NCBI RefSeq assembly: GCF_024281235.1
Contig: NZ_JAHWXY010000010.1
Span: 1 to 64,000 of the forward strand
Direction: 5' to 3'
DNA: 64,000 nt
Origin: Shinella daejeonensis
Lineage (GTDB): Bacteria > Pseudomonadota > Alphaproteobacteria > Rhizobiales > Rhizobiaceae
The position numbers were made by a program, and so were the translations under genes. The notes below the pieces were generated by a model. It saw only the letters and a list, made by a program, of their open reading frames with translations, ran no database searches and was not told the DNA's origin. The stretch's first letter is position 1; each line of letters begins with the position of its first letter. Shown here one piece after another: positions 1 through 64,000 of the stretch.

Positions 1-95
1 TTCACGTTGGCAAGCTCAACGCCCGATCCGTCCGTCTTCACCCGGATCTTCACGTTGTAGTCGACCACCCGCTTCACCGGGACAACTATCTTCAT
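1..95 (-). CDS. etfB: electron transfer flavoprotein subunit beta, N-terminal fragment
   Basis: Only the first 31 codons lie in the window; the gene runs off the left edge. The translated start, [18 protein letters not shown], is the very conserved opening of the ETF beta subunit. With the alpha subunit it forms the FAD/AMP heterodimer that carries electrons from acyl-CoA and other dehydrogenases to ETF:quinone oxidoreductase. A GGAAG-like ribosome binding site lies just before the ATG. It follows the HIG1-like, adenosyltransferase and rhomboid genes on the same strand after a 160-bp gap, so it may have its own promoter. Family identity is fairly secure, but nothing can be said about the rest of the protein. 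Confidence 0.85.
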
Positions 96-255
96 GGCTT
101 CCTTCCTTCAAATACCCGCGAGGAAAATGCGCTTTTCGGGAGTACCCTGATTGCCGCTGGGCGACATCGATACGCGTTTTTTCCCCAAATACAATGTTCC
201 TTGCCCCACACCCCATGAAATTCCCGACTGGCTTGATTACCGTCACGCGTGGTTT

Positions 256-1020
256 CTAGCGGCCCCAGCGCGCAGGCGGCGATCGTTCGTTTTCCAGCTT
301 CGCCCCTGCGGTCCGGACGGCTTTCGGAGCGACGATGGTCCTGTCGAACAACGGCACCCCGCGCCGCCGCAGGAAGACGACGAGGAACGCACCGGCAAGG
401 ATGCCGCCGACATGCGCGCCCCAGGAGACACCCGGATCGCCGCCGATGACCAGCATGTAGAACTGTTGCGCGATCCAGAAGGCGAGCGGGATCACCGCCG
501 GCAGCGGCAGCGGGATGCGGAAGAACACCAGCACCCAGACCCGGATGCGCGGATGCAGCAGGATATAGGCCGCGATGACGCCGGAGACCGCTCCCGACGC
601 CCCGATGAGCGGCGCTTCCGAATGGGGCTCGATGAGGCCGTGGGCAAGCGCGCCGGCCGCCGCACAGAGAAGATAGAAGGCGAGGAAGCGGAGATGCCCG
701 AGCGCATCCTCGACATTGTCGCCGAACACCCACAGGAACAGCATGTTCGAAGCCAGGTGCAGGCCATCGCTGTGCAGGAAGGCGTAGGTGATATAGGTCG
801 CGTCCTGCGGCACCAGCACGAGGCTCGGCTCCAGATCGGCGAAGTCGAAGACGACGGCCGGAATATAGCCGAGCCCCACCACCGCCGCGTCGGAGAACGC
901 CTGCGTCGAGGCAAGCCCGGTGACCAGCCAGACGACAACATTGACCGCGATCAGCCCGATCGTGACATATTGGACCTTGATATATTTGAGGGAATTGGCG
1001 TCGTGCAGCGGTATGAACAT
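256..1020 (-). CDS. rhomboid family intramembrane serine protease
   Basis: A 254-residue polytopic membrane protein that should cut transmembrane substrates within the bilayer. The catalytic dyad is visible: Ser142 in the GASG motif of one helix and His203 in the WGAHVGG motif of a later helix. Further family marks are the H-x-x-x-N pattern near residues 88-92 (HLASN) and about six hydrophobic segments. The C-terminal ~35 residues are polar and probably cytosolic. It starts 21 bp after the cobalamin adenosyltransferase stop on the same strand, so co-transcription is likely. Its substrate cannot be inferred from the sequence. Confidence 0.9.
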   Translation of the reverse strand: MFIPLHDANSLKYIKVQYVTIGLIAVNVVVWLVTGLASTQAFSDAAVVGLGYIPAVVFDFADLEPSLVLVPQDATYITYAFLHSDGLHLASNMLFLWVFGDNVEDALGHLRFLAFYLLCAAAGALAHGLIEPHSEAPLIGASGAVSGVIAAYILLHPRIRVWVLVFFRIPLPLPAVIPLAFWIAQQFYMLVIGGDPGVSWGAHVGGILAGAFLVVFLRRRGVPLFDRTIVAPKAVRTAGAKLENERSPPARWGR

Positions 1021-1041
1021 GAATTCCCTTCCGCGCGCACG

Positions 1042-1617
1042 CTACCGGTTCTTGCCCGGCACCCAGAGGATATCGCTGCGTCCCTTGTCGTTGACCCAGC
1101 GCGCGGCGACGAAGAACAGATCAGACAGCCGGTTGATATAGGCGATCGCCGGTTTGGACACCGCTTCGCCGCCATCGGCAAGCGCGACGATGCGCCGCTC
1201 GGCGCGCCGCGCGACCGTGCGCGCGAGATGCAGCCCCGCCGCCGCCGCGCTGCCCCCCGGCAGCACGAAGGAGCGCAACGGCTCCAGATCCGCATTGAGG
1301 CTGTCGATTTCCCGCTCCAGCCGGTCCACCTGTTCCTGCACGATACGCAGGGGCTCATATTCGAGCGGCTGACCGGTATCGGGCGTCGCAAGGTCCGCGC
1401 CGAGATCGAACAGGTCGTTCTGGATACGCTCCAGCATCGCGTCGAGTTCGGCCATCCCGGCAAGGTGCTGCCGCACGAGTCCGACGCAGGCGTTGGTCTC
1501 GTCCACCTCGCCATAGGCTTCCACGCGCAGGTCGTGCTTCTTGCGCCGCGGGCCGGAAACGAGAGCCGTCGTGCCGCCGTCTCCCGTGCGGGTATAGATC
1601 TTGTTGAGCTTCACCAT
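1042..1617 (-). CDS. PduO-type cob(I)yrinic acid a,c-diamide adenosyltransferase
   Basis: A 191-residue enzyme that moves the adenosyl group of ATP to cob(I)alamin or its precursor, giving the coenzyme form of B12. The N-terminal TRTGDGGTT motif (residues 9-17) and the later RVEAYGEVDETNACVG segment mark the PduO-type ATP-binding family, not CobA/BtuR. The helical C-terminal half carries the usual R-x-x-E-R pattern (ARRAERR). Its ATG shares one base with the TGA of the upstream HIG1-like gene (TGATG), so the two are probably translationally coupled. The length is normal for the family. Confidence 0.92.
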   Translation of the reverse strand: MVKLNKIYTRTGDGGTTALVSGPRRKKHDLRVEAYGEVDETNACVGLVRQHLAGMAELDAMLERIQNDLFDLGADLATPDTGQPLEYEPLRIVQEQVDRLEREIDSLNADLEPLRSFVLPGGSAAAAGLHLARTVARRAERRIVALADGGEAVSKPAIAYINRLSDLFFVAARWVNDKGRSDILWVPGKNR

Positions 1618-1814
1618 CAGCGGCCACCTCCCGTCAGCCAGAGCGTGACCATGATGAGCACGATGGCGATCGCCTGCAAGAGCACGCGCAGCTGCATCAG
1701 CTTGTTCGAGGTATTGCCGCTGCCGCCCCGCGCCATGTTGAACAGGCCGCGCACCAGAACGATGGCGACGAGCCCCATGACGAGGAGGGTGAGGAACGTG
1801 AAGAAGGAGGACAT
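1617..1814 (-). CDS. HIG1-domain-like twin-transmembrane small protein
   Basis: A 65-residue protein with two hydrophobic helices (about residues 3-24 and 43-61) joined by a short polar loop containing NMARGG and the KLMQLRVLLQ segment typical of HIG1-type proteins. Family members in mitochondria associate with respiratory complexes; the role of the bacterial forms is less clear. It is first in a run with the adenosyltransferase, which it touches by one base, then rhomboid. A perfect inverted repeat lies 30 bp upstream of its ATG. The GGAG preceding the ATG fits a ribosome binding site. Confidence 0.8.
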   Translation of the reverse strand: MSSFFTFLTLLVMGLVAIVLVRGLFNMARGGSGNTSNKLMQLRVLLQAIAIVLIMVTLWLTGGGR

Positions 1815-1843
1815 GGCGAGGGATCCGGATTTGAGGAATGAAG

Positions 1844-1861
1844 GTCCTATCCAAATAGGAC
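1844..1861. repeat. 18-bp perfect inverted repeat, operator-like
   Basis: GTCCTAT-CCAA-ATAGGAC: 7-base arms with a 4-base spacer. It sits 30-47 bp upstream of the HIG1-like start codon, where a promoter or operator would be. It is not followed by a T-run, so it is not an obvious terminator. The binding protein is unknown. Confidence 0.5.
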
Positions 1862-1934
1862 ATTCAGCGCAAATAGCACGCGTTTTCGGCCGCTTGACCG
1901 GCGGAAGGGTTGCTTGTGCCGGGCCACGCCCGCA

Positions 1935-2780
1935 TCAGCCGAACCTGCCGACGAGATAATAGAACAGCCGCGCCGGCAGGAGCCGTTTCAGCAGCACGCC
2001 CTCCCGCGCCGGCCGCGTCAGCACGTAATGCGGCCGGGGCGCCTTCGCGGTCAGCGCATGCCGCAGCGCCGCATGGACGGCGTCGGGCCCGAGCTTGCCG
2101 CGCGCCGGTTTCGATTCGCCCCTGAGACGGCGCAATTGCCGGCGATACTCTTTTGCATGGACGGAATTCTCCATGTCGATGTGCCGTTCGATCTGGCGCA
2201 GCGCATTGGCCGTGAAACGCGATTCGATCGGCCCCGGCTCGATCAGGCTGACATGGATGCCGGAACCGGCAAGCTCCATGCGCATCGTCAGCGTCAGGCC
2301 CTCCAGCGCGAATTTCGAGGCGTTATAGGCCCCTCGCCAGCGATAGGGCACGAGGCCGAGGATCGACGAGCACTGCACGATACGCCCGTGCCCCTGCCGG
2401 CGCATCACCGGAACAAGGCGGCGCGTCAGGTCGTGCCAGCCGAAAACATTCGTCTCGAACTGGAGCCTGAGCACGTCGACCGGCACATCCTCCACCGCCC
2501 CCGCCTGACCATAGGCGCCATTGTTGAAAAGCGCGTTGAGCGTGCCGCCGGTCCGCTGAAGCACATCGTCGACCAGCGCGGCGATGGAGGGCGGTTGCGT
2601 ATAATCCATCAGGAAGGTCTCTATACCCTCGGCTTCAAGCGGCGCGCGGTCTTCCTCCCGCCGCACGGTGGCGAAGACCCGCCAACCCTCCTTCGCCAGA
2701 GCCCGCGCGCAATAAGCGCCGATCCCCGAGGAGCAGCCGGTCACGATGATCGTGGGTGACGTTACGGGTTGAGGCGGCAT
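1935..2780 (-). CDS. SDR family NAD(P)-dependent oxidoreductase
   Basis: A 281-residue short-chain dehydrogenase/reductase. The nucleotide-binding TGCSSGIG motif lies at residues 14-21, the NNGAYG structural motif (NNAG equivalent) near residue 90, the catalytic serine in QCSSILG, and the catalytic Y-x-x-x-K in YNASK. The C-terminal ~70 residues, with KRLLPARLFYYLVGRFG, are longer than in minimal SDRs and could touch the membrane. The ATG at 2780 gives a standard N-terminus; the open frame extends upstream only through the 22-bp tandem repeat and should not be counted as coding. It is divergent from the BrkB-like gene. The substrate is unknown. Confidence 0.88.
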   Translation of the reverse strand: MPPQPVTSPTIIVTGCSSGIGAYCARALAKEGWRVFATVRREEDRAPLEAEGIETFLMDYTQPPSIAALVDDVLQRTGGTLNALFNNGAYGQAGAVEDVPVDVLRLQFETNVFGWHDLTRRLVPVMRRQGHGRIVQCSSILGLVPYRWRGAYNASKFALEGLTLTMRMELAGSGIHVSLIEPGPIESRFTANALRQIERHIDMENSVHAKEYRRQLRRLRGESKPARGKLGPDAVHAALRHALTAKAPRPHYVLTRPAREGVLLKRLLPARLFYYLVGRFG

Positions 2781-2849
2781 TGCGGTTCCCTGTACATATC
2801 CCCGGTGGTTTCCCATATTCACCGGCGGCTGACAATCGCCCGCCGCACC

Positions 2850-2978
2850 GGCCATTCGCCGTGACAGGGAGGCCATTCGCCGTGATAGGACAGGCCATTT
2901 GCCGTGATAGGACAGGCCATTCGCCGTGACAGGAACGGCCATTTGCCGTAACAGGACCGGCCACGCCGATAAAGGAAC
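2850..2978. repeat. 22-bp tandem repeat, five full copies plus one degenerate copy
   Basis: The unit is close to GGCCATTCGCCGTGAYAGGA plus two bases. Copies begin at 2850 (21 bp), 2871, 2893, 2915 and 2937, with a decayed sixth at 2959. Copies differ at one to three positions (C/T in ATTYGCC, C/T in GAYAGG). The array fills the divergent gap between the SDR gene (start 2780) and the BrkB-like gene (start 2984). The period of 22 bp is not a multiple of three, which argues against a coding repeat; it is about two helical turns. Confidence 0.85.
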
Positions 2979-2983
2979 GGACA

Positions 2984-3949
2984 TTGCAGATACCCACCGC
3001 CATCCGCCTTGCCTACAAGGTCCTGTTCGACGCGCTCTGGCATTTTTCCGAGGACGACGGCTGGGCGATGGCCAGCCACGTCGCCCTTTCGACATTGCTC
3101 GCCCTTTTTCCTTTCCTGATCTTCGGCACGGCGCTTGCCTCCTTTCTCGGCGCCGACCAGTTCGCCGATACCGCCGTCCATCTGATTTTCGACACCTGGC
3201 CGGAATCGATCGCCGAGCCGATCTCCCGCGAAGTGGTGGCGGTGCTTACCGTTCCGCGCAGCGGCCTGCTGACGATCTCGGTGCTGGCGGCCGCCTATTT
3301 CGCCTCGAACGGCGTCGAAGCGCTGCGTGTCTCGCTCAATCGCGCCTACCGCGTCGCCGAGACACGCTACTGGTACACGACGCGGCTGACGAGCCTCGGC
3401 TTCGTGCTGGTGGGCGTGCTGGCGCTCGCCGTCCTCAGCATCGTGCTGGTCGCCGCGCCGCTTGCGGTGCGCCGGACCGGCGACTGGCTGCCCTGGCTTT
3501 CGCAGGCCTATGCCTGGGTGGAGAACTGGGGCCTCGTCGGCACGCTCGTCATGCTGCTCGCCGGCCTGCTGATCGCCCATCTCTGGCTGCCGGCCGGCCG
3601 GCGCAAGATCGCCGACGTGCTGCCCGGCGTCCTGCTGACCCTGCTGGCCTGGGGCTTCGGCGCTTACGCCTTCGCCTCCTATCTTGCGACCTTCGCCAAT
3701 TACGTCTCGACCTATGCGGGGCTGGCCTCGCTGATGATCGCGCTGGTTTTCCTCTACATCATCGGCGCGATCTTCATCATGGGCGCCGAAGTCAACGCGG
3801 CGCTGCTCAAGTACCGGGTGCGTCGCCTCGTCTCCGACCGCGTCCACGGCGTGAGGAAGACCGCGCCCGACGCGAACCCGAACGCAGAGCCGGATTCAAT
3901 CGAGGACGAAGCCATCGCCCGCGAGCAGGGCGCGAATCTCGGCCGGTGA
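2984..3949 (+). CDS. YihY/BrkB family inner-membrane protein
   Basis: A 321-residue protein of the YihY/BrkB family (formerly annotated RNase BN). About six transmembrane helices are visible between residues 30 and 270, including the segment around EVVAVLTVPRSGLLTISVLAAAYFA, split by polar loops. The last ~45 residues are charged and cytosolic. TTG is taken as the start because AAAGGAACGG lies just upstream and no ATG suits the N-terminus. The tandem repeat array is immediately upstream. Its 3' end overlaps the convergent gluQRS gene by 54 bp. The biochemical function of the family is unsettled. Confidence 0.85.
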   Translation: MQIPTAIRLAYKVLFDALWHFSEDDGWAMASHVALSTLLALFPFLIFGTALASFLGADQFADTAVHLIFDTWPESIAEPISREVVAVLTVPRSGLLTISVLAAAYFASNGVEALRVSLNRAYRVAETRYWYTTRLTSLGFVLVGVLALAVLSIVLVAAPLAVRRTGDWLPWLSQAYAWVENWGLVGTLVMLLAGLLIAHLWLPAGRRKIADVLPGVLLTLLAWGFGAYAFASYLATFANYVSTYAGLASLMIALVFLYIIGAIFIMGAEVNAALLKYRVRRLVSDRVHGVRKTAPDANPNAEPDSIEDEAIAREQGANLGR

Positions 3950-4804
3950 GCCTCCCTTTTCACGGTAGGCCGCGATCCCCGTATCGCGGTTGCTCTTGGA
4001 AAGCTTGCGGCCATCCGGTCCGGGAACGAGGCCGTGGTGGCGATAGCGCGGCGCTGGCAGGCCGAAGAGCGTCTGCAACAGCCGGTGCACCGCCGTTGCG
4101 TGAAAAAGGTCCTGCCCCCGCACCACGTCGCTCACGCCCTGCGCCGCATCGTCGAGCACCACGGCGAGATGATAGCTCACCGGCGCGTCGGGCCGCGACA
4201 GCATGATATCGCCCCAAAGCTCCGGCCGGGCAAGGACCGTTCCGGTCTCTCCCGCCGGCCCCGCCCCCGCCTCCACCCAGAAAAGCGGCGCGCCGGCAAG
4301 CGCCCGCGCCTTGTCCATATCGAGACGCCAGGCGTGCTGGTCGCCCTTCGCGATCCGCGCCGCCGCCAATTCGGGATCGAGCCCGCGCTCTTCCGTCGGA
4401 TAGAGCGGCGCGCCGTCGGGATCGCGCGGCCAGGTGCCTCCCGCCGCCTCGCAGGCCGCCACCCGCATGCGCACATCGGTCCGGCTGAGGAAGCCGGGAT
4501 AAAGGAGGCCGAGCGCCTTCAGGCGATCCAGCGCCTGCCTGTAGAAGGCAAGATGGTCCGACTGGCGGCGCACCGGTTTTTCCCAGTCGAGGCCGAGCCA
4601 GGCGAGATCCCGAAGGATCGCCGCTTCGAATTCGGGCCGCGAACGGGCCGGATCGATATCCTCGATGCGCAGCAGGAAACGGCCGCCGCAGGCAGCGGCG
4701 AGGTCATGATTGAGGATCGCCGACAGCGCATGGCCGAGATGCAGGAGGCCATTGGGGCTCGGGGCGAAGCGGAAGACGCGTGTCTTTGACAAAGCGGTGT
4801 CCAT
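3896..4804 (-). CDS. gluQRS: glutamyl-Q tRNA(Asp) synthetase
   Basis: A 302-residue paralogue of the glutamyl-tRNA synthetase catalytic core that attaches glutamate to queuosine at position 34 of tRNA(Asp). The class I signatures are present: FAPSPNGLLHLGHA near the N-terminus (HIGH type) and KLSKS near the C-terminus (KMSKS type). There is no anticodon-binding domain, as expected. The C-x-C zinc ligands found after the tyrosine in the E. coli protein are replaced by YPGFLSR, so the zinc site is probably absent. The start at 4804 was chosen over an in-frame ATG at 4819. The 3' end overlaps the BrkB-like gene antiparallel. Confidence 0.9.
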   Translation of the reverse strand: MDTALSKTRVFRFAPSPNGLLHLGHALSAILNHDLAAACGGRFLLRIEDIDPARSRPEFEAAILRDLAWLGLDWEKPVRRQSDHLAFYRQALDRLKALGLLYPGFLSRTDVRMRVAACEAAGGTWPRDPDGAPLYPTEERGLDPELAAARIAKGDQHAWRLDMDKARALAGAPLFWVEAGAGPAGETGTVLARPELWGDIMLSRPDAPVSYHLAVVLDDAAQGVSDVVRGQDLFHATAVHRLLQTLFGLPAPRYRHHGLVPGPDGRKLSKSNRDTGIAAYREKGGSPAEIRALLAGDGFVLD

Positions 4805-4859
4805 GTTGTCTTCTGGCATGAACAGCCGTGCCGCGTCATCAGGCACGGGAGCGAATGCC

Positions 4860-5516
4860 ATGCAGTTGCATATGATCAGGACGGATGCTGACGTCGCAGC
4901 GGGCCTCGTCGACCTCGCGCTTCTCGATGCGCGCCTGTTTGGCGTCATCGACAAGGCCGGTCCGGTGCCGCTGCGTCGCCTTGCCCCCGGATACCGCGGG
5001 CTTGCCGGCATCATCGTGGCGCAAATGGTGTCGCGCGCCAGCGCCGACGCGATCTGGAAACGGCTGGAAGCGGCGGCGGGCGAGGTGACGCCCCACCATA
5101 TCCTCGCGCTCTGCGACGAGGATTGCCGGAGCGCCGGTCTGTCGCGCGCCAAAACGCAGACGCTGCGCCGGGCGGCCGAGGCGGTGGACAGCGGGATGCT
5201 CGACCTCGAAACGGTCTGCACCCTCGACGCGGAGGTGGCGATCCCGAGGCTGACGGCGATCAAGGGCGTCGGCCGCTGGACGGCGGAAGTCTATCTTCTC
5301 TTCTGCGGCGGCCATCCCGATATCTTTCCCTCCGGCGACGTGGCGTTGCAGAACGCCGTCGCCGACGGGCTCGGGCTGGATTCGCGCCCGACGCCGCAGG
5401 AACTCGAACGGATCGCCCGGGCCTGGTCGCCCTGGCGGGGCGTTTCGGCCCGCCTGTTCTGGGCCTATTACGCTCGCCGGATGCGGCGGGACGGGGCGCC
5501 GATCCTCGAAAACTGA
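4860..5516 (+). CDS. DNA-3-methyladenine glycosylase II (AlkA-like, HhH-GPD)
   Basis: A 218-residue base-excision repair enzyme. The helix-hairpin-helix is the KGVGRWTAEV segment and the presumed catalytic aspartate lies in PSGDVALQ, about 20 residues later, the HhH-GPD arrangement. It lacks the N-terminal domain of E. coli AlkA, which is common for short alphaproteobacterial forms. It is divergent from gluQRS with only ~55 bp between starts, so the promoters must overlap. An earlier in-frame ATG exists at 4818, and an internal one 12 bp further on. No Cys4 iron-sulfur motif is seen, so it is not an EndoIII-type enzyme. Confidence 0.88.
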   Translation: MQLHMIRTDADVAAGLVDLALLDARLFGVIDKAGPVPLRRLAPGYRGLAGIIVAQMVSRASADAIWKRLEAAAGEVTPHHILALCDEDCRSAGLSRAKTQTLRRAAEAVDSGMLDLETVCTLDAEVAIPRLTAIKGVGRWTAEVYLLFCGGHPDIFPSGDVALQNAVADGLGLDSRPTPQELERIARAWSPWRGVSARLFWAYYARRMRRDGAPILEN

Positions 5517-5552
5517 CGGGCCGGAAGCGGGCGGCGGCTTTTTCTTTCTGTC

Positions 5553-5582
5553 TTCACAATGCTGTAACAACGGACCTAATAT
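5553..5582 (+). promoter_or_regulatory. sigma-70-type promoter candidate for the HNH gene
   Basis: TTCACA and TAATAT are separated by 18 bp, 36 bp before the TTG start of the HNH endonuclease gene. It is in a short intergenic gap and matches the housekeeping consensus moderately well. Confidence 0.4.
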
Positions 5583-5617
5583 ACAGGGGCAGATGCCGAA
5601 TCGCCCAGGAGACGCCC

Positions 5618-6175
5618 TTGACGATTTCTGTTTCACCACAGGCCCTGCCAGCACTTGTCCTCAATGCTGACTACCGGCCGCTGAGTTATTACCCCTTGTC
5701 GCTCTGGTCCTGGCAGGACGCGATAAAGGCCGTTTTTCTTGACCGCGTAAACATCATCGCCGAATACGACCATTCGGTTTCCTCGCCCAGTTTCACGATG
5801 CGCCTGCCGAGCGTCGTGAGCCTCAAGACCTATGTGCAGCCCTCGCGCCACCCGGCCTTCACCCGGTTCAACGTGTTCCTGCGCGACCGGTTCGAATGCC
5901 AGTATTGCGGGTCGCGCAACGACCTGACCTTCGACCATGTCATTCCCCGCGCCCATGGCGGCGAAACGACATGGGCCAATGTGGTCGCCGCCTGTTCTCC
6001 CTGCAATTTGAGGAAAGGCAGCAAGCTGCCGAGACAGGCGGGCATGTTCCCGCATCAGACGCCCTATCACCCGACGGTTCAGGATCTGCACAACAACGGT
6101 CGTCTGTTTCCACCCAACTATCTGCACGAAAGCTGGATGGACTATCTCTACTGGAACGTCGAGCTTCAGCCCTGA
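5618..6175 (+). CDS. HNH endonuclease
   Basis: A 185-residue protein. The HNH nuclease core carries a CQYCG zinc knuckle near residue 93, then FDHVIPRAHGGETTWANVVAACSPCN, where the D-H, the central N and the second C-x-x-C make the betabeta-alpha-metal site. The N-terminal ~80 residues (VLNADYRPLSYYPLSLWSWQDA) are the conserved leader of the short HNH proteins found in most alphaproteobacteria. TTG is chosen as start because CAGGAGA lies directly upstream and the N-terminus then matches that leader. It is convergent with dsbB. The biological substrate is unknown. Confidence 0.9.
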   Translation: MTISVSPQALPALVLNADYRPLSYYPLSLWSWQDAIKAVFLDRVNIIAEYDHSVSSPSFTMRLPSVVSLKTYVQPSRHPAFTRFNVFLRDRFECQYCGSRNDLTFDHVIPRAHGGETTWANVVAACSPCNLRKGSKLPRQAGMFPHQTPYHPTVQDLHNNGRLFPPNYLHESWMDYLYWNVELQP

Positions 6176-6190
6176 ACGGGCGCCGGAAAC

Positions 6191-6700
6191 TCAGGCCTTG
6201 CGCGCCCGCGCGCCATTGAAGGCGACGGCGGCCAGAATGAGGCTTGCGATCACGTTCCAGCCGGCGAAGGACAGGCCGAGGAAACGGAAGGAAGCCTCCG
6301 TGCAGGAGGGGCCGTGCTTGTCGTTGAGATCGGCCAGCAGGTCTTCCGCATTCATGGTGACGCCCTGGGCCGAGGTGGCGCAGGTCGCCGGCCCTTCCCA
6401 GAAGCCCCATTCCACGCCGGCGTGATAGACCCCGAGGCCGGCCCCCACGAGCATCATGACGCCCGCCACGGTAAGAAGGCCGCGCGTCAGCCAGGCCGGG
6501 CCGCCGAAGAAGGCCGAAAGTGCCGCGGCGAGCGCGACGGGAATGCCGTAGTAATAGGGATCGCGCTGCACCAGGCAGAGCGCGCAGGGAATATAACCGC
6601 CGATATGCTCGAAACCGAGCGCGCCGCCAACCGTGGCGACCATGCCGAGCGCCAGAAGGACGGCGCTTGCCTTGGGGGAAATGGCGAGAGATACGGTCAT
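6191..6700 (-). CDS. dsbB: disulfide bond formation protein B
   Basis: A 169-residue inner-membrane protein that reoxidises DsbA and passes electrons to quinone. Four hydrophobic helices are visible. The first periplasmic loop carries the C-x-x-C pair Cys39/Cys42 (CALC), followed by the QRDPYY segment typical of DsbB. The second loop carries Cys107 and Cys133, the pair that contacts DsbA. The length is typical. No dsbA lies in the window. It is convergent with the HNH gene, 15 bp apart. Confidence 0.9.
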   Translation of the reverse strand: MTVSLAISPKASAVLLALGMVATVGGALGFEHIGGYIPCALCLVQRDPYYYGIPVALAAALSAFFGGPAWLTRGLLTVAGVMMLVGAGLGVYHAGVEWGFWEGPATCATSAQGVTMNAEDLLADLNDKHGPSCTEASFRFLGLSFAGWNVIASLILAAVAFNGARARKA

Positions 6701-6915
6701 GCGGGTCCTTCCAGGTGGGCCGGATCATAGAGCGGCCGGATCGGCGAAGTTCTACCGATTGCGCCGCACTTGTAAATCACCGCACGCAGATGTGATCATG
6801 CCCGATTTCCCGTTGCCGCCCGATAAACCTTCGTGTAAACGGCATGGGCTGCTCCGGAGCGTATGCGCCCGGCCGGCCGGGCCTGCAAAGGTCCCGCGCC
6901 ATCGGCGGCCCCCGT

Positions 6916-7000
6916 GCGGGTGTGGTGGAACTGGTAGACGCGCCGGACTCAAAATCCGGTTCCGAAAGGAGTGTCGGTTCGATTCCGACCACCCGCACCA
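6916..7000 (+). tRNA. tRNA-Leu (anticodon CAA)
   Basis: An 85-base cloverleaf. The acceptor arms GCGGGTG (6916-6922) and CACCCGC (6990-6996) pair fully and CCA is encoded. The anticodon stem CCGGA/TCCGG holds the loop CTCAAAA with anticodon CAA at 6950-6952, which reads TTG. A long variable arm and the GGTTCGATTCC T-arm fit a class II leucine tRNA. A T-run follows directly. Confidence 0.95.
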
Positions 7001-7117
7001 TTTTTCTCTTCGGCTTCATGTCGTTCCGCGGCCGTATTCGCCGCCTCTTCCTTCCAGCGCCGGCCTGCTCGGCAGCGCCCCCGCATGGAATTGCACCCCC
7101 GCCCTGTGGTGCGGACG

Positions 7118-8041
7118 TCAGGCGCCCGTGCCGATCTTCTCCGGATCGTAGGATGTCGTCTGGTAGATCTCGTTGATCCAGTTGCCGAACAGCAGGTGCG
7201 CATGGCTGCGCCAGCGGTTCTGCGGCACGAGCGACGGATCATTGTGCGGGAAGTAGTTCTTCGGCAGCTTGATCGGCGCGCCCGCCTCAACATCGCGGAA
7301 ATATTCCTCCGCCAGCGACGTGGAATCATATTCGACATGGTTGAGGATATAGAGTCGGTTGCCGGCCGTCTCCTGCACCAGGCAGACACCCGTCTCGTCG
7401 GATTCCATCAGGATGTCGAGACCTGGCACCTTGCGGATATCCTCGGCGCGCAGCTCCGTCCACCGCGACACCGGGATCTGGAAATCGTCGGAAAACCCGT
7501 TGAGATAGACGGAGGACGGCTTGCGGTTGTGATGACGATAGACGCCGAAGGCCTTTTCCGGCAGCCGGTGCTTGGGAACGCCATGGAAGTGGTAGATCGC
7601 CGCCATGGCTCCCCAGCAGACGTTGAGCGTCGAATGAACGTTGGTCTGCGTCCAGTCGAAGATCCGCTTCATCTCGTCCCAATAGGTGACGTCCTCGTAG
7701 TCGAGCGTCTCGACCGGCGCGCCGGTGATGATGAAGCCGTCGAACTTGCGATGCCTGACCTCTTCCCACGTCTCGTAAAAGGCAAGCAGATGTTCTTCCG
7801 GCGTGTTCTTCGGCCGGTGACCGCCGACACGCACCAGGGACAGTTCCACTTGCAGGGGCGTGGCGCCGATGAGGCGGGCCATCTGAACTTCCGTCTTGAC
7901 CTTGTTCGGCATGAGATTGAGCAGCCCGATCTGCAAGGGGCGGATATCCTGCCGGATCGCCACTGTCTCGGTCATCACCCGCACGCCTTCCTTGACGAGG
8001 GTCTGGAAGGCGGGAAGCGTATCGGGAATCTTGATGGGCAT
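7118..8041 (-). CDS. metA: homoserine O-acetyltransferase, MetA type
   Basis: A 307-residue enzyme that activates homoserine at the first committed step of methionine synthesis. Counting from the ATG, the catalytic residues fall where the family has them: Cys142 (NVCWGAM), His235 and Glu237 (NHVEYD). Residue 111, in GAPVE, is glutamate; in MetA enzymes this position is known to favour acetyl-CoA, while glycine is found in succinyl-CoA users such as E. coli. I therefore call it an acetyltransferase. It is monocistronic as far as can be seen and preceded by a SAM-II riboswitch and a terminator in the leader, so excess S-adenosylmethionine should shut it off. Confidence 0.93.
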
Positions 8042-8056
8042 GGCTCAACTCGATCG

Positions 8057-8094
8057 AAAAACAAAAAACCGGCTGCAACGATGTCGCAACCGGT
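8057..8094 (-). terminator. intrinsic terminator in the metA leader
   Basis: On the minus strand, ACCGGTTGC and GCAGCCGGT form a 9-bp stem (one G-U) around a 9-base loop, followed by TTTTTTGTTTTT. It lies between the SAM-II aptamer and the metA start codon, so it is a premature terminator within the leader and the likely expression platform of the riboswitch. Confidence 0.85.
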
Positions 8095-8111
8095 CCACGG
8101 AAGGTCTTCCT

Positions 8112-8175
8112 CTCGCGGCCCTTTAGCGACTTGTTTAACGTGGCTGCAAGCCGGCCGGCAAATCACCACGAGCCC
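8112..8175 (-). promoter_or_regulatory. SAM-II riboswitch
   Basis: The minus strand carries the SAM-II signature blocks in order: CGTGGTGATTTG, then CTTGCAGCCACGTTAAA, then AAGTCGCTAAAGGG. The first arm (GTGG) pairs with CCAC and the 3' block supplies the pseudoknot strand. SAM-II aptamers are known upstream of metA and other methionine genes in alphaproteobacteria. It is ~70 bases upstream of metA with a terminator in between. Confidence 0.92.
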
Positions 8176-8262
8176 TTTAGATAGACCTAAGCAGCCCGCG
8201 AATCAATCCACTGCTTCATGCCCGGTGCGGACGTGGGACAGCACAGGAAGGATGCCGCGGCC

Positions 8263-10083
8263 TCACCCTTCCAGTTCCTCGCGCAGCATTTCCAGTTCCA
8301 GCCACTCCTCCTCCATTGCCGTCAGGGAGGCGCGCAGCTTCTCGAGTTCGGCGGCAAGCCGGCTGAAGCCGGCCGGGTCCTTTGTGAAGAAGGCGGGGTC
8401 GGCCATCTTCTCCTCGCGCGCGGCGATCTCCCGTTCCGCCTTTTCCATCTCCTTCGGCAGGTTTTCCAGCGCGAACTTCTGCTTGTAGGAAAGCTTGCCC
8501 TTCGCCCTGGATTCCACCGGCTGTCCGGGCGTTGCGGCTTTCGCCTTCTCGACCCTGGCGGCCTTGCGCCTTTCCTCCGCCGCCCCGCGCCGCTGGGCCA
8601 TCATGTCGGAGTAGCCGCCGGCATATTCGATCCATCGGCCGTCCGGGCTTTCCGGATCCGCCGGCGCGATGGTCGAGGTCACGGTGCGGTCGAGGAAATC
8701 GCGATCATGACTGACGAGCAGCACCGTGCCGGCGAAGCTCGCCACGATCTCCTGCAACAGATCGAGCGTCTCGATGTCGAGGTCGTTGGTCGGCTCGTCG
8801 AGAATAAGCAGATTCGCCGGCCGCGACAGGATGCGCGCCAGCATCAGGCGCGCCCGTTCGCCACCGGAAAGGTTGCGGATCGGTGTGCGGGCCTGCTCCG
8901 GCTGGAACAGGAATTCCTTCATATAGCCGGTGACATGGCGCTGTTCGCCGTTGACGAGAAGCGTCTCGCCGCGCCCGTCGGTGAGATAGTGGGCAAGCGT
9001 GTCGTCGAGGTTCAGATCCTCACGGCGCTGATCGAGAACGGCGATCTCCAGATTGGTGCCGAGCCGCACCGCGCCGCTGTCGGGCGCAAGCTGGCCGACC
9101 AGCATCTTGAGCAGGGTCGTCTTGCCCGCGCCGTTCGGCCCGACAAGGCCGATACAGTCGCCGCGATGCACGCGGATCGAGAAAGGCGCGACGATTGCGC
9201 GCTCCCCGAAGCTCTTGGCGATCTTATCCGCCTCGATGACCAGCTTGCCGGAATCCTGCGCATCGGAGGCGCTTGCCTGCACGCTGCCCTGCGGTCCCTT
9301 GTGGCCGCGATAGCGGGCGCGCATGTCGTGCAACTCGCCGAGGCGGCGCATATTGCGCTTGCGCCGCGCGGTGACGCCGTAGCGCAGCCAGTGCTCCTCG
9401 CGCTCGATGGCCTTGCCGAGCTTGTGCTGCTCCAGTTCCTCGGCTTCCAGCACCTCGTCGCGCCAGGCCTCGAAATGGGAAAAACCGCGATTGAGCCGCC
9501 GCGACTGGCCTCGGTCGAGCCAGACGGTCGCGTTGGAGACCTTCTCCAGGAAACGGCGGTCGTGCGAGATGACGACGAGGGCGGAGCGGGTCGACTGCAA
9601 CTCGCCTTCCAGCCATTCGATCGTCGGCAGGTCGAGGTGGTTGGTCGGCTCGTCGAGAAGCAGGATATCCGGTTCCGGCGCCAGAACGCGGGCGAGCGCC
9701 GCCCGGCGCGCCTCGCCGCCCGAAAGCGACTTCGGATTCTCGTCGCCCGCAAGGCCGAGGTGTTCGAGCAGATAGGTGACGCGATAGGGATCGTCGCCCG
9801 GTCCGAGCCCGGCTTCCGCATAGGCCGCAACCGTATCGAAACCATCGAAATCCGGCGCCTGATGGAGGTAGCGGATCGTCGCTGCGGGATGGCGGAAAAT
9901 CTCGCCGGACTGCGCCTCCGCAAGGCCGGCGGCGATCTTCATCAGCGTCGACTTGCCCGAACCGTTACGGCCGACGAGGCAGATGCGGTCGCCCGGCTCC
10001 ACTTGCAGGTTCGCGCCGGCAAGCAGCGGCGTGCCGCCGAAGCTCAAGGTGATATTGTCGAGTTTGAGAATGGGGGGCGCCAT
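8263..10083 (-). CDS. ABC-F family ATPase, Uup-like
   Basis: A 606-residue soluble protein with two ABC domains in one chain and no membrane segment. Walker A motifs are GRNGSGKST near residue 38 and GPNGAGKTT near residue 320. Signature motifs are LSGGEARR and LSGGERAR, each followed by a Walker B with LLLDEPTNHLD or LILDEPTNDLD. The linker is the basic coiled-coil type. The C-terminal ~90 residues are charged and coiled-coil rich (KLSYKQKFALENLPKEMEKAE is partly visible), the layout of Uup, which binds DNA or ribosomes. It is 3 bp from thiamine diphosphokinase on the same strand and may be co-transcribed. Confidence 0.9.
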   Translation of the reverse strand: MAPPILKLDNITLSFGGTPLLAGANLQVEPGDRICLVGRNGSGKSTLMKIAAGLAEAQSGEIFRHPAATIRYLHQAPDFDGFDTVAAYAEAGLGPGDDPYRVTYLLEHLGLAGDENPKSLSGGEARRAALARVLAPEPDILLLDEPTNHLDLPTIEWLEGELQSTRSALVVISHDRRFLEKVSNATVWLDRGQSRRLNRGFSHFEAWRDEVLEAEELEQHKLGKAIEREEHWLRYGVTARRKRNMRRLGELHDMRARYRGHKGPQGSVQASASDAQDSGKLVIEADKIAKSFGERAIVAPFSIRVHRGDCIGLVGPNGAGKTTLLKMLVGQLAPDSGAVRLGTNLEIAVLDQRREDLNLDDTLAHYLTDGRGETLLVNGEQRHVTGYMKEFLFQPEQARTPIRNLSGGERARLMLARILSRPANLLILDEPTNDLDIETLDLLQEIVASFAGTVLLVSHDRDFLDRTVTSTIAPADPESPDGRWIEYAGGYSDMMAQRRGAAEERRKAARVEKAKAATPGQPVESRAKGKLSYKQKFALENLPKEMEKAEREIAAREEKMADPAFFTKDPAGFSRLAAELEKLRASLTAMEEEWLELEMLREELEG

Positions 10084-10086
10084 GGA

Positions 10087-10752
10087 TCAGGCTCCTGAAA
10101 GATCGTAGGGCCGCGCCAGAAGCACCGCGCGGCCGGAGGCGAGTGAAAGCCGGATCGGGCCTTCCGCCACGTTGGAGATGGTGCGCGACGAGCCGAAGGG
10201 CAGCGAGAAATCCCGCAGCGGATAGCGCACGTTGTCGATGGAAAGGCCGGCGAGCGGCGAGAAGCCGAGGACGGAAAACAGGCTGTCCGGGGGCAGGTCG
10301 ATCTCGCGCGCACCCGGCAGGAGAGGCCAGGCCTCCTCCTCGCCGGAGGTGAGCTTGACCGAAAGCCCCTCCTCCGCCAGCGCGACCGCATGCAGCAGAT
10401 GCAGCAGCGCATGATCGCTGCGCTCGCCGCCGAGCGCGCCGGCCAGAACGAGGTGCTGCGCGCCGCGTTCGACCGCCGTCAGCACGGCGATGGCGCCGTC
10501 CGTCTCGTTTTTGGCGGCCGGATGGAACTGACGTTCCACATCCGGAAAGGCCGCGACAAGCTCCGGCGCGGTGGAATCGAAATCCCCGACCCAGATCTCC
10601 GGCACGATACCAAGCGCCGCCGCATGGCGCATGCCCCCGTCCGCCGCCACGAAACGCGCGCCGGCCATGTCCGCGGCAAGGCGGGGCGTCGCCTCGAGCG
10701 CGCCGCCAAGGAGGATAACGAATGTCTGCTCTGCGGATGCCGGCGTGATCAT
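10087..10752 (-). CDS. thiamine diphosphokinase
   Basis: A 221-residue enzyme transferring pyrophosphate from ATP to thiamine to make thiamine diphosphate. Typical motifs are LLGGAL at the start, VAADGGMRHA near residue 38, WVGDFDS near residue 54 and the NETDGAIAV segment near residue 82. It is divergent from thiBPQ, which imports thiamine, so import and activation are arranged back to back. The ATG at 10752 is followed by the expected N-terminus; a longer in-frame extension upstream has no conserved content. The TPP riboswitch nearby is on the other strand and should not control this gene. Confidence 0.9.
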   Translation of the reverse strand: MITPASAEQTFVILLGGALEATPRLAADMAGARFVAADGGMRHAAALGIVPEIWVGDFDSTAPELVAAFPDVERQFHPAAKNETDGAIAVLTAVERGAQHLVLAGALGGERSDHALLHLLHAVALAEEGLSVKLTSGEEEAWPLLPGAREIDLPPDSLFSVLGFSPLAGLSIDNVRYPLRDFSLPFGSSRTISNVAEGPIRLSLASGRAVLLARPYDLSGA

Positions 10753-10901
10753 GGCTGATGCCCTTAGCGCATGTTCCCCGGAAAGGGAAAGTTTTTGGCG
10801 GCCGGATGAAGGAGAACGGCAAGGCTCCGGCATGCGGGAAGCCGGCCACCGGAGGGAGCCTCTTGCGCACGGTCGCGCGGGGGACTATGCCTTGCGATGC
10901 T

Positions 10902-10994
10902 CTAACGGGGTGCCGCCGGGTTCCGGTCCTGCGGCTGAGAGGCGTTCCGCCAACCCGAAGAACCTGATCCGGCTCGTACCGGCGGAGGGATTAG
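10902..10994 (+). promoter_or_regulatory. TPP (thi-box) riboswitch
   Basis: The blocks CGGGGTGCC, GGCTGAGAGG, AACCCGAAGAACCTGATC and GGCGGAGGGAT occur in the order and spacing of the thiamine pyrophosphate aptamer. It is ~50 bases upstream of the thiB ATG. It should reduce thiBPQ expression when thiamine diphosphate is plentiful. No strong terminator hairpin is evident after it, so control of translation initiation is more likely. Confidence 0.93.
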
Positions 10995-11045
10995 ACGGCT
11001 CATTCCAGCGCCCTAATTCCCGTTCATGGACTGAAGGAGACGCTG

Positions 11046-12053
11046 ATGCGCAATATCATACTCCCCACGATCGCAATCTTCGCCGCCCTGTTTTCCCCGC
11101 CGGCGAACGCGGCGGAAAAGACGCTCACCATCTATACCTATGAAAGCTTCGTCGCCGACTGGGGTCCCGGCCCCGAAGTCGCCGCCGCCTTCGAGAAGAC
11201 CTGCGCCTGCAAGATCGAATGGGTGGGTCTTGCCGACGGCGTGGAGCTGGTGACCCGCCTGAAGCTCGAAGGCGAGAGCACGAAAGCCGACATCGTTCTC
11301 GGCCTCGACACGAACCTGATCGCCGAGGCGAAGGCGACCGGCCTCTTTGCCCCGCACCGCCTTTCTCCCGAGGGGCTGACGGTGCCGGGCGGATTTTCCG
11401 ACGACACCTTCCTGCCCTATGACTACAGCCATTTCGCGGTGGTCTACGACAGCCAGACGCTGAAGGATCCGCCGAAGAGCATGAAGGAACTCGTCGAGGG
11501 CGACCCGGCCGAGAAGATCGTCATCGAGGATCCCCGCACCTCCACGCCGGGCCTCGGCCTGCTGCTGTGGATGAAGGCGATCTACGGCGACGAGGCGGGC
11601 GCGGCCTGGAGCAGGCTCAAGGACCGCGTGCTGACGGTCACCCCCGGCTGGTCGGAGGCCTATGGCCTCTTCACCCGGGGCGAAGCGCCGATGGTGCTTT
11701 CCTACACCACCTCGCCGGCCTATCACGTCATCGCGGAAGGAACCGGACGCTACAAGGCGGCCGCCTTCGCAGAGGGTCACTATATCCAGATCGAGGTCGC
11801 CGGCATGACCCGCACGGCCCGCGACACGGATCTGGCGCGCGCCTTTCTCACCTTCATGACCGGTCCGGATTTCCAGTCGATCATTCCCGAGACCAACTGG
11901 ATGATGCCGGCCGCCGCGACGCACGAGCCGCTTCCCGCCGCCTTCGAGGCGCTGGTGAAGCCGGAAAAGACCTTCCTGATGGCGCCGGAAGACGTCGCCG
12001 CCAACCGCAAGGCGTGGATCGACGAATGGCTGGCCGCGATGAGCGCGAAATAG
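11046..12053 (+). CDS. thiB: thiamine ABC transporter substrate-binding protein
   Basis: A 335-residue periplasmic binding protein. The N-terminal signal peptide ends at ANA-AEK (residues ~20-24). The mature start [18 protein letters not shown] is characteristic of ThiB/TbpA, and the SYTTSPAYH segment near residue 220 is typical of the ligand-binding region. An AAGGAG ribosome binding site lies 6 bases before the ATG. It is first in the thiBPQ operon under the TPP riboswitch. Cys53 and Cys55 (CACKIEW) fit the family. Confidence 0.93.
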
Positions 12054-12063
12054 GCCGGTGACG

Positions 12064-13683
12064 ATGTTTTCGCGCGCCGAACGCAAGGGCCTGCGCCTGG
12101 CCGGGGGCCTGACCCTCGGCTTCGTGCTCTGCTTTGCCGGCGTGGCGGCGGCGGTGCTTCTCGGCCATGCGGAATCAGGTGACGGCGGACCGCTCCTCGA
12201 CCCCTATCTTGTCCGCGTCGCCCGCTTCACTCTGTGGCAGGCGGCGCTTTCGACGCTGCTGTCGGTGGCGCTCGCCATCCCGGTCGCCCGCGCACTCGCC
12301 CGCCAGCGGCGCTTTTTCGGCCGCGTCTGGCTCTTGCGGCTCGCCGTGGTGCCGCTCGGCCTGCCGGCGCTGGTGGCCGCGCTCGGCATCGTCGAGATCT
12401 GGGGGCGGCAGGGCATCGTCAACGATCTCCTTCACCTTGCCGGACTGGACAATCCGGTCAGCGTCTACGGGCTGGCCGGTATCCTGATCGCCCATGTCTT
12501 CTTCAACCTGCCGCTTGCCGCACGGCTGATGCTCGCAGCCCTCGATCGCATCGCGCCGGAACATTGGCTGACCGCCGCCAATCTCGGCATGCGCGGCCCC
12601 GCATTGTTCCGCCTCGTCGAATGGCCGGCGATCCGCCGGGTGGCGCCGGGCATCGCCGGTCTCGTCTTCATGCTCTGCGCCACCAGTTTCACCATCGTGC
12701 TGACACTCGGCGGAGGGCCGGCGGCAACCACCATCGAAGTGGCGATCTATCAGGCGCTGCGCTTCGATTTCGATCCGCCGCGCGCCGTGCTGCTCGCCGC
12801 CCTGCAAATCCTGATGACGGCAGCGCTCCTTGGGCTGATCGCCCTGATCGGCCGTCCGGACGAGGAAGGCGCGACCGCAGGACGGCCCATCCGGCGCTTC
12901 GATGGCCGCCACAGGCGGCTCTCCGACGGGGCCATACTGTTCCTTTTCGCAGCCTTCACCGGCGCGCCGCTCATCGCCACGCTCACAGCCGGCCTTTCGG
13001 CCGATCTCGGGCGGCTGGCGCTCGACCCGTTGCTGCACCGCGCGCTCGCCACGAGCCTCGCCATCGCCTTCGCCTCGGCAAGCCTTTGCCTGCTGCTGGC
13101 GCTTCCCGTCGTGATGACACCGCGCCTGGCCGATCGCGGCGGGACGGATGCCACCACCCGCTTCCTCGCCCGCGCACTTCCGGCAACCGGTTCGCTGATC
13201 CTGCTGGTGCCGCCGATCATCATCGCCACCGGCTGGTTCCTGATCCTGCGCCACTTCGGCGACACGACGCGCCATGCGCCGGCCATTGTCGCGATCATCA
13301 ATGCCCTGATGGCGCTGCCCTTCGTGGTGCGCGTGCTGGAACCGGCCTTTCGCACGCATCTCGCGCGCACCGGCCGACTGGCCCTGAGCCTCGGCGTCAC
13401 CGGCGCAAACCGCCTCCTGCGCATCGACCTGCCCGCCCTGCGCAAGCCGCTGGCGATGGCCTTCGCCTTCGCCATGGCGCTGTCGCTCGGCGATCTCGGC
13501 GCCATCGCCATCTTCGGCGCGGACGGCTTCGTGACCTTGCCGTGGCTGCTCTTTTCCCGGATGGCGAGCTATCGCACGGCGGACGCCGCCGGCATCGCGC
13601 TGCTGCTCGGCTTTCTCTGCCTTCTTCTGACCCTGCCGTCGGCCTCCGCCGAGCCCGAAACGAAAGGACGGGGCAATGCCTGA
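12064..13683 (+). CDS. thiP: thiamine/thiamine pyrophosphate ABC transporter permease
   Basis: A 539-residue membrane protein with about twelve hydrophobic helices in two homologous halves, the fused-permease layout of ThiP. Each half carries an EAA-like loop that docks the ATPase (around LTAANLGMRGPALFRLVEWP in the first half and LALSLGVTGANRLLRIDLP in the second). The ATG at 12064 is 10 bp after the thiB stop; a GTG two codons earlier (12058) is an alternative. Its last codons overlap the thiQ start by 8 bases. Confidence 0.92.
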   Translation: MFSRAERKGLRLAGGLTLGFVLCFAGVAAAVLLGHAESGDGGPLLDPYLVRVARFTLWQAALSTLLSVALAIPVARALARQRRFFGRVWLLRLAVVPLGLPALVAALGIVEIWGRQGIVNDLLHLAGLDNPVSVYGLAGILIAHVFFNLPLAARLMLAALDRIAPEHWLTAANLGMRGPALFRLVEWPAIRRVAPGIAGLVFMLCATSFTIVLTLGGGPAATTIEVAIYQALRFDFDPPRAVLLAALQILMTAALLGLIALIGRPDEEGATAGRPIRRFDGRHRRLSDGAILFLFAAFTGAPLIATLTAGLSADLGRLALDPLLHRALATSLAIAFASASLCLLLALPVVMTPRLADRGGTDATTRFLARALPATGSLILLVPPIIIATGWFLILRHFGDTTRHAPAIVAIINALMALPFVVRVLEPAFRTHLARTGRLALSLGVTGANRLLRIDLPALRKPLAMAFAFAMALSLGDLGAIAIFGADGFVTLPWLLFSRMASYRTADAAGIALLLGFLCLLLTLPSASAEPETKGRGNA

Positions 13684-14419
13684 ACCCGTTTCCGCCCCCG
13701 CCATCCGCCTTGCGGCGGCAACCCTGCACTTCGGAAAGACCCGCCTTTCCTTCGACTGCACCGTTCCGCAAGGCGCAGCGGTGGCCGTCGCCGGCCCTTC
13801 CGGCGCGGGCAAGTCGACGCTCTTCAACGTGATCGCCGGCTTCGAGACGCCGGCCGAAGGGAAGGTGGAACTGTTCGGACAGGATATGGCCGGACGCGAC
13901 CCCTCGGAGCGGCCGGTTTCCGTCATCTTCCAGGAAAACAATCTCTTTGCCCATCTATCGGTGGCCGACAACGTCGGGCTTGGCATCGACCCCGCGCTGA
14001 GGCTCGATGCAGCCGCCCGGAAACGGACGGCGACGGCGCTCGCTCGGGTGGGGTTTGCCGGCTACGAGTCGCGCCGGCCAGGCTCGCTTTCGGGCGGCGA
14101 GAGGCAGCGGGTGGCGCTTGCCCGTATCCTCGTGCGCAACCGGCCGATCCTGCTTCTCGACGAACCCTTCGCCGCACTCGACCCCGCCACGCGCGCCGAC
14201 ATGGCGGCTCTTCTCGGGCAGTTGCATGCCGAAAATGCCGTCACCATGCTTTTCATCACCCACCAGCCGGAGGACATCCGCCGCCTCGCCAGCCGCGTGC
14301 TGTTCATCGAGGCCGGGGAAATCCGGACCGACGATCCGGCGGAACGCTTCCTCGACCGCGAGGAACCGCCCGCCGTCGCGCGGTTCCTCGGGCGCGATCC
14401 GGCCTACGTCCCATCCTGA
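13676..14419 (+). CDS. thiQ: thiamine ABC transporter ATP-binding protein
   Basis: A 247-residue ABC ATPase. It has Walker A GPSGAGKST near residue 41, a Q-loop in IFQENNLFAHLSV, the signature LSGGERQR, Walker B ILLLDEPFAALDP, and the switch histidine in FITHQPED. The sequence ENNLFAHLSVADNVGLG is typical of ThiQ. It overlaps thiP by 8 bases and ends the operon; the next gene begins 190 bp later with its own leader. Confidence 0.92.
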   Translation: MPEPVSAPAIRLAAATLHFGKTRLSFDCTVPQGAAVAVAGPSGAGKSTLFNVIAGFETPAEGKVELFGQDMAGRDPSERPVSVIFQENNLFAHLSVADNVGLGIDPALRLDAAARKRTATALARVGFAGYESRRPGSLSGGERQRVALARILVRNRPILLLDEPFAALDPATRADMAALLGQLHAENAVTMLFITHQPEDIRRLASRVLFIEAGEIRTDDPAERFLDREEPPAVARFLGRDPAYVPS

Positions 14420-14608
14420 CGCCCCATCCTGAAGCACCGTCAGGCCGCGCCACAATTTGGACGCCGCCCTGTGTCACCGGAGCCACAAGGCGACCGTTTG
14501 TCGAATGGGGAGTTGCCGCGCCGGTGTTGCGCGTCTATCTCATCTGTTTGCGGGTGCGAAGGAAATCGCGGCCGATAAGAAACCCATGATGGGGTGTGGG
14601 CAGGAACG

Positions 14609-16114
14609 ATGGCGATAGCGACGCTGCGAGCGGCAATCCTATCCGCGGGCGCAATCCCGAGGCGCTTCGGTGCGCTTGCGCTGGCCGCCGCGCTGCTTGC
14701 CGGCTGCCAATCGCTGATCGAGCAGACCTACGAGCCGAAGATCTCGCCGTCGTCAAATCCGCAGATCGTCGACGAGGTGCAGAAGAACGACCCACGCGCG
14801 CAGCTCGGCGCCCGCGAGCATCCGCGCATCGTGGCGAGCTACGGCGGCGAATACAAGGACGCCAAGACCGAACGTCTGGTCGCCCGGATCGCCGGCGCAC
14901 TGACACTCGTTTCGGAAAACCCGAGCCAGTCCTATCGCATCACCATCCTCAATTCGCCGGCCATCAACGCCTTCGCGCTGCCGGGCGGCTACCTCTACGT
15001 GACGCGGGGGCTGCTGGCGCTTGCCAACGACGCCTCGGAAGTGGCGGCCGTGCTCTCGCACGAGATGGCGCATGTCACCGCCAATCACGGCATCCAGCGA
15101 CAGAAGATGGAAGAGGCGGAAGTCATCGCCAGCCGCGTGGTGACCGAAGTCCTGTCCAGCAACATCGCGGGCAAGCAGGCGCTGGCGCGCGGCAAGCTGC
15201 GCCTCGCCGCCTTTTCGCGCAATCAGGAACTCCAGGCCGACGTGATCGGCGTGCGCATGCTCGGCGAAGCCGGCTACGATCCCTATGCGGCGGCGCGCTT
15301 CCTCGATTCCATGGCGGCCTATGCCCGCTTCACCGCCGTCGACCCGGAGGCCGACCAGAGCCTCGACTTCCTCTCCAGCCATCCGAACGCGCCGCAACGG
15401 GTGGAGCTTGCCCGCATGCATGCCCGCGCCTTCGGCCAGGAGGGCACGGTCGGCGACCGCGGCCGCGACTACTATCTCGCCGGCATCGACGGCCTGCTCT
15501 ACGGGGATGCGCCGGAAGAAGGCTATGTGCGCGGCCAGACCTTCCTCCACGGCAAGCTCGGCATCCGCTTCGACGTTCCGCCCGACTTCCAGATCGACAA
15601 CAAGGCCGATGCCGTGCTGGCGACCGGCCCCGGCGACATCGCCATCCGTTTCGATGGCGTGGCCGACAATCGCCGCCAGAATCTGGTGAACTATATTTCC
15701 AGCGGCTGGGTGACCGGCCTGCTGCCGGACACCATCCGCCCCATCACCATCAACGGTCTGGAAGCCGTGACCGCGAAGGCGGCGGCGGATCGCTGGGAAT
15801 TCGACGTGACGGTGGTGCGTATCGATCGCCAGATCTACCGCTTCCTGACGGCGGTGCCGAAAGGATCGGCCGATCTCGCCCCGACGGCAGCGGTGCTGAA
15901 ATCCTCCTTCCGCCGGCTGACCTCTCAGGAAGTGGCCGCGCTGAAGCCGCTGCGCGTGCGCGTCGTCACGGCCAAGCCCGGCGATACGGTCGCCACCCTT
16001 GCCGCGCGCATGATGGGCACCAGCCGCAAGCTGGATCTGTTCCGGCTGATCAACGCGCTTTCGGCCTCCAGCACCGTCCGGCCGGGGGACAAGATGAAGA
16101 TCATCGGCGAATAG
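14609..16114 (+). CDS. M48 family metalloprotease, putative lipoprotein
   Basis: A 501-residue zinc protease. The N-terminus is a lipoprotein signal with lipobox LLAGC and the lipidated residue at Cys33. The catalytic HEMAH motif is at residues 151-155 and the third zinc ligand in E207-LQAD. Beyond ~300 there is a region found in BepA/YfgC-like relatives, and the last ~60 residues (KPGDTVATLAARM to RPGDKMKIIGE) resemble a LysM-like peptidoglycan-binding module. A role in outer-membrane protein quality control is likely by analogy with BepA. The GTG at 14594 is a less likely start. Confidence 0.88.
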   Translation: MAIATLRAAILSAGAIPRRFGALALAAALLAGCQSLIEQTYEPKISPSSNPQIVDEVQKNDPRAQLGAREHPRIVASYGGEYKDAKTERLVARIAGALTLVSENPSQSYRITILNSPAINAFALPGGYLYVTRGLLALANDASEVAAVLSHEMAHVTANHGIQRQKMEEAEVIASRVVTEVLSSNIAGKQALARGKLRLAAFSRNQELQADVIGVRMLGEAGYDPYAAARFLDSMAAYARFTAVDPEADQSLDFLSSHPNAPQRVELARMHARAFGQEGTVGDRGRDYYLAGIDGLLYGDAPEEGYVRGQTFLHGKLGIRFDVPPDFQIDNKADAVLATGPGDIAIRFDGVADNRRQNLVNYISSGWVTGLLPDTIRPITINGLEAVTAKAAADRWEFDVTVVRIDRQIYRFLTAVPKGSADLAPTAAVLKSSFRRLTSQEVAALKPLRVRVVTAKPGDTVATLAARMMGTSRKLDLFRLINALSASSTVRPGDKMKIIGE

Positions 16115-16199
16115 GAAAACGGCGGGCTTCCCGGACGGCACGTGAAATCCCGCCCGGACGGACGGGCCGGGGAAAGGCGGCGGCTCGCGTTGCGGGCGG

Positions 16200-17063
16200 T
16201 CAGGCGTAGGCGTGATCCGCCGTCTTGCTGACGAGAACGGCCTTCAGCTTTTGCAACGCACGATTCTCGATCTGGCGCACCCGTTCCTTGGAAATGCCGA
16301 GGATCACGCCCAGTTCCTCCAATGTCGCGCCGTTTTCCGCCAGCCGGCGCGCGCGGATGATCCTCATTTCCCGCTCGTTCAATTGCCCGAGCGCCGCATG
16401 CAGCCAGTGGCGGCGGCGTTCGCCATCGATGCTTTCGAGAGCCTGCTCGTCCGGCAAGGGCGCATCGCTTGCGAGGAAATCGATCCGGTCGGCCCCCTCT
16501 CCCTCGCCGCCGTTGCCGATCGGCGCCTGAAGCGAGACGTCGGCGCCGGAAAGCCGGGCGTCCATCCGCCGCACGTCCGCCGCGCTGACGCCGAGGGCGG
16601 CGGCGATTTCCTGATGCACGGCTTCGCTCGTCAGATGACTGTCGCCACGGGCCAGCCGGGCGCGCAGGCGCCGCAGGTTGAAGAACAGCGACTTCTGCGC
16701 CGAACTCGTGCCGCCGCGCACGATCGACCAGTTGCGCAGCACATAGTCCTGGATCGAGGCACGGATCCACCATGTCGCATAGGTGGAAAAGCGGACTTGC
16801 CGCTCCGGTTCGAAGCGGGCCGCCGCCTCCAGCAGGCCGATATAGCCTTCCTGCACGAGGTCCCCGAAGGGCAGGCCGAAATTGCGAAATTTCCCGGCCA
16901 TGGAAACGACGAGACGCATATGCGCCATGGCGATGCGGTTGCGGGCATCCTGATCGTGTCTTTCCTTCCAGGCCTGCGCCAGGGCCTGCTCCTCGTCACG
17001 GGCAAGATAAGGCGCGGACATGGCGATCTGGATCATGCGGCGGTCTGCGGAAGTGCTGGTCAT
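16200..17063 (-). CDS. rpoH2: RNA polymerase sigma-32 factor, RpoH2-like
   Basis: A 287-residue group 3/heat-shock type sigma factor. Region 2 is clear (GDLVQEGYIGLLEAAARFEP and FSTYATWWIRASIQDYVLRNWSIVR). Region 4 carries the helix-turn-helix LEELGVILGISKERVRQIENRALQKL at the C-terminus. Rhizobia usually have two RpoH proteins; this sequence looks like the RpoH2 branch, linked to oxidative and other stress. That assignment is by resemblance. A GGAGAGG ribosome binding site precedes the ATG. It is transcribed toward the M48 gene, tail to tail. Confidence 0.85.
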   Translation of the reverse strand: MTSTSADRRMIQIAMSAPYLARDEEQALAQAWKERHDQDARNRIAMAHMRLVVSMAGKFRNFGLPFGDLVQEGYIGLLEAAARFEPERQVRFSTYATWWIRASIQDYVLRNWSIVRGGTSSAQKSLFFNLRRLRARLARGDSHLTSEAVHQEIAAALGVSAADVRRMDARLSGADVSLQAPIGNGGEGEGADRIDFLASDAPLPDEQALESIDGERRRHWLHAALGQLNEREMRIIRARRLAENGATLEELGVILGISKERVRQIENRALQKLKAVLVSKTADHAYA

Positions 17064-17200
17064 CGGGCATCCTCTCCACACAAAAAAGGTGAAGGGCGAC
17101 CGCGCCGCCTTCACCGGGAGCGCCCGGCGACGGGACAGGTCCACAAGCGGGACGGGCAATCCTTGGCTGGCAAACGTGGAGGATGGCGAAAGGTTCCAAC

Positions 17201-17228
17201 AAAAAACCCGGCCGTTGCCGGCCGGGTT
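17201..17228 (-). terminator. intrinsic terminator after carD
   Basis: On the minus strand AACCCGGCC and GGCCGGGTT (9 bp, loop of 6) are followed by TTTT. It starts 27 bp beyond the carD stop and separates carD from rpoH2. Confidence 0.85.
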
Positions 17229-17254
17229 CTGAAAAGAACGCTATCGCGGAGAGA

Positions 17255-17824
17255 TCAGGCCGCTTCGTCCTGCGTCTCGTCTTCCTCGGCAGCCTTGCCA
17301 CGCTTCGGCCCCTTGTTCAGGTTGGCCTCCACGAGACGCACGGATTCGGTTTCCGACATCTTGTTGACGGCAGCGATTTCACGGGCCATGCGATCGAGGG
17401 CGGCCTCGTAGAGCTGGCGTTCGGAATAGGACTGTTCCGGCTGGTTTTCGGCGCGGTAGAGATCGCGGACCACCTCGGCAATCAAGATCAGGTCGCCGGA
17501 ATTGATCTTGGCGTCATACTCCTGCGCACGGCGCGACCACATGGTCCGCTTGACGCGGGCCTTGCCCTGGACAACCTTCAGCGCGCGCTCGACGAAGTCC
17601 GTCTCCGACAATTTGCGCATGCCGATGGAAACGGCCTTGGCGACCGGAACCTTGAGACGCATCTTGTCCTTCTCGAAGTCGATGACAAAAAGCTCGAGCT
17701 TCATACCGGCGACTTCCTGCTCCTCGATGGCGACGATCTGTCCGACGCCATGGGCGGGATAGACAATCGATTCACCGGTCTTGAAGCCCTGGCGCGTGGA
17801 AGATTTCTTCTGCTGGGTCGTCAT
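17255..17824 (-). CDS. carD: CarD family transcriptional regulator
   Basis: A 189-residue protein that binds the RNA polymerase beta subunit and stabilises open promoter complexes. The N-terminal CarD/TRCF interaction domain begins at GESIVYPAHGVGQIVAIEE (residues ~17-35), and the helical C-terminal domain has MWSRRAQEYDAKINSGDL and RQLYEAALDRMAREIAAV. The tail is charged and rich in Glu and Lys. It lies downstream of fdxA on the same strand with a 360-bp leader, so probably has its own promoter. It is followed by a strong terminator. Confidence 0.92.
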   Translation of the reverse strand: MTTQQKKSSTRQGFKTGESIVYPAHGVGQIVAIEEQEVAGMKLELFVIDFEKDKMRLKVPVAKAVSIGMRKLSETDFVERALKVVQGKARVKRTMWSRRAQEYDAKINSGDLILIAEVVRDLYRAENQPEQSYSERQLYEAALDRMAREIAAVNKMSETESVRLVEANLNKGPKRGKAAEEDETQDEAA

Positions 17825-18186
17825 TCTGTTCAAATACTCCCTGTAACGCTCCCGGCAAGCGCCGGGTCGGGTCCGAAAACCCGGGAAAGACGGGGGCACC
17901 GTCGGGTGACACCACTCTGTTCCGTCCGCCATGCGCAAGGGTCCCTCGGCGCGTTCACATTGGTGGCAACACGAAGTTGCCTATGGGAGCTGGCGCCGGT
18001 GGGGATCGTTGCTTTCGTGGTGGTTTCGGGCACGCGACGTGCCGCGATATGGATCAGTATCCGGACCCTATCACAAAAAAGTGCCGAAATCAATAATTTG
18101 CTTCGCAAGGGTCATCAAGACTGTCCTATCGTCTTTCGACGAGGGCAAGCCTGTTTTCCCCAAATGACGTTTCGCCGTATCCGCGA
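17825..18186. other. intergenic region between fdxA and carD
   Basis: This 362-bp gap should hold the carD promoter and the fdxA 3' end. No ORF with rhizobial codon bias, RNA gene or convincing terminator was seen. The stretch around 18060-18110 is AT-richer than its surroundings and is the best place to look for the promoter. Confidence 0.4.
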
Positions 18187-18525
18187 TCAGTCGCCCTGGC
18201 CGGGTTCTGGCGAGAAATATTTCTCGTACTTGCCGGGCTCCCCGTCCATCTCCTTCGCCTCCGGCATGGGATCCCGCTTGACGGTGATATTCGGCCAGAC
18301 GGACGCAAAGTCGGAATTGAGCTTCAGCCACATGTCGAGACCGGGCTCCGTATCGGGCTTGATCGCCTCGGCGGGACATTCGGGTTCGCAAACGCCGCAG
18401 TCGATACATTCGTCCGGATGGATGACCAGGAAGTTCTCGCCCTCGTAGAAACAGTCGACCGGGCACACTTCGACACAGTCCGTATACTTGCAGCGTATGC
18501 AGTTGTCGGTCACGACATACGTCAT
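18187..18525 (-). CDS. fdxA: 7Fe ferredoxin FdxA
   Basis: A 112-residue ferredoxin with the 3Fe-4S/4Fe-4S cysteine pattern. The first motif is [17 protein letters not shown] and the second is [12 protein letters not shown]. The C-terminal tail ([16 protein letters not shown]) is the extension typical of alphaproteobacterial FdxA. It donates electrons to partners that cannot be named from the sequence. It lies between the S4 RNA-binding gene and carD on the same strand, a common order in rhizobia. Confidence 0.95.
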
Positions 18526-18727
18526 GAGTCACTCCAGAAACGTCATATAGCAGGTGAAGATCCCTTCACCCCGGCAGGGCCCGCGCAACGACGAGCCGCC
18601 GACAGAAATCGTCGCACACGACGATCGTCACCCTGCGGCGCGCCCTTTCGGTGGTTGAGGTAAAGGCTTTGCAGGGGCTTTGCAAGGGCAATCCATGCGG
18701 CGTTTCCGCCTGTATTGGCATGGTTTT

Positions 18728-19147
18728 CTAATCCTCGTCGCCACCGGAAAGATCGTGCAGGCGATCGGTCTGCCGCCGCTCCCGCTTGGTGGGACGACCG
18801 GTCCCGCGATCCCGCGTCGCCTGGGCGAAGGAATTGCGCTCTCCGCGTGGCGCAGGCGGCGGCGTCATGTCCTCGTAGAGAAGACGCGCCTCATCGTAAG
18901 GCCCGCGCCGCTCGCCGGGCTTGAGCACCCTGACGACGGTATCCTGGCGGTCGAGCGAGACAATGACGACGTCGCCCGGACGGACCGCCTGCGACGCTTG
19001 CCGGATCACCGTGCCGTTGATACGGACATCGCCCGCCTCCACGGTTTTCGCCGCCAGCGAACGCGACTTGCGCAGTCGCGCGAAGAACAGCCATTTGTCG
19101 ATGCGCTGACGCGCCTGACGATCCGGCAGTTCCTCATCGCGGGCCAT
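18728..19147 (-). CDS. S4-domain RNA-binding protein, Hsp15-like
   Basis: A 139-residue basic protein. The S4 domain covers residues ~14-75 (RIDKWLFFARLRKSRSLAAK, then GDVRINGTVIRQASQAVRPGD). The C-terminal ~60 residues are charged and probably disordered. It resembles Hsp15 (HslR), which binds stalled 50S subunits carrying peptidyl-tRNA. It starts only 4 bp after the SUV3-like helicase stop, so the two are surely in one transcript, both being RNA-binding proteins. Confidence 0.88.
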   Translation of the reverse strand: MARDEELPDRQARQRIDKWLFFARLRKSRSLAAKTVEAGDVRINGTVIRQASQAVRPGDVVIVSLDRQDTVVRVLKPGERRGPYDEARLLYEDMTPPPAPRGERNSFAQATRDRGTGRPTKRERRQTDRLHDLSGGDED

Positions 19148-19151
19148 GATC

Positions 19152-22100
19152 CTACTTCTTCAGTTGCTCCTTGAGCGCCGCAAGCTTGGCGAAGGGCGAA
19201 TCCGGATCGATCGGCTTGTCCTTGCGGGGCGGCCGCGCCTCGAATTTCGCCTGCTGGGGCTTGCCGCCGCGATCCTGCCGCTCGCCACGGTCCGGGCGAC
19301 CCTTGCCATGCGGCTTGCCGTCACGGCCCTTGCCGTCGGAGCGGTTTCCTTCGGGGCGGTTGCCGCGACCTTCACGCCGCTCGCCGCCCGGCTGGCCGCG
19401 CTGGCGCTCACCGCGCCGCTCGCCCTGCCGCTGCCCCTGGCGCTGGTTGTCGTTGCGGCCACCCGGACGCCAGAGCAGCACCGGCTTGGGTTCGACAGGC
19501 TCCACCTCGGCAACGGCTGCCGCTTCCGGCGTCTCGGTCCGCGTTTCGGGCAGCACCTCGGCGGCCGGCGTCTCGACAGCCTGTTCTTCCGCCGCACTTT
19601 CGGCCGCAACCGGCTCGGAAACCGCGGCCGGAGCGTCGGCGGCCGCAACGGCTTCCACCGTTTCGACCGCGTCGCCGGATGCATCCGCATCCGCCTCAGC
19701 GGCGCCTGCGGGCGTTTCGGTGGGTGCCGTTTCCGGCGTTTCAGCGGCCGTGGGCTCCAGCGCCGCGAGATGGGCCGCGACGTCTTCGGCCGAAACGCTG
19801 TCGGCGCGATAGCCGAGCCCCTTCAGGATCTCTTCCATATCGTCGGGCGTCGCGCCGAGGATGGACAGCATCGCCGTGGTCGCCATGAAGCGGCGGCCGT
19901 CATAGGCGCCTTCGGGACGCGCCGCGCCCGGCTTCCACTGGAGAAGCGGGCGGATGAGGTCGGCGAGACGCTCGAGGATATCGATACGCACCGCGCGCTT
20001 GCCGAGGAAACGGAAGCCCGCGAGCTTGTAGAAGGCGCGCTCCAGCTCCGGATCGGTGACGACCGAGGTCCGGCCGGCGGCCAGCACCGGAATGAGGTCG
20101 CCATAGCCCGGCTTGTCGAGCGCGTCGTTCTTCAGTGCCCACAGCAGCGTTATGAGTTCGGCCGGGGCCGGCTTCAGGAGCGCCGGCATGAAGACGTGAT
20201 AGGCACCGAAACGGATGCCGTGCTTGCGGATCGAGGCGCGCGCCTCCTGGTCCAGCGCCTTCACGTCGTCCGCCACCTCGCGGCGGAACAGCACGCCGAG
20301 GTTTTCGACGAGCTGGAAGGCCAGCCCCTTGGCCAGTCCCTGAAGGTCCTCGGCGCGCGACAGGTCGTCGAGCGGCTTCAGCACGGTCGCGATATGATGG
20401 TTGACGAAGCGCTCGATCCGGGCGGCGACGTGCTCGCGCGCGTTGCCGGAAAGATGCTCGTCGGAAAGCAGGATGACGCGCGGACGCATGATGTGATCGC
20501 TGGCCGCAAGGCGCGCGACGGGATCTCCGAGCCAGCGCACGGTGCCGTCGGCGCCAAGCGCGAGATCGGCGTTGCCGGAGGCATGCAGGCGCGCCGCGCG
20601 GGCTTCGAATTCCAGCGCAAGCGCCTTCTGCGCGGCCGCCTGAACGGCTTTCGCATCAGGCCCTTCCGCACCGGACACCAGCGTGAACCGGAAACCGGCC
20701 AACTGTCCTACATGATGTCCTTCCACGAAGACATCGCCATTCACACTGATTTCAGCTTCCAGCATCGCATTCTCTCTCAGGCGCCTCATGAGCACAGATG
20801 TCCTGCGATCAACAAAGCGTTTCGTCAACCGTTCATGTAGCGCATCGGACAATCGGTCTTCGATTTCCCGCGTCTTTTCCTGCCAGTGTGTCGGATCGGC
20901 CAGCCAGCCGGGCCGGTTCGACACATAGGTCCAGGTCCGTATCTGCGCGATTCGCGCCGAAAGCGTGTCGATCTCGCCGTCCGTCCGGTCCGCACGGCGG
21001 ACCTGATCGGCCATGAAATCCTCGTTCACCGTACCGCGCCGGGCAAGATCGGTATAGAGCGCGGCGATGAGATCGGCATGCTGGGCGGGCGTGATCCGGC
21101 GATAGTCCGGCAGCGCGCAGGCCTCCCAAAGCTTCTCTACCCGGTCCGGACCCGTCGCCAGGTCGCGGATATCGGGATAGCGCGAGAGATGTTCGAGCGC
21201 CTGCTGGTCGACCGCCGGCAGCGCCCGCGTCAGCCCGCCGATCGGCGGCGGTGCGTCGAGCGAGCGGCGCAGGGCGGCAAGCGAGGAATAGTCGAAGCGC
21301 GTGGTGCGCCATTGCAGCACCCGCAGCGGATCGAACTGATGCGTCTCGATACGCTTGACGAGTTCATCGTCGAAGGGCTCGACCCTGCCCGTGACCCCGA
21401 AGGTGCCGTCGTTGAGATGGCGGCCGGCGCGGCCGGCGATCTGGGCGAGTTCGGCCGGGTTGAGATTGCGGAACTGATAGCCGTCGAATTTGCGATCCTG
21501 CGCAAAGGCGACGTGGTCGACATCGAGGTTCAGCCCCATGCCGATTGCATCGGTGGCGACGAGATATTCGACGTCACCCTCCTGGTAGAGCGCCACCTGG
21601 GCGTTGCGGGTGCGCGGCGAGAGCGCACCCAGCACCACGGCCGCCCCGCCGCGCTGGCGGCGGATCAGCTCCGCGATCGCGTAGACCTCGTCGGCCGAGA
21701 AGGCGACGATGGCGCTGCGCTGCGGCAGGCGGGTTATCTTCTTCGAACCGGCATAGAAAAGCTGCGACAGGCGCGGCCGCTCGATGACCGTGAGCCCCGG
21801 CAGGAGCTGTTCGAGGATCGGCTTCATGGTGGCCGCGCCGAGCAGCAACGTTTCGTCACGCCCCCGCAGGTGCAGCACCCGGTCGGTGAAGATGTGGCCG
21901 CGCTCCAGATCGCCGGCAAGCTGCACCTCGTCGATAGCGACGAAGGAGGCGCGCGTTTCGCGCGGCATGGCTTCCACCGTGCAGACGGAGAAACGCGCCA
22001 GGGCCGGCGTGATCCGTTCCTCGCCGGTGATGAGTGCGACGTTGTGGTACCCCACCTTCTCGACCAGGCGCGTATAGACCTCGCGCGCCAGCAGCCTCAG

Positions 22101-22229
22101 CGGCAGGCCGATCACGCCTGTCTCATGGGCCACCATGCGTTCGATTGCGTAGTGGGTCTTACCCGTGTTCGTCGGGCCGAGGACCGCAGTGACGCCGCGG
22201 CCGCTCAGGATCATGGGTGCTTGCGACAA
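19152..22229 (-). CDS. SUV3-like superfamily 2 RNA helicase
   Basis: A 1025-residue helicase. Motif I is GPTNTGKT at residues 18-25, motif II is AIDEVQ near residue 98, motif III LLLGAAT, and motifs V-VI are YLVATDAIGMGLNLD and QIAGRAGRH, a layout shared with mitochondrial SUV3 RNA helicase. Residues ~330-800 form the helical C-terminal region. After ~800 there is an Ala/Glu-rich acidic stretch followed by an Arg/Gly-rich basic tail, both likely disordered; the tail could bind RNA. It heads an operon with the S4 protein. No nuclease partner is in the window. Confidence 0.88.
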   Translation of the reverse strand: MSQAPMILSGRGVTAVLGPTNTGKTHYAIERMVAHETGVIGLPLRLLAREVYTRLVEKVGYHNVALITGEERITPALARFSVCTVEAMPRETRASFVAIDEVQLAGDLERGHIFTDRVLHLRGRDETLLLGAATMKPILEQLLPGLTVIERPRLSQLFYAGSKKITRLPQRSAIVAFSADEVYAIAELIRRQRGGAAVVLGALSPRTRNAQVALYQEGDVEYLVATDAIGMGLNLDVDHVAFAQDRKFDGYQFRNLNPAELAQIAGRAGRHLNDGTFGVTGRVEPFDDELVKRIETHQFDPLRVLQWRTTRFDYSSLAALRRSLDAPPPIGGLTRALPAVDQQALEHLSRYPDIRDLATGPDRVEKLWEACALPDYRRITPAQHADLIAALYTDLARRGTVNEDFMADQVRRADRTDGEIDTLSARIAQIRTWTYVSNRPGWLADPTHWQEKTREIEDRLSDALHERLTKRFVDRRTSVLMRRLRENAMLEAEISVNGDVFVEGHHVGQLAGFRFTLVSGAEGPDAKAVQAAAQKALALEFEARAARLHASGNADLALGADGTVRWLGDPVARLAASDHIMRPRVILLSDEHLSGNAREHVAARIERFVNHHIATVLKPLDDLSRAEDLQGLAKGLAFQLVENLGVLFRREVADDVKALDQEARASIRKHGIRFGAYHVFMPALLKPAPAELITLLWALKNDALDKPGYGDLIPVLAAGRTSVVTDPELERAFYKLAGFRFLGKRAVRIDILERLADLIRPLLQWKPGAARPEGAYDGRRFMATTAMLSILGATPDDMEEILKGLGYRADSVSAEDVAAHLAALEPTAAETPETAPTETPAGAAEADADASGDAVETVEAVAAADAPAAVSEPVAAESAAEEQAVETPAAEVLPETRTETPEAAAVAEVEPVEPKPVLLWRPGGRNDNQRQGQRQGERRGERQRGQPGGERREGRGNRPEGNRSDGKGRDGKPHGKGRPDRGERQDRGGKPQQAKFEARPPRKDKPIDPDSPFAKLAALKEQLKK

Positions 22230-22454
22230 GACATGCCCCGGAAAGTTTCAATCGACGCCGGACGCGCCGGCGCATCGGCAGGCCACAAATGCCCACGACG
22301 GGACCGGAAGGCAAGGGGCAAGAGCGACATGGATCGAAAACCGCCGCCGCCGGACAGGATTTCCCACCCCGGCGCTCCCGTTCTACCGGCGTCGGTCTGG
22401 AGCGTTTCCGCAATTCCGGACGCAAAACCGCTGCGCACTTTTGCTGAGATTACT

Positions 22455-22937
22455 TTAGCTGCGATGGTAGGGATGACCGGACAGGATCGTCACGGCGCGA
22501 TAGAGCTGCTCGGCGATGAGAATGCGCGCAAGCTGGTGCGGCCAGGTGAGTTTGCCGAGGCAAAGTGTGGCGTCGGCGCGCGCGTGAAGCGTCGGATCGA
22601 GCCCGTCCGCACCGCCGATGGCGATCATCAGGTCGCGCCGGCCGCCATCGCGGAACCCGGCGATCAACTCGGAAAAACCATGGGAATCGAGCGCCTTTCC
22701 ACGCTCGTCGAGAAGGATGAGCGCGGCGCCTTCGGGTAGCGCCTTTTCGAGCAGCGCCGCCTCCTCGCGCTTGCGCGCCGGCGCGCTGCCGGCGCGGCTT
22801 TCACCGACTTCGGCGATACGACCGAGATCGAGGCCCACTGCCGGACCGGCTCTGGCGAAACGGTCGAGATAGCGGGCGGCAAGTTCCTTCTCGGGGCCGG
22901 CTTTCAACCGTCCCACGGCAAAGAGTCCGATCCGCAT
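22455..22937 (-). CDS. rlmH: 23S rRNA pseudouridine-1915 N3-methyltransferase
   Basis: A 160-residue SPOUT-class methyltransferase that modifies helix 69 of 23S rRNA in 70S ribosomes. The SAM-binding knot is visible in the C-terminal half: LILLDERGKALDSHGF, LMIAIGGADGL and LCLGKLTWPHQLARILIAEQLYRA. The ending HPYHRS is the hallmark of RlmH. It is last in the obgE-proB-proA-nadD-rsfS-rlmH run, a conserved rhizobial order. Confidence 0.95.
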   Translation of the reverse strand: MRIGLFAVGRLKAGPEKELAARYLDRFARAGPAVGLDLGRIAEVGESRAGSAPARKREEAALLEKALPEGAALILLDERGKALDSHGFSELIAGFRDGGRRDLMIAIGGADGLDPTLHARADATLCLGKLTWPHQLARILIAEQLYRAVTILSGHPYHRS

Positions 22938-22962
22938 GGCCGCTCCTGTCCCTTCATCCGCT

Positions 22963-23006
22963 GCAATCCCGGATGCTCACGGCTGGCCGCGCCCTGCCGG
23001 GATTGC
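22963..23006. repeat. long-loop inverted repeat between rsfS and rlmH
   Basis: GCAATCCCGG (22963-22972) and CCGGGATTGC (22997-23006) are perfect 10-base arms around a 24-base spacer. No T-run follows on either strand, so it is not a standard terminator. It could be a processing site or a REP-like element. Confidence 0.5.
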
Positions 23007-23038
23007 GATAACCGCCGGACAGGCGCCCGGCGTTTGTT

Positions 23039-23443
23039 TCAGTGTACGGTCCCGTCCTCGATTTCGGGCGCCGCCCACATTCTCTCGAGGTTGTAGAACT
23101 CCCGGATTTCCGGACGGAACACATGGATGATGACGTCGCCGATGTCGATCAGCACCCAGTCGCCGGCTTCCAGTCCTTCGACCCGGGCGCCGCCCAGACC
23201 TTCGTCCTTCAGATCGGAAATGAGATGATCGGCGATCGCCGTGACATGACGGTTGGAGCGTCCGGATACGACCACCATGTAGTCGCCCAGCGCGGATTTG
23301 CCGCCGATGTCGATGGTGACCATGTCTTCGGCCTTGGAGTCCTCCAGGCTACGGAGGACCAGTTGAAGCGCGCGGTCGGCGGCATCGTCGCCACGTTCCC
23401 GGCTCTTGGAGGAAACGCCGATGGCGCTTCCCTTGGCGTGCAC
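23039..23443 (-). CDS. rsfS: ribosome silencing factor RsfS
   Basis: A protein of ~134 residues that binds ribosomal protein L14 (uL14) and blocks subunit joining in starvation. The family core is clear: LEDSKAEDMVTIDIGGKSALGDYMVV, ISDLKDEGLG and GDWVLIDIGDVIIHVF, ending REFYNLERMWAAPE. The start is unclear: I use GTG at 23443; CTG at 23452, or ATG at 23527/23530, are alternatives, but the extra N-terminal residues upstream look non-conserved. An AAAGGA lies just upstream of the CTG. It is the fifth gene of the obgE operon. Confidence 0.9.
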   Translation of the reverse strand: MHAKGSAIGVSSKSRERGDDAADRALQLVLRSLEDSKAEDMVTIDIGGKSALGDYMVVVSGRSNRHVTAIADHLISDLKDEGLGGARVEGLEAGDWVLIDIGDVIIHVFRPEIREFYNLERMWAAPEIEDGTVH

Positions 23444-23558
23444 TGTTGTCAGGTTGGTTCCTTTCCGCAAACAGGACAAGCACGATACGGCGGCGAACCT
23501 GCGCCGTCGCACCGTGAATCTAGGCATCATCGGGGCCGGATTTCAAGGTGTCGTCGGC

Positions 23559-24197
23559 CTAAGGCCGGCTTTTCTCCTCCACGGCCTGCCGGCGCAGCGC
23601 GGTGGAACTCACGGCGGAGCGAGGCCCATGGATGAAGGTCCAGGCCGGAGCCGTGCGCATGGCGAGCACGCCGGCATCCTTCTCGTCGACCCGGGCATAG
23701 TCGAAAGCCTTCGCCATCCGCGAGGAAAGATAGGCGAGCGTCGAGCCCGGCCGGTCGATCACCGCGATGGGAAAGGTGCAGGCGATTTTCCGCCAGTTCT
23801 GCCATTGGTGGAAGGTCGCAAGATTGTCCGCGCCCATGATCCACACGAAGCGGACGCCACGATTGAGCGATCGCACCCGCTCCAGCGTCTTTGCCGTGTA
23901 ACTCTGGCCCAACCGTTTCTCGAAGGCCGTCACCTTGACGCGGGGGCCGGGGGCGAGGCCCTCGCTGAGACGGATGCGCTCGGACAGCGGCGCAAGCTCA
24001 TGCCGGCTCTTGAGCGGATTGCCGGGCGTCACCATCCACCAGAGCTGATCGAGCTCAAGGCGGCGCAGCGCCGTCTCGGCGACGAGCGCATGGCCTTCGT
24101 GCGGAGGATTGAAGGAGCCACCGAACAGGCCGACCGCCATGCCCTTCTCGACATGCGGCATTCGCAGATAGCGCTCGGCGACCGCGTCCGTGCTCAC
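23559..24197 (-). CDS. nadD: nicotinate-nucleotide adenylyltransferase
   Basis: A 212-residue NAD-biosynthesis enzyme that adenylates nicotinate mononucleotide. The nucleotidyltransferase motif GGSFNPPHEGH lies at residues ~25-35 and the ISSTAIR-type motif at the C-terminus appears as VSSTALRR. WWMVTPGNPLK and WIMGADN are also typical. The GTG at 24197 gives 212 residues; an ATG at 24161 (MPHVEKGMAVG) is a reasonable alternative start. The stop of proA lies 1 bp upstream of the GTG. Confidence 0.93.
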   Translation of the reverse strand: MSTDAVAERYLRMPHVEKGMAVGLFGGSFNPPHEGHALVAETALRRLELDQLWWMVTPGNPLKSRHELAPLSERIRLSEGLAPGPRVKVTAFEKRLGQSYTAKTLERVRSLNRGVRFVWIMGADNLATFHQWQNWRKIACTFPIAVIDRPGSTLAYLSSRMAKAFDYARVDEKDAGVLAMRTAPAWTFIHGPRSAVSSTALRRQAVEEKSRP

Positions 24198-24198
24198 C

Positions 24199-25491
24199 TC
24201 AGGGCCGGACCTGTCCGGTGCCGCGCACGCGATACTTGAAGGAGGTGAGCTGTTCGACGCCGACGGGGCCGCGCGCGTGCATCTTGCCCGTGGCGATACC
24301 GATCTCGCCGCCCATGCCGAACTCGCTGCCGTCGGCGAACTGCGTCGAGGCGTTGTGCACGAGGATCGCCGAATCGATTTCTCCGAAGAAGCGTTCCACC
24401 ACGGCCGGATCCTCCGCGACGACGGCCTCGGTATGGGCCGAGGACCAGCGGCCGATATGGTCTATCGCGCCGCCGACGCCATCCACGAGGGCGACGGAAA
24501 TGATCGCATCGAGATATTCGCTCGACCAGTCCGCCTCGCCCGCCGCGGCAAGGCCGGGGACGCGCGCGCGGATCTCTTCGGTCGCGCGCACCTGGCAGCC
24601 GGCGGACCGCAGCGCTTCGACGAGCGGGACGAGATGGCTGTCGGCCGCCGCGCGATCGACCAGCAGCGTCTCGGCCGCGCCGCAGATACCGGTGCGCCGC
24701 ATCTTGGCGTTAACGACGATCTCCCTGGCCATCGCCAGCCTGGCGGAGGCGTCGACATAGACGTGGCAGATGCCCTCGAGATGCGCGAAGACCGGGACGC
24801 GCGCCTCGTTCTGAACACGCGAAACCAGGCTTTTGCCGCCGCGCGGCACGATCACGTCGATGGCACCGTCGAGACCGGACAGCATCGCGCCCACGGCGGC
24901 GCGATCCGTCACCGGCACATATTGGATGGCGTGCTCGGGAAGGCCCGCGGCCGTGAGGCCGGCAACGAGGCACGAATGGATCGCCCGCGAGGAGTGCACG
25001 CTGTCGGAACCGCCGCGCAGGATGACGGCGTTGCCGGCCTTCAGGCACAGCGCGCCGGCATCCGCCGTCACATTGGGTCGGCTCTCGTAGATGACGCCGA
25101 TGACCCCGAGCGGCGTACGCACGCGCTCGATATGCAGGCCGTTCGGCCGGTCCCATTCGGCGATAACGTCGCCGACCGGGTCCTTCAGCGCCGCGATGTC
25201 GCGGATTGCGGCGGCGATGGCGTCGATCCGCTCCGGCGTCAGCATCAGGCGGTCGAGAAAAGCAGGCGCGACGCCGCTTTCGCGCGCGGCCGCCAGATCG
25301 AGCGCATTGGCGGCAAGGATGTCCGCACGCTTCGTCTCGATGACGCCGGCCATCGCTTCGAGCGCGGCGGTCTTGCGATCGGCTCCCGCAGTGGAGAGCG
25401 GCCTGGCGGCGGCGCGCGCATTGCGGCCGATTTCCGCCATCAATGCGCCAATGTCGATGGCATCCCCGACCTGCTCAAGCATCGACGGCAT
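24199..25491 (-). CDS. proA: glutamate-5-semialdehyde dehydrogenase
   Basis: A 430-residue NADPH enzyme that reduces glutamyl-5-phosphate in proline synthesis. The catalytic cysteine is in the [11 protein letters not shown] segment near residue 268. Also typical are the [15 protein letters not shown] segment and [11 protein letters not shown]. The ATG at 25491 overlaps the proB stop by 17 bases and follows AGGAGAAGG; an internal ATG at 25482 is possible. It is the partner of ProB, with which it forms a channelling complex. Confidence 0.94.
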
Positions 25492-26641
25492 CCTTCTCCT
25501 CGTCGCGGGTCTTCGGTGCGCCGGTCATCACCAGATCGTCCCGATGCACCATGGCGGCCCGGCCGACATACCCGAGAATGGCGGCGATCTCCGCGGATTT
25601 CCGCCCGACGATCAGCCGCGCCTCATCAGCGTCGTAGCCTGCGAGGCCACGGGCGATTTCACGCCCGGCGACACCTACGATCGAGATGGTATCACCACGC
25701 GAAAAGAAGCCGGAAACGCTACGCACGCCGGCCGGCAACAGGCTCTTTCCGGCCATGAGCGCCCGTTCCGCCCCCGCGTCGATCTCCAGCCGGCCGGCCG
25801 GTTGCAGCTTTCCGGCGATCCAGGTCTTGCGCGCCGTAACCGGCGAACCGGAAGGAGCGAACCAGGACGAGCGCGCGCCCTGCCCGATGGCCAAAAGCGG
25901 ACGCTCGACCTTGCCGGACGCGATGATCATCGCGCAGCCCGCGCCGGTCGCGATCTTGCCGGCGTCGATCTTGGTGCGCATGCCGCCGCGCGACAGTTCC
26001 GACGCGGCGCCGCCGGCCATGGCCTCGATCTCCGGCGTGATGGCGTCGACCGTCTCGAGAAAGCGCGCGTCGGGATCAAGATGCGGCGGCGCGGTATAAA
26101 GGCCGTCGATATCGGACAGCAGCACCAGCAGGTCGGCGCCCGTCATCGTCGCCACCCGGGCCGCCAGCCGGTCGTTGTCGCCGTAACGGATCTCGGTGGT
26201 GGCGACGGTGTCGTTCTCGTTGATGATCGGCACCGAGCCGAGCTTCAGGAGCTGGCTGATCGTGGCCCGGGCGTTGAGATAGCGTCGCCGCTCCTCCGTG
26301 TCGCCGAGCGTCAGCAGGATCTGTCCGGCAACGACGCCATGGGAAGACAGGCTTTCCGACCAGGCGCGGGCAAGCGCGATCTGGCCGACGGCGGCCGCCG
26401 CCTGGCTTTCTTCCAGCTTCAGCGTCCCTGCCAGCACCTTCAGCACGGAACGTCCGAGGGCGATCGCCCCCGAGGAGACGACCAGGACCTCGGTCCCGCC
26501 AGCCCTCAGCATCGCAAGGTCCGTGCAAAGCGCATCGAGCCAGGCCGTCTTCAGCCCGTCCATGCGATCGACGAGCAGCGCCGAACCGATCTTCACGACG
26601 ACCCGGCGGTATTTCGCAAGCGGTTTGCGGATCTTCGTCAT
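25475..26641 (-). CDS. proB: glutamate 5-kinase
   Basis: A 388-residue enzyme that phosphorylates glutamate at the first step of proline synthesis. The amino acid kinase domain opens with [14 protein letters not shown] and contains [22 protein letters not shown] and [17 protein letters not shown]. The C-terminal ~100 residues form a PUA domain ([13 protein letters not shown] to DLVMTG). The start codon is separated from the obgE stop by one base. Proline feedback inhibition is expected from the family. Note that the same window carries putA, the opposite route. Confidence 0.94.
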
Positions 26642-26642
26642 G

Positions 26643-28101
<1,459 letters not shown>

Positions 28102-30033
28102 ATGTCCTTTTTGAACAATACCCGGATCAAGACAAAGATCTTGTCCGTCATCGCCGCAGTATCGGTGCTGGCGCTTTGCGGCACCGTCTACATGGCGCAG
28201 ACGTTCTGGAACAGCGATACCATCTATTCGCGCTTCATCGACAGGGATGCGACGGCCTTGCGCCAGATCGCCCGTGCCGACCGTAATTTCGTGACCCTTT
28301 TCTACAATACCTATCGCATCGGCGTTCACGGCGAGGGGTCGGAAAGCTACGCTTCCGCGATGGACAACCTCGAATCCAACTCCGAGCTGCTGTATGCCCG
28401 CATGAACGAGGCCAAGGAGCTTCTGCCCGAAAAGGCCGAGGAAATCGAGAACTTCATCGTCGAGATGCGAGAGCTCGAAGGAGAAATCAGAACGGTCACC
28501 GCACAGGCCAAGAACGGATCGATCGGCGCCCTGCGCTCGCAGATCGTCAGACTCGACGCCCGTGGCGAGCAACTCGGCGTACGGCTGCGCGCCTTCACCG
28601 ACGGCCTGCTCGCGGAGCTGGAAGTTCGCGCCAATACGATCTCCGCCGGCAACCTCAACACCATCGCCTACTCGCTGGGCGGTATCGTGCTTGCCATCAT
28701 CGCCGCCTTTGCGGCCGGCCTGGCGGTTGCCAGCCGCGGCATCGCCCAGCCGATCGGACGCCTGCAGGAGCGCATGCGCACGCTGGCGGCCGGCGACGTC
28801 GAAGAGGCCATCCCGGGCATGGAGCGCGGCGACGAGGTCGGCGAGATGGCCAAGGCCGTCAATGTCTTCCTTGAGAACGCCCAGGCGCGCATCCGGCTGG
28901 AGCAGGAGGCCGAGGCCAACCGCAGCCTCTCCGAGACCGAACGCCTGGCGCGCGAAGCGCAGCAGGCGAAGGAAGCAGCCGACGTGAAATTCGCGGTCAA
29001 CAATCTTGCCACCGCCCTTTCGAAACTGTCGGACGGCGATGTGTCCTATCGCATCGGCGATACCTTCACCGAAACGCTGGACGCCGTACGCAGGGACTTC
29101 AACGTCTCCGCCGAGAAACTGCAATCGGCGCTGGCTCTCGTGGCCGAGAATGCCCGCGGCATCGACGCCGGCTCAAACGAGATCAAGTCGGCCGCCGACG
29201 ATCTCGCCCGCCGCACCGAGCAGCAGGCCGCAGCCGTCGAGGAAACCGCCGCCGCGCTTGAGGAAATCACCACGACGGTGAAGGATTCCACCCGCCGCGC
29301 GCAGGAGGCCGGCCAGCTCGCCGCCCGCGCCCGTCACGATGCGGAACAGTCGGGCGCCGTCGTGCGCCGGGCGATCGGCGCCATGGAGCGGATCGAGAAA
29401 TCGTCCGACGAGATCGGCAACATCATCGGCGTGATCGACGAGATCGCCTTCCAGACCAACCTTCTCGCCCTCAACGCGGGCGTGGAAGCCGCACGCGCCG
29501 GCGAGGCCGGCAAGGGTTTTGCCGTCGTGGCGCAGGAGGTGCGTGAACTCGCCCAGCGCTCGGCCAATGCCGCCAAGGAGATCAAGACGCTGATCACCGC
29601 TTCGAACGAGCAGGTGCAGGAAGGCGTGCAGCTCGTCGGCGATACCGGGCGGGCCCTGGAGACCATCGTGCGCGAGGTGCAGGAGATCGACCAGAACGTG
29701 GCGGCGATCGTCGAGTCGGCCCAGGAGCAGTCCTCCGGGCTCCAGCAGATCAATACCGCCGTCAACCAGATGGATCAGGACACCCAGAAGAATGCCGCGA
29801 TGGTCGAGGAAACGACCGCCGCAAGCCACAGCCTGGCGCGGGAAGTCGTTTCCCTCAGCCAGCTTCTGGGTCAGTTCCGGCTGGCCGCCACGGACGCGCC
29901 GGCGGCAGTCGCACGCCCGGCTTCCGGCACGGAAACGCCGGCAGCCTCCCCGGCCCGCGCGCTCGGCCGCAAGGTCGCCCGGGCCTTCTCGGGCAACGCG
30001 GCGGTCGCCTCCGCCGATTGGGAGGAATTCTGA
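28102..30033 (+). CDS. methyl-accepting chemotaxis protein with CheR-type C-terminal pentapeptide
   Basis: A 643-residue transducer. A first membrane helix lies at ~13-33, a periplasmic four-helix-type sensor region at ~34-190 (with E/K-rich helices) and a second helix near 195-217. A HAMP domain follows, then a second HAMP-like segment near 300-345. The signalling domain has the highly conserved hairpin tip [20 protein letters not shown]. Methylation-type Q/E pairs flank it. The last five residues are DWEEF, an x-W-x-x-F tail of the kind that tethers CheR or CheB. The ligand is unknown and no che genes are nearby. Confidence 0.92.
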
Positions 30034-30060
30034 GCGATCAGCCGTCGCTTTCTGAAAGCA

Positions 30061-30084
30061 CCGCCCGCGTTCCTTCGCGGGCGG
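30061..30084. terminator. convergent terminator hairpin
   Basis: CCGCCCGCG and CGCGGGCGG are perfect 9-base arms with a 6-base loop. It sits between the converging ends of the chemoreceptor (30033) and the AI-2E-family gene (30094). T-rich tracts follow weakly on both sides (CCTTCCC; TGCTTTC). Confidence 0.6.
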
Positions 30085-30093
30085 CCTTCCCGA

Positions 30094-32448
30094 TCATTCC
30101 GGCACCTGCTGGCCGACGGTTGCGGAAGCCGCCGGCTCCGGCGCTTCGGCCTCTTGTGTTTCCTCGCCGGTGATCAGCGCCGTGGCGTCGGCGGCGAGCG
30201 TGTCGAGCAACCCCTTTTCCTTGTCGTCGAGACCGTGCGGCTTCGTATCCAGAAGGCAGAACGCACCCAGCACATGGCCGTCCGCCGTGCGCAACGGCGC
30301 GCCAGCATAAAAACGGGTGTTCCATAACGCGATGGCCGGATGATCCGCGAAGCGTGGATCGCGCTCCGCATCCGAAACGACCAGCATCCGGCCCGACCCG
30401 ACGACATGGTCGCACACCGCCTGATGACGGGGCATCACGATCATGTCGGTCCCATCGCCGGTGCGCATGCCCGGCAGGTCGCGGCTTTGACCGACGATGA
30501 ATTCCCGCTCTCCATCGATGGCGGAAATGACGGCGAAACCGACATCGAAGACATCGGCCGCGCGCTTGGCGAGCGCGTCGAGTTCTTCGCGCGCATGGCC
30601 GTCCAGAATGCCGCTGGCGTGCAAGGCCGCGATCCGTTCCGCATCGTTTTCCGGTGTCGGGGCCTGCTGCGCAGCCAGCGCCTCTTCCGGCGAAAGCATG
30701 TGGCGGAGCCGCTCGACCGCCTCGTCGATCGACACGACCACCCCGTCGGCCCCGAGCTTGCGGAAGGCGTCGTCCTCCAGAAGCGATGGCGGGCGGTTCC
30801 ACAGCGCCAGAACCAGTTTCAGATGCGGCCAGCGCTGGCGCAGGCGGCGGCACAGCTGACGCGCGGCCGCCGCGGGCGCATCGCTGAAATAGCCGATGCA
30901 GACGATGTCGGTCGCCTCCAGGTCCAGCTTCGCCACATGACGGGCGGTCGCGCCGGTCGCCGCACGGGCTTCGGCGGCGATACCCTCGTGACCGAGCGCA
31001 TGGGCCAGCATCGCTGCGGCGATCGAATCGACATCCCATTTCCCGCCGAGACAGACCACCCGCGCCGGCTGTCCGGAGACCTCCGCGACGGGGTAATCCT
31101 CCCGCAGGTCGTCGAGAAGATCGTCCATGCCGTTGGCGACGCGCAGGCGGTGTTCCGCCGTGGCGTTGCGGGCATAGTCGGTCCCCGCCTGGCGCAGGAC
31201 CTCGATGCCGATATCGTTGTAGAAAGCGCGCAACGAGGTGCGCTCCACCTCACCGGCGGCGATATCGGCCGCCTCGTCGGGATCGTCGGCGAGCAGGCGC
31301 TGATAGATGCGCGTCGGCAGATCGAGCGCCGGCGCGGAGCCGAGCAGCGTGTCGAGGAACTGCATCTGCGGCAGGTTGCGGCCGACCACCAGCAGGCAGA
31401 CCGTCAGCGGCGTCGACAGGATCAGCCCGACCGGCCCCCAGAGCAACGTCCAGAAGGTCGCGGCGGCGATCAGCGAGATAGCGGACAAGCCGGTGCTGGA
31501 GCCATAGAGCAGCGGCTCGACCACATTGTTGCTGAGAAGCTCCAGAACGACGATCAGGCCGAGCGTCAGCAGAATCATCTGCCAGCCGGGATCGACCGCG
31601 AAGGCGAGCGCCAGCGGAAAGACCGCCGAAATCACCGGGCCGATATAGGGAATGAAGCGCATGACGGCGGCGACCGTGCCCCACAGCAGCGCGCCCGGCA
31701 CGCCGATCAGCCACAGGCCGAGGGCCATGGGCACGCCGTAGGTCACATTCACCAGCAGCTGCATCAGCAAATATTTGCTGATGCGCGCGCCGGCTTCCTC
31801 CATCGCCGTGGTGGAGCGATGGATATTGCCGCCGAGAAGCCGCAGCAGGCGATCGCGCAGGTCGCTGCGGTCGAGCAACGCCAGGAAGACGAAGACGAAG
31901 ACGATGCCCGCCGTGGCCAAGGGCTCCAGCAGCGGCGTCAGCCATTCGAAGGCCATCTCGAAGGGAGATTGGGGCGCGGGGACCACCTCGACGCGTTGCG
32001 GAGCATCGGCGCCAGGCAGGGTTTCCGGCTCGGGTTCCACCTCCTTTTGCAGGCTGTCGACCGTTTCCAGCGCCCGCTCGACAATTCCCGGTCCCTGCAT
32101 CTGGTGACGCAGGTCGACCAGCTTGTCGCGGATCGTCGTCTGGTACGTCGGCAGCTCCGCACCGAGGGAACGGACCTGGGTGACCAGCAGCATGCCCATT
32201 CCGGCAAACAGCGTCAGCACCATCGTCAGCACCACCAGCACGGAAAGGAGGCGGGGCAGGCCGCGGCGCGTCAGCCAGGAAACGAGCGGGTTCAGCGCGA
32301 AGCTGATCAGGAAGGCGACGGCCAGCGGCAAGAGCACGTCGCGGCCGAGATAGAGCGCGGCGATGACAAGGGTCGCCGCAAGCAGCGCGGCGGCGACGTG
32401 GACGATATCGCCCTGCGGCGGCGGACCATCGCCCCCGTCGGCAGCCAT
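30094..32448 (-). CDS. AI-2E family transporter with C-terminal Rossmann-like and GAF domains
   Basis: A 784-residue protein. Residues ~15-370 are an AI-2E/PerM-type membrane domain with about eight helices, including the typical RFIPYIGPVISAVFPLAL and ELLSNNVVEPLLYGSSTGLS signatures. Residues ~375-450 are a helical linker. Residues ~455-590 (ARVVCLGGKWDVDSIAAAML and later VCIGYFSD) look like a cobalamin-binding-type Rossmann fold, but the D-x-H-x-x-G motif is absent. Residues ~600-765 form a GAF domain (MPRHQAVCDHVV, FYAGAPLRTADGHVLGAFCLLD). The ATG at 32448 was chosen; the frame is open further upstream without conserved content. Most family members end after the membrane domain. The substrate is unknown. 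Confidence 0.8.
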   Translation of the reverse strand: MAADGGDGPPPQGDIVHVAAALLAATLVIAALYLGRDVLLPLAVAFLISFALNPLVSWLTRRGLPRLLSVLVVLTMVLTLFAGMGMLLVTQVRSLGAELPTYQTTIRDKLVDLRHQMQGPGIVERALETVDSLQKEVEPEPETLPGADAPQRVEVVPAPQSPFEMAFEWLTPLLEPLATAGIVFVFVFLALLDRSDLRDRLLRLLGGNIHRSTTAMEEAGARISKYLLMQLLVNVTYGVPMALGLWLIGVPGALLWGTVAAVMRFIPYIGPVISAVFPLALAFAVDPGWQMILLTLGLIVVLELLSNNVVEPLLYGSSTGLSAISLIAAATFWTLLWGPVGLILSTPLTVCLLVVGRNLPQMQFLDTLLGSAPALDLPTRIYQRLLADDPDEAADIAAGEVERTSLRAFYNDIGIEVLRQAGTDYARNATAEHRLRVANGMDDLLDDLREDYPVAEVSGQPARVVCLGGKWDVDSIAAAMLAHALGHEGIAAEARAATGATARHVAKLDLEATDIVCIGYFSDAPAAAARQLCRRLRQRWPHLKLVLALWNRPPSLLEDDAFRKLGADGVVVSIDEAVERLRHMLSPEEALAAQQAPTPENDAERIAALHASGILDGHAREELDALAKRAADVFDVGFAVISAIDGEREFIVGQSRDLPGMRTGDGTDMIVMPRHQAVCDHVVGSGRMLVVSDAERDPRFADHPAIALWNTRFYAGAPLRTADGHVLGAFCLLDTKPHGLDDKEKGLLDTLAADATALITGEETQEAEAPEPAASATVGQQVPE

Positions 32449-32599
32449 TGCGGTTGGTCGGAGGTCTCGTGTCGGCACGCCTGCGTTCTCCCCTGAATGC
32501 CGGAAGACGCGCCCGCGCGGTGTCCGGTCTGCGATATCTTGGGCGCCCGCGCCCAAGATCAAGTCGCCCGCTCCCGCATTATGCAGCCGGCATGCGGTC

Positions 32600-33091
32600 T
32601 CAACCAGCCGCCGGCAGGTTGCTCCAGCTTTCCTTGACGGTTTCCATCGCCACGCTGGTCGACGTGCTGGCGACGAAGGGCAGCGTGGAGATCCGCTCGC
32701 CGAGCACATGCCGGTAGCGGCGGATATCACGGGTGCGGATTTTCAGCAGATAGTCGAAGCGGCCGGCGATCAGGTGGCATTCCTCCACTTCCCTGATCTT
32801 CTTCACCGCGTCGTTGAAGCTTTTCAGCGCCTCTTCGCGGGTATTGGTGAGCTTCACCTCCGCGAAGGCCACATGATCGAGATCCAGGCGAGCCGGATTG
32901 AGGATCGCCGTGAAACCCTCGATGTAGCCTCCCTCGATCAGCCGCCTGAGCCGGTTCTGGCAGGGCGTCTTGGAAAGGCCCACCCGCTGGGCGAGGTCGG
33001 TGACCGAGATCCGGCCATCCTCGGTGACCGCCCTGAGGATTCTCCTGTCGAACTGGTCTAATTCACTGATATTCTCGCCTATGATGGCCAT
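32600..33091 (-). CDS. putR: Lrp/AsnC family regulator, PutR-like
   Basis: A 163-residue regulator. The N-terminal winged helix-turn-helix (LDQFDRRILRAVTEDGRISVTDLAQRVGLSKTPC partly visible) covers residues ~5-65 and the RAM/ligand-binding domain follows (HVAFAEVKLTN, VEECHLIAGRFDYLLKIRTRDI). It is divergent from putA, the place of the proline-responsive activator PutR in rhizobia and Agrobacterium. The start at 33091 was preferred; ATGs at 33106 and 33133 are in frame. This division of labour fits a PutA without its own DNA-binding domain. Confidence 0.85.
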   Translation of the reverse strand: MAIIGENISELDQFDRRILRAVTEDGRISVTDLAQRVGLSKTPCQNRLRRLIEGGYIEGFTAILNPARLDLDHVAFAEVKLTNTREEALKSFNDAVKKIREVEECHLIAGRFDYLLKIRTRDIRRYRHVLGERISTLPFVASTSTSVAMETVKESWSNLPAAG

Positions 33092-33341
33092 TTCACACGA
33101 TCCCATACCAAAAAATAAGTCATTATGATTCATTCAGGCATCAAAGCAAGGCGGAATGCCCGAGCGGCATGGGATATGGTCCCCATCGGGAAACCCCGCG
33201 GGAGCCGGCGAAACCCTTGCGGAACGGTGCGGACCGCAGGATGATCGATCCACCGGGTTTCAGATCGACATGACAACCGGGCGGCCGGCCCTCCGAACGA
33301 CCGCCGCCCAGATCGCAACACTCCCTTCTTCAGGTGCTCCG

Positions 33342-36300
33342 ATGCTGAATTCAGACGCCCAGACCGCAAGTCCCTCGACCGACGCCACGTCTCCCTTCGC
33401 CCGTTTCGCTCCGCCGATCCGGCCGCAGAGCGATCTTCGCCGCGCCATCACGGCCGCCTACCGCCGGCCGGAAACCGAATGCCTGCCGCCGCTGGTGGAG
33501 GCCGCGCAGGTGCCCGAGGCGATGCGCGCCGATATCGCCGCAACCGCCCGCAAACTGATCACCGCCCTGCGCGCCAAGCACAAGGGCACCGGCGTCGAGG
33601 GACTGGTTCAGGAATATTCGCTGTCGAGCCAGGAGGGCGTGGCGCTGATGTGCCTGGCCGAAGCGCTGCTGCGCATCCCCGACACGGCGACGCGCGATGC
33701 GCTGATCCGCGACAAGATCGCCGAGGGTGACTGGAAGTCGCATATGGGCGGCGGCCGCTCGATGTTCGTCAACGCCGCCACCTGGGGCCTCGTCGTCACC
33801 GGCAAGCTGACCGCGACCGTCAACGACCGAAGCCTCGCCTCGGCGCTGACCCGCCTCATCTCCCGCTGCGGCGAACCGGTCATCCGGCGCGGCGTCGACA
33901 TGGCGATGCGCATGATGGGCGAGCAATTCGTCACCGGCGAGACGATCGAGGAGGCGCTGAAACGCGCCCGCCCGCTGGAAGCGCGCGGCTTCGGCTATTC
34001 CTACGACATGCTCGGCGAAGCGGCCACGACCGCGGCCGACGCCGAACGCTACTACCGGGACTACGAAGCGGCGATCCACGCCATCGGCAAGGCGTCCGCC
34101 GGACGCGGCATCTACGAAGGCCCCGGCATTTCCATCAAGCTGTCGGCGCTGCATCCCCGCTACAGCCGTTTGCAGGCCGAACGGGTGATGAGCGAGTTGC
34201 TGCCGAAGGTGAAGACGCTCGCGGTCCTCTCGAAGACCTATGATATCGGCTTCAACATCGATGCGGAGGAGGCCGACCGGCTCGAACTTTCGCTCGACCT
34301 TCTCGAGGAGCTGTGCTTCGACAAGGATCTCGCCGGCTGGAACGGCCTTGGCTTCGTGGTGCAGGGCTACGGCAAGCGCTGCCCCTTCGTGCTCGACTAT
34401 ATCATCGACCTCGCCCGCCGCTCGCGCCGGCGCCTGATGGTCCGTCTCGTCAAGGGCGCCTATTGGGACGCGGAGATCAAGCGCGCGCAACTCGACGGGC
34501 TCGAAGGCTTCCCGGTCTATACCCGCAAGGTCCATACGGACGTCGCCTATGTGGCCTGCGCACGCAAGCTGCTCGCCGCGCTCGACGTGATCTTCCCGCA
34601 GTTCGCCACCCATAACGCACAGACGCTGGCGACGATCCATCACCTTGCCGGTCCCGATTTCAAGGTCGGGAAATACGAGTTCCAGTGCCTGCACGGCATG
34701 GGCGAGCCGCTCTATGACGAAGTCGTCGGCAAGGACAAGCTTGATCGCCCCTGCCGCATCTATGCGCCGGTCGGAACCCACGAGACGCTGCTGGCCTATC
34801 TGGTGCGCCGCCTGCTCGAAAACGGCGCCAACTCCTCCTTCGTCAATCGCATTTCGGACCCCGCAGTCTCGGTCGACGAACTGGTTGCCGATCCCGTCGA
34901 GATCGTCGCCGCCATGCCGGTCGTCGGCGCGCAACACGACCTTATCGCACTGCCTTCGGCCCTTTACGGCAGTGCAAGGGAAAATTCCGCCGGCCTCGAC
35001 CTTTCCGACGAGACGGCGCTCGCCGACCTCTCGGAAAAGCTGGCCGCGACCGTCACCGTCCCGTGGCATGCGCTGCCGCGCCTTGCCGACGGCACGACCG
35101 AGGGCGTCACACGGCCGGTTCTCAATCCCGCCGACCATCGCGATATCGTCGGCGAGGTGACGGAACTCACGGTGGAGGACGCCCCCCGCATCGCGGCGAT
35201 GGCGGCCGAACACGCGCCGCACTGGGCGGCCGTGCCGCCGGCCGAGCGGGCGGCCTGCCTCGACCGGGCGGCCGACATCATGCAGTCGCGCATGGAGCCG
35301 CTGATGGGCATCATCATGCGCGAAGCCGGAAAATCGGCGGCCAACGCAATCGGCGAAGTGCGCGAGGCGGTCGATTTCCTGCGCTATTACGCCGATCAGG
35401 CGCGCAAGACGCTGGGACCGGGCCATGCGCCGCTGGGTCCGGTCGTCTGCATCAGCCCGTGGAACTTTCCGCTCGCCATTTTCACCGGCCAGGTGGCCGC
35501 GGCACTGGTGGCCGGCAATCCGGTTCTGGCCAAGCCGGCGGGCGTCACGCCGATCATCGCCCATGAAAGCGTGAAGATCCTGCACGAGGGCGGCGTGCCG
35601 GCCGGCGCGCTGCAATTCGTTCCGGGCAGCGGCCGCCTTGGCGCCGCCCTCGTCGGCGCACCGGAAACGGCAGGCGTGATGTTCACCGGTTCGACGGAAG
35701 TCGCCCGCCTGATCCAGGCGCAGCTTGCCGAACGGCTCTCGGCCGGCGGCAGGCCGATCCCGCTGATCGCCGAAACCGGCGGCCAGAACGGCATGATCGT
35801 CGATTCCTCGGCGCTGGCCGAACAGGTCGTCGCCGACGTCATCACCTCGGCCTTCGACAGCGCCGGCCAGCGCTGCTCGGCGCTGCGGGTCCTGTGCCTT
35901 CAGGAAGAGATCGCCGACCGCACGCTCGCGATGCTCAAGGGAGCCTTCCGCGAACTAACCATCGGCCGCACCGACCGGCTCAATGTCGACGTCGGCCCGG
36001 TCATCAGCGCCGACGCCAAACAGGAGATCGACCAGCATGTCGAGCGCATGCGCGGCCTCGGCTGCAAGATCGACCAGCTGGCCCTGCCGGACGCCGCGAC
36101 GGAGGGAACCTTCGTCGCGCCGACCATCATCGAGATCAAGGCCTTGTCCGACCTCAAGCGCGAGGTATTCGGGCCGGTGCTGCATGTCATCCGCTATCGC
36201 CGTCCGGATCTCGACCGGCTCATCGACGAGATCAACGCGTCCGGCTACGGCCTCACCTTCGGCCTGCACACGCGGCTCGACGAAACGATCGCCCATGTCA

Positions 36301-37046
36301 CCAGCCGCATCAAGGCCGGCAATCTCTACGTCAACCGCAACATCATCGGCGCGGTGGTCGGCGTGCAGCCCTTCGGCGGTCGCGGGCTTTCGGGCACCGG
36401 CCCCAAGGCGGGCGGCCCGCTCTATATCGGCCGGCTCGTGCAGCGCGCGCCGGTGCCGCCCCAGCAGGATTCGGTCCACACCGATCCCGCGCTTCGCGAC
36501 CTGACCGTCTGGCTCGACGGCAAGGGACAATCCGATGCGGCGGAAGCCGCCCGCGTCTATGCCGGGCGCTCCGCCCTCGGCCTGGAACGGGAGCTTCCCG
36601 GACCGGTCGGCGAGAGCAATCTCTACGCGCTGCACCCGCGCGGACGCATCCTGCTTGTCCCCCGGACGGAGGCGGGCCTGCTGCGCCAGCTTGCCGCCGC
36701 GCTCGCAACGGGCAACGCGGTGGCGATCGACGCGGCCAGCGGCTTGCAGCCCTCGCTTGCCGGCTTGCCGGCATCGGTTTCCGCCCGCCTCTCCTGGACG
36801 GCCGACTGGAACAAGGATGGCCGCTTCTCCGGCGCACTCGTCGAGGGCGACCGCGAACGGGTGGCATCGGTGAACCGCGCCATCGCGGCGCTGCCCGGGC
36901 CGCTCGTTCTGGTCCAGGCGGCAACCGGCGCCGAGATCGCGGGCGATCCGGAAGCCTATTGCCTCAACTGGCTGCTGGAGGAAGTCTCCACCTCCATCAA
37001 CACCGCAGCGGCCGGCGGCAACGCCAGCCTGATGACCATCGGCTGA
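33342..37046 (+). CDS. putA: bifunctional proline dehydrogenase / L-glutamate gamma-semialdehyde dehydrogenase
   Basis: A 1234-residue enzyme that oxidises proline to glutamate, channelling the pyrroline-5-carboxylate intermediate. The FAD-dependent proline dehydrogenase barrel lies at about 190-490 (GPGISIKLSALHPRY, KRCPFVLDYIIDLARRS, RLVKGAYWDAEIKRAQ). The aldehyde dehydrogenase domain follows (VCISPWNFPLAIFTGQ, then the catalytic Cys845 in SAGQRCSALRVL). The last ~200 residues form the extra C-terminal domain of long type B PutAs such as that of Sinorhizobium meliloti. No N-terminal ribbon-helix-helix is present, so regulation should be by PutR. Electrons go to quinone. Confidence 0.95.
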   Translation: MLNSDAQTASPSTDATSPFARFAPPIRPQSDLRRAITAAYRRPETECLPPLVEAAQVPEAMRADIAATARKLITALRAKHKGTGVEGLVQEYSLSSQEGVALMCLAEALLRIPDTATRDALIRDKIAEGDWKSHMGGGRSMFVNAATWGLVVTGKLTATVNDRSLASALTRLISRCGEPVIRRGVDMAMRMMGEQFVTGETIEEALKRARPLEARGFGYSYDMLGEAATTAADAERYYRDYEAAIHAIGKASAGRGIYEGPGISIKLSALHPRYSRLQAERVMSELLPKVKTLAVLSKTYDIGFNIDAEEADRLELSLDLLEELCFDKDLAGWNGLGFVVQGYGKRCPFVLDYIIDLARRSRRRLMVRLVKGAYWDAEIKRAQLDGLEGFPVYTRKVHTDVAYVACARKLLAALDVIFPQFATHNAQTLATIHHLAGPDFKVGKYEFQCLHGMGEPLYDEVVGKDKLDRPCRIYAPVGTHETLLAYLVRRLLENGANSSFVNRISDPAVSVDELVADPVEIVAAMPVVGAQHDLIALPSALYGSARENSAGLDLSDETALADLSEKLAATVTVPWHALPRLADGTTEGVTRPVLNPADHRDIVGEVTELTVEDAPRIAAMAAEHAPHWAAVPPAERAACLDRAADIMQSRMEPLMGIIMREAGKSAANAIGEVREAVDFLRYYADQARKTLGPGHAPLGPVVCISPWNFPLAIFTGQVAAALVAGNPVLAKPAGVTPIIAHESVKILHEGGVPAGALQFVPGSGRLGAALVGAPETAGVMFTGSTEVARLIQAQLAERLSAGGRPIPLIAETGGQNGMIVDSSALAEQVVADVITSAFDSAGQRCSALRVLCLQEEIADRTLAMLKGAFRELTIGRTDRLNVDVGPVISADAKQEIDQHVERMRGLGCKIDQLALPDAATEGTFVAPTIIEIKALSDLKREVFGPVLHVIRYRRPDLDRLIDEINASGYGLTFGLHTRLDETIAHVTSRIKAGNLYVNRNIIGAVVGVQPFGGRGLSGTGPKAGGPLYIGRLVQRAPVPPQQDSVHTDPALRDLTVWLDGKGQSDAAEAARVYAGRSALGLERELPGPVGESNLYALHPRGRILLVPRTEAGLLRQLAAALATGNAVAIDAASGLQPSLAGLPASVSARLSWTADWNKDGRFSGALVEGDRERVASVNRAIAALPGPLVLVQAATGAEIAGDPEAYCLNWLLEEVSTSINTAAAGGNASLMTIG

Positions 37047-37080
37047 TCGCCGAGGCCGGTGGCACGCCTCCTGAAACCGG

Positions 37081-37115
37081 ATGCCGGCGGCGGCAACGCG
37101 CGCCGGCATTTTTTC
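37081..37115 (+). terminator. intrinsic terminator after putA
   Basis: ATGCCGGCG and CGCCGGCAT form a perfect 9-bp stem with an 11-base loop, followed by TTTTTT. It begins 35 bp after the putA stop. Confidence 0.85.
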
Positions 37116-37286
37116 CGGCGGCGCGCTTGCCCGGGCGGCGGTTCGATGAAAAACTGACGGTGGCCGCCACTTCTTCCGCGCCCTGCCCTAGGCTTCTTGG
37201 CGCATCGCCATATATGGCCGGTCACACCCCGCGCAAAACATGGCCGGTCGCGGGAAACCTGACGCCGTTTCAAAGGGAATTCAGCC

Positions 37287-38198
37287 GTGCGACCCAACAG
37301 ACTTTTCATCGCCACCGCCCTCGCCCTCGTCCTGTCGGCAGCCTCGGCCGCAGCCCAGGTCGTCGTCTCCTCGAAGATCGACACGGAAGGCGGCGTCCTC
37401 GGCCATATCATCCTTTCCGTGCTCAATGCCAACGACATCGCCACGACGGATCGGGTACAGCTCGGCGCGACGCCGGTCGTTCGCAAGGCGATCACCGCCG
37501 GCGAGATCGATATCTATCCTGAGTATACCGGCAATGCCGCCTTCTTCTTCGAAAAGGCCGACGATCCGCTCTGGAAGGATGCCGCCGCCGCCTACGAGGA
37601 GGCAAGAAAGCTCGATTACGAGACAAACAAGATCGTCTGGCTGACGCCGTCGCCCGCCAACAACACCTGGGCGATCGCCCTGCGCAAGGATGTGGCCGAG
37701 GCCAACGGCATCAAGACCTTCAGCGATTTCGCCGCCTATGTGTCGCAAGGCGGCGAGGTCGTGCTGGCCGCCTCGTCGGAATTCGTCAATTCGGCAGCCG
37801 CCCTGCCGGCCTTCCAGAAGACCTATGGCTTCGAACTGAAGCCGGAGCAATTGATCACCCTGTCGGGCGGCGATACCGCCGCGACGATCGCCGCCGCCGC
37901 CAACCAGACCAACGGCGTCAACGCCGCCATGGTCTACGGCACCGATGGCGGCATCGCCCCGTCCGGCCTCGTGGTGCTGGAGGACGACAAGGCGGTGCAA
38001 CCCGTCTACCAGCCCGCGCCGATCATCCGCGAGACGGTGCTCAAGGCGCATCCGCAGATCGAGGCCTTGCTGAAACCGGTCTTCGAGAAGCTCGATCTCG
38101 TCACCTTGCAGGAACTGAACGGCCGCGTGCAGGTCGGCGGCGAGCCGGCCGGCGCCGTCGCCGACGACTTCCTGAAGAAGAACGGCCTTCTGGAATAG
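37287..38198 (+). CDS. osmoprotectant-type ABC transporter substrate-binding protein (YehZ/OsmF-like)
   Basis: A 303-residue periplasmic binding protein of the OpuAC-like fold. The signal peptide ends near AAAQ-VVVSS (residue ~23). The mature start VVVSSKIDTEGGVLGHIIL and the EIDIYPEYTGNAAFFF segment are diagnostic for the YehZ/OsmF group of quaternary-amine binders. The GTG at 37287 is used. It opens a four-gene operon with two permeases and one ATPase. The substrate could be glycine betaine or a related compound, though YehZYXW transporters bind betaine weakly in E. coli. Confidence 0.88.
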   Translation: MRPNRLFIATALALVLSAASAAAQVVVSSKIDTEGGVLGHIILSVLNANDIATTDRVQLGATPVVRKAITAGEIDIYPEYTGNAAFFFEKADDPLWKDAAAAYEEARKLDYETNKIVWLTPSPANNTWAIALRKDVAEANGIKTFSDFAAYVSQGGEVVLAASSEFVNSAAALPAFQKTYGFELKPEQLITLSGGDTAATIAAAANQTNGVNAAMVYGTDGGIAPSGLVVLEDDKAVQPVYQPAPIIRETVLKAHPQIEALLKPVFEKLDLVTLQELNGRVQVGGEPAGAVADDFLKKNGLLE

Positions 38199-38257
38199 GC
38201 CGACATTTCGGCGGCGACCTTCGGGAGACAAGGCCGTCACCAGGCTGGAGGCATCCG

Positions 38258-39424
38258 TTGACCATCCGGATCGACAAGCTCGGCGCCGTCATCGCCCTGA
38301 TGGTCGCCTATGGCGGCCTTGTCGCACCCTTCGCGATTTTTCGCGCCAACCGGATCGTGCCGGGCGAGGCGCGATCCCTCATCGAAGCGCTGCCGCCGGC
38401 CGCCGCCGCCGGTCTCGCCATCGTTCTGGCGGCGGTTGCCTGCATGGCGCTCCTGCGCCTGCCCGTATCGCTGCGGCTGGCGGCCGCCGGACTTGCGCTC
38501 TGCGCGCTCGCCGTCTCGATCGGCCTGTCGGCGCGGTTCCTCACGCCGGATGGCGACAGCTACGCCCGCGTGGCGCCCGGATCCGGCGTCTGGATCCTGC
38601 TGTCGGCTTTCGCGCTGCTTGCCGCCGATGCGATCGCCCGCCTCGGGCCGCCGCCGTGGATACGGCTGCTCTTGCTTGCGGCCGTGCTGGCCGCCGTCGG
38701 TGCAGTTCTGCTCTCCGGCCTGTGGGACAATCTCTCGATCCTGAAGGAATATGCCGGCCGCGCCGACGTCTTCTGGCAGGAGGCCGGAAAGCATGTCACG
38801 CTGGCGCTCGGCTCGCTTCTGGCCGCGGTGGTGGCGGGCCTGCCGCTCGGCATCCTCTGTCATCGGGTAAAGCGGCTGCGCGCCGGCGTGCTGAACGTTC
38901 TCAACCTGATCCAGACCATCCCCTCGATCGCGCTTTTCGGCCTCCTGATCGCCCCGCTCGGCTGGATCGCCGTCCATGTACCCGGTGCCTATGCGCTGGG
39001 CATTCGCGGTATCGGCGCAGCCCCCGCCTTCGTGGCGCTGTTTCTCTATTCGCTGCTGCCGGTGACGGCCAATACGGTGGCCGGGCTGGCCGGCGTCGCC
39101 CGGGAAGTCAACGAGGCGGCGCGCGGTGTCGGCATGACCGGCACGCAGCGGCTGTTGCGGATCGAACTCCCGCTCGCCACCCCCGTCATCCTCACCGCCA
39201 TCCGCATCGTGCTGGTCCAGAACATCGGGCTTGCGACCATCGCCGCCCTGATCGGCGGCGGCGGGTTCGGCGTCTTCGTCTTCCAGGGCATCGGCCAGAT
39301 GGCCATGGACCTCGTACTTCTGGGCGCGCTGCCGACGGTAGTGCTCGCCTTCGCCGCCGCCGTCATCCTCGACGCCGCCATCGAAATGAAGGCCCCGGTC
39401 TTCAACCGGAACAAAATCGCATGA
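38258..39424 (+). CDS. osmoprotectant-type ABC transporter permease (YehY-like)
   Basis: A 388-residue membrane protein with about eight to nine helices. The conserved permease core is in the C-terminal half, with the EAA-type loop near EVNEAARGVGMTGTQRLLRIELP. The N-terminal ~170 residues add extra helices, as in YehY. TTG at 38258 is used as start because CTGGAGG lies just upstream. Its TGA overlaps the start of the ATPase (ATGA), so translation is coupled. Confidence 0.88.
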   Translation: MTIRIDKLGAVIALMVAYGGLVAPFAIFRANRIVPGEARSLIEALPPAAAAGLAIVLAAVACMALLRLPVSLRLAAAGLALCALAVSIGLSARFLTPDGDSYARVAPGSGVWILLSAFALLAADAIARLGPPPWIRLLLLAAVLAAVGAVLLSGLWDNLSILKEYAGRADVFWQEAGKHVTLALGSLLAAVVAGLPLGILCHRVKRLRAGVLNVLNLIQTIPSIALFGLLIAPLGWIAVHVPGAYALGIRGIGAAPAFVALFLYSLLPVTANTVAGLAGVAREVNEAARGVGMTGTQRLLRIELPLATPVILTAIRIVLVQNIGLATIAALIGGGGFGVFVFQGIGQMAMDLVLLGALPTVVLAFAAAVILDAAIEMKAPVFNRNKIA

Positions 39425-40359
39425 TCGAAATCGACGACATCACCAAATGCTACGACGGCCGTACGGTCGTCGATCATGTCACCATGACGATAGAGCCGCG
39501 CACACTCACCGTCATCGTCGGCACCTCGGGATCCGGCAAGACGACGCTGCTGCGGATGATCAACCGGCTGGTGGAGCCGACATCGGGGTCGATCCGTCTC
39601 GACGGCGAAGACAATCACGGCATGCCGGGCTTCGAGCTGCGCCGGCGCATCGGTTACGCGATCCAGGGCGACGGCCTGTTCCCGCACCGCACGGTGGCGG
39701 AGAATATCGCGACCGTCCCCCAGTTGCTCGGCTGGGACGGCGCACGCATCCGGGCGAAGGTGGCGGAACTGATGCAACTGTTCCAGCTCGACCCGGCGCT
39801 GTTTTCCACACGGTTTCCGCACGAGCTTTCCGGTGGCCAGCAGCAGCGCGTCGGCGTGGCGCGGGCGCTGGCCGCCGAACCCAACGTGCTGCTGATGGAC
39901 GAGCCCTTCGGCGCGCTCGACCCGATCATCCGCGCCAAGGCGCAGGCCGACCTGCTGGAAATCCGGAAGCTGCTCGGCACGACGATCGTGCTCGTCACCC
40001 ACGACATGAGCGAAGCCTTCAACCTTGCCGATCGCATCGCCGTGATGGACAAGGGCGCTCTGGTCCAATATGGCGCGCCGGTCGATCTCCTGAAGCGGCC
40101 GGCGACCGAATTCGTGCAGGCGATGATCGGGCTCGGCGAACGGCCGTTCCGGCTGCTGGCGATCGAAAGCGTCGCAACGGCGGTGGAGCCCGGCGCAGCG
40201 GAAGGAGAGCCGCTGCCACAGGCCACCAGCCAGCGGGATGCGCTTGCCCATCTCCTGTGGACGGGTCGCAAGGCGGCCCCGGTCGCCGACGAGGCGGGCG
40301 GCATCCTCGGCAGGGTGACGCTTGAGGAACTGTCGCGCCGGGCGGCGGGGTCGCCATGA
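39421..40359 (+). CDS. osmoprotectant-type ABC transporter ATP-binding protein (YehX-like)
   Basis: A 312-residue ABC ATPase. Walker A is GTSGSGKTT near residue 36, the signature is LSGGQQQR, Walker B is VLLMDEPFGALDP and the switch histidine is in LVTHDMSEAF. The last ~75 residues extend past the nucleotide-binding domain without clear CBS motifs. It overlaps the upstream permease by ATGA and the downstream permease by ATGA as well, so the complex is made from one tightly coupled message. Confidence 0.9.
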   Translation: MIEIDDITKCYDGRTVVDHVTMTIEPRTLTVIVGTSGSGKTTLLRMINRLVEPTSGSIRLDGEDNHGMPGFELRRRIGYAIQGDGLFPHRTVAENIATVPQLLGWDGARIRAKVAELMQLFQLDPALFSTRFPHELSGGQQQRVGVARALAAEPNVLLMDEPFGALDPIIRAKAQADLLEIRKLLGTTIVLVTHDMSEAFNLADRIAVMDKGALVQYGAPVDLLKRPATEFVQAMIGLGERPFRLLAIESVATAVEPGAAEGEPLPQATSQRDALAHLLWTGRKAAPVADEAGGILGRVTLEELSRRAAGSP

Positions 40360-41108
40360 GGATTTCGGCCGCCGCCATCCTGCGTGGATCGACGCTCGCC
40401 GTCCTTGTCGCCTTTCTGGTCGCGCCACACGGCTTCGAACCGGTGTTCCGGCCGCTGGTGCAGGACAATGCCCCGGCTATCTACAGCCAGGGCGATCTTC
40501 TGATGCTGACGCTGCTGCATCTTCGCACCGTCGCGCTTGCGACGGCCGGCGCGACCGTCGTCGCCATGGCCATGGCCATTCTGGCCACGCGGCCGGCCGG
40601 CGCGGAATTCCTGCCGCTGTCCCGAAGCCTTGCCAATATCGGCCAGACCTTTCCGCCGGTCGCCGTGCTGGCGCTCGCCGTGCCCGTGCTGGGCTTCGGG
40701 GAAAAGCCGACGCTGATCGCCCTCTTTCTCTACGGATTGCTGCCGATCTTCGAGAATACGCTGACGGGACTTACGACCCTGCCGCCCGCGGTGATCGAGG
40801 CGGCGCGCGGCGCCGGCATGACCGGCCGGCAGCGGCTGTGGCGCGTCGAACTGCCGCTCGCCCTGCCGCTGATCCTCGCCGGCATCCGGCTTTCGGTGGT
40901 CATCAGCCTCGCCACCGCGACCATCGGCTCGACGGTGGCGGCGAAAACGCTTGGCGAGATCATCATCGCCGGCCTGCAATCGAACAACATGGCCTTCGTC
41001 TTGCAGGGAGGCCTGATCGTCGGAATGCTCGCCATCCTGATCTATGACGGGCTTTCGGCGATCGAACGCCAGGTGGCGCGCCGGGCCGGCCTTCCTACGC
41101 GAGCCTGA
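40356..41108 (+). CDS. osmoprotectant-type ABC transporter permease (YehW-like)
   Basis: A 250-residue permease with about six helices. The EAA-like coupling loop is AVIEAARGAGMTGRQRLWRVELP, strikingly like that of the first permease. Two different permeases with one ATPase and one binding protein are the YehZYXW arrangement. It is the last gene of the operon; 177 bp separate it from the MacA-like gene. Confidence 0.9.
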   Translation: MRISAAAILRGSTLAVLVAFLVAPHGFEPVFRPLVQDNAPAIYSQGDLLMLTLLHLRTVALATAGATVVAMAMAILATRPAGAEFLPLSRSLANIGQTFPPVAVLALAVPVLGFGEKPTLIALFLYGLLPIFENTLTGLTTLPPAVIEAARGAGMTGRQRLWRVELPLALPLILAGIRLSVVISLATATIGSTVAAKTLGEIIIAGLQSNNMAFVLQGGLIVGMLAILIYDGLSAIERQVARRAGLPTRA

Positions 41109-41285
41109 AGGCGATCGGCCGCCGGGCGGGATCCGTTCAGCCCCGGTTCAGCGGGGCCCCGCCAATCTGCATCTCGTCAAATATTACGAAAATATAATGA
41201 TCCCAAAGGCTTCCCGAGAAGGTCCCGGAATGTCATTTGTGACAGGAGCCCGAAGTGCGGGCCGAATGAGACGAATGGAACGACA

Positions 41286-42554
41286 ATGAACGAAACGGCA
41301 GGAACCGCGAGACAGAAAGCACCGGCATCGGAAGACTCCGGGTCCAACGTGACCTTCATTCCCGGCACGCCACCGCCCGCGCGCCGCAAGAAGCGCTCGC
41401 GGCGGCTCTGGATCCTTCTGCCGCTGGTTGCCGGCCTGGCCGGGGCCGCCTATTACGGCTGGACCGCCTACGCCCCGGCGACGGCCACGACCGCCCTCAT
41501 CACCCAGGCGGTGGTGCGCGGCGACATCGAGAACGCCGTCACCGCCGTCGGCATGCTGGAAGCCGTCAATTCGGTCGACACCGGCGCCCAGGTCTCCGGC
41601 CAGCTCAAGGCGCTGCATGTGGAGATCGGCGATCAGGTCGCGCGCGACGAACTGATCGCCGAAATCGATCCCGCGACGATCGAAAACCGTATGGAGATCA
41701 ACCGGGCGGAGCTTGCCTATCTTCAGGCGCAGCTCGCATCGAAACGGGCGCAACTCACCTTCAAACAGGCAAATCTCGAACGTCAGCGCAGCCTCGTCGC
41801 CGGCAATACCGCGGCACAATCGGCACTCGACCAGGCGGTCGCCGATCTCTCGACCGCCGAGGCCGACGTGCAGGCCGTGGATGCACAGATCCGCAAGCAG
41901 CAGGCGACGCTCGCCGGCGACGAGGTCGATCTCGGCTATACCAAGATCTATGCGCCAATGGCCGGCACCATCGTCGACAATCCCGTCAAGGAAGGCCAGA
42001 CGCTCAACGCCAACCAGACCGCACCCACCATCGTCACCATCGCCGACCTGTCGACGATGACCGTGCGCGCGGAGGTTTCGGAGGCCGATGTCGGCCGGCT
42101 CAAGGTCGGAATGGACGCCTATTTCACGCTGCTTGGCCAGCCCGGCAAGCGCTTCACCGGCAAACTGCGGCAGATTCAGCCGCTACCGACGACCGAGAAC
42201 AATGTCGTGCTCTATAATGCGCTGTTCGACGTGCCCAATCCCGACGGCGAACTCATGATGTCGATGAGCGCCCAGGTGTTCTTCGTCGAACAGGCGGCAC
42301 AGGACGTCCTGCTGGTGCCGAGCGGCGCGATCCGCGCGGGCGGCCGTGACGGAAAGGCCGAGGTGACGGTCGTCTCCGCCAGCGGCGCGACCGAGACCCG
42401 CAGCGTCGAGACCGGCATCCGCAACCGCGTCAACACGGAAATCCGCAGCGGCCTTTCCGAAGGCGAGCGCGTCGTCGCCACCCCCGGCACCGATGCCTCC
42501 GAGCGCGGCGGCAACCGCTCGCAACGCGGCATGCGTATGCCGCGCATGTTCTGA
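41286..42554 (+). CDS. periplasmic adaptor subunit of a MacA-type efflux pump
   Basis: A 422-residue membrane fusion protein. A single N-terminal anchor helix lies at ~44-60 ([19 protein letters not shown]). A lipoyl/barrel-sandwich domain follows ([24 protein letters not shown]), interrupted by a coiled-coil hairpin at ~135-200 rich in Q, A and L. The beta-barrel begins at [20 protein letters not shown]. It is immediately followed by a MacB-type pump. An outer-membrane channel such as TolC would be needed and is not in the window. A TATAAT lies at 41193-41198, ~90 bp upstream, and may be a promoter -10. Confidence 0.88.
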
Positions 42555-42561
42555 GGCCGCC

Positions 42562-44502
<1,941 letters not shown>

Positions 44503-44538
44503 TCCCGACGGCATCGCGCATATCCCACGGTCGGGAAA

Positions 44539-44570
44539 ACGAACGCCGCCGGCTTGCCGGCGGCGTTCGT
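44539..44570. terminator. bidirectional terminator between macB-like and sugar-binding genes
   Basis: ACGAACGCCGCCGGC and its exact complement form 15-base arms with a 2-base centre, between two converging genes. On the minus strand it is followed by TTTTCCC. A hairpin of this strength should stop both transcripts. Confidence 0.85.
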
Positions 44571-44589
44571 ATTCAGATCGTCTCCGGGA

Positions 44590-45555
44590 TCAGAACGGCG
44601 AATCCGGGAAATAGAAGTCCTTGGCGTTGTCCTTGTCGATCAGCACCGAGGGGATGATGTTGTTTTCCGGCAGTCTCTCGCCCTTGAGACGCGCTTCCGC
44701 CGTCATCTTGATCGCGTCGTAGATGAACTTCGGCGAATAGCTGACGTTCGCCTGGATGCGCGGATCGCTCCCGTCGAGGATGACCTTGACCATGTCCTTC
44801 GCGCCGGCGCCGCCGAAGATGATCTTGATGTCCTTGCGGTCGGCCTGGTCGATCGCCCGGATGGCGCCGAAGGCCATGTCGTCGTCGGCCGCCCAGAACG
44901 CGTCGATCTCCTTGAAGCGCGTCAGGAAGTCCTGCGTGACCTTATAGGCGTCGTCGCGGTTCCAGTTGGCGTATTGCGCGTCGAGCAGCGTGATGTCCGG
45001 ATGCTGCTTCAGCACGTCCTCGAACGCGCCCATCCGCTCGTTGTCGAGCGTCGTGGCGATGCCGCGCAGCGCCACGACATTGCCCTTGCCGCCGAGTTCC
45101 TTGGCGATATATTCGGCCGGGATCCGGCCGAAGGCCGTGTTGTCACCCGAAACATAGGCGTCCTGGATCGACGGATCGGTCAGGCCCCGGTCGACGACAG
45201 TGATATAGGCTCCCTTGTCCTTCACATCGGCGACCGGCTTGGTGAGCGCGGCCGATTCGAACGGGAAGACGACGAGCGCGTTGATCTTCGACACGGTCGA
45301 CAGGTCGCGCAACTGGTCGGCCTGTTCCGTCGCATTGGCGGCGGTCTTGACGGTGATCTTCAGATCCGGATGCGCGGCTTCGAGATCTTTCTTGGCCTGT
45401 TCCGTCCAGTAGTTGACGCCGCCCATGAAGCTGTGCGTCGCCGCCGGAATGGACACGCCGAGATGGACCTGCTCCTCGGCCATGGCCGGCAGGGCGATCA
45501 GCGCCGCCGCCGCCACCGTGGCTTGCAGCATGAAACGTCTGGTCATCGATTGCAT
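44590..45555 (-). CDS. sugar ABC transporter substrate-binding protein (RbsB-like)
   Basis: A 321-residue type I periplasmic binding protein. The signal peptide (MTRRFMLQATVAAAALIALPAMA-EE region, cut near residue 29) includes twin Arg residues, but the tail resembles a standard Sec signal. The mature chain starts VHLGVSIPAATHSFMGG, typical of ribose-type binding proteins. GGGAGTG lies at good spacing upstream of the ATG at 45555. It is the last gene of an operon beginning with a ROK regulator; the substrate is a sugar or polyol that cannot be told from the sequence. Confidence 0.88.
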   Translation of the reverse strand: MQSMTRRFMLQATVAAAALIALPAMAEEQVHLGVSIPAATHSFMGGVNYWTEQAKKDLEAAHPDLKITVKTAANATEQADQLRDLSTVSKINALVVFPFESAALTKPVADVKDKGAYITVVDRGLTDPSIQDAYVSGDNTAFGRIPAEYIAKELGGKGNVVALRGIATTLDNERMGAFEDVLKQHPDITLLDAQYANWNRDDAYKVTQDFLTRFKEIDAFWAADDDMAFGAIRAIDQADRKDIKIIFGGAGAKDMVKVILDGSDPRIQANVSYSPKFIYDAIKMTAEARLKGERLPENNIIPSVLIDKDNAKDFYFPDSPF

Positions 45556-45586
45556 TCTTCTCACTCCCTCTTGGTTGCTGTGGTTA

Positions 45587-46615
45587 TCACGTCCGTCGGC
45601 TGCGTTGCAGCAGCGCGACGGCGATGATGACGAAACCCTGCACCGCCGCATTCAGATAGACGCTGATGATGCTGGTCAGGTTCAGGATATTGCTGATGAC
45701 GGACAGCAGGATCGCGCCGATCACCGTGCCGGCGATCGATCCGGCCCCGCCCTTCAGCGCCGTGCCGCCGACGATGACGGCGGCGATCGCCTCCAGCTCC
45801 CAGAGCAGGCCGGTGGTCGGCGAGGCCGAGCCGAGGCGCGGCACATAGAGCAGCGTCGCCACGCCGACGCAGGCGCCGAGCAGCGCATAGGTCTTGAGCT
45901 TCACCCCGTCGACATCGACGGCGGCATAGCGTGCCACCTGCTCGTTGGAGCCGATCGCCTGCACGTAGCGGCCGAAGGCCGTGCGGTTAAGGATCACGCC
46001 GCCGGCGACCGCCACGCAGAGGAAGACCCAGACGGGGATCGGGATGCCGAGGAAATAGCCGTAATAGACCGGCGCGTAGAGATCGGCGAGCGCATTGTCG
46101 AGGGTGATCGCGCCGCCGCCGGAGAAATAGGTCAGATAGGCGCGATAGATGCCGAGCGTGCCGAGCGTCACGATGAAAGGCTCGATGCGTCCGCGCGTGA
46201 TCAGCAGACCATGGATCATTCCGAGGAAGGCGCCGAGCAGGATCGCCGCCGCAGCCCCGAGCAGTACGGCGAGAAGCGGCGAACCGATGGCCGCGCCCGC
46301 CCAGTTGATCAGCATGATGACGCAACCGGCGATCAGCGCCGCCATGGAGCCCACCGACAGGTCGATACCGCCGGAAATGATGACGAAACACATGCCGACG
46401 GCAATGATGCCGATGAAGGCGGTCCGCGTCAGGACGTTCAGAAGATTGTCCGGCGTCGCGAAATCGCTGTTGAGCCAGGTGCCGACGAGGCAGAGCAGGA
46501 TGAGACCGGCAAGCGGGCCGTAACTCTGGATACGTTCCTGCCAGGATGCATGCCCCGTCTCGCGCGGGCGTACGGCTTCGTTCGCATCGGATCGGGAGGG
46601 TTCAGGCGTCGACAT
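45587..46615 (-). CDS. sugar ABC transporter permease (RbsC-like)
   Basis: A 342-residue permease of the ribose/xylose class with about nine to ten helices. Family motifs include [20 protein letters not shown] and the EAA-like [24 protein letters not shown]. Its start overlaps the ATPase stop by 14 bases, and the binding-protein gene follows after 31 bp. A single permease implies a homodimer in the transporter. Confidence 0.9.
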
Positions 46616-48131
46616 TGGCGGTCCCCGTTGCATGAGCGATCAGGTCCTGCTCGGTCAGATGCGCCCCGTCCACCTCGGCGGAGAAGCGTCCGGCCCGCAT
46701 CACCACGACGCGATGCGCAAGACCGATCAATTCGAGCAGTTCCGATGAAATTACGATCACCGCCAGCCCCTGTGCGGCCAGCCGGGCGATCAGGAAATAG
46801 ATGTCGCGCTTGGCGCCGATATCGACGCCGCGCGTCGGCTCGTCCAGCACCACGACCTTCGGTTCGGGATGCAGCACCTTTGCAAGCGCCAGCTTCTGCT
46901 GGTTGCCGCCGGAAAGCGCCGAGGCCTTGTTGCGCAGGCTGCCGGTGCGGATGCCGTATTCCTTCACCGCCTCCTCCAGCGCGCGCTGTTCGGCGGCGGG
47001 ATCGAGAAGCGGGCGGACATAGCGTTTCAGCGCCATCAGCGTCAGGTTTTCGCGCAGCGTGAAATCGATATGCAGGCCCTTGCCCTTGCGATCCTCGCTC
47101 AGATAGGTGAGGCCGTGATCGGCGGCGGCGCGCGGCGAACGGAAAACAACGGGTTTTCCGGCGATCTCCACCTTCCCGGAGGCCTTGCGCAGGCCGAGGA
47201 TGCCTTCGAACAACTCCGTCCGTCCCGCGCCGACCAGCCCGGCAAAGCCGAGGATTTCTCCCGGCCGGACCTCGAAGCTGAGCTTTTCCGCCCAGCCCGG
47301 CACCGTGAAATCGGTGACGCGGAATATCGGCGCGGTTTCCTGCGGCACCGGCGCGCGCTCGGGAAAGAGGTCGGTCACCTCGCGCCCGATCATCATGTTG
47401 GCCATCTGCCGGCGGGTGATGTCCCTCGTCTGCGAGCGGCCGACGAAGCGGCCGTCGCGCAGGACGATGACCTCATCGGTGATGCGCTCCACCTCGTCCA
47501 GCTTGTGCGAGATATAGATGATGGTGACGCCATCGGCGCGCATCTCCTCGATCAGCCTGAACAGCCGGCTGGTCTCGGAGGGGGTGAGCGTCGCCGTCGG
47601 CTCGTCCATGATCAGCAGGCGGGCGTTGCGCGCCAGCGCCTTGGCGATCTCGACAAGCTGTTTTTCGGCAACGATGAGCCGGCTAATCTTTACGGCCGGA
47701 TCGACGGTCAGGCCGACCTTGCGCAAGACCCTCCCGGCTTCGGCATGCATCGCCGCATTGTCGAGCAGGAAGCCGCGCTTCTTCTCGTGGCCGAGGAAGA
47801 TATTGTCGGAAATGCTGAGATCGTCCGCCAGGTTGAATTCCTGGTGAATCAGCACCACACCCTCGGCCTCGGCGTCGCGGGAGCTGGAAAAGGACACCGG
47901 CCGGCCATTGATGCGCAGCACGCCGGAGGTCTGCGGCTGGTAGCCCCCGAGGATCTTCATCAATGTCGACTTGCCGGCGCCGTTCTCCCCCAGGAGACCG
48001 TAGACCTTGCCGGGCTCCAGATCGAAGCTGATGCCATGCAGCACCCGAACCGTACCGAAGTCCTTCACCACATTTTCGAATGAAACGGCAAGGCCGGGCG
48101 TCACCCGACTTTCGCCAGCCTGGCTTGTCAT
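46602..48131 (-). CDS. sugar ABC transporter ATP-binding protein (RbsA/MglA-like)
   Basis: A 509-residue fused ATPase with two nucleotide-binding domains. The first has Walker [10 protein letters not shown] near residue 47 and [10 protein letters not shown] as Walker B. The second has a degenerate Walker A (GLVGAGRTE), the signature LSGGNQQK and [15 protein letters not shown]. This is the usual CUT2-family pattern. The ATG at 48131 overlaps the ROK stop as ATGA, which supports this start over an ATG at 48137. Confidence 0.92.
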
Positions 48132-49366
48132 TGGCATATCTCCCCATCGCGCAAGGATTCGCGGATCGCCAGCACCCCCGCGCCGATCAGGCCCGCATCC
48201 GCGACGAAAGGCAGGGCCGAGATTTCCAGATGGCGGATCGAAAGCGCCGGCGAGCGCCGGTGCACCCGCTGGCGGATGGCGGCAAACAGCAGCGGCCCCA
48301 GATCGGCGACGCCGCCGCCGAGAAAGACATGCGACGGATTGAAGAAATTCACGACCGAGGCCAGCATCTGGCCGATCAGCGCACCCGCGCGGGCAATGAT
48401 CCTTTCGGCCGCCGCATCGCCGGCGCGGCTCGCCGCGCCGATCGCCTCGATCCCCAGCGATCCGTGACGCGCCAGCCAGTCGCCGAGAAACGGGCTTTCG
48501 CCATTTTCGACCGCCGTGCCGGCCATTGCGACAATGGCCGGTCCGGCGGCCATCGCCTCCACGCAGCCACGATTGCCGCAGGTGCAAAGCGGTCCGGTCT
48601 CATCGACGCAGATATGGCCGATATCGCCGGCCGAGCCGGTCTGGCCGCGATAGATATCGCCGTTGCAGATGACGCCGCAGCCGATGCCCGTTCCGATCTT
48701 CACCACGAGGAAATTGCGGTGCTGCCGGCGCTGGCGCCACAATGCCCCGAGCGCCATCAGGTTGACGTCGTTGTCGACATAGCAGGGTGCGGGAGCGACG
48801 TCGCGCATGTAATCGCGGATCGGAAAGCTGTCCCATCCCGGCATGAGGGGCGGATTGACGAGCTGGCTCATGCCGAAATTCACCGGCCCCGGCACGCCCA
48901 TGCCGACGGCAAGCAGCGGGCCGGTGGCCGCATGGTCGCGCGACAGGGTCTTGAGGCAGGTCCGCACCCGGGCGAGCACCGGCCCCGGCCCGTCCCGGAC
49001 GTCGATCACCTCGCTCTGGCGGGCGACGACGGTCATATCCGGCTTGAGAAGCGCGATATCGAGGCTGGTGGCATCGATGTCGACGCCCGCCACGAGCCCG
49101 AGGTCACGGTGCAGCCGAAGGGCTTCCGGGCGTCTGCCGCCGGTGGACGGCCGCCGTCCGGTTTCCTCGATCAGCCCCTGTTCGACGAGTTCGGAAACCA
49201 GCCCGTTCGCCTTGCTGCGGGAAAAGCCGAGGGCTGCGGCAAGGCCCTGGCGCGAACTGTCGTGCGACCAGAATGCGCCTTCCAGCACCTGTCGCTCGCG
49301 CTTGCTGAGATTGTTCCAGGGCAGTGTCGTCACGTCCCTCCCCCCGGCATAACGAATGAGCGCCAC
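48128..49366 (-). CDS. ROK family transcriptional regulator
   Basis: A 412-residue protein with an N-terminal winged helix-turn-helix (LSKRERQVLEGAFWSHDSSRQGLAAALGFSRSKANGLVSELVEQGL partly) and a ROK domain. The ROK domain has the phosphate loop GVDIDATSLD, the GTGIGCGVICNG signature and the CTCGNRGCVE zinc motif. It heads an operon with a sugar ABC transporter (ATGA overlap with the ATPase), so it likely controls that operon in response to the sugar. XylR and NagC type proteins act this way. Whether it is an active kinase is not known. Confidence 0.9.
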   Translation of the reverse strand: MALIRYAGGRDVTTLPWNNLSKRERQVLEGAFWSHDSSRQGLAAALGFSRSKANGLVSELVEQGLIEETGRRPSTGGRRPEALRLHRDLGLVAGVDIDATSLDIALLKPDMTVVARQSEVIDVRDGPGPVLARVRTCLKTLSRDHAATGPLLAVGMGVPGPVNFGMSQLVNPPLMPGWDSFPIRDYMRDVAPAPCYVDNDVNLMALGALWRQRRQHRNFLVVKIGTGIGCGVICNGDIYRGQTGSAGDIGHICVDETGPLCTCGNRGCVEAMAAGPAIVAMAGTAVENGESPFLGDWLARHGSLGIEAIGAASRAGDAAAERIIARAGALIGQMLASVVNFFNPSHVFLGGGVADLGPLLFAAIRQRVHRRSPALSIRHLEISALPFVADAGLIGAGVLAIRESLRDGEICQ

Positions 49367-49525
49367 TCTTCAGCATGGTGTTGCAAGGTGCAAGCGCAAA
49401 CTTAGGCCTATTTCTGGCGAAAGATTGTGCGCCGCAACCACCGGACATGGCGGGGGATCGGCGAAAATGCGCCGGCCACTGGCCAGAAACGAACGATGAC
49501 GGATCCTTGCGGACGGCGCCTTTCC

Positions 49526-50230
49526 TCAGACCGACCGCATCAGGCCGCCGTCGACGCGCAGATTCTGGCCGGTGATATAACCCGCCCCCTCGGAGAGCAG
49601 AAAGGCGACCGTGGCGGCCACTTCCGCGCTCGTGCCATAGCGCTTCATCGGCACGTTCTCGCGCCGCTCCTCGGTTGCCGGCAGGCTGTCGATCCAGCCG
49701 GGCAGCACGTTGTTCATGCGCACGTTGTCGCCCGCGTAGCTATCCGCGAAAAGTTTCGTATAGGCGGCAAGCCCCGCACGAAAGACGGCGGAGGTCGGGA
49801 ACATGGCGCTCGGCTCGAAGGCCCAGGCGGTCGAGATATTGACGATCGCGCCCGCCTGCTGCTGCTGCATCACCGGGGCGACGAGACGCACCGGACGGAT
49901 GACGTTCATCAGGTAGACGTCCATGCCCCTCGCCCAGTCCTCGTCGGTGATCTCCACGATCTGGGCGCGCGGACCGTGGCCGGCGCTGTTGACGAGAGCG
50001 TCGATGCGGCCAAAGCGTTCGAGCGTCGCGTCGACGAGGCGTTTCAGGTCGTCGTTCGACTGGTTGGAGCCCGTGACGCCGAGGCCGCCGAGTTCCTTCG
50101 CCAGCGCCTCGCCCTTGCCGGAGGAGGAGAGGATCGCCACGCTGTATCCATCCGCCGCAAGCCGCCGGGCTGCGGCCGCGCCCATGCCGCTGCCACCCGC
50201 CGTAATGATCGCCACTTTCTCCGCCGACAT
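49526..50230 (-). CDS. SDR family oxidoreductase with atypical active site
   Basis: A 234-residue SDR. The nucleotide-binding segment is TAGGSGMG (residues ~10-17, TGxxxGxG type) and NSAGHG replaces NNAG. The catalytic serine is present in NISTAW, but the Y-x-x-x-K motif expected ~13 residues later is replaced by TSAVFR. The usual C-terminal YITGQNLRVDGG is intact. It may be a catalytically altered or non-enzymatic SDR, or use a neighbouring tyrosine (AAYTK). It starts 119 bp before the LysR gene stop and may be independently transcribed. Confidence 0.85.
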   Translation of the reverse strand: MSAEKVAIITAGGSGMGAAAARRLAADGYSVAILSSSGKGEALAKELGGLGVTGSNQSNDDLKRLVDATLERFGRIDALVNSAGHGPRAQIVEITDEDWARGMDVYLMNVIRPVRLVAPVMQQQQAGAIVNISTAWAFEPSAMFPTSAVFRAGLAAYTKLFADSYAGDNVRMNNVLPGWIDSLPATEERRENVPMKRYGTSAEVAATVAFLLSEGAGYITGQNLRVDGGLMRSV

Positions 50231-50349
50231 GCCTGCCTCCGCCCCTGAAATGGCCGGCCGATCCGGCCGCCCTTCGCTTTCTTTTGCGACGATAGCATTC
50301 GATGATCCCTTTCAGGAACCGCTTCGAGGGTTGCAGGCCGGAAGAAATG

Positions 50350-51234
50350 TCACGAGGCCTCGTCGAGCAGCGCCTCGAAGGCCAGCGCGGCACGGGCGCG
50401 ATAGCGTTCCTTGTGGTGCAGGAGCAGGAATGTGCGCTCCGGCAGATCGAAGGCGATGCGCACCAGCCGCCCGCTCGCAAGATCGTCACGCACCACCAGC
50501 TCGGAAATTGCGGCGAGAACGCCGCCTTCCGCGACGGCGTGGCGCACCGCCTCATTGGTCGGCAGCGACAGGGCGACGTCGAGCGCCGTTTCCGGCAGGC
50601 CGCCGGCGGCCAGCGCCGAGATCAGCGCGCCCCGCGTCCCCGAACCCGGCTCGCGCAGCACCCAGCGCGCGCCCGTCAGATCGGGCGTGGCGACCGGCCG
50701 GCCGGAAAGCGCATGGCCGGGAGCGGCCACGATCACCACCCGGTCATGGGCGACGGTGCGGGCGGCAAGCGCCGGATGGTCGATCGCACCTTCGACAAAC
50801 CCCAGTTCGGCGCGTCCGGCGCGCACCGCCTCGGCCACCTGTTCCGTATTGCTGGCGGCGAAACGCAACTCGATAGCCGGATAACGCGCGCGAAAGCGGA
50901 GCAGGAACGGCGGCAGCCAGTAACTGGCGATCGTCTGGCTGGCGGCAAGCGACAGCGTGCCGCGCTTCAGTTCGCTCGTTTCCGTCAGGAAAAGTTCCGC
51001 ACTTTCCACCCGCGTCAGCGTTTCCCGGGCCTCGGAAAGAAAGGCGCGGCCGATTTCCGTCAGCTCGATCCGCCGGCCGGTGCGGTGAAAGAGCGATATG
51101 CCGGAGCGTTCCTCCAGCAGCCGGATGGCGGAACTGACCGCCGAAGGCGTGAGATGCAGCGCCGCGGCGGCGCGCGTCAGATGCTCGCGCTCGGCGACGG
51201 CGACAAAAATCCGCAACTGTTCCAGAGTCATCAT
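50350..51234 (-). CDS. LysR family transcriptional regulator
   Basis: A 294-residue regulator with an N-terminal winged helix-turn-helix (MTLEQLRIFVAVAEREHLTR and SAVSSAIRLLEER) and a C-terminal periplasmic-binding-like effector domain (LSLAASQTIASYWLPP). It is divergent from a YeiH-type transporter gene with a 75-bp gap, the arrangement in which a LysR regulator controls its neighbour. E. coli YeiE beside YeiH is a comparable pair. The effector is unknown. Two adjacent ATGs exist at its start. Confidence 0.9.
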   Translation of the reverse strand: MMTLEQLRIFVAVAEREHLTRAAAALHLTPSAVSSAIRLLEERSGISLFHRTGRRIELTEIGRAFLSEARETLTRVESAELFLTETSELKRGTLSLAASQTIASYWLPPFLLRFRARYPAIELRFAASNTEQVAEAVRAGRAELGFVEGAIDHPALAARTVAHDRVVIVAAPGHALSGRPVATPDLTGARWVLREPGSGTRGALISALAAGGLPETALDVALSLPTNEAVRHAVAEGGVLAAISELVVRDDLASGRLVRIAFDLPERTFLLLHHKERYRARAALAFEALLDEAS

Positions 51235-51309
51235 TCATTCGATCCAATCGAACGAAACGTATCATATTTGTCGATGGATCGAACATTTTTTCGACGCTAT
51301 CGTCGCCAC

Positions 51310-52344
51310 ATGGAAAAAACGGCTCACAAAACGGCATTCTTCGAAATACGCGCACTCCTGCCCGGCATCGTCCTCTCGTGCCTCGTTTCGGTGGCGGCGC
51401 TGGCTGCCGAATGGATCGAACGCCGGCTGGCCGGCGAGGCCTGGATCGAGGCGCTGGTACTCGCCATTCTCATCGGCGCGCTGGTTCGCCTCGCCCTGCG
51501 CGAGCCGGGCGCCTTCGATCCCGGCATCGCCTTTTCGGCGAAATATTTCCTGGAGGTCGCCATCGTTCTTCTCGGGGCGGGCGTCAGCGCGGCGGCGATC
51601 ACGGCGCTCGGCCTGTCTCTCGTTGCGGCGATCGCCGCCGTCGTCGCCCTGGTGCTCGTCTTCAGCTACGTGATCGGACGCTGTCTCGGCCTTTCGCCGC
51701 ATGTGGCGATACTGGTCGCCTGCGGCAACGCGATCTGCGGCAATTCCGCCATCGCCGCCACCGCCCCGGTCATCCGCGCCGATGCCGATGCGGTCGCCTC
51801 CTCGATCGCCTTCACCGCCGCGCTCGGCATTGCGACCGTCCTGTTGCTGCCGCTGCTGGTGCCGCTGCTCGGCCTGTCGGCGACCGGCTACGGGATCATG
51901 GCCGGCATGACGGTCTATGCGGTGCCGCAGGTACTGGCCGCGACCGCCCCGGTCTCGCCGCTGAGCGTGCAGATCGGCACTTTCGTCAAGCTGGTGCGGG
52001 TGTTGATGCTGGGGCCGGTCATCGTGGTCCTGTCGCTTGCCGCCGGCGCGCGCAGCGGCCGGCGGCCGGCGTTGCATCGGCTCGTGCCCTGGTTCATCGT
52101 CGGCTTCCTCGTGACGCTGTCGATCCGCAGCGCCGGCCTGATCGGCCCTGAGCTGGCCGGACACATAAGCCTGCTGTCGACGGTCCTGACGGTCGTCTCC
52201 ATGGCGGCGCTCGGCCTCGGCATCGATCTCCGCAAGGTCATGGAGGCCGGCGCACGCGTCACGGCCGCCGTCGTCGCATCGCTTGCCGCGCTGGTGGCGG
52301 CCAGCTACGGCATGGTCGTCTACCTCAGTCTGGCGACCGCCTGA
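51310..52344 (+). CDS. YeiH family putative sulfate/sulfur exporter
   Basis: A 344-residue membrane protein of the YeiH/PSE family. About ten helices are visible. Typical segments are FDPGIAFSAKYFLEVAIVLLGAGVS, ACGNAICGNSAIAATAPVI and the AVPQVLAAT loop. ATG 51310 is used; an in-frame ATG 12 codons earlier exists. It is convergent with metH, only 7 bp apart. Family members are linked to sulfite or sulfate export in a few cases, but that is weakly supported. Confidence 0.88.
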   Translation: MEKTAHKTAFFEIRALLPGIVLSCLVSVAALAAEWIERRLAGEAWIEALVLAILIGALVRLALREPGAFDPGIAFSAKYFLEVAIVLLGAGVSAAAITALGLSLVAAIAAVVALVLVFSYVIGRCLGLSPHVAILVACGNAICGNSAIAATAPVIRADADAVASSIAFTAALGIATVLLLPLLVPLLGLSATGYGIMAGMTVYAVPQVLAATAPVSPLSVQIGTFVKLVRVLMLGPVIVVLSLAAGARSGRRPALHRLVPWFIVGFLVTLSIRSAGLIGPELAGHISLLSTVLTVVSMAALGLGIDLRKVMEAGARVTAAVVASLAALVAASYGMVVYLSLATA

Positions 52345-52351
52345 GACGGAA

Positions 52352-56137
<3,786 letters not shown>

Positions 56138-56174
56138 GACAAAGACCTCCGGACATTTCAAGAATGCCGGAAAT

Positions 56175-56212
56175 CACATAAAGATATGTTTATGTCAATA
56201 TTTGTTTATGTG
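56175..56212. promoter_or_regulatory. AT-rich palindromic operator candidate upstream of metH
   Basis: CACATAAAGATATGTTTATG: the arms ACATAAA (56176-56182) and TTTATGT (56189-56195) are perfect complements around GATATG. A second TTTATGTG at 56205-56212 can pair with CACATAAA as well. The site is 38-75 bp upstream of the metH ATG. ArsR-type methionine/SAH-responsive regulators are known to bind AT-rich palindromes at methionine genes in proteobacteria; identity here is inferred. Confidence 0.6.
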
Positions 56213-56231
56213 TTCTCTGCGAAAACAATCG

Positions 56232-56447
56232 TCAATGCAACGCCCCCTCAAGTCCCGCCAGCGAGGCGAAGAGATCGCGCAACCGGCGAATATCCGGATG
56301 GCGGGATTCATAGCGGGAGAGCTTGCGAACTTCCTTCAGCGCCTCGCCGGCGAGGTCCGCGCCCTGCGGTTGCCATAAAAGCCAGGCGATGAAGACGGAT
56401 TCCGGCTCGGTTCGGCCGGAGGCGAAGGTTTCGTTGATTGCCAACAC
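56232..56447 (-). CDS. uncharacterised 71-residue protein behind a cobalamin riboswitch
   Basis: I do not recognise this family. The 71 codons show the strong GC3 bias of real genes (GCC, ATC, TTC, CTC, GAG codons dominate), and the protein is charged and probably soluble, with EPESVFIAWLLWQPQGADL and ESRHPDIRRLRDLFASL as its most regular segments. It begins with GTG at 56447, preceded at 8 bases by GGGGA, which lies in the 3' arm of an inverted repeat. A cobalamin riboswitch is upstream on the same strand and metH is 94 bp downstream. It may be a B12-related accessory protein, but that is inference only. Confidence 0.6.
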   Translation of the reverse strand: MLAINETFASGRTEPESVFIAWLLWQPQGADLAGEALKEVRKLSRYESRHPDIRRLRDLFASLAGLEGALH

Positions 56448-56454
56448 GAATAAT

Positions 56455-56473
56455 CCCCAATTTCAAATTGGGG
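56455..56473 (-). promoter_or_regulatory. inverted repeat covering the ribosome binding site of the small gene
   Basis: CCCCAATTT and AAATTGGGG are perfect 9-base arms around a single C (as read on plus). On the minus-strand RNA the 3' arm contains the GGGG before the GTG start at 56447. As RNA it would form a 6-bp stem with a 7-base loop that hides the ribosome binding site. It could also be a protein operator. Confidence 0.6.
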
Positions 56474-56554
56474 GATGACCAGACGCACGCATGCCGGATA
56501 CCGCCTTGGACGGAAGCAAGCGCACCACAGGGACACCCCGCCCATGGACGTTAC

Positions 56555-56752
56555 AGGCGTCAGGGCAGGTCTCCTGGCTTGCGGATCCTCGCGACCGTCT
56601 CGCCTTCCCGGCGCTTGCGCGCCAGTGGCCCTTATCGACGATCGCTCACCGTTCACAGTTGCGGGGGCAGCGCCGGCTTTGTGTCCCGTGTTGGGACAAT
56701 CGCACCGGCTTCCCTCTTAGCCTCCGGACCCTGCGGCCCGGAAGACCCTGAC
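56555..56752 (-). promoter_or_regulatory. cobalamin (B12) riboswitch
   Basis: The minus strand carries the cobalamin aptamer in order: GGGAAGCCGGTGCGA, then GCTGCCCCCGCAACTGTGAA, then GGTGAG, CCACTGG, GGGAAGGCGAGA and finally GCCAGGAGACCTGCC, the B12 box. It is directed toward the small ORF and metH. Boundaries are approximate. No T-run terminator follows, so control of translation is likely. Confidence 0.92.
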
Positions 56753-57041
56753 CGGCGGACACTGCCGCGCCGCGGCTCTCGTGTCAATGGCTGCATCCAC
56801 AACCGCGACCGACCCGGCCGAGATATTGCAAGCCTCTGTCTTTACGGCTAAAAAATACCGTTTTCATATACCACGAGGCCATGGCCCTGTGCGGGCCGCT
56901 GGAACCAAGTCACGCCGTTCGCCGTTTCGCTATCGCGGCATGCTGGTTCGAGGCGGCGTGCCGGCGCAGCCTGCCCGCAAAACCGTCCGGCATCGGGGCC
57001 TTTGCCGACGAGTCGTCACCGCCAATCTATGAATCGGGAAC

Positions 57042-60000
57042 ATGTCCTCTCAAAATACGCCGAAAATCGCTCCTCGTGACGCCGAGCCCCGCCAGATCGA
57101 CTACAACGACTCGATCCGTGCGGCCTATCTCTCCCGGGAGGACCTGGCCGATTGCGGCGAGGCGCTGGCGCGTGAGGGCGCCCCGTTCCTTCCCGGCTTC
57201 CGCCCCTTCGCCTTCCATGCCCGGCAGAAGGAAAACGAGAAGGAGATTTTCCGCGTCTACCAGGTGACGGCCCGCGATGTGGAGACCGGCGCGCAGATCA
57301 CGCCCGCTGCCGAATGGCTGCTCGACAACTATTATGTCGTCGAGGAGGCGATCCAGGAGGTCCGGCGCGATTTCCCGCGCCGCTTCTATCGCCAGCTTCC
57401 CACCGTTTCCGTGGAAGGCAGGCCCGTTCCGCGCGCCCTGGCGCTCGCCTGGCTCTATGTGGCCCACACCCACAGCAATGTCTCCACCGAGACCCTGACG
57501 GCCTTCGTCCAGGGCGTGCAGCAGGTCACCGTGCTGAAGATCGGCGAGCTCTGGGCGCTGCCCTCGCTGATCCGCTTCGTGCTTCTCGAAAACCTGCGCC
57601 GCATCGCCAGCCGGGTCGAACGCTCGCGCAAGATGCGCTTCCGGGCAAACGAGGTGGCCGACCAGCTCGTTCGCCTCGACGACCCGGACAAATGCCTGGC
57701 CATCCTGCGCGATCTCGGGCCGCTGGTCGACGACAACACTTTCGTCGCCCAGCTCCTCTATCGCCTGCGCGACGGGCTTCAGGCCTCCGGAACGGTCATC
57801 CAGTGGCTGGAACGGCGCATCGAAAGCCGCGGCAGCGATCTGGAAGAACTGCTTCTTGTCGAAAACAACCGGCTGTCCTCGGGCAATGCGACGATGAGCA
57901 GCCTCATCAAGAGCCTGCGCACCATCGATGACACCGAGTGGCCCGTCTGGGTCGAAAGCGTCAGCCGGCTGGACGAGGCGCTGCGCCGGGATTCGGACTA
58001 TGCGGATCTCGACTTCGGTTCACGCAACAGATACCGCAGCACGATCGAGCGACTGGCCCGCCGCTCCGGCAAGACGGAGATCGAGGTCACCGAAACGGCG
58101 CTCGCCATGACGGCGGAGGATGCCGGCGCCCGTGCGATGGATCCGGACTACGAGGCGAATGTCGGCGCATTCCTCGTCGGCAAGAAGCGCAGGCTGCTCG
58201 AAAAGCAGATCGGCTATCGACCCTCCATCGCGCAACATGCCGTGCGCTTCTGCCGCCAGCTCGACTGGATTTCCATCGTCGCACCCAATGTCCTTCTGAC
58301 GCTGCTGGCGATGATCGCCGTCTATTATTTCCTCCGTCAGCTCGACATACCGAGCGGCGCGCGGCTGATCATGCTCATCCTGTTCGCCCTTCCGGCGTCG
58401 GAGGGCGCCACCGGCCTGTTCAACACGCTGGTGACGCTTTTCGTCCCGCCGTCGCGGTTGGTGGGCTACGAGTTCAAGGAGGGCATTCCAGAGGATGCCC
58501 GCACGCTCGTCGCGGTGCCCTGCCTCATTTCCAAGCGCGACCATGTCGACGAACTGGTGCGCAACCTCGAGGTCCACTATCTCGCCAATCCGCGTGGCGA
58601 GATCTATTTCGCACTCGTCAGCGACTGGGCCGACAGCGCGGAGGAGGAAACCCCCGCCGATCTCGAAGTGCTCGACTACGCCCGGCGCGAGATCGCCGCA
58701 TTGACCGCCCGTTACGCCTATGATGGCCGCAGCCGCTTCTATCTGCTTCACCGCCGTCGCCAGTACAACCCGTCGGAAGGCGTCTGGATGGGCTGGGAGC
58801 GCAAGCGCGGCAAGCTGCATGAATTGAACCTGCTGCTTCGCGGCGATGGCGACACCAGCTTCCTGCCCGGCGCCAACATCGTGCCGCAGGGCGTGAAATA
58901 CGTGATGACGCTCGATGCCGACACACGCCTGATGCGCGATGCGGTGACGAAGCTCGTCGGCAAGCTGTATCACCCCATAAACCGCCCGGTCATCGACACC
59001 GCGAAGGGCGAGGTCACCGCCGGATACAGCATCCTGCAACCGCGCGTGACCCCCTCGCTCACCACCGGCAAGGAAGCCTCCACCTTCCAGCGGATCTTCT
59101 CCGCCGATCGCGGCGTCGATCCCTATGTCTTCACCGTATCCGACGTCTACCAGGATCTCGCCGGGGAAGGCACCTTCACCGGCAAGGGGCTCTATCACGT
59201 CGACGCCTTCGAAGCGGCCCTGAAGGGGCGGGTGGAGGAGAATACCGTCCTCAGCCACGACCTGCTGGAAGGCTCGCTCGCCCGTTGCGCATTGGTGACG
59301 GACGTGGAGCTCGTCGAGGATTTCCCGACCCGCTACGGCGTCGAAACCTCGCGTCAGCACCGCTGGGCGCGCGGCGACTGGCAGCTCCTGCCCTATCTCT
59401 TCGGCCCGTCGAGCGGCATTCCCATGCTCGGCCGCTGGAAGATGTACGATAACCTCCGGCGCAGCCTCATTCCCGTCGGCTGGCTCGTCGCCTCGGTCAT
59501 GGGCTGGTACTACATGGAGCCGCGTCAGGCGCTGATCTGGCAGGTCCTGCTAATCTTCCTGCTTTTCGTGGCGCCGACGCTCTCGCTCATCTCCGGCCTC
59601 ATGCCGCGGCGCAACGACATCGTCGCCCGGGCCCATGTGCATCGCGTGCTGTCCGACATCCGCGCGGCCAATGCGCAGGTCGCCCTTCGCATCACCTTCA
59701 TCGCCCATTCCGCGGCGCTGATGACCGACGCCATCATCCGCTCGCTCTACCGCACGACGATCAGCCGCAAGCTGATGCTGGAATGGCGCACCGCCGCCCA
59801 GGCCGACAGCGCCTCGCACGGCGGCATCCTGGCGCATTACCGCTCCATGTGGCAGGCGCCGGCGCTGGCGGCGCTCTCGGTGGCTTTGGCCGCCGTCTCC
59901 AAGACCGGCCTGCCGTTCATCGGCATCCCCTTCGCCCTCGTCTGGGCGCTGTCGCCCGCCATCGCCTGGTATGTAAGCCAGACGGCCGAAACCGAAGACC

Positions 60001-63000
60001 AGCTCGTGGTTTCCGACCATGTGGCGGCGGAACTGCGCAAGTTCGCCCGCCGCACCTGGCGTTATTTCGAGACGTTCGTCACCGCCGAACAGCATTTCCT
60101 GCCGCCGGACAATTTCCAGGAAACGCCGCAGCCGGTGCTGGCCGAGCGTACCTCGCCGACCAATATCGGGGTCTATCTACTGTCGGTGGTCTCGGCCCGC
60201 GATTTCGGCTGGATCAGCTTCGAGGAAACCGTCCGCCGGCTGGAACAGACGGTGAGCACGATCGACGGCATGCCGAAATATCGCGGCCACCTCTACAACT
60301 GGTATCGCACCGACACGCTGGAGACGCTCGGCCCCCGTTATGTCTCGGCGGTCGACAGCGGCAATCTCGCCGGCCACCTGATCGCCGTCTCCTCCCTCTG
60401 CCGCGAATGGGCGGAAGCGCCCTCGGCCTATCTCCAGGGCAGTCTCGACGGGATCGGCGATGCCGCCGCCATTCTGTCGGAGGCGCTGAAGGAGCTGCCG
60501 GACGACCGCAAGACCGTTCGGCCGCTGCGCCGCCTCATCGAGGAACGCATCGTCGGCTTCGCCAATGCGCTGGCCACCGTCAAGCGCGAGCATGAATTCG
60601 CCTCGATCCGGGTCATCAACCTCTCGGTGCTGGCGCGCGACATAAACAAGCTCGTCGTCAATCTCGACCACGAGACCAAGTCGCCGCAAAGCGCCGAGGT
60701 GGTGCATTGGGCGGCCGGGCTCGTGGCGGTCTGCGAGGCGCATATCGCCGACAGCGTGTTCGATCTCGGAAGCATCGACGCCCTGCGCGACCGGCTCGTC
60801 GTGCTGCGCGATCGCACCCGCGACATCGCCTTCTCGATGGATTTCGGCTTCCTGTTCCGGCAGGAGCGGCGACTGCTGTCGATCGGCTACCGCGTCGAGA
60901 CCAACGAACTGGACGAGGCCTGCTACGACCTGCTCGCCTCGGAAGCGCGCCTGACCAGCCTCTTCGCCATCGCCAAGGGCGATCTGCCGACCGAACATTG
61001 GTACAAGCTCGGCCGCCCCATCGTACCGGTCGGCTCGCGCGGCGCGCTGGTCTCCTGGTCGGGCTCGATGTTCGAATATCTGATGCCGCCGCTCGTCATG
61101 CAGGAGCGTCAGGGCGGCATCCTCAACCAGACCAACAATCTGGTGGTGAAAGAACAGATGAACCATGGCCGCAGGCTCGGCACCCCCTGGGGGATTTCGG
61201 AGGCCGCCTTCAACGCGCGCGACCACGAACTGACCTATCAGTACACCAATTTCGGCGTGCCGACGCTCGGGCTGAAGCGCGGCCTCGGCCAGAACGCCGT
61301 CATCGCGCCCTATGCCTCGCTGCTGGCCACGCAATATGCGCCCAAGGCGGCGCTTGCGAACCTGGAGAGGCTGCGCGCCCTCGGCGCTCTCGGCCGCTAC
61401 GGCTTTCACGACGCGGTCGACTTCACGCCGACCCGCGTGCCGGAAGGCAAGACCTGCGCCGTGGTGATGAACTACATGGCCCACCATCACGGCATGTCGA
61501 TCGCCGCCGTCGCCAATGTGGTCTTCAACGGCGCGCTGCGCGAGCGCTTCCACGCCGATCCGGTGATCGAGGCGGCGGAGTTGCTGTTGCAGGAAAAAGC
61601 CCCGCGCGACATCCCGATCATCAACGCCAAGCGCGAGCCGGAAACGGTGGGCGGCACCCAGGCCGACCTGCTGCGCCCCGAGGTCCGGACGATCGAGGAC
61701 CCCTTCGGCAAGGACCGCGAGGCCGTCTTCCTCTCCAACGGCCACTACTCCGTGATGCTGACCGCCACGGGTTCCGGTTATTCGCGCTGGAACGGCCAGT
61801 CCGTCAGCCGCTGGAAGCCCGATCCCACGGAGGATCGCTGGGGCGCCTTCCTGTTCCTGCGCGACACGCAAAGCGGGCAGTGGTGGTCGGCGACGGCCGA
61901 GCCCCGGCGCGCACCCGGCGAGGAGACGAAAGCCCAGTTCGGCGACGACAAGGCCGAGTTCTTCAAGACGGTCGGCACGCTGACGAGCGAGGTCGAATGC
62001 ATCGTCGCAACCGAGCACGATGCCGAAGGCCGCCGCCTGACGCTGCTCAACACCGGCCAGGAGGACCGCTTCATCGAGGTCACCTCCTATATGGAACCGG
62101 TGATCGCGACGGACGACGCCGACAACGCCCATCCGCTCTTTTCCAAGATGTTCATCCGCACGGAGATCGGGCGCAACGGCGACGTCATCCGCGCCGAGCG
62201 GAAGAAGCGCCATCCCAACGACCCGGACATGATGATCGCCCACCTGATTGTCGACAACGCCGGCCCGTCGCGGCGCACCGAGGTGGAAACCGACCGGCGG
62301 CGCTTCATCGGTCGGGGCCGCACCCTGGCCACCGCCGCCGCCTTCGATCCCGACGCCCGCCTTTCCGGGACGGACGGCTTCACGCTCGATCCGGTAATGG
62401 CGTTGCGCCGCGTGGTGCGCGTACCGGCCGGCAAGAAGGTGAAGGTCATCTTCTGGACCGTCGCCGCGCCGAGCCGCGCGGAAGTCGACGCGGCCATCGA
62501 CCGCTATCGCCATCCCGACAGTTTCAACCATGAGATGATCCACGCCTGGACACGCTCGCAGGTGCATCTGCGCCACATCGGGGTGACCTCGCAGGAAGCC
62601 GCGAGCTTCCAGGCGCTGGGGCGCTATCTCGTCTATCCGGATATGCATCTGCGGGCGGAAGCCGGAACGATCCAGAGCGGGCTTGCGCCGCAGTCGGCGC
62701 TCTGGCCGCTGTCGATTTCCGGCGACTATCCGATCTATGTGCTGCGCATCAACGACGAGATCGACCTCGATGTCGCCCGGGAGGCGTTGCGCGCGCAGGA
62801 ATACCTGCGCCATCGCGGCGTGGCGGCCGATCTGGTGATCCTCAACGAACGCGCATCCTCCTATGCGCAGGACATGCAGCACACCCTGGACCAGATGTGC
62901 GAGAACCTGCGCCTGCGCGGCCAGGCCGACGGCATGCGCCAGCATATCTTCGCCGTCCGCCGCGACCTGATGGACGTCGCCACCTGGCAGGCGCTGCTCG

Positions 63001-64000
63001 CCACGGCACGCGCGGTGTTCCATGCCCGCAACGGGTCGCTCGTCGACCAGATCACCCGCACCGTCTCGCTGTTTTCGACGCCGAAGACCGCGAGCGGGGC
63101 CGCGGCCGGGGAAAGCCCGCGTGCGTCCACCGTCCCGGCCGCTAGAAACGCGCCTGCGCCGGAACCGGCGGAAATCGACGGACGGGATCTTTCCTTCTGG
63201 AACGGTTTCGGCGGCTTCGATGTGGCGCGGCGGGAATATACGATCCGGCTGCGCGGTGGCGAAGCGACCCCGCAACCCTGGATCAACGTCATCGCCAATG
63301 CGCATTTCGGCTTCCATGTCTCGGCCGAAGGCGGAAGCTACACCTGGAGCCGCAATTCGCGCGACTATCAGCTGACTGCCTGGCGCAATGACCCGGTGAT
63401 CGACCGGCCGGGCGAGGCCTTCTATGTGCGCGATCGCGACAGCGGCGCGGTGATGACGCCCTTCGCCGCGCTGTCGCGGAAGAACCACGTGCGTTTCGAG
63501 ACCCGGCATGGCCTCGGCTATTCCGCATTCCACAGCCGGGAGGACGGCATCGAACTCGATCTCGTCCAGACCGTCGACCCCGAGGAGCCGGTCAAATATT
63601 CCCGTCTGACGCTGAAAAATACCGGCGGGACGGAACGACGCCTCTCCGTCTATGCCTATGTCGAATGGGTGCTCGGCAACAATCCGGGCAAATCCGCGCC
63701 CTTCGTGCTGACCAGCGAGGACGCCGCGACCGGAGCCCTGTTTGCGACCAACCGCTACAGCCTCGACTTCTCCGGGCGCACCGGCTTTTTTGCCGCCGAT
63801 ACGCCGCTTGCCGGCTTCACGGCGCGGCGCGGCGAATTCATCGGCCATGACGGCGATATCGCGATGCCGTCGGCGGTCGCCGCAGGGCGACGCCTTTCGG
63901 GCGCCGCCGACGGCATGGGCGATCCCTGTGCGGCCCTTGCGAGCGAACTGGTGCTGAAGCCGGGCGAGAAACGGGAGATCGTCTTCCTGCTCGGCGACGC
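57042..64000 (+). CDS. ndvB: cyclic beta-1,2-glucan synthase NdvB, N-terminal ~2319 residues
   Basis: The gene begins with ATG at 57042 (GGGAA just upstream) and runs off the right edge; the usual length is ~2800 residues. Membrane helices flank a GT84 glycosyltransferase region with the DAD motif at 625-627 (YVMTLDADTRL) and Q772-HRW. A second membrane segment follows near residue 810-860. The region beyond ~1200 contains the glycoamylase-like and GH94-related parts (MNYMAHHHGMSIAAVANVV). The C-terminal phosphorylase domain that sets ring size is not in the window. Cyclic glucans accumulate in the periplasm for hypo-osmotic adaptation and host interaction. The 289 bp between the B12 riboswitch and this gene hold no gene I can support. 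Confidence 0.93.
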   Translation, partial: MSSQNTPKIAPRDAEPRQIDYNDSIRAAYLSREDLADCGEALAREGAPFLPGFRPFAFHARQKENEKEIFRVYQVTARDVETGAQITPAAEWLLDNYYVVEEAIQEVRRDFPRRFYRQLPTVSVEGRPVPRALALAWLYVAHTHSNVSTETLTAFVQGVQQVTVLKIGELWALPSLIRFVLLENLRRIASRVERSRKMRFRANEVADQLVRLDDPDKCLAILRDLGPLVDDNTFVAQLLYRLRDGLQASGTVIQWLERRIESRGSDLEELLLVENNRLSSGNATMSSLIKSLRTIDDTEWPVWVESVSRLDEALRRDSDYADLDFGSRNRYRSTIERLARRSGKTEIEVTETALAMTAEDAGARAMDPDYEANVGAFLVGKKRRLLEKQIGYRPSIAQHAVRFCRQLDWISIVAPNVLLTLLAMIAVYYFLRQLDIPSGARLIMLILFALPASEGATGLFNTLVTLFVPPSRLVGYEFKEGIPEDARTLVAVPCLISKRDHVDELVRNLEVHYLANPRGEIYFALVSDWADSAEEETPADLEVLDYARREIAALTARYAYDGRSRFYLLHRRRQYNPSEGVWMGWERKRGKLHELNLLLRGDGDTSFLPGANIVPQGVKYVMTLDADTRLMRDAVTKLVGKLYHPINRPVIDTAKGEVTAGYSILQPRVTPSLTTGKEASTFQRIFSADRGVDPYVFTVSDVYQDLAGEGTFTGKGLYHVDAFEAALKGRVEENTVLSHDLLEGSLARCALVTDVELVEDFPTRYGVETSRQHRWARGDWQLLPYLFGPSSGIPMLGRWKMYDNLRRSLIPVGWLVASVMGWYYMEPRQALIWQVLLIFLLFVAPTLSLISGLMPRRNDIVARAHVHRVLSDIRAANAQVALRITFIAHSAALMTDAIIRSLYRTTISRKLMLEWRTAAQADSASHGGILAHYRSMWQAPALAALSVALAAVSKTGLPFIGIPFALVWALSPAIAWYVSQTAETEDQLVVSDHVAAELRKFARRTWRYFETFVTAEQHFLPPDNFQETPQPVLAERTSPTNIGVYLLSVVSARDFGWISFEETVRRLEQTVSTIDGMPKYRGHLYNWYRTDTLETLGPRYVSAVDSGNLAGHLIAVSSLCREWAEAPSAYLQGSLDGIGDAAAILSEALKELPDDRKTVRPLRRLIEERIVGFANALATVKREHEFASIRVINLSVLARDINKLVVNLDHETKSPQSAEVVHWAAGLVAVCEAHIADSVFDLGSIDALRDRLVVLRDRTRDIAFSMDFGFLFRQERRLLSIGYRVETNELDEACYDLLASEARLTSLFAIAKGDLPTEHWYKLGRPIVPVGSRGALVSWSGSMFEYLMPPLVMQERQGGILNQTNNLVVKEQMNHGRRLGTPWGISEAAFNARDHELTYQYTNFGVPTLGLKRGLGQNAVIAPYASLLATQYAPKAALANLERLRALGALGRYGFHDAVDFTPTRVPEGKTCAVVMNYMAHHHGMSIAAVANVVFNGALRERFHADPVIEAAELLLQEKAPRDIPIINAKREPETVGGTQADLLRPEVRTIEDPFGKDREAVFLSNGHYSVMLTATGSGYSRWNGQSVSRWKPDPTEDRWGAFLFLRDTQSGQWWSATAEPRRAPGEETKAQFGDDKAEFFKTVGTLTSEVECIVATEHDAEGRRLTLLNTGQEDRFIEVTSYMEPVIATDDADNAHPLFSKMFIRTEIGRNGDVIRAERKKRHPNDPDMMIAHLIVDNAGPSRRTEVETDRRRFIGRGRTLATAAAFDPDARLSGTDGFTLDPVMALRRVVRVPAGKKVKVIFWTVAAPSRAEVDAAIDRYRHPDSFNHEMIHAWTRSQVHLRHIGVTSQEAASFQALGRYLVYPDMHLRAEAGTIQSGLAPQSALWPLSISGDYPIYVLRINDEIDLDVAREALRAQEYLRHRGVAADLVILNERASSYAQDMQHTLDQMCENLRLRGQADGMRQHIFAVRRDLMDVATWQALLATARAVFHARNGSLVDQITRTVSLFSTPKTASGAAAGESPRASTVPAARNAPAPEPAEIDGRDLSFWNGFGGFDVARREYTIRLRGGEATPQPWINVIANAHFGFHVSAEGGSYTWSRNSRDYQLTAWRNDPVIDRPGEAFYVRDRDSGAVMTPFAALSRKNHVRFETRHGLGYSAFHSREDGIELDLVQTVDPEEPVKYSRLTLKNTGGTERRLSVYAYVEWVLGNNPGKSAPFVLTSEDAATGALFATNRYSLDFSGRTGFFAADTPLAGFTARRGEFIGHDGDIAMPSAVAAGRRLSGAADGMGDPCAALASELVLKPGEKREIVFLLGD

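What the first reader, a model, noticed from the sequence alone, without database searches (positions are those of the whole stretch)
56232..56752. Cobalamin riboswitch controls an unknown small gene through a hairpin that hides its ribosome binding site
A clear B12 aptamer on the minus strand is followed ~90 bases on by a perfect 9+1+9 inverted repeat (56455-56473). The 3' arm contains the GGGG that lies 8 bases before the GTG start of a 71-codon ORF with good codon bias. This is the layout of a translational riboswitch switching an uncharacterised protein. Known gene families behind B12 riboswitches are mostly B12 synthesis, uptake or B12-independent isoenzymes, so this small protein would be a candidate new member of the B12 regulon. 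That it is coding and switched is inference.
Basis: partly seen in the sequence, partly recalled or inferred. Interest (0 to 1): 0.72.

Follow-up and report, generated by a model that had tools for sequence, protein, structure and literature searches.

The report
Vitamin B12-switched gene of unknown function
A vitamin B12-sensing RNA switch in a Shinella genome sits in front of a real but unnamed small protein gene whose relatives are found almost only behind such switches, which points to an unstudied part of how these bacteria cope when B12 is scarce.

Summary
A strong cobalamin riboswitch (RF00174, 130.8 bits) lies on the minus strand, followed by a hairpin containing the GGGG 7 bases before the GTG of a 71-codon ORF. 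The ORF is a real gene: it occurs with the aptamer in 17 of 21 Shinella genomes, is under purifying selection (pN/pS 0.28), and the stem holding the SD is kept in 21 of 21 Shinella-type leaders. It belongs to an unnamed family of three-helix proteins, about 60-95 aa, in 57 of 297 genomes of its family. Of 67 non-Shinella matches, 63 lie downstream of a B12 aptamer on the same strand, 0.2 expected. Neighbours vary: gbcAB-like, nrdAB or nothing in front; often metH behind. Two genomes keep riboswitch and gene with nrdA or nrdAB remnants between. Four Shinella lack aptamer and ORF together but keep metH with its own palindrome, so metH is not the target. Most likely a translational OFF switch for a trans-acting B12-shortage protein; switching, translation and the protein's task are inferred. 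The riboswitch is ordinary; the protein family is the new part.

The parts
56547..56765 (-). Cobalamin riboswitch aptamer (RF00174)
   Evidence: cmscan 130.8 bits, E 1.3e-32, model 1-189 of 189
56656..56671 (-). L5 stretch GCTGCCCCCGCAACTG, whose CCCCGC is complementary to GCGGGG downstream
   Evidence: sequence and position; that L5 pairs with L13 in B12 riboswitches is recalled, not tested here
56530..56543 (-). GGGCGGGGTGTCCC, conserved platform element (candidate L13)
   Evidence: exact in 26 of 32 leaders printed; four more have GGGCGGGG with a changed tail, two have no GGGCGGGG
56455..56473 (-). Candidate ribosome-binding-site hairpin, 8-bp stem; the 3' arm holds GGGG (56455-56458)
56232..56447 (-). 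Small gene, 71 codons, GTG start, unnamed B12-riboswitch-linked family
56176..56195 (.). Palindrome ACATAAA-N6-TTTATGT between the small gene and metH (SahR-like operator by position and recall)
   Evidence: exact match, 0.01 expected in the window; kept before metH in 4 Shinella genomes without the cassette; PMC8877191 reports a SahR motif upstream of metH in Ensifer aridi (passages), its letters were not seen
52352..56137 (-). metH, cobalamin-dependent methionine synthase, downstream neighbour
   Evidence: NCBIfam NF007024 2148.5 bits and TIGR02082 1730.8 bits
57042..64000 (+). Divergent large ORF running off the window (neighbour, not part of the unit); resembles the cyclic beta-glucan synthase NdvB from recall
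   Evidence: conserved as upstream neighbour; only a sub-threshold Pfam glycosyltransferase match to its first 1000 residues

Best explanation
The cassette is a cobalamin riboswitch that most likely works as a translational OFF switch for the 71-codon gene. With B12 bound, the stem at 56455-56473 closes over the GGGG that serves as Shine-Dalgarno sequence and the protein is not made; when B12 is scarce the stem opens and it is made. The protein belongs to an unnamed family of small three-helix proteins dedicated to the B12-shortage programme, and it most likely acts in trans, by protein contact, because no single neighbour is constant and it survives when its operon partners are lost or lie elsewhere. 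Shown by sequence: the aptamer, the conserved coding gene, the conserved hairpin in close relatives, the near-exclusive link to B12 riboswitches, and joint absence of aptamer and gene while metH stays. Inferred: B12 binding, the direction of switching, translation, and trans action. What it acts on is open. My best guess (about 30%) is that it helps the oxygen- and iron-dependent, B12-independent enzymes that share this regulon (class Ia ribonucleotide reductase, GbcAB-like Rieske oxygenases); a second guess (about 20%) is that it handles idle B12 enzymes such as MetH or NrdJ.
For: Aptamer 130.8 bits. In Shinella the gene is in 17 of 21 genomes, each with an aptamer upstream (17 of 17). Coding: pN/pS 0.28. 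Stem with SD in 21 of 21 Shinella-type leaders, and different stems with the SD in the 3' arm in 8 of 14 other short leaders. Across the family outside Shinella 63 of 67 matches have an aptamer upstream on the same strand at 100-5644 nt, 0.21 expected. Of 11 loci from named records 11 have one, 4 of them new to the count. Gene in front, 63 non-Shinella rows of the tree: gbcB 32, aptamer itself 21, nrdB 6, btuF-like 2, other 2. Four Shinella genomes lack both aptamer and gene but keep metH and its palindrome. G253 and G298 keep riboswitch and gene with nrdAB or nrdA remnants and have no B12-type NrdB elsewhere. In the window's genome the riboswitch-nrdAB and riboswitch-gbcAB loci lack the gene and only one copy exists.
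Against: No binding, expression or ribosome data. Static folding keeps the SD paired in both the free and the blocked-L5/L13 models, and forcing it open costs about 6.7 kcal/mol, so no antisequestor was demonstrated. The hairpin in the window alone is matched by 19 of 200 shuffles. In 6 of 14 other short leaders the scan gave no convincing SD hairpin, and among the 8 counted the shuffles reach the same score in 0 to 51 of 200. Four of 67 matches have no aptamer by that count: G302 (a partial aptamer lies at the other end of its contig), G278 (partial match), and the weak G679 and G511; a 24-position fragment on G237:C9, not counted among the 67, has none either. Of 21 Shinella genomes 4 lack the cassette. 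The three-helix model has no PDB match, so function is unsupported by fold.
Confidence: 0.8

Rival explanations
1. The small protein is a dedicated accessory subunit or assembly factor of a particular B12-independent enzyme (GbcAB-like Rieske oxygenase or NrdAB), and stand-alone copies serve the same enzyme encoded elsewhere.
For: 32 of 63 non-Shinella copies directly follow gbcB and 6 follow nrdB, in several with the start touching or overlapping the stop. In 80 genomes, B12-type GbcA is in 37 of 44 with the gene against 15 of 36 without, and B12-type NrdB in 18 of 44 against 1 of 36. The window genome has both enzymes elsewhere.
Against: Six of 44 gene-positive genomes have neither (G033, G110, G175, G246, G253, G298). 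15 of 36 gene-negative genomes have GbcA without it. The gbcAB and nrdAB loci of the window genome lack it in cis. The 80 genomes were my selection, not a random sample, and relatedness was not corrected for.
Confidence: 0.3
2. The riboswitch really controls metH, and the ORF is a leader or uORF that couples the switch to metH translation, as described for uORFs near B12 riboswitches in Mycobacterium tuberculosis.
For: metH follows on the same strand in the window and in 14 of 14 further Shinella loci examined and in 10 of 21 other aptamer-adjacent copies. uORF coupling is reported in PMC11260477 (abstract read).
Against: Most copies outside Shinella follow gbcAB or nrdAB, and of the 32 behind gbcB none has metH within 700 bases behind it. 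In four Shinella genomes aptamer and ORF are absent and metH stays with its own palindrome. The protein is under purifying selection over its last 58 codons. Repressing a B12-dependent enzyme by B12 would be contrary to the usual logic (recalled).
Confidence: 0.06
3. The hairpin at 56455-56473 is an intrinsic terminator, so the switch is transcriptional.
For: The scan calls it terminator-like in the window.
Against: One such site is also about the mean of the shuffles (1.1). The other Shinella leaders have GGGGAAGAAATG-type sequence after the stem, not a T run, and the stem ends 5-7 bases before the start codon.
Confidence: 0.08
4. The ORF is a decaying leftover of a former nrdAB operon and no longer matters.
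For: Remnants of nrdA (G253, G298) and nrdB (G253) between aptamer and gene point to loss of nrdAB there; four Shinella lack the cassette.
Against: The coding sequence is conserved in Shinella with pN/pS 0.28 and the stem is kept in 21 of 21 Shinella-type leaders.
Confidence: 0.05

Closest known systems
Cobalamin riboswitch, Rfam RF00174
   Same: Full-length aptamer far above the gathering score; SD-holding stem downstream as in translational B12 switches (recalled).
   Different: Nothing unusual seen in the aptamer; the controlled gene is new.
B12 regulon gene classes in PMC3766115 (B12 synthesis, B12 and cobalt transport, isozymes of B12-dependent enzymes; passages read)
   Same: Behind a cobalamin riboswitch and often in one operon with isozymes or transporters.
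   Different: By sequence the small protein matches none of these classes; it has no Pfam or NCBIfam family.
CbtB, small cobalt transporter subunit (PF09489), also behind a B12 riboswitch in this genome
   Same: A short protein of about 60 residues under a B12 riboswitch.
   Different: No Pfam match of any of 24 family members to CbtB; predicted as three helices.
Streptomyces nrdABS operon under a B12 riboswitch, with a third gene nrdS (recalled; search listing only)
   Same: A third gene behind riboswitch-nrdAB.
   Different: NrdS is, from recall, an AraC-type regulator and much larger; homology was not tested.
uORFs next to B12 riboswitches of Mycobacterium tuberculosis metE and ppe2 (PMC11260477, abstract read)
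   Same: A short translated frame next to a translational B12 OFF switch.
   Different: Here the frame is a conserved protein found in several operon positions, also behind the other genes of the operon.

Membership tests
Cobalamin riboswitch RF00174 | Covariance-model score above gathering threshold | tested here: met
   130.8 against 31.5 bits
Cobalamin riboswitch RF00174 | L5-L13 kissing interaction | tested here: inconclusive
   Complementary CCCCGC and GCGGGG are present, but the programs used do not model pseudoknots
Cobalamin riboswitch RF00174 | B12 binding and B12-dependent expression change | not testable with these tools
   needs in-line probing or a reporter
Translational (RBS-sequestering) riboswitch | Shine-Dalgarno within a conserved stem directly before the start codon | tested here: met
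   21 of 21 Shinella-type leaders, 8 of 14 other short leaders (starts of the others were chosen with a preference for an SD)
Translational (RBS-sequestering) riboswitch | Alternative antisequestor structure | tested here: inconclusive
   SD stays paired in the free fold; some arm-L13 pairing (0.40 expected pairs) appears only when the SD is forced open
B12 regulon (riboswitch-controlled gene set) | Gene directly or operonically downstream of a B12 riboswitch across species | tested here: met
   17 of 17 Shinella copies, 63 of 67 other matches, 11 of 11 loci from named records, 7 of which repeat loci of the 67
uORF/leader peptide | Tied to one downstream gene, little conservation of the peptide itself (definition recalled) | tested here: not met
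   varied neighbours and pN/pS 0.28
Any Pfam or NCBIfam protein family | Significant profile match | tested here: not met
   24 members scanned: best Pfam E 0.0084 (a phage portal family, 2 members match at E up to 1), best NCBIfam E 0.064; PADLOC 0 of 4 members; PHROGs best E 0.16 in 4 members
CbtB | PF09489 match | tested here: not met
   no match in 24 members, while the CbtB of this genome scores 69.7 bits

The most novel reading that the evidence does not exclude
The family is a dedicated B12-shortage effector: a small adaptor made only when the riboswitch reads low cobalamin, which acts post-translationally to move the cell from cobalamin-dependent enzymes to oxygen- and iron-dependent substitutes (for example by aiding the NrdB and Rieske iron enzymes, or by holding idle MetH or NrdJ). 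It would be the protein arm of what has been seen as a purely RNA-controlled regulon.
Probability: 0.25. Interest if true: 0.82.

Novelty: new member of a known kind. Interest (0 to 1): 0.62.

Why it matters
B12 riboswitch regulons are described as synthesis genes, transporters and isozymes of B12-dependent enzymes, with a rest of other or unknown roles (PMC3766115, passages). A protein family without a name, found almost only behind these switches, kept where nrdAB has been deleted, and present in 26 of 109 sampled genera of its family, means that part of the response to B12 shortage in these soil and root bacteria has no known molecular role. It can be tested with one reporter and one deletion.

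Tried and rejected

How the counts were made: the 67 are the matches outside Shinella; I left out one fragment (G237:C9:78029-78100, 24 profile positions, beside an nrdB; no aptamer listed on that contig), with it the count would be 63 of 68. The list was cut at its end; that could only hide aptamers, and each counted copy of those genomes had one listed. The script allowed up to 8 kb; the largest distance was 5644; the chance value 0.21 assumes a 5.2 Mb genome and a 6 kb reach. The tree left out G278 (partial), G679 and G511 (weak) and a G329 fragment, so its 63 non-Shinella rows are not the same 63 as those with an aptamer (G302 is in it). The co-occurrence test used 80 genomes chosen by me (44 of the 57 gene-positive genomes and 36 negatives; for negatives not printed by name, absence from the match lists was taken as no match), without correction for relatedness. 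metH downstream was checked in 14 of the 16 other Shinella loci.

Literature, open-access papers only. None of the listings or the passages read (PMC8877191, PMC5343134, PMC3766115, PMC7857596; abstract of PMC11260477) names this family. Supplementary tables were not open to me, and the 2003 B12 comparative-genomics papers were not read (one id tried, not held), so an entry such as 'hypothetical protein' in an old regulon table cannot be excluded.

Full report
What is in the window. On the minus strand, 56765 to 56547, is a complete cobalamin riboswitch aptamer (RF00174, 130.8 bits). After a conserved GGGCGGGGTGTCCC element comes CCCCAATTTGAAATTGGGG (56473-56455), an 8-bp stem whose 3' arm holds the GGGG that lies just before a GTG start; the ORF runs to 56232, 71 codons. 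Ninety-four bases further on begins metH (ATG at 56137). Between them lies the palindrome ACATAAA-N6-TTTATGT (56176-56195; exact, 0.01 expected in the window). On the other side a large ORF runs divergently from 57042. The genus is Shinella: one same-genus genome (G001) carries its match at exactly the coordinates and contig length of Shinella sp. PSBB067, NZ_CP069303.1.

Is the small ORF a gene? Yes. It is found in 17 of 21 genomes of the genus. Over 18 sequences (17 Shinella and G031) the mean pN is 0.129 and pS 0.459; 58% of differences fall on third codon positions; the two other same-strand frames are broken by stops in 16 of 18 and 9 of 18; the antisense frame is broken in only 3 of 18 but shows pN/pS 1.16. 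The GTG of the window lines up with ATG in the others.

Is the hairpin real? In the window alone it is unremarkable (19 of 200 dinucleotide shuffles do as well). Across species it is kept: in 21 of 21 Shinella-type leaders a stem of 7-8 pairs with GGGG in its 3' arm ends 5-7 bases before the start codon. In 8 of 14 other short leaders a different stem does the same, for example GTCCTTG...CGAGGAC in G165 and G293; in the other 6 no convincing one was found. Stems of unrelated sequence that each cover the SD speak for function. The letters after the stem in other Shinella (GGGGAAGAAATG and the like) argue against a terminator as the general mechanism. Minimum-energy folding leaves the SD closed in the free model too and needs about 6.7 kcal/mol to open it, so the switch itself is not demonstrated.

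The family. A profile of Shinella and near relatives, then of 24 diverse members, finds the protein in 57 of 297 genomes of the window's family (code f1; Rhizobiaceae in the GTDB sense, from recall) and 26 of 109 genera, in 6 of 297 genomes drawn from the order, 4 of them outside f1, and in 3 of 385 drawn from the class, of which one is the window's own and two are weak. Its length is about 60 to 95 residues with the starts chosen; the core reads PExVFxxWLxxxPxGADxAxAARxE...RLRxLF. AlphaFold2 with 65 sequences gives three helices (15-24, 32-44, 51-63), mean pLDDT 79.1, pTM 0.67, 34 of 71 residues at 90 or more. No Pfam or NCBIfam family matches significantly, and no solved structure was found that resembles it.

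The link to B12. Outside Shinella, 63 of 67 family matches have a cobalamin aptamer upstream on the same strand at 100 to 5644 bases, where 0.21 would be expected. For one more (G302) a partial aptamer (33.8 bits) lies at the far end of the same contig, which would be 2.6 kb upstream if the contig is circular. The remaining three are a partial match (G278) and two weak ones (G679, G511). In Shinella all 17 copies have one.

The neighbours differ. Of 63 non-Shinella rows in the tree, 32 follow gbcB in gbcA-gbcB-small, 6 follow nrdB in nrdA-nrdB-small, 21 stand directly behind the aptamer (10 of these before metH), 2 follow a btuF-like gene and 2 are other. The gbcA and gbcB tested (those of G234) resemble glycine betaine monooxygenase subunits but score below the NCBIfam cut-offs (520.6 against 670 and 386.7 against 500), so 'GbcAB-like' is the right name; the others were recognised by similarity to them. 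A Phyllobacterium plasmid record shows nrdA-nrdB-hypothetical protein-cobF-metH as annotated.

Where the window arrangement may come from. In G308 the order is riboswitch-nrdA-nrdB-small-metH. In G253, same genus code, riboswitch, small and metH remain, and between riboswitch and small lie what look like the start of nrdA and the last 12 codons of nrdB (IEYQDGGALAWD then stop; tblastn E 1.7e-5 and 1.5e-4 in a small set). In G298 an nrdA-like start (E 1.6e-5) is left, in one open frame with the small gene. Neither genome has a B12-type NrdB elsewhere. So nrdAB was most likely deleted in these two while riboswitch and small gene were kept. I infer, without remnants to prove it, that Shinella reached riboswitch-small-metH in the same way; its small protein falls among the nrdB, cobF and metH contexts in a poorly resolved tree. 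The window genome has riboswitch-nrdA and riboswitch-Rieske (gbcA-like) loci elsewhere, both without the small gene, and riboswitches before mesX with a MetE-core gene and before cbtB-cbtA (Pfam), before a btuB-btuF-btuC-btuD-like set and before two further transporter-like loci (named by eye only).

metH is not the target. Four Shinella genomes (G002, G003, G005, G020) lack both aptamer and small gene but keep metH with the palindrome ACATAAAGATATCTTTATGT before it. A SahR motif upstream of metH is reported for Ensifer aridi (PMC8877191, passages); that this palindrome is a SahR site is inference. The flanks differ between G002/G005 and G003/G020, so if this is loss, aptamer and gene went together, perhaps twice.

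Is there one partner? In 80 genomes chosen by me, B12-type GbcA (70% identity or more) is present in 37 of 44 with the gene and 15 of 36 without; B12-type NrdB in 18 of 44 and 1 of 36; MesX in 5 of 44 and 2 of 36. Six gene-positive genomes have neither GbcA nor NrdB. So the gene goes with the B12-independent isozymes statistically but needs neither, which is why I favour an action in trans on something common to B12 shortage. Class Ia RNR, Rieske oxygenases and MesX/MesD all need oxygen (MesD: PMC7857596, passages; the others recalled), which suggests a role around oxygen- and iron-dependent enzymes; this is a guess.

Verdict. The riboswitch is ordinary. The new part is a small protein family that lives almost only under B12 control and has no known task.

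Noticed in passing
L089 and 31 other family loci; L185 in the window genome: GbcAB-like Rieske oxygenase and reductase pairs stand behind B12 riboswitches in many genomes of the family. They may be B12-independent stand-ins for corrinoid-dependent N-demethylation (guess). One paper search for B12 riboswitch, glycine betaine and Rieske together found 0 papers.
   Followed up: partly
L145 6466-7091 minus (G253) and L148 963-1594 minus (G298): Remnants of nrdA (both) and nrdB (G253) lie between a B12 riboswitch and the small gene; in G298 the nrdA start is in frame with it.
   Followed up: yes
L157 (G165) and L159 (G236): The small gene has its own riboswitch and faces a convergent gbcAB pair that also has a riboswitch, as if it had moved or been inverted within the regulon.
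   Followed up: no
L182 (G000:C11:932500-945200): In the window genome a B12 riboswitch precedes mesX (PF08908, 586 bits) and a MetE-core gene, which look like the oxygen-dependent, B12-independent MesX/MesD methionine synthase pair.
   Followed up: partly
window 56176-56195: Palindromic operator-like site before metH, kept where the riboswitch cassette is absent; SahR-like.
   Followed up: partly
window 8103-8179 minus, 10896-11007 plus, 6916-6997 plus: An alphaproteobacterial SAM riboswitch (74.8 bits), a TPP riboswitch (67.2 bits) and a tRNA in the same window.
   Followed up: no
L172 (G679) and L173 (G511): Weak family matches in other families of the class without an aptamer in the 13 kb examined; they may be distant relatives outside B12 control or chance.
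   Followed up: partly
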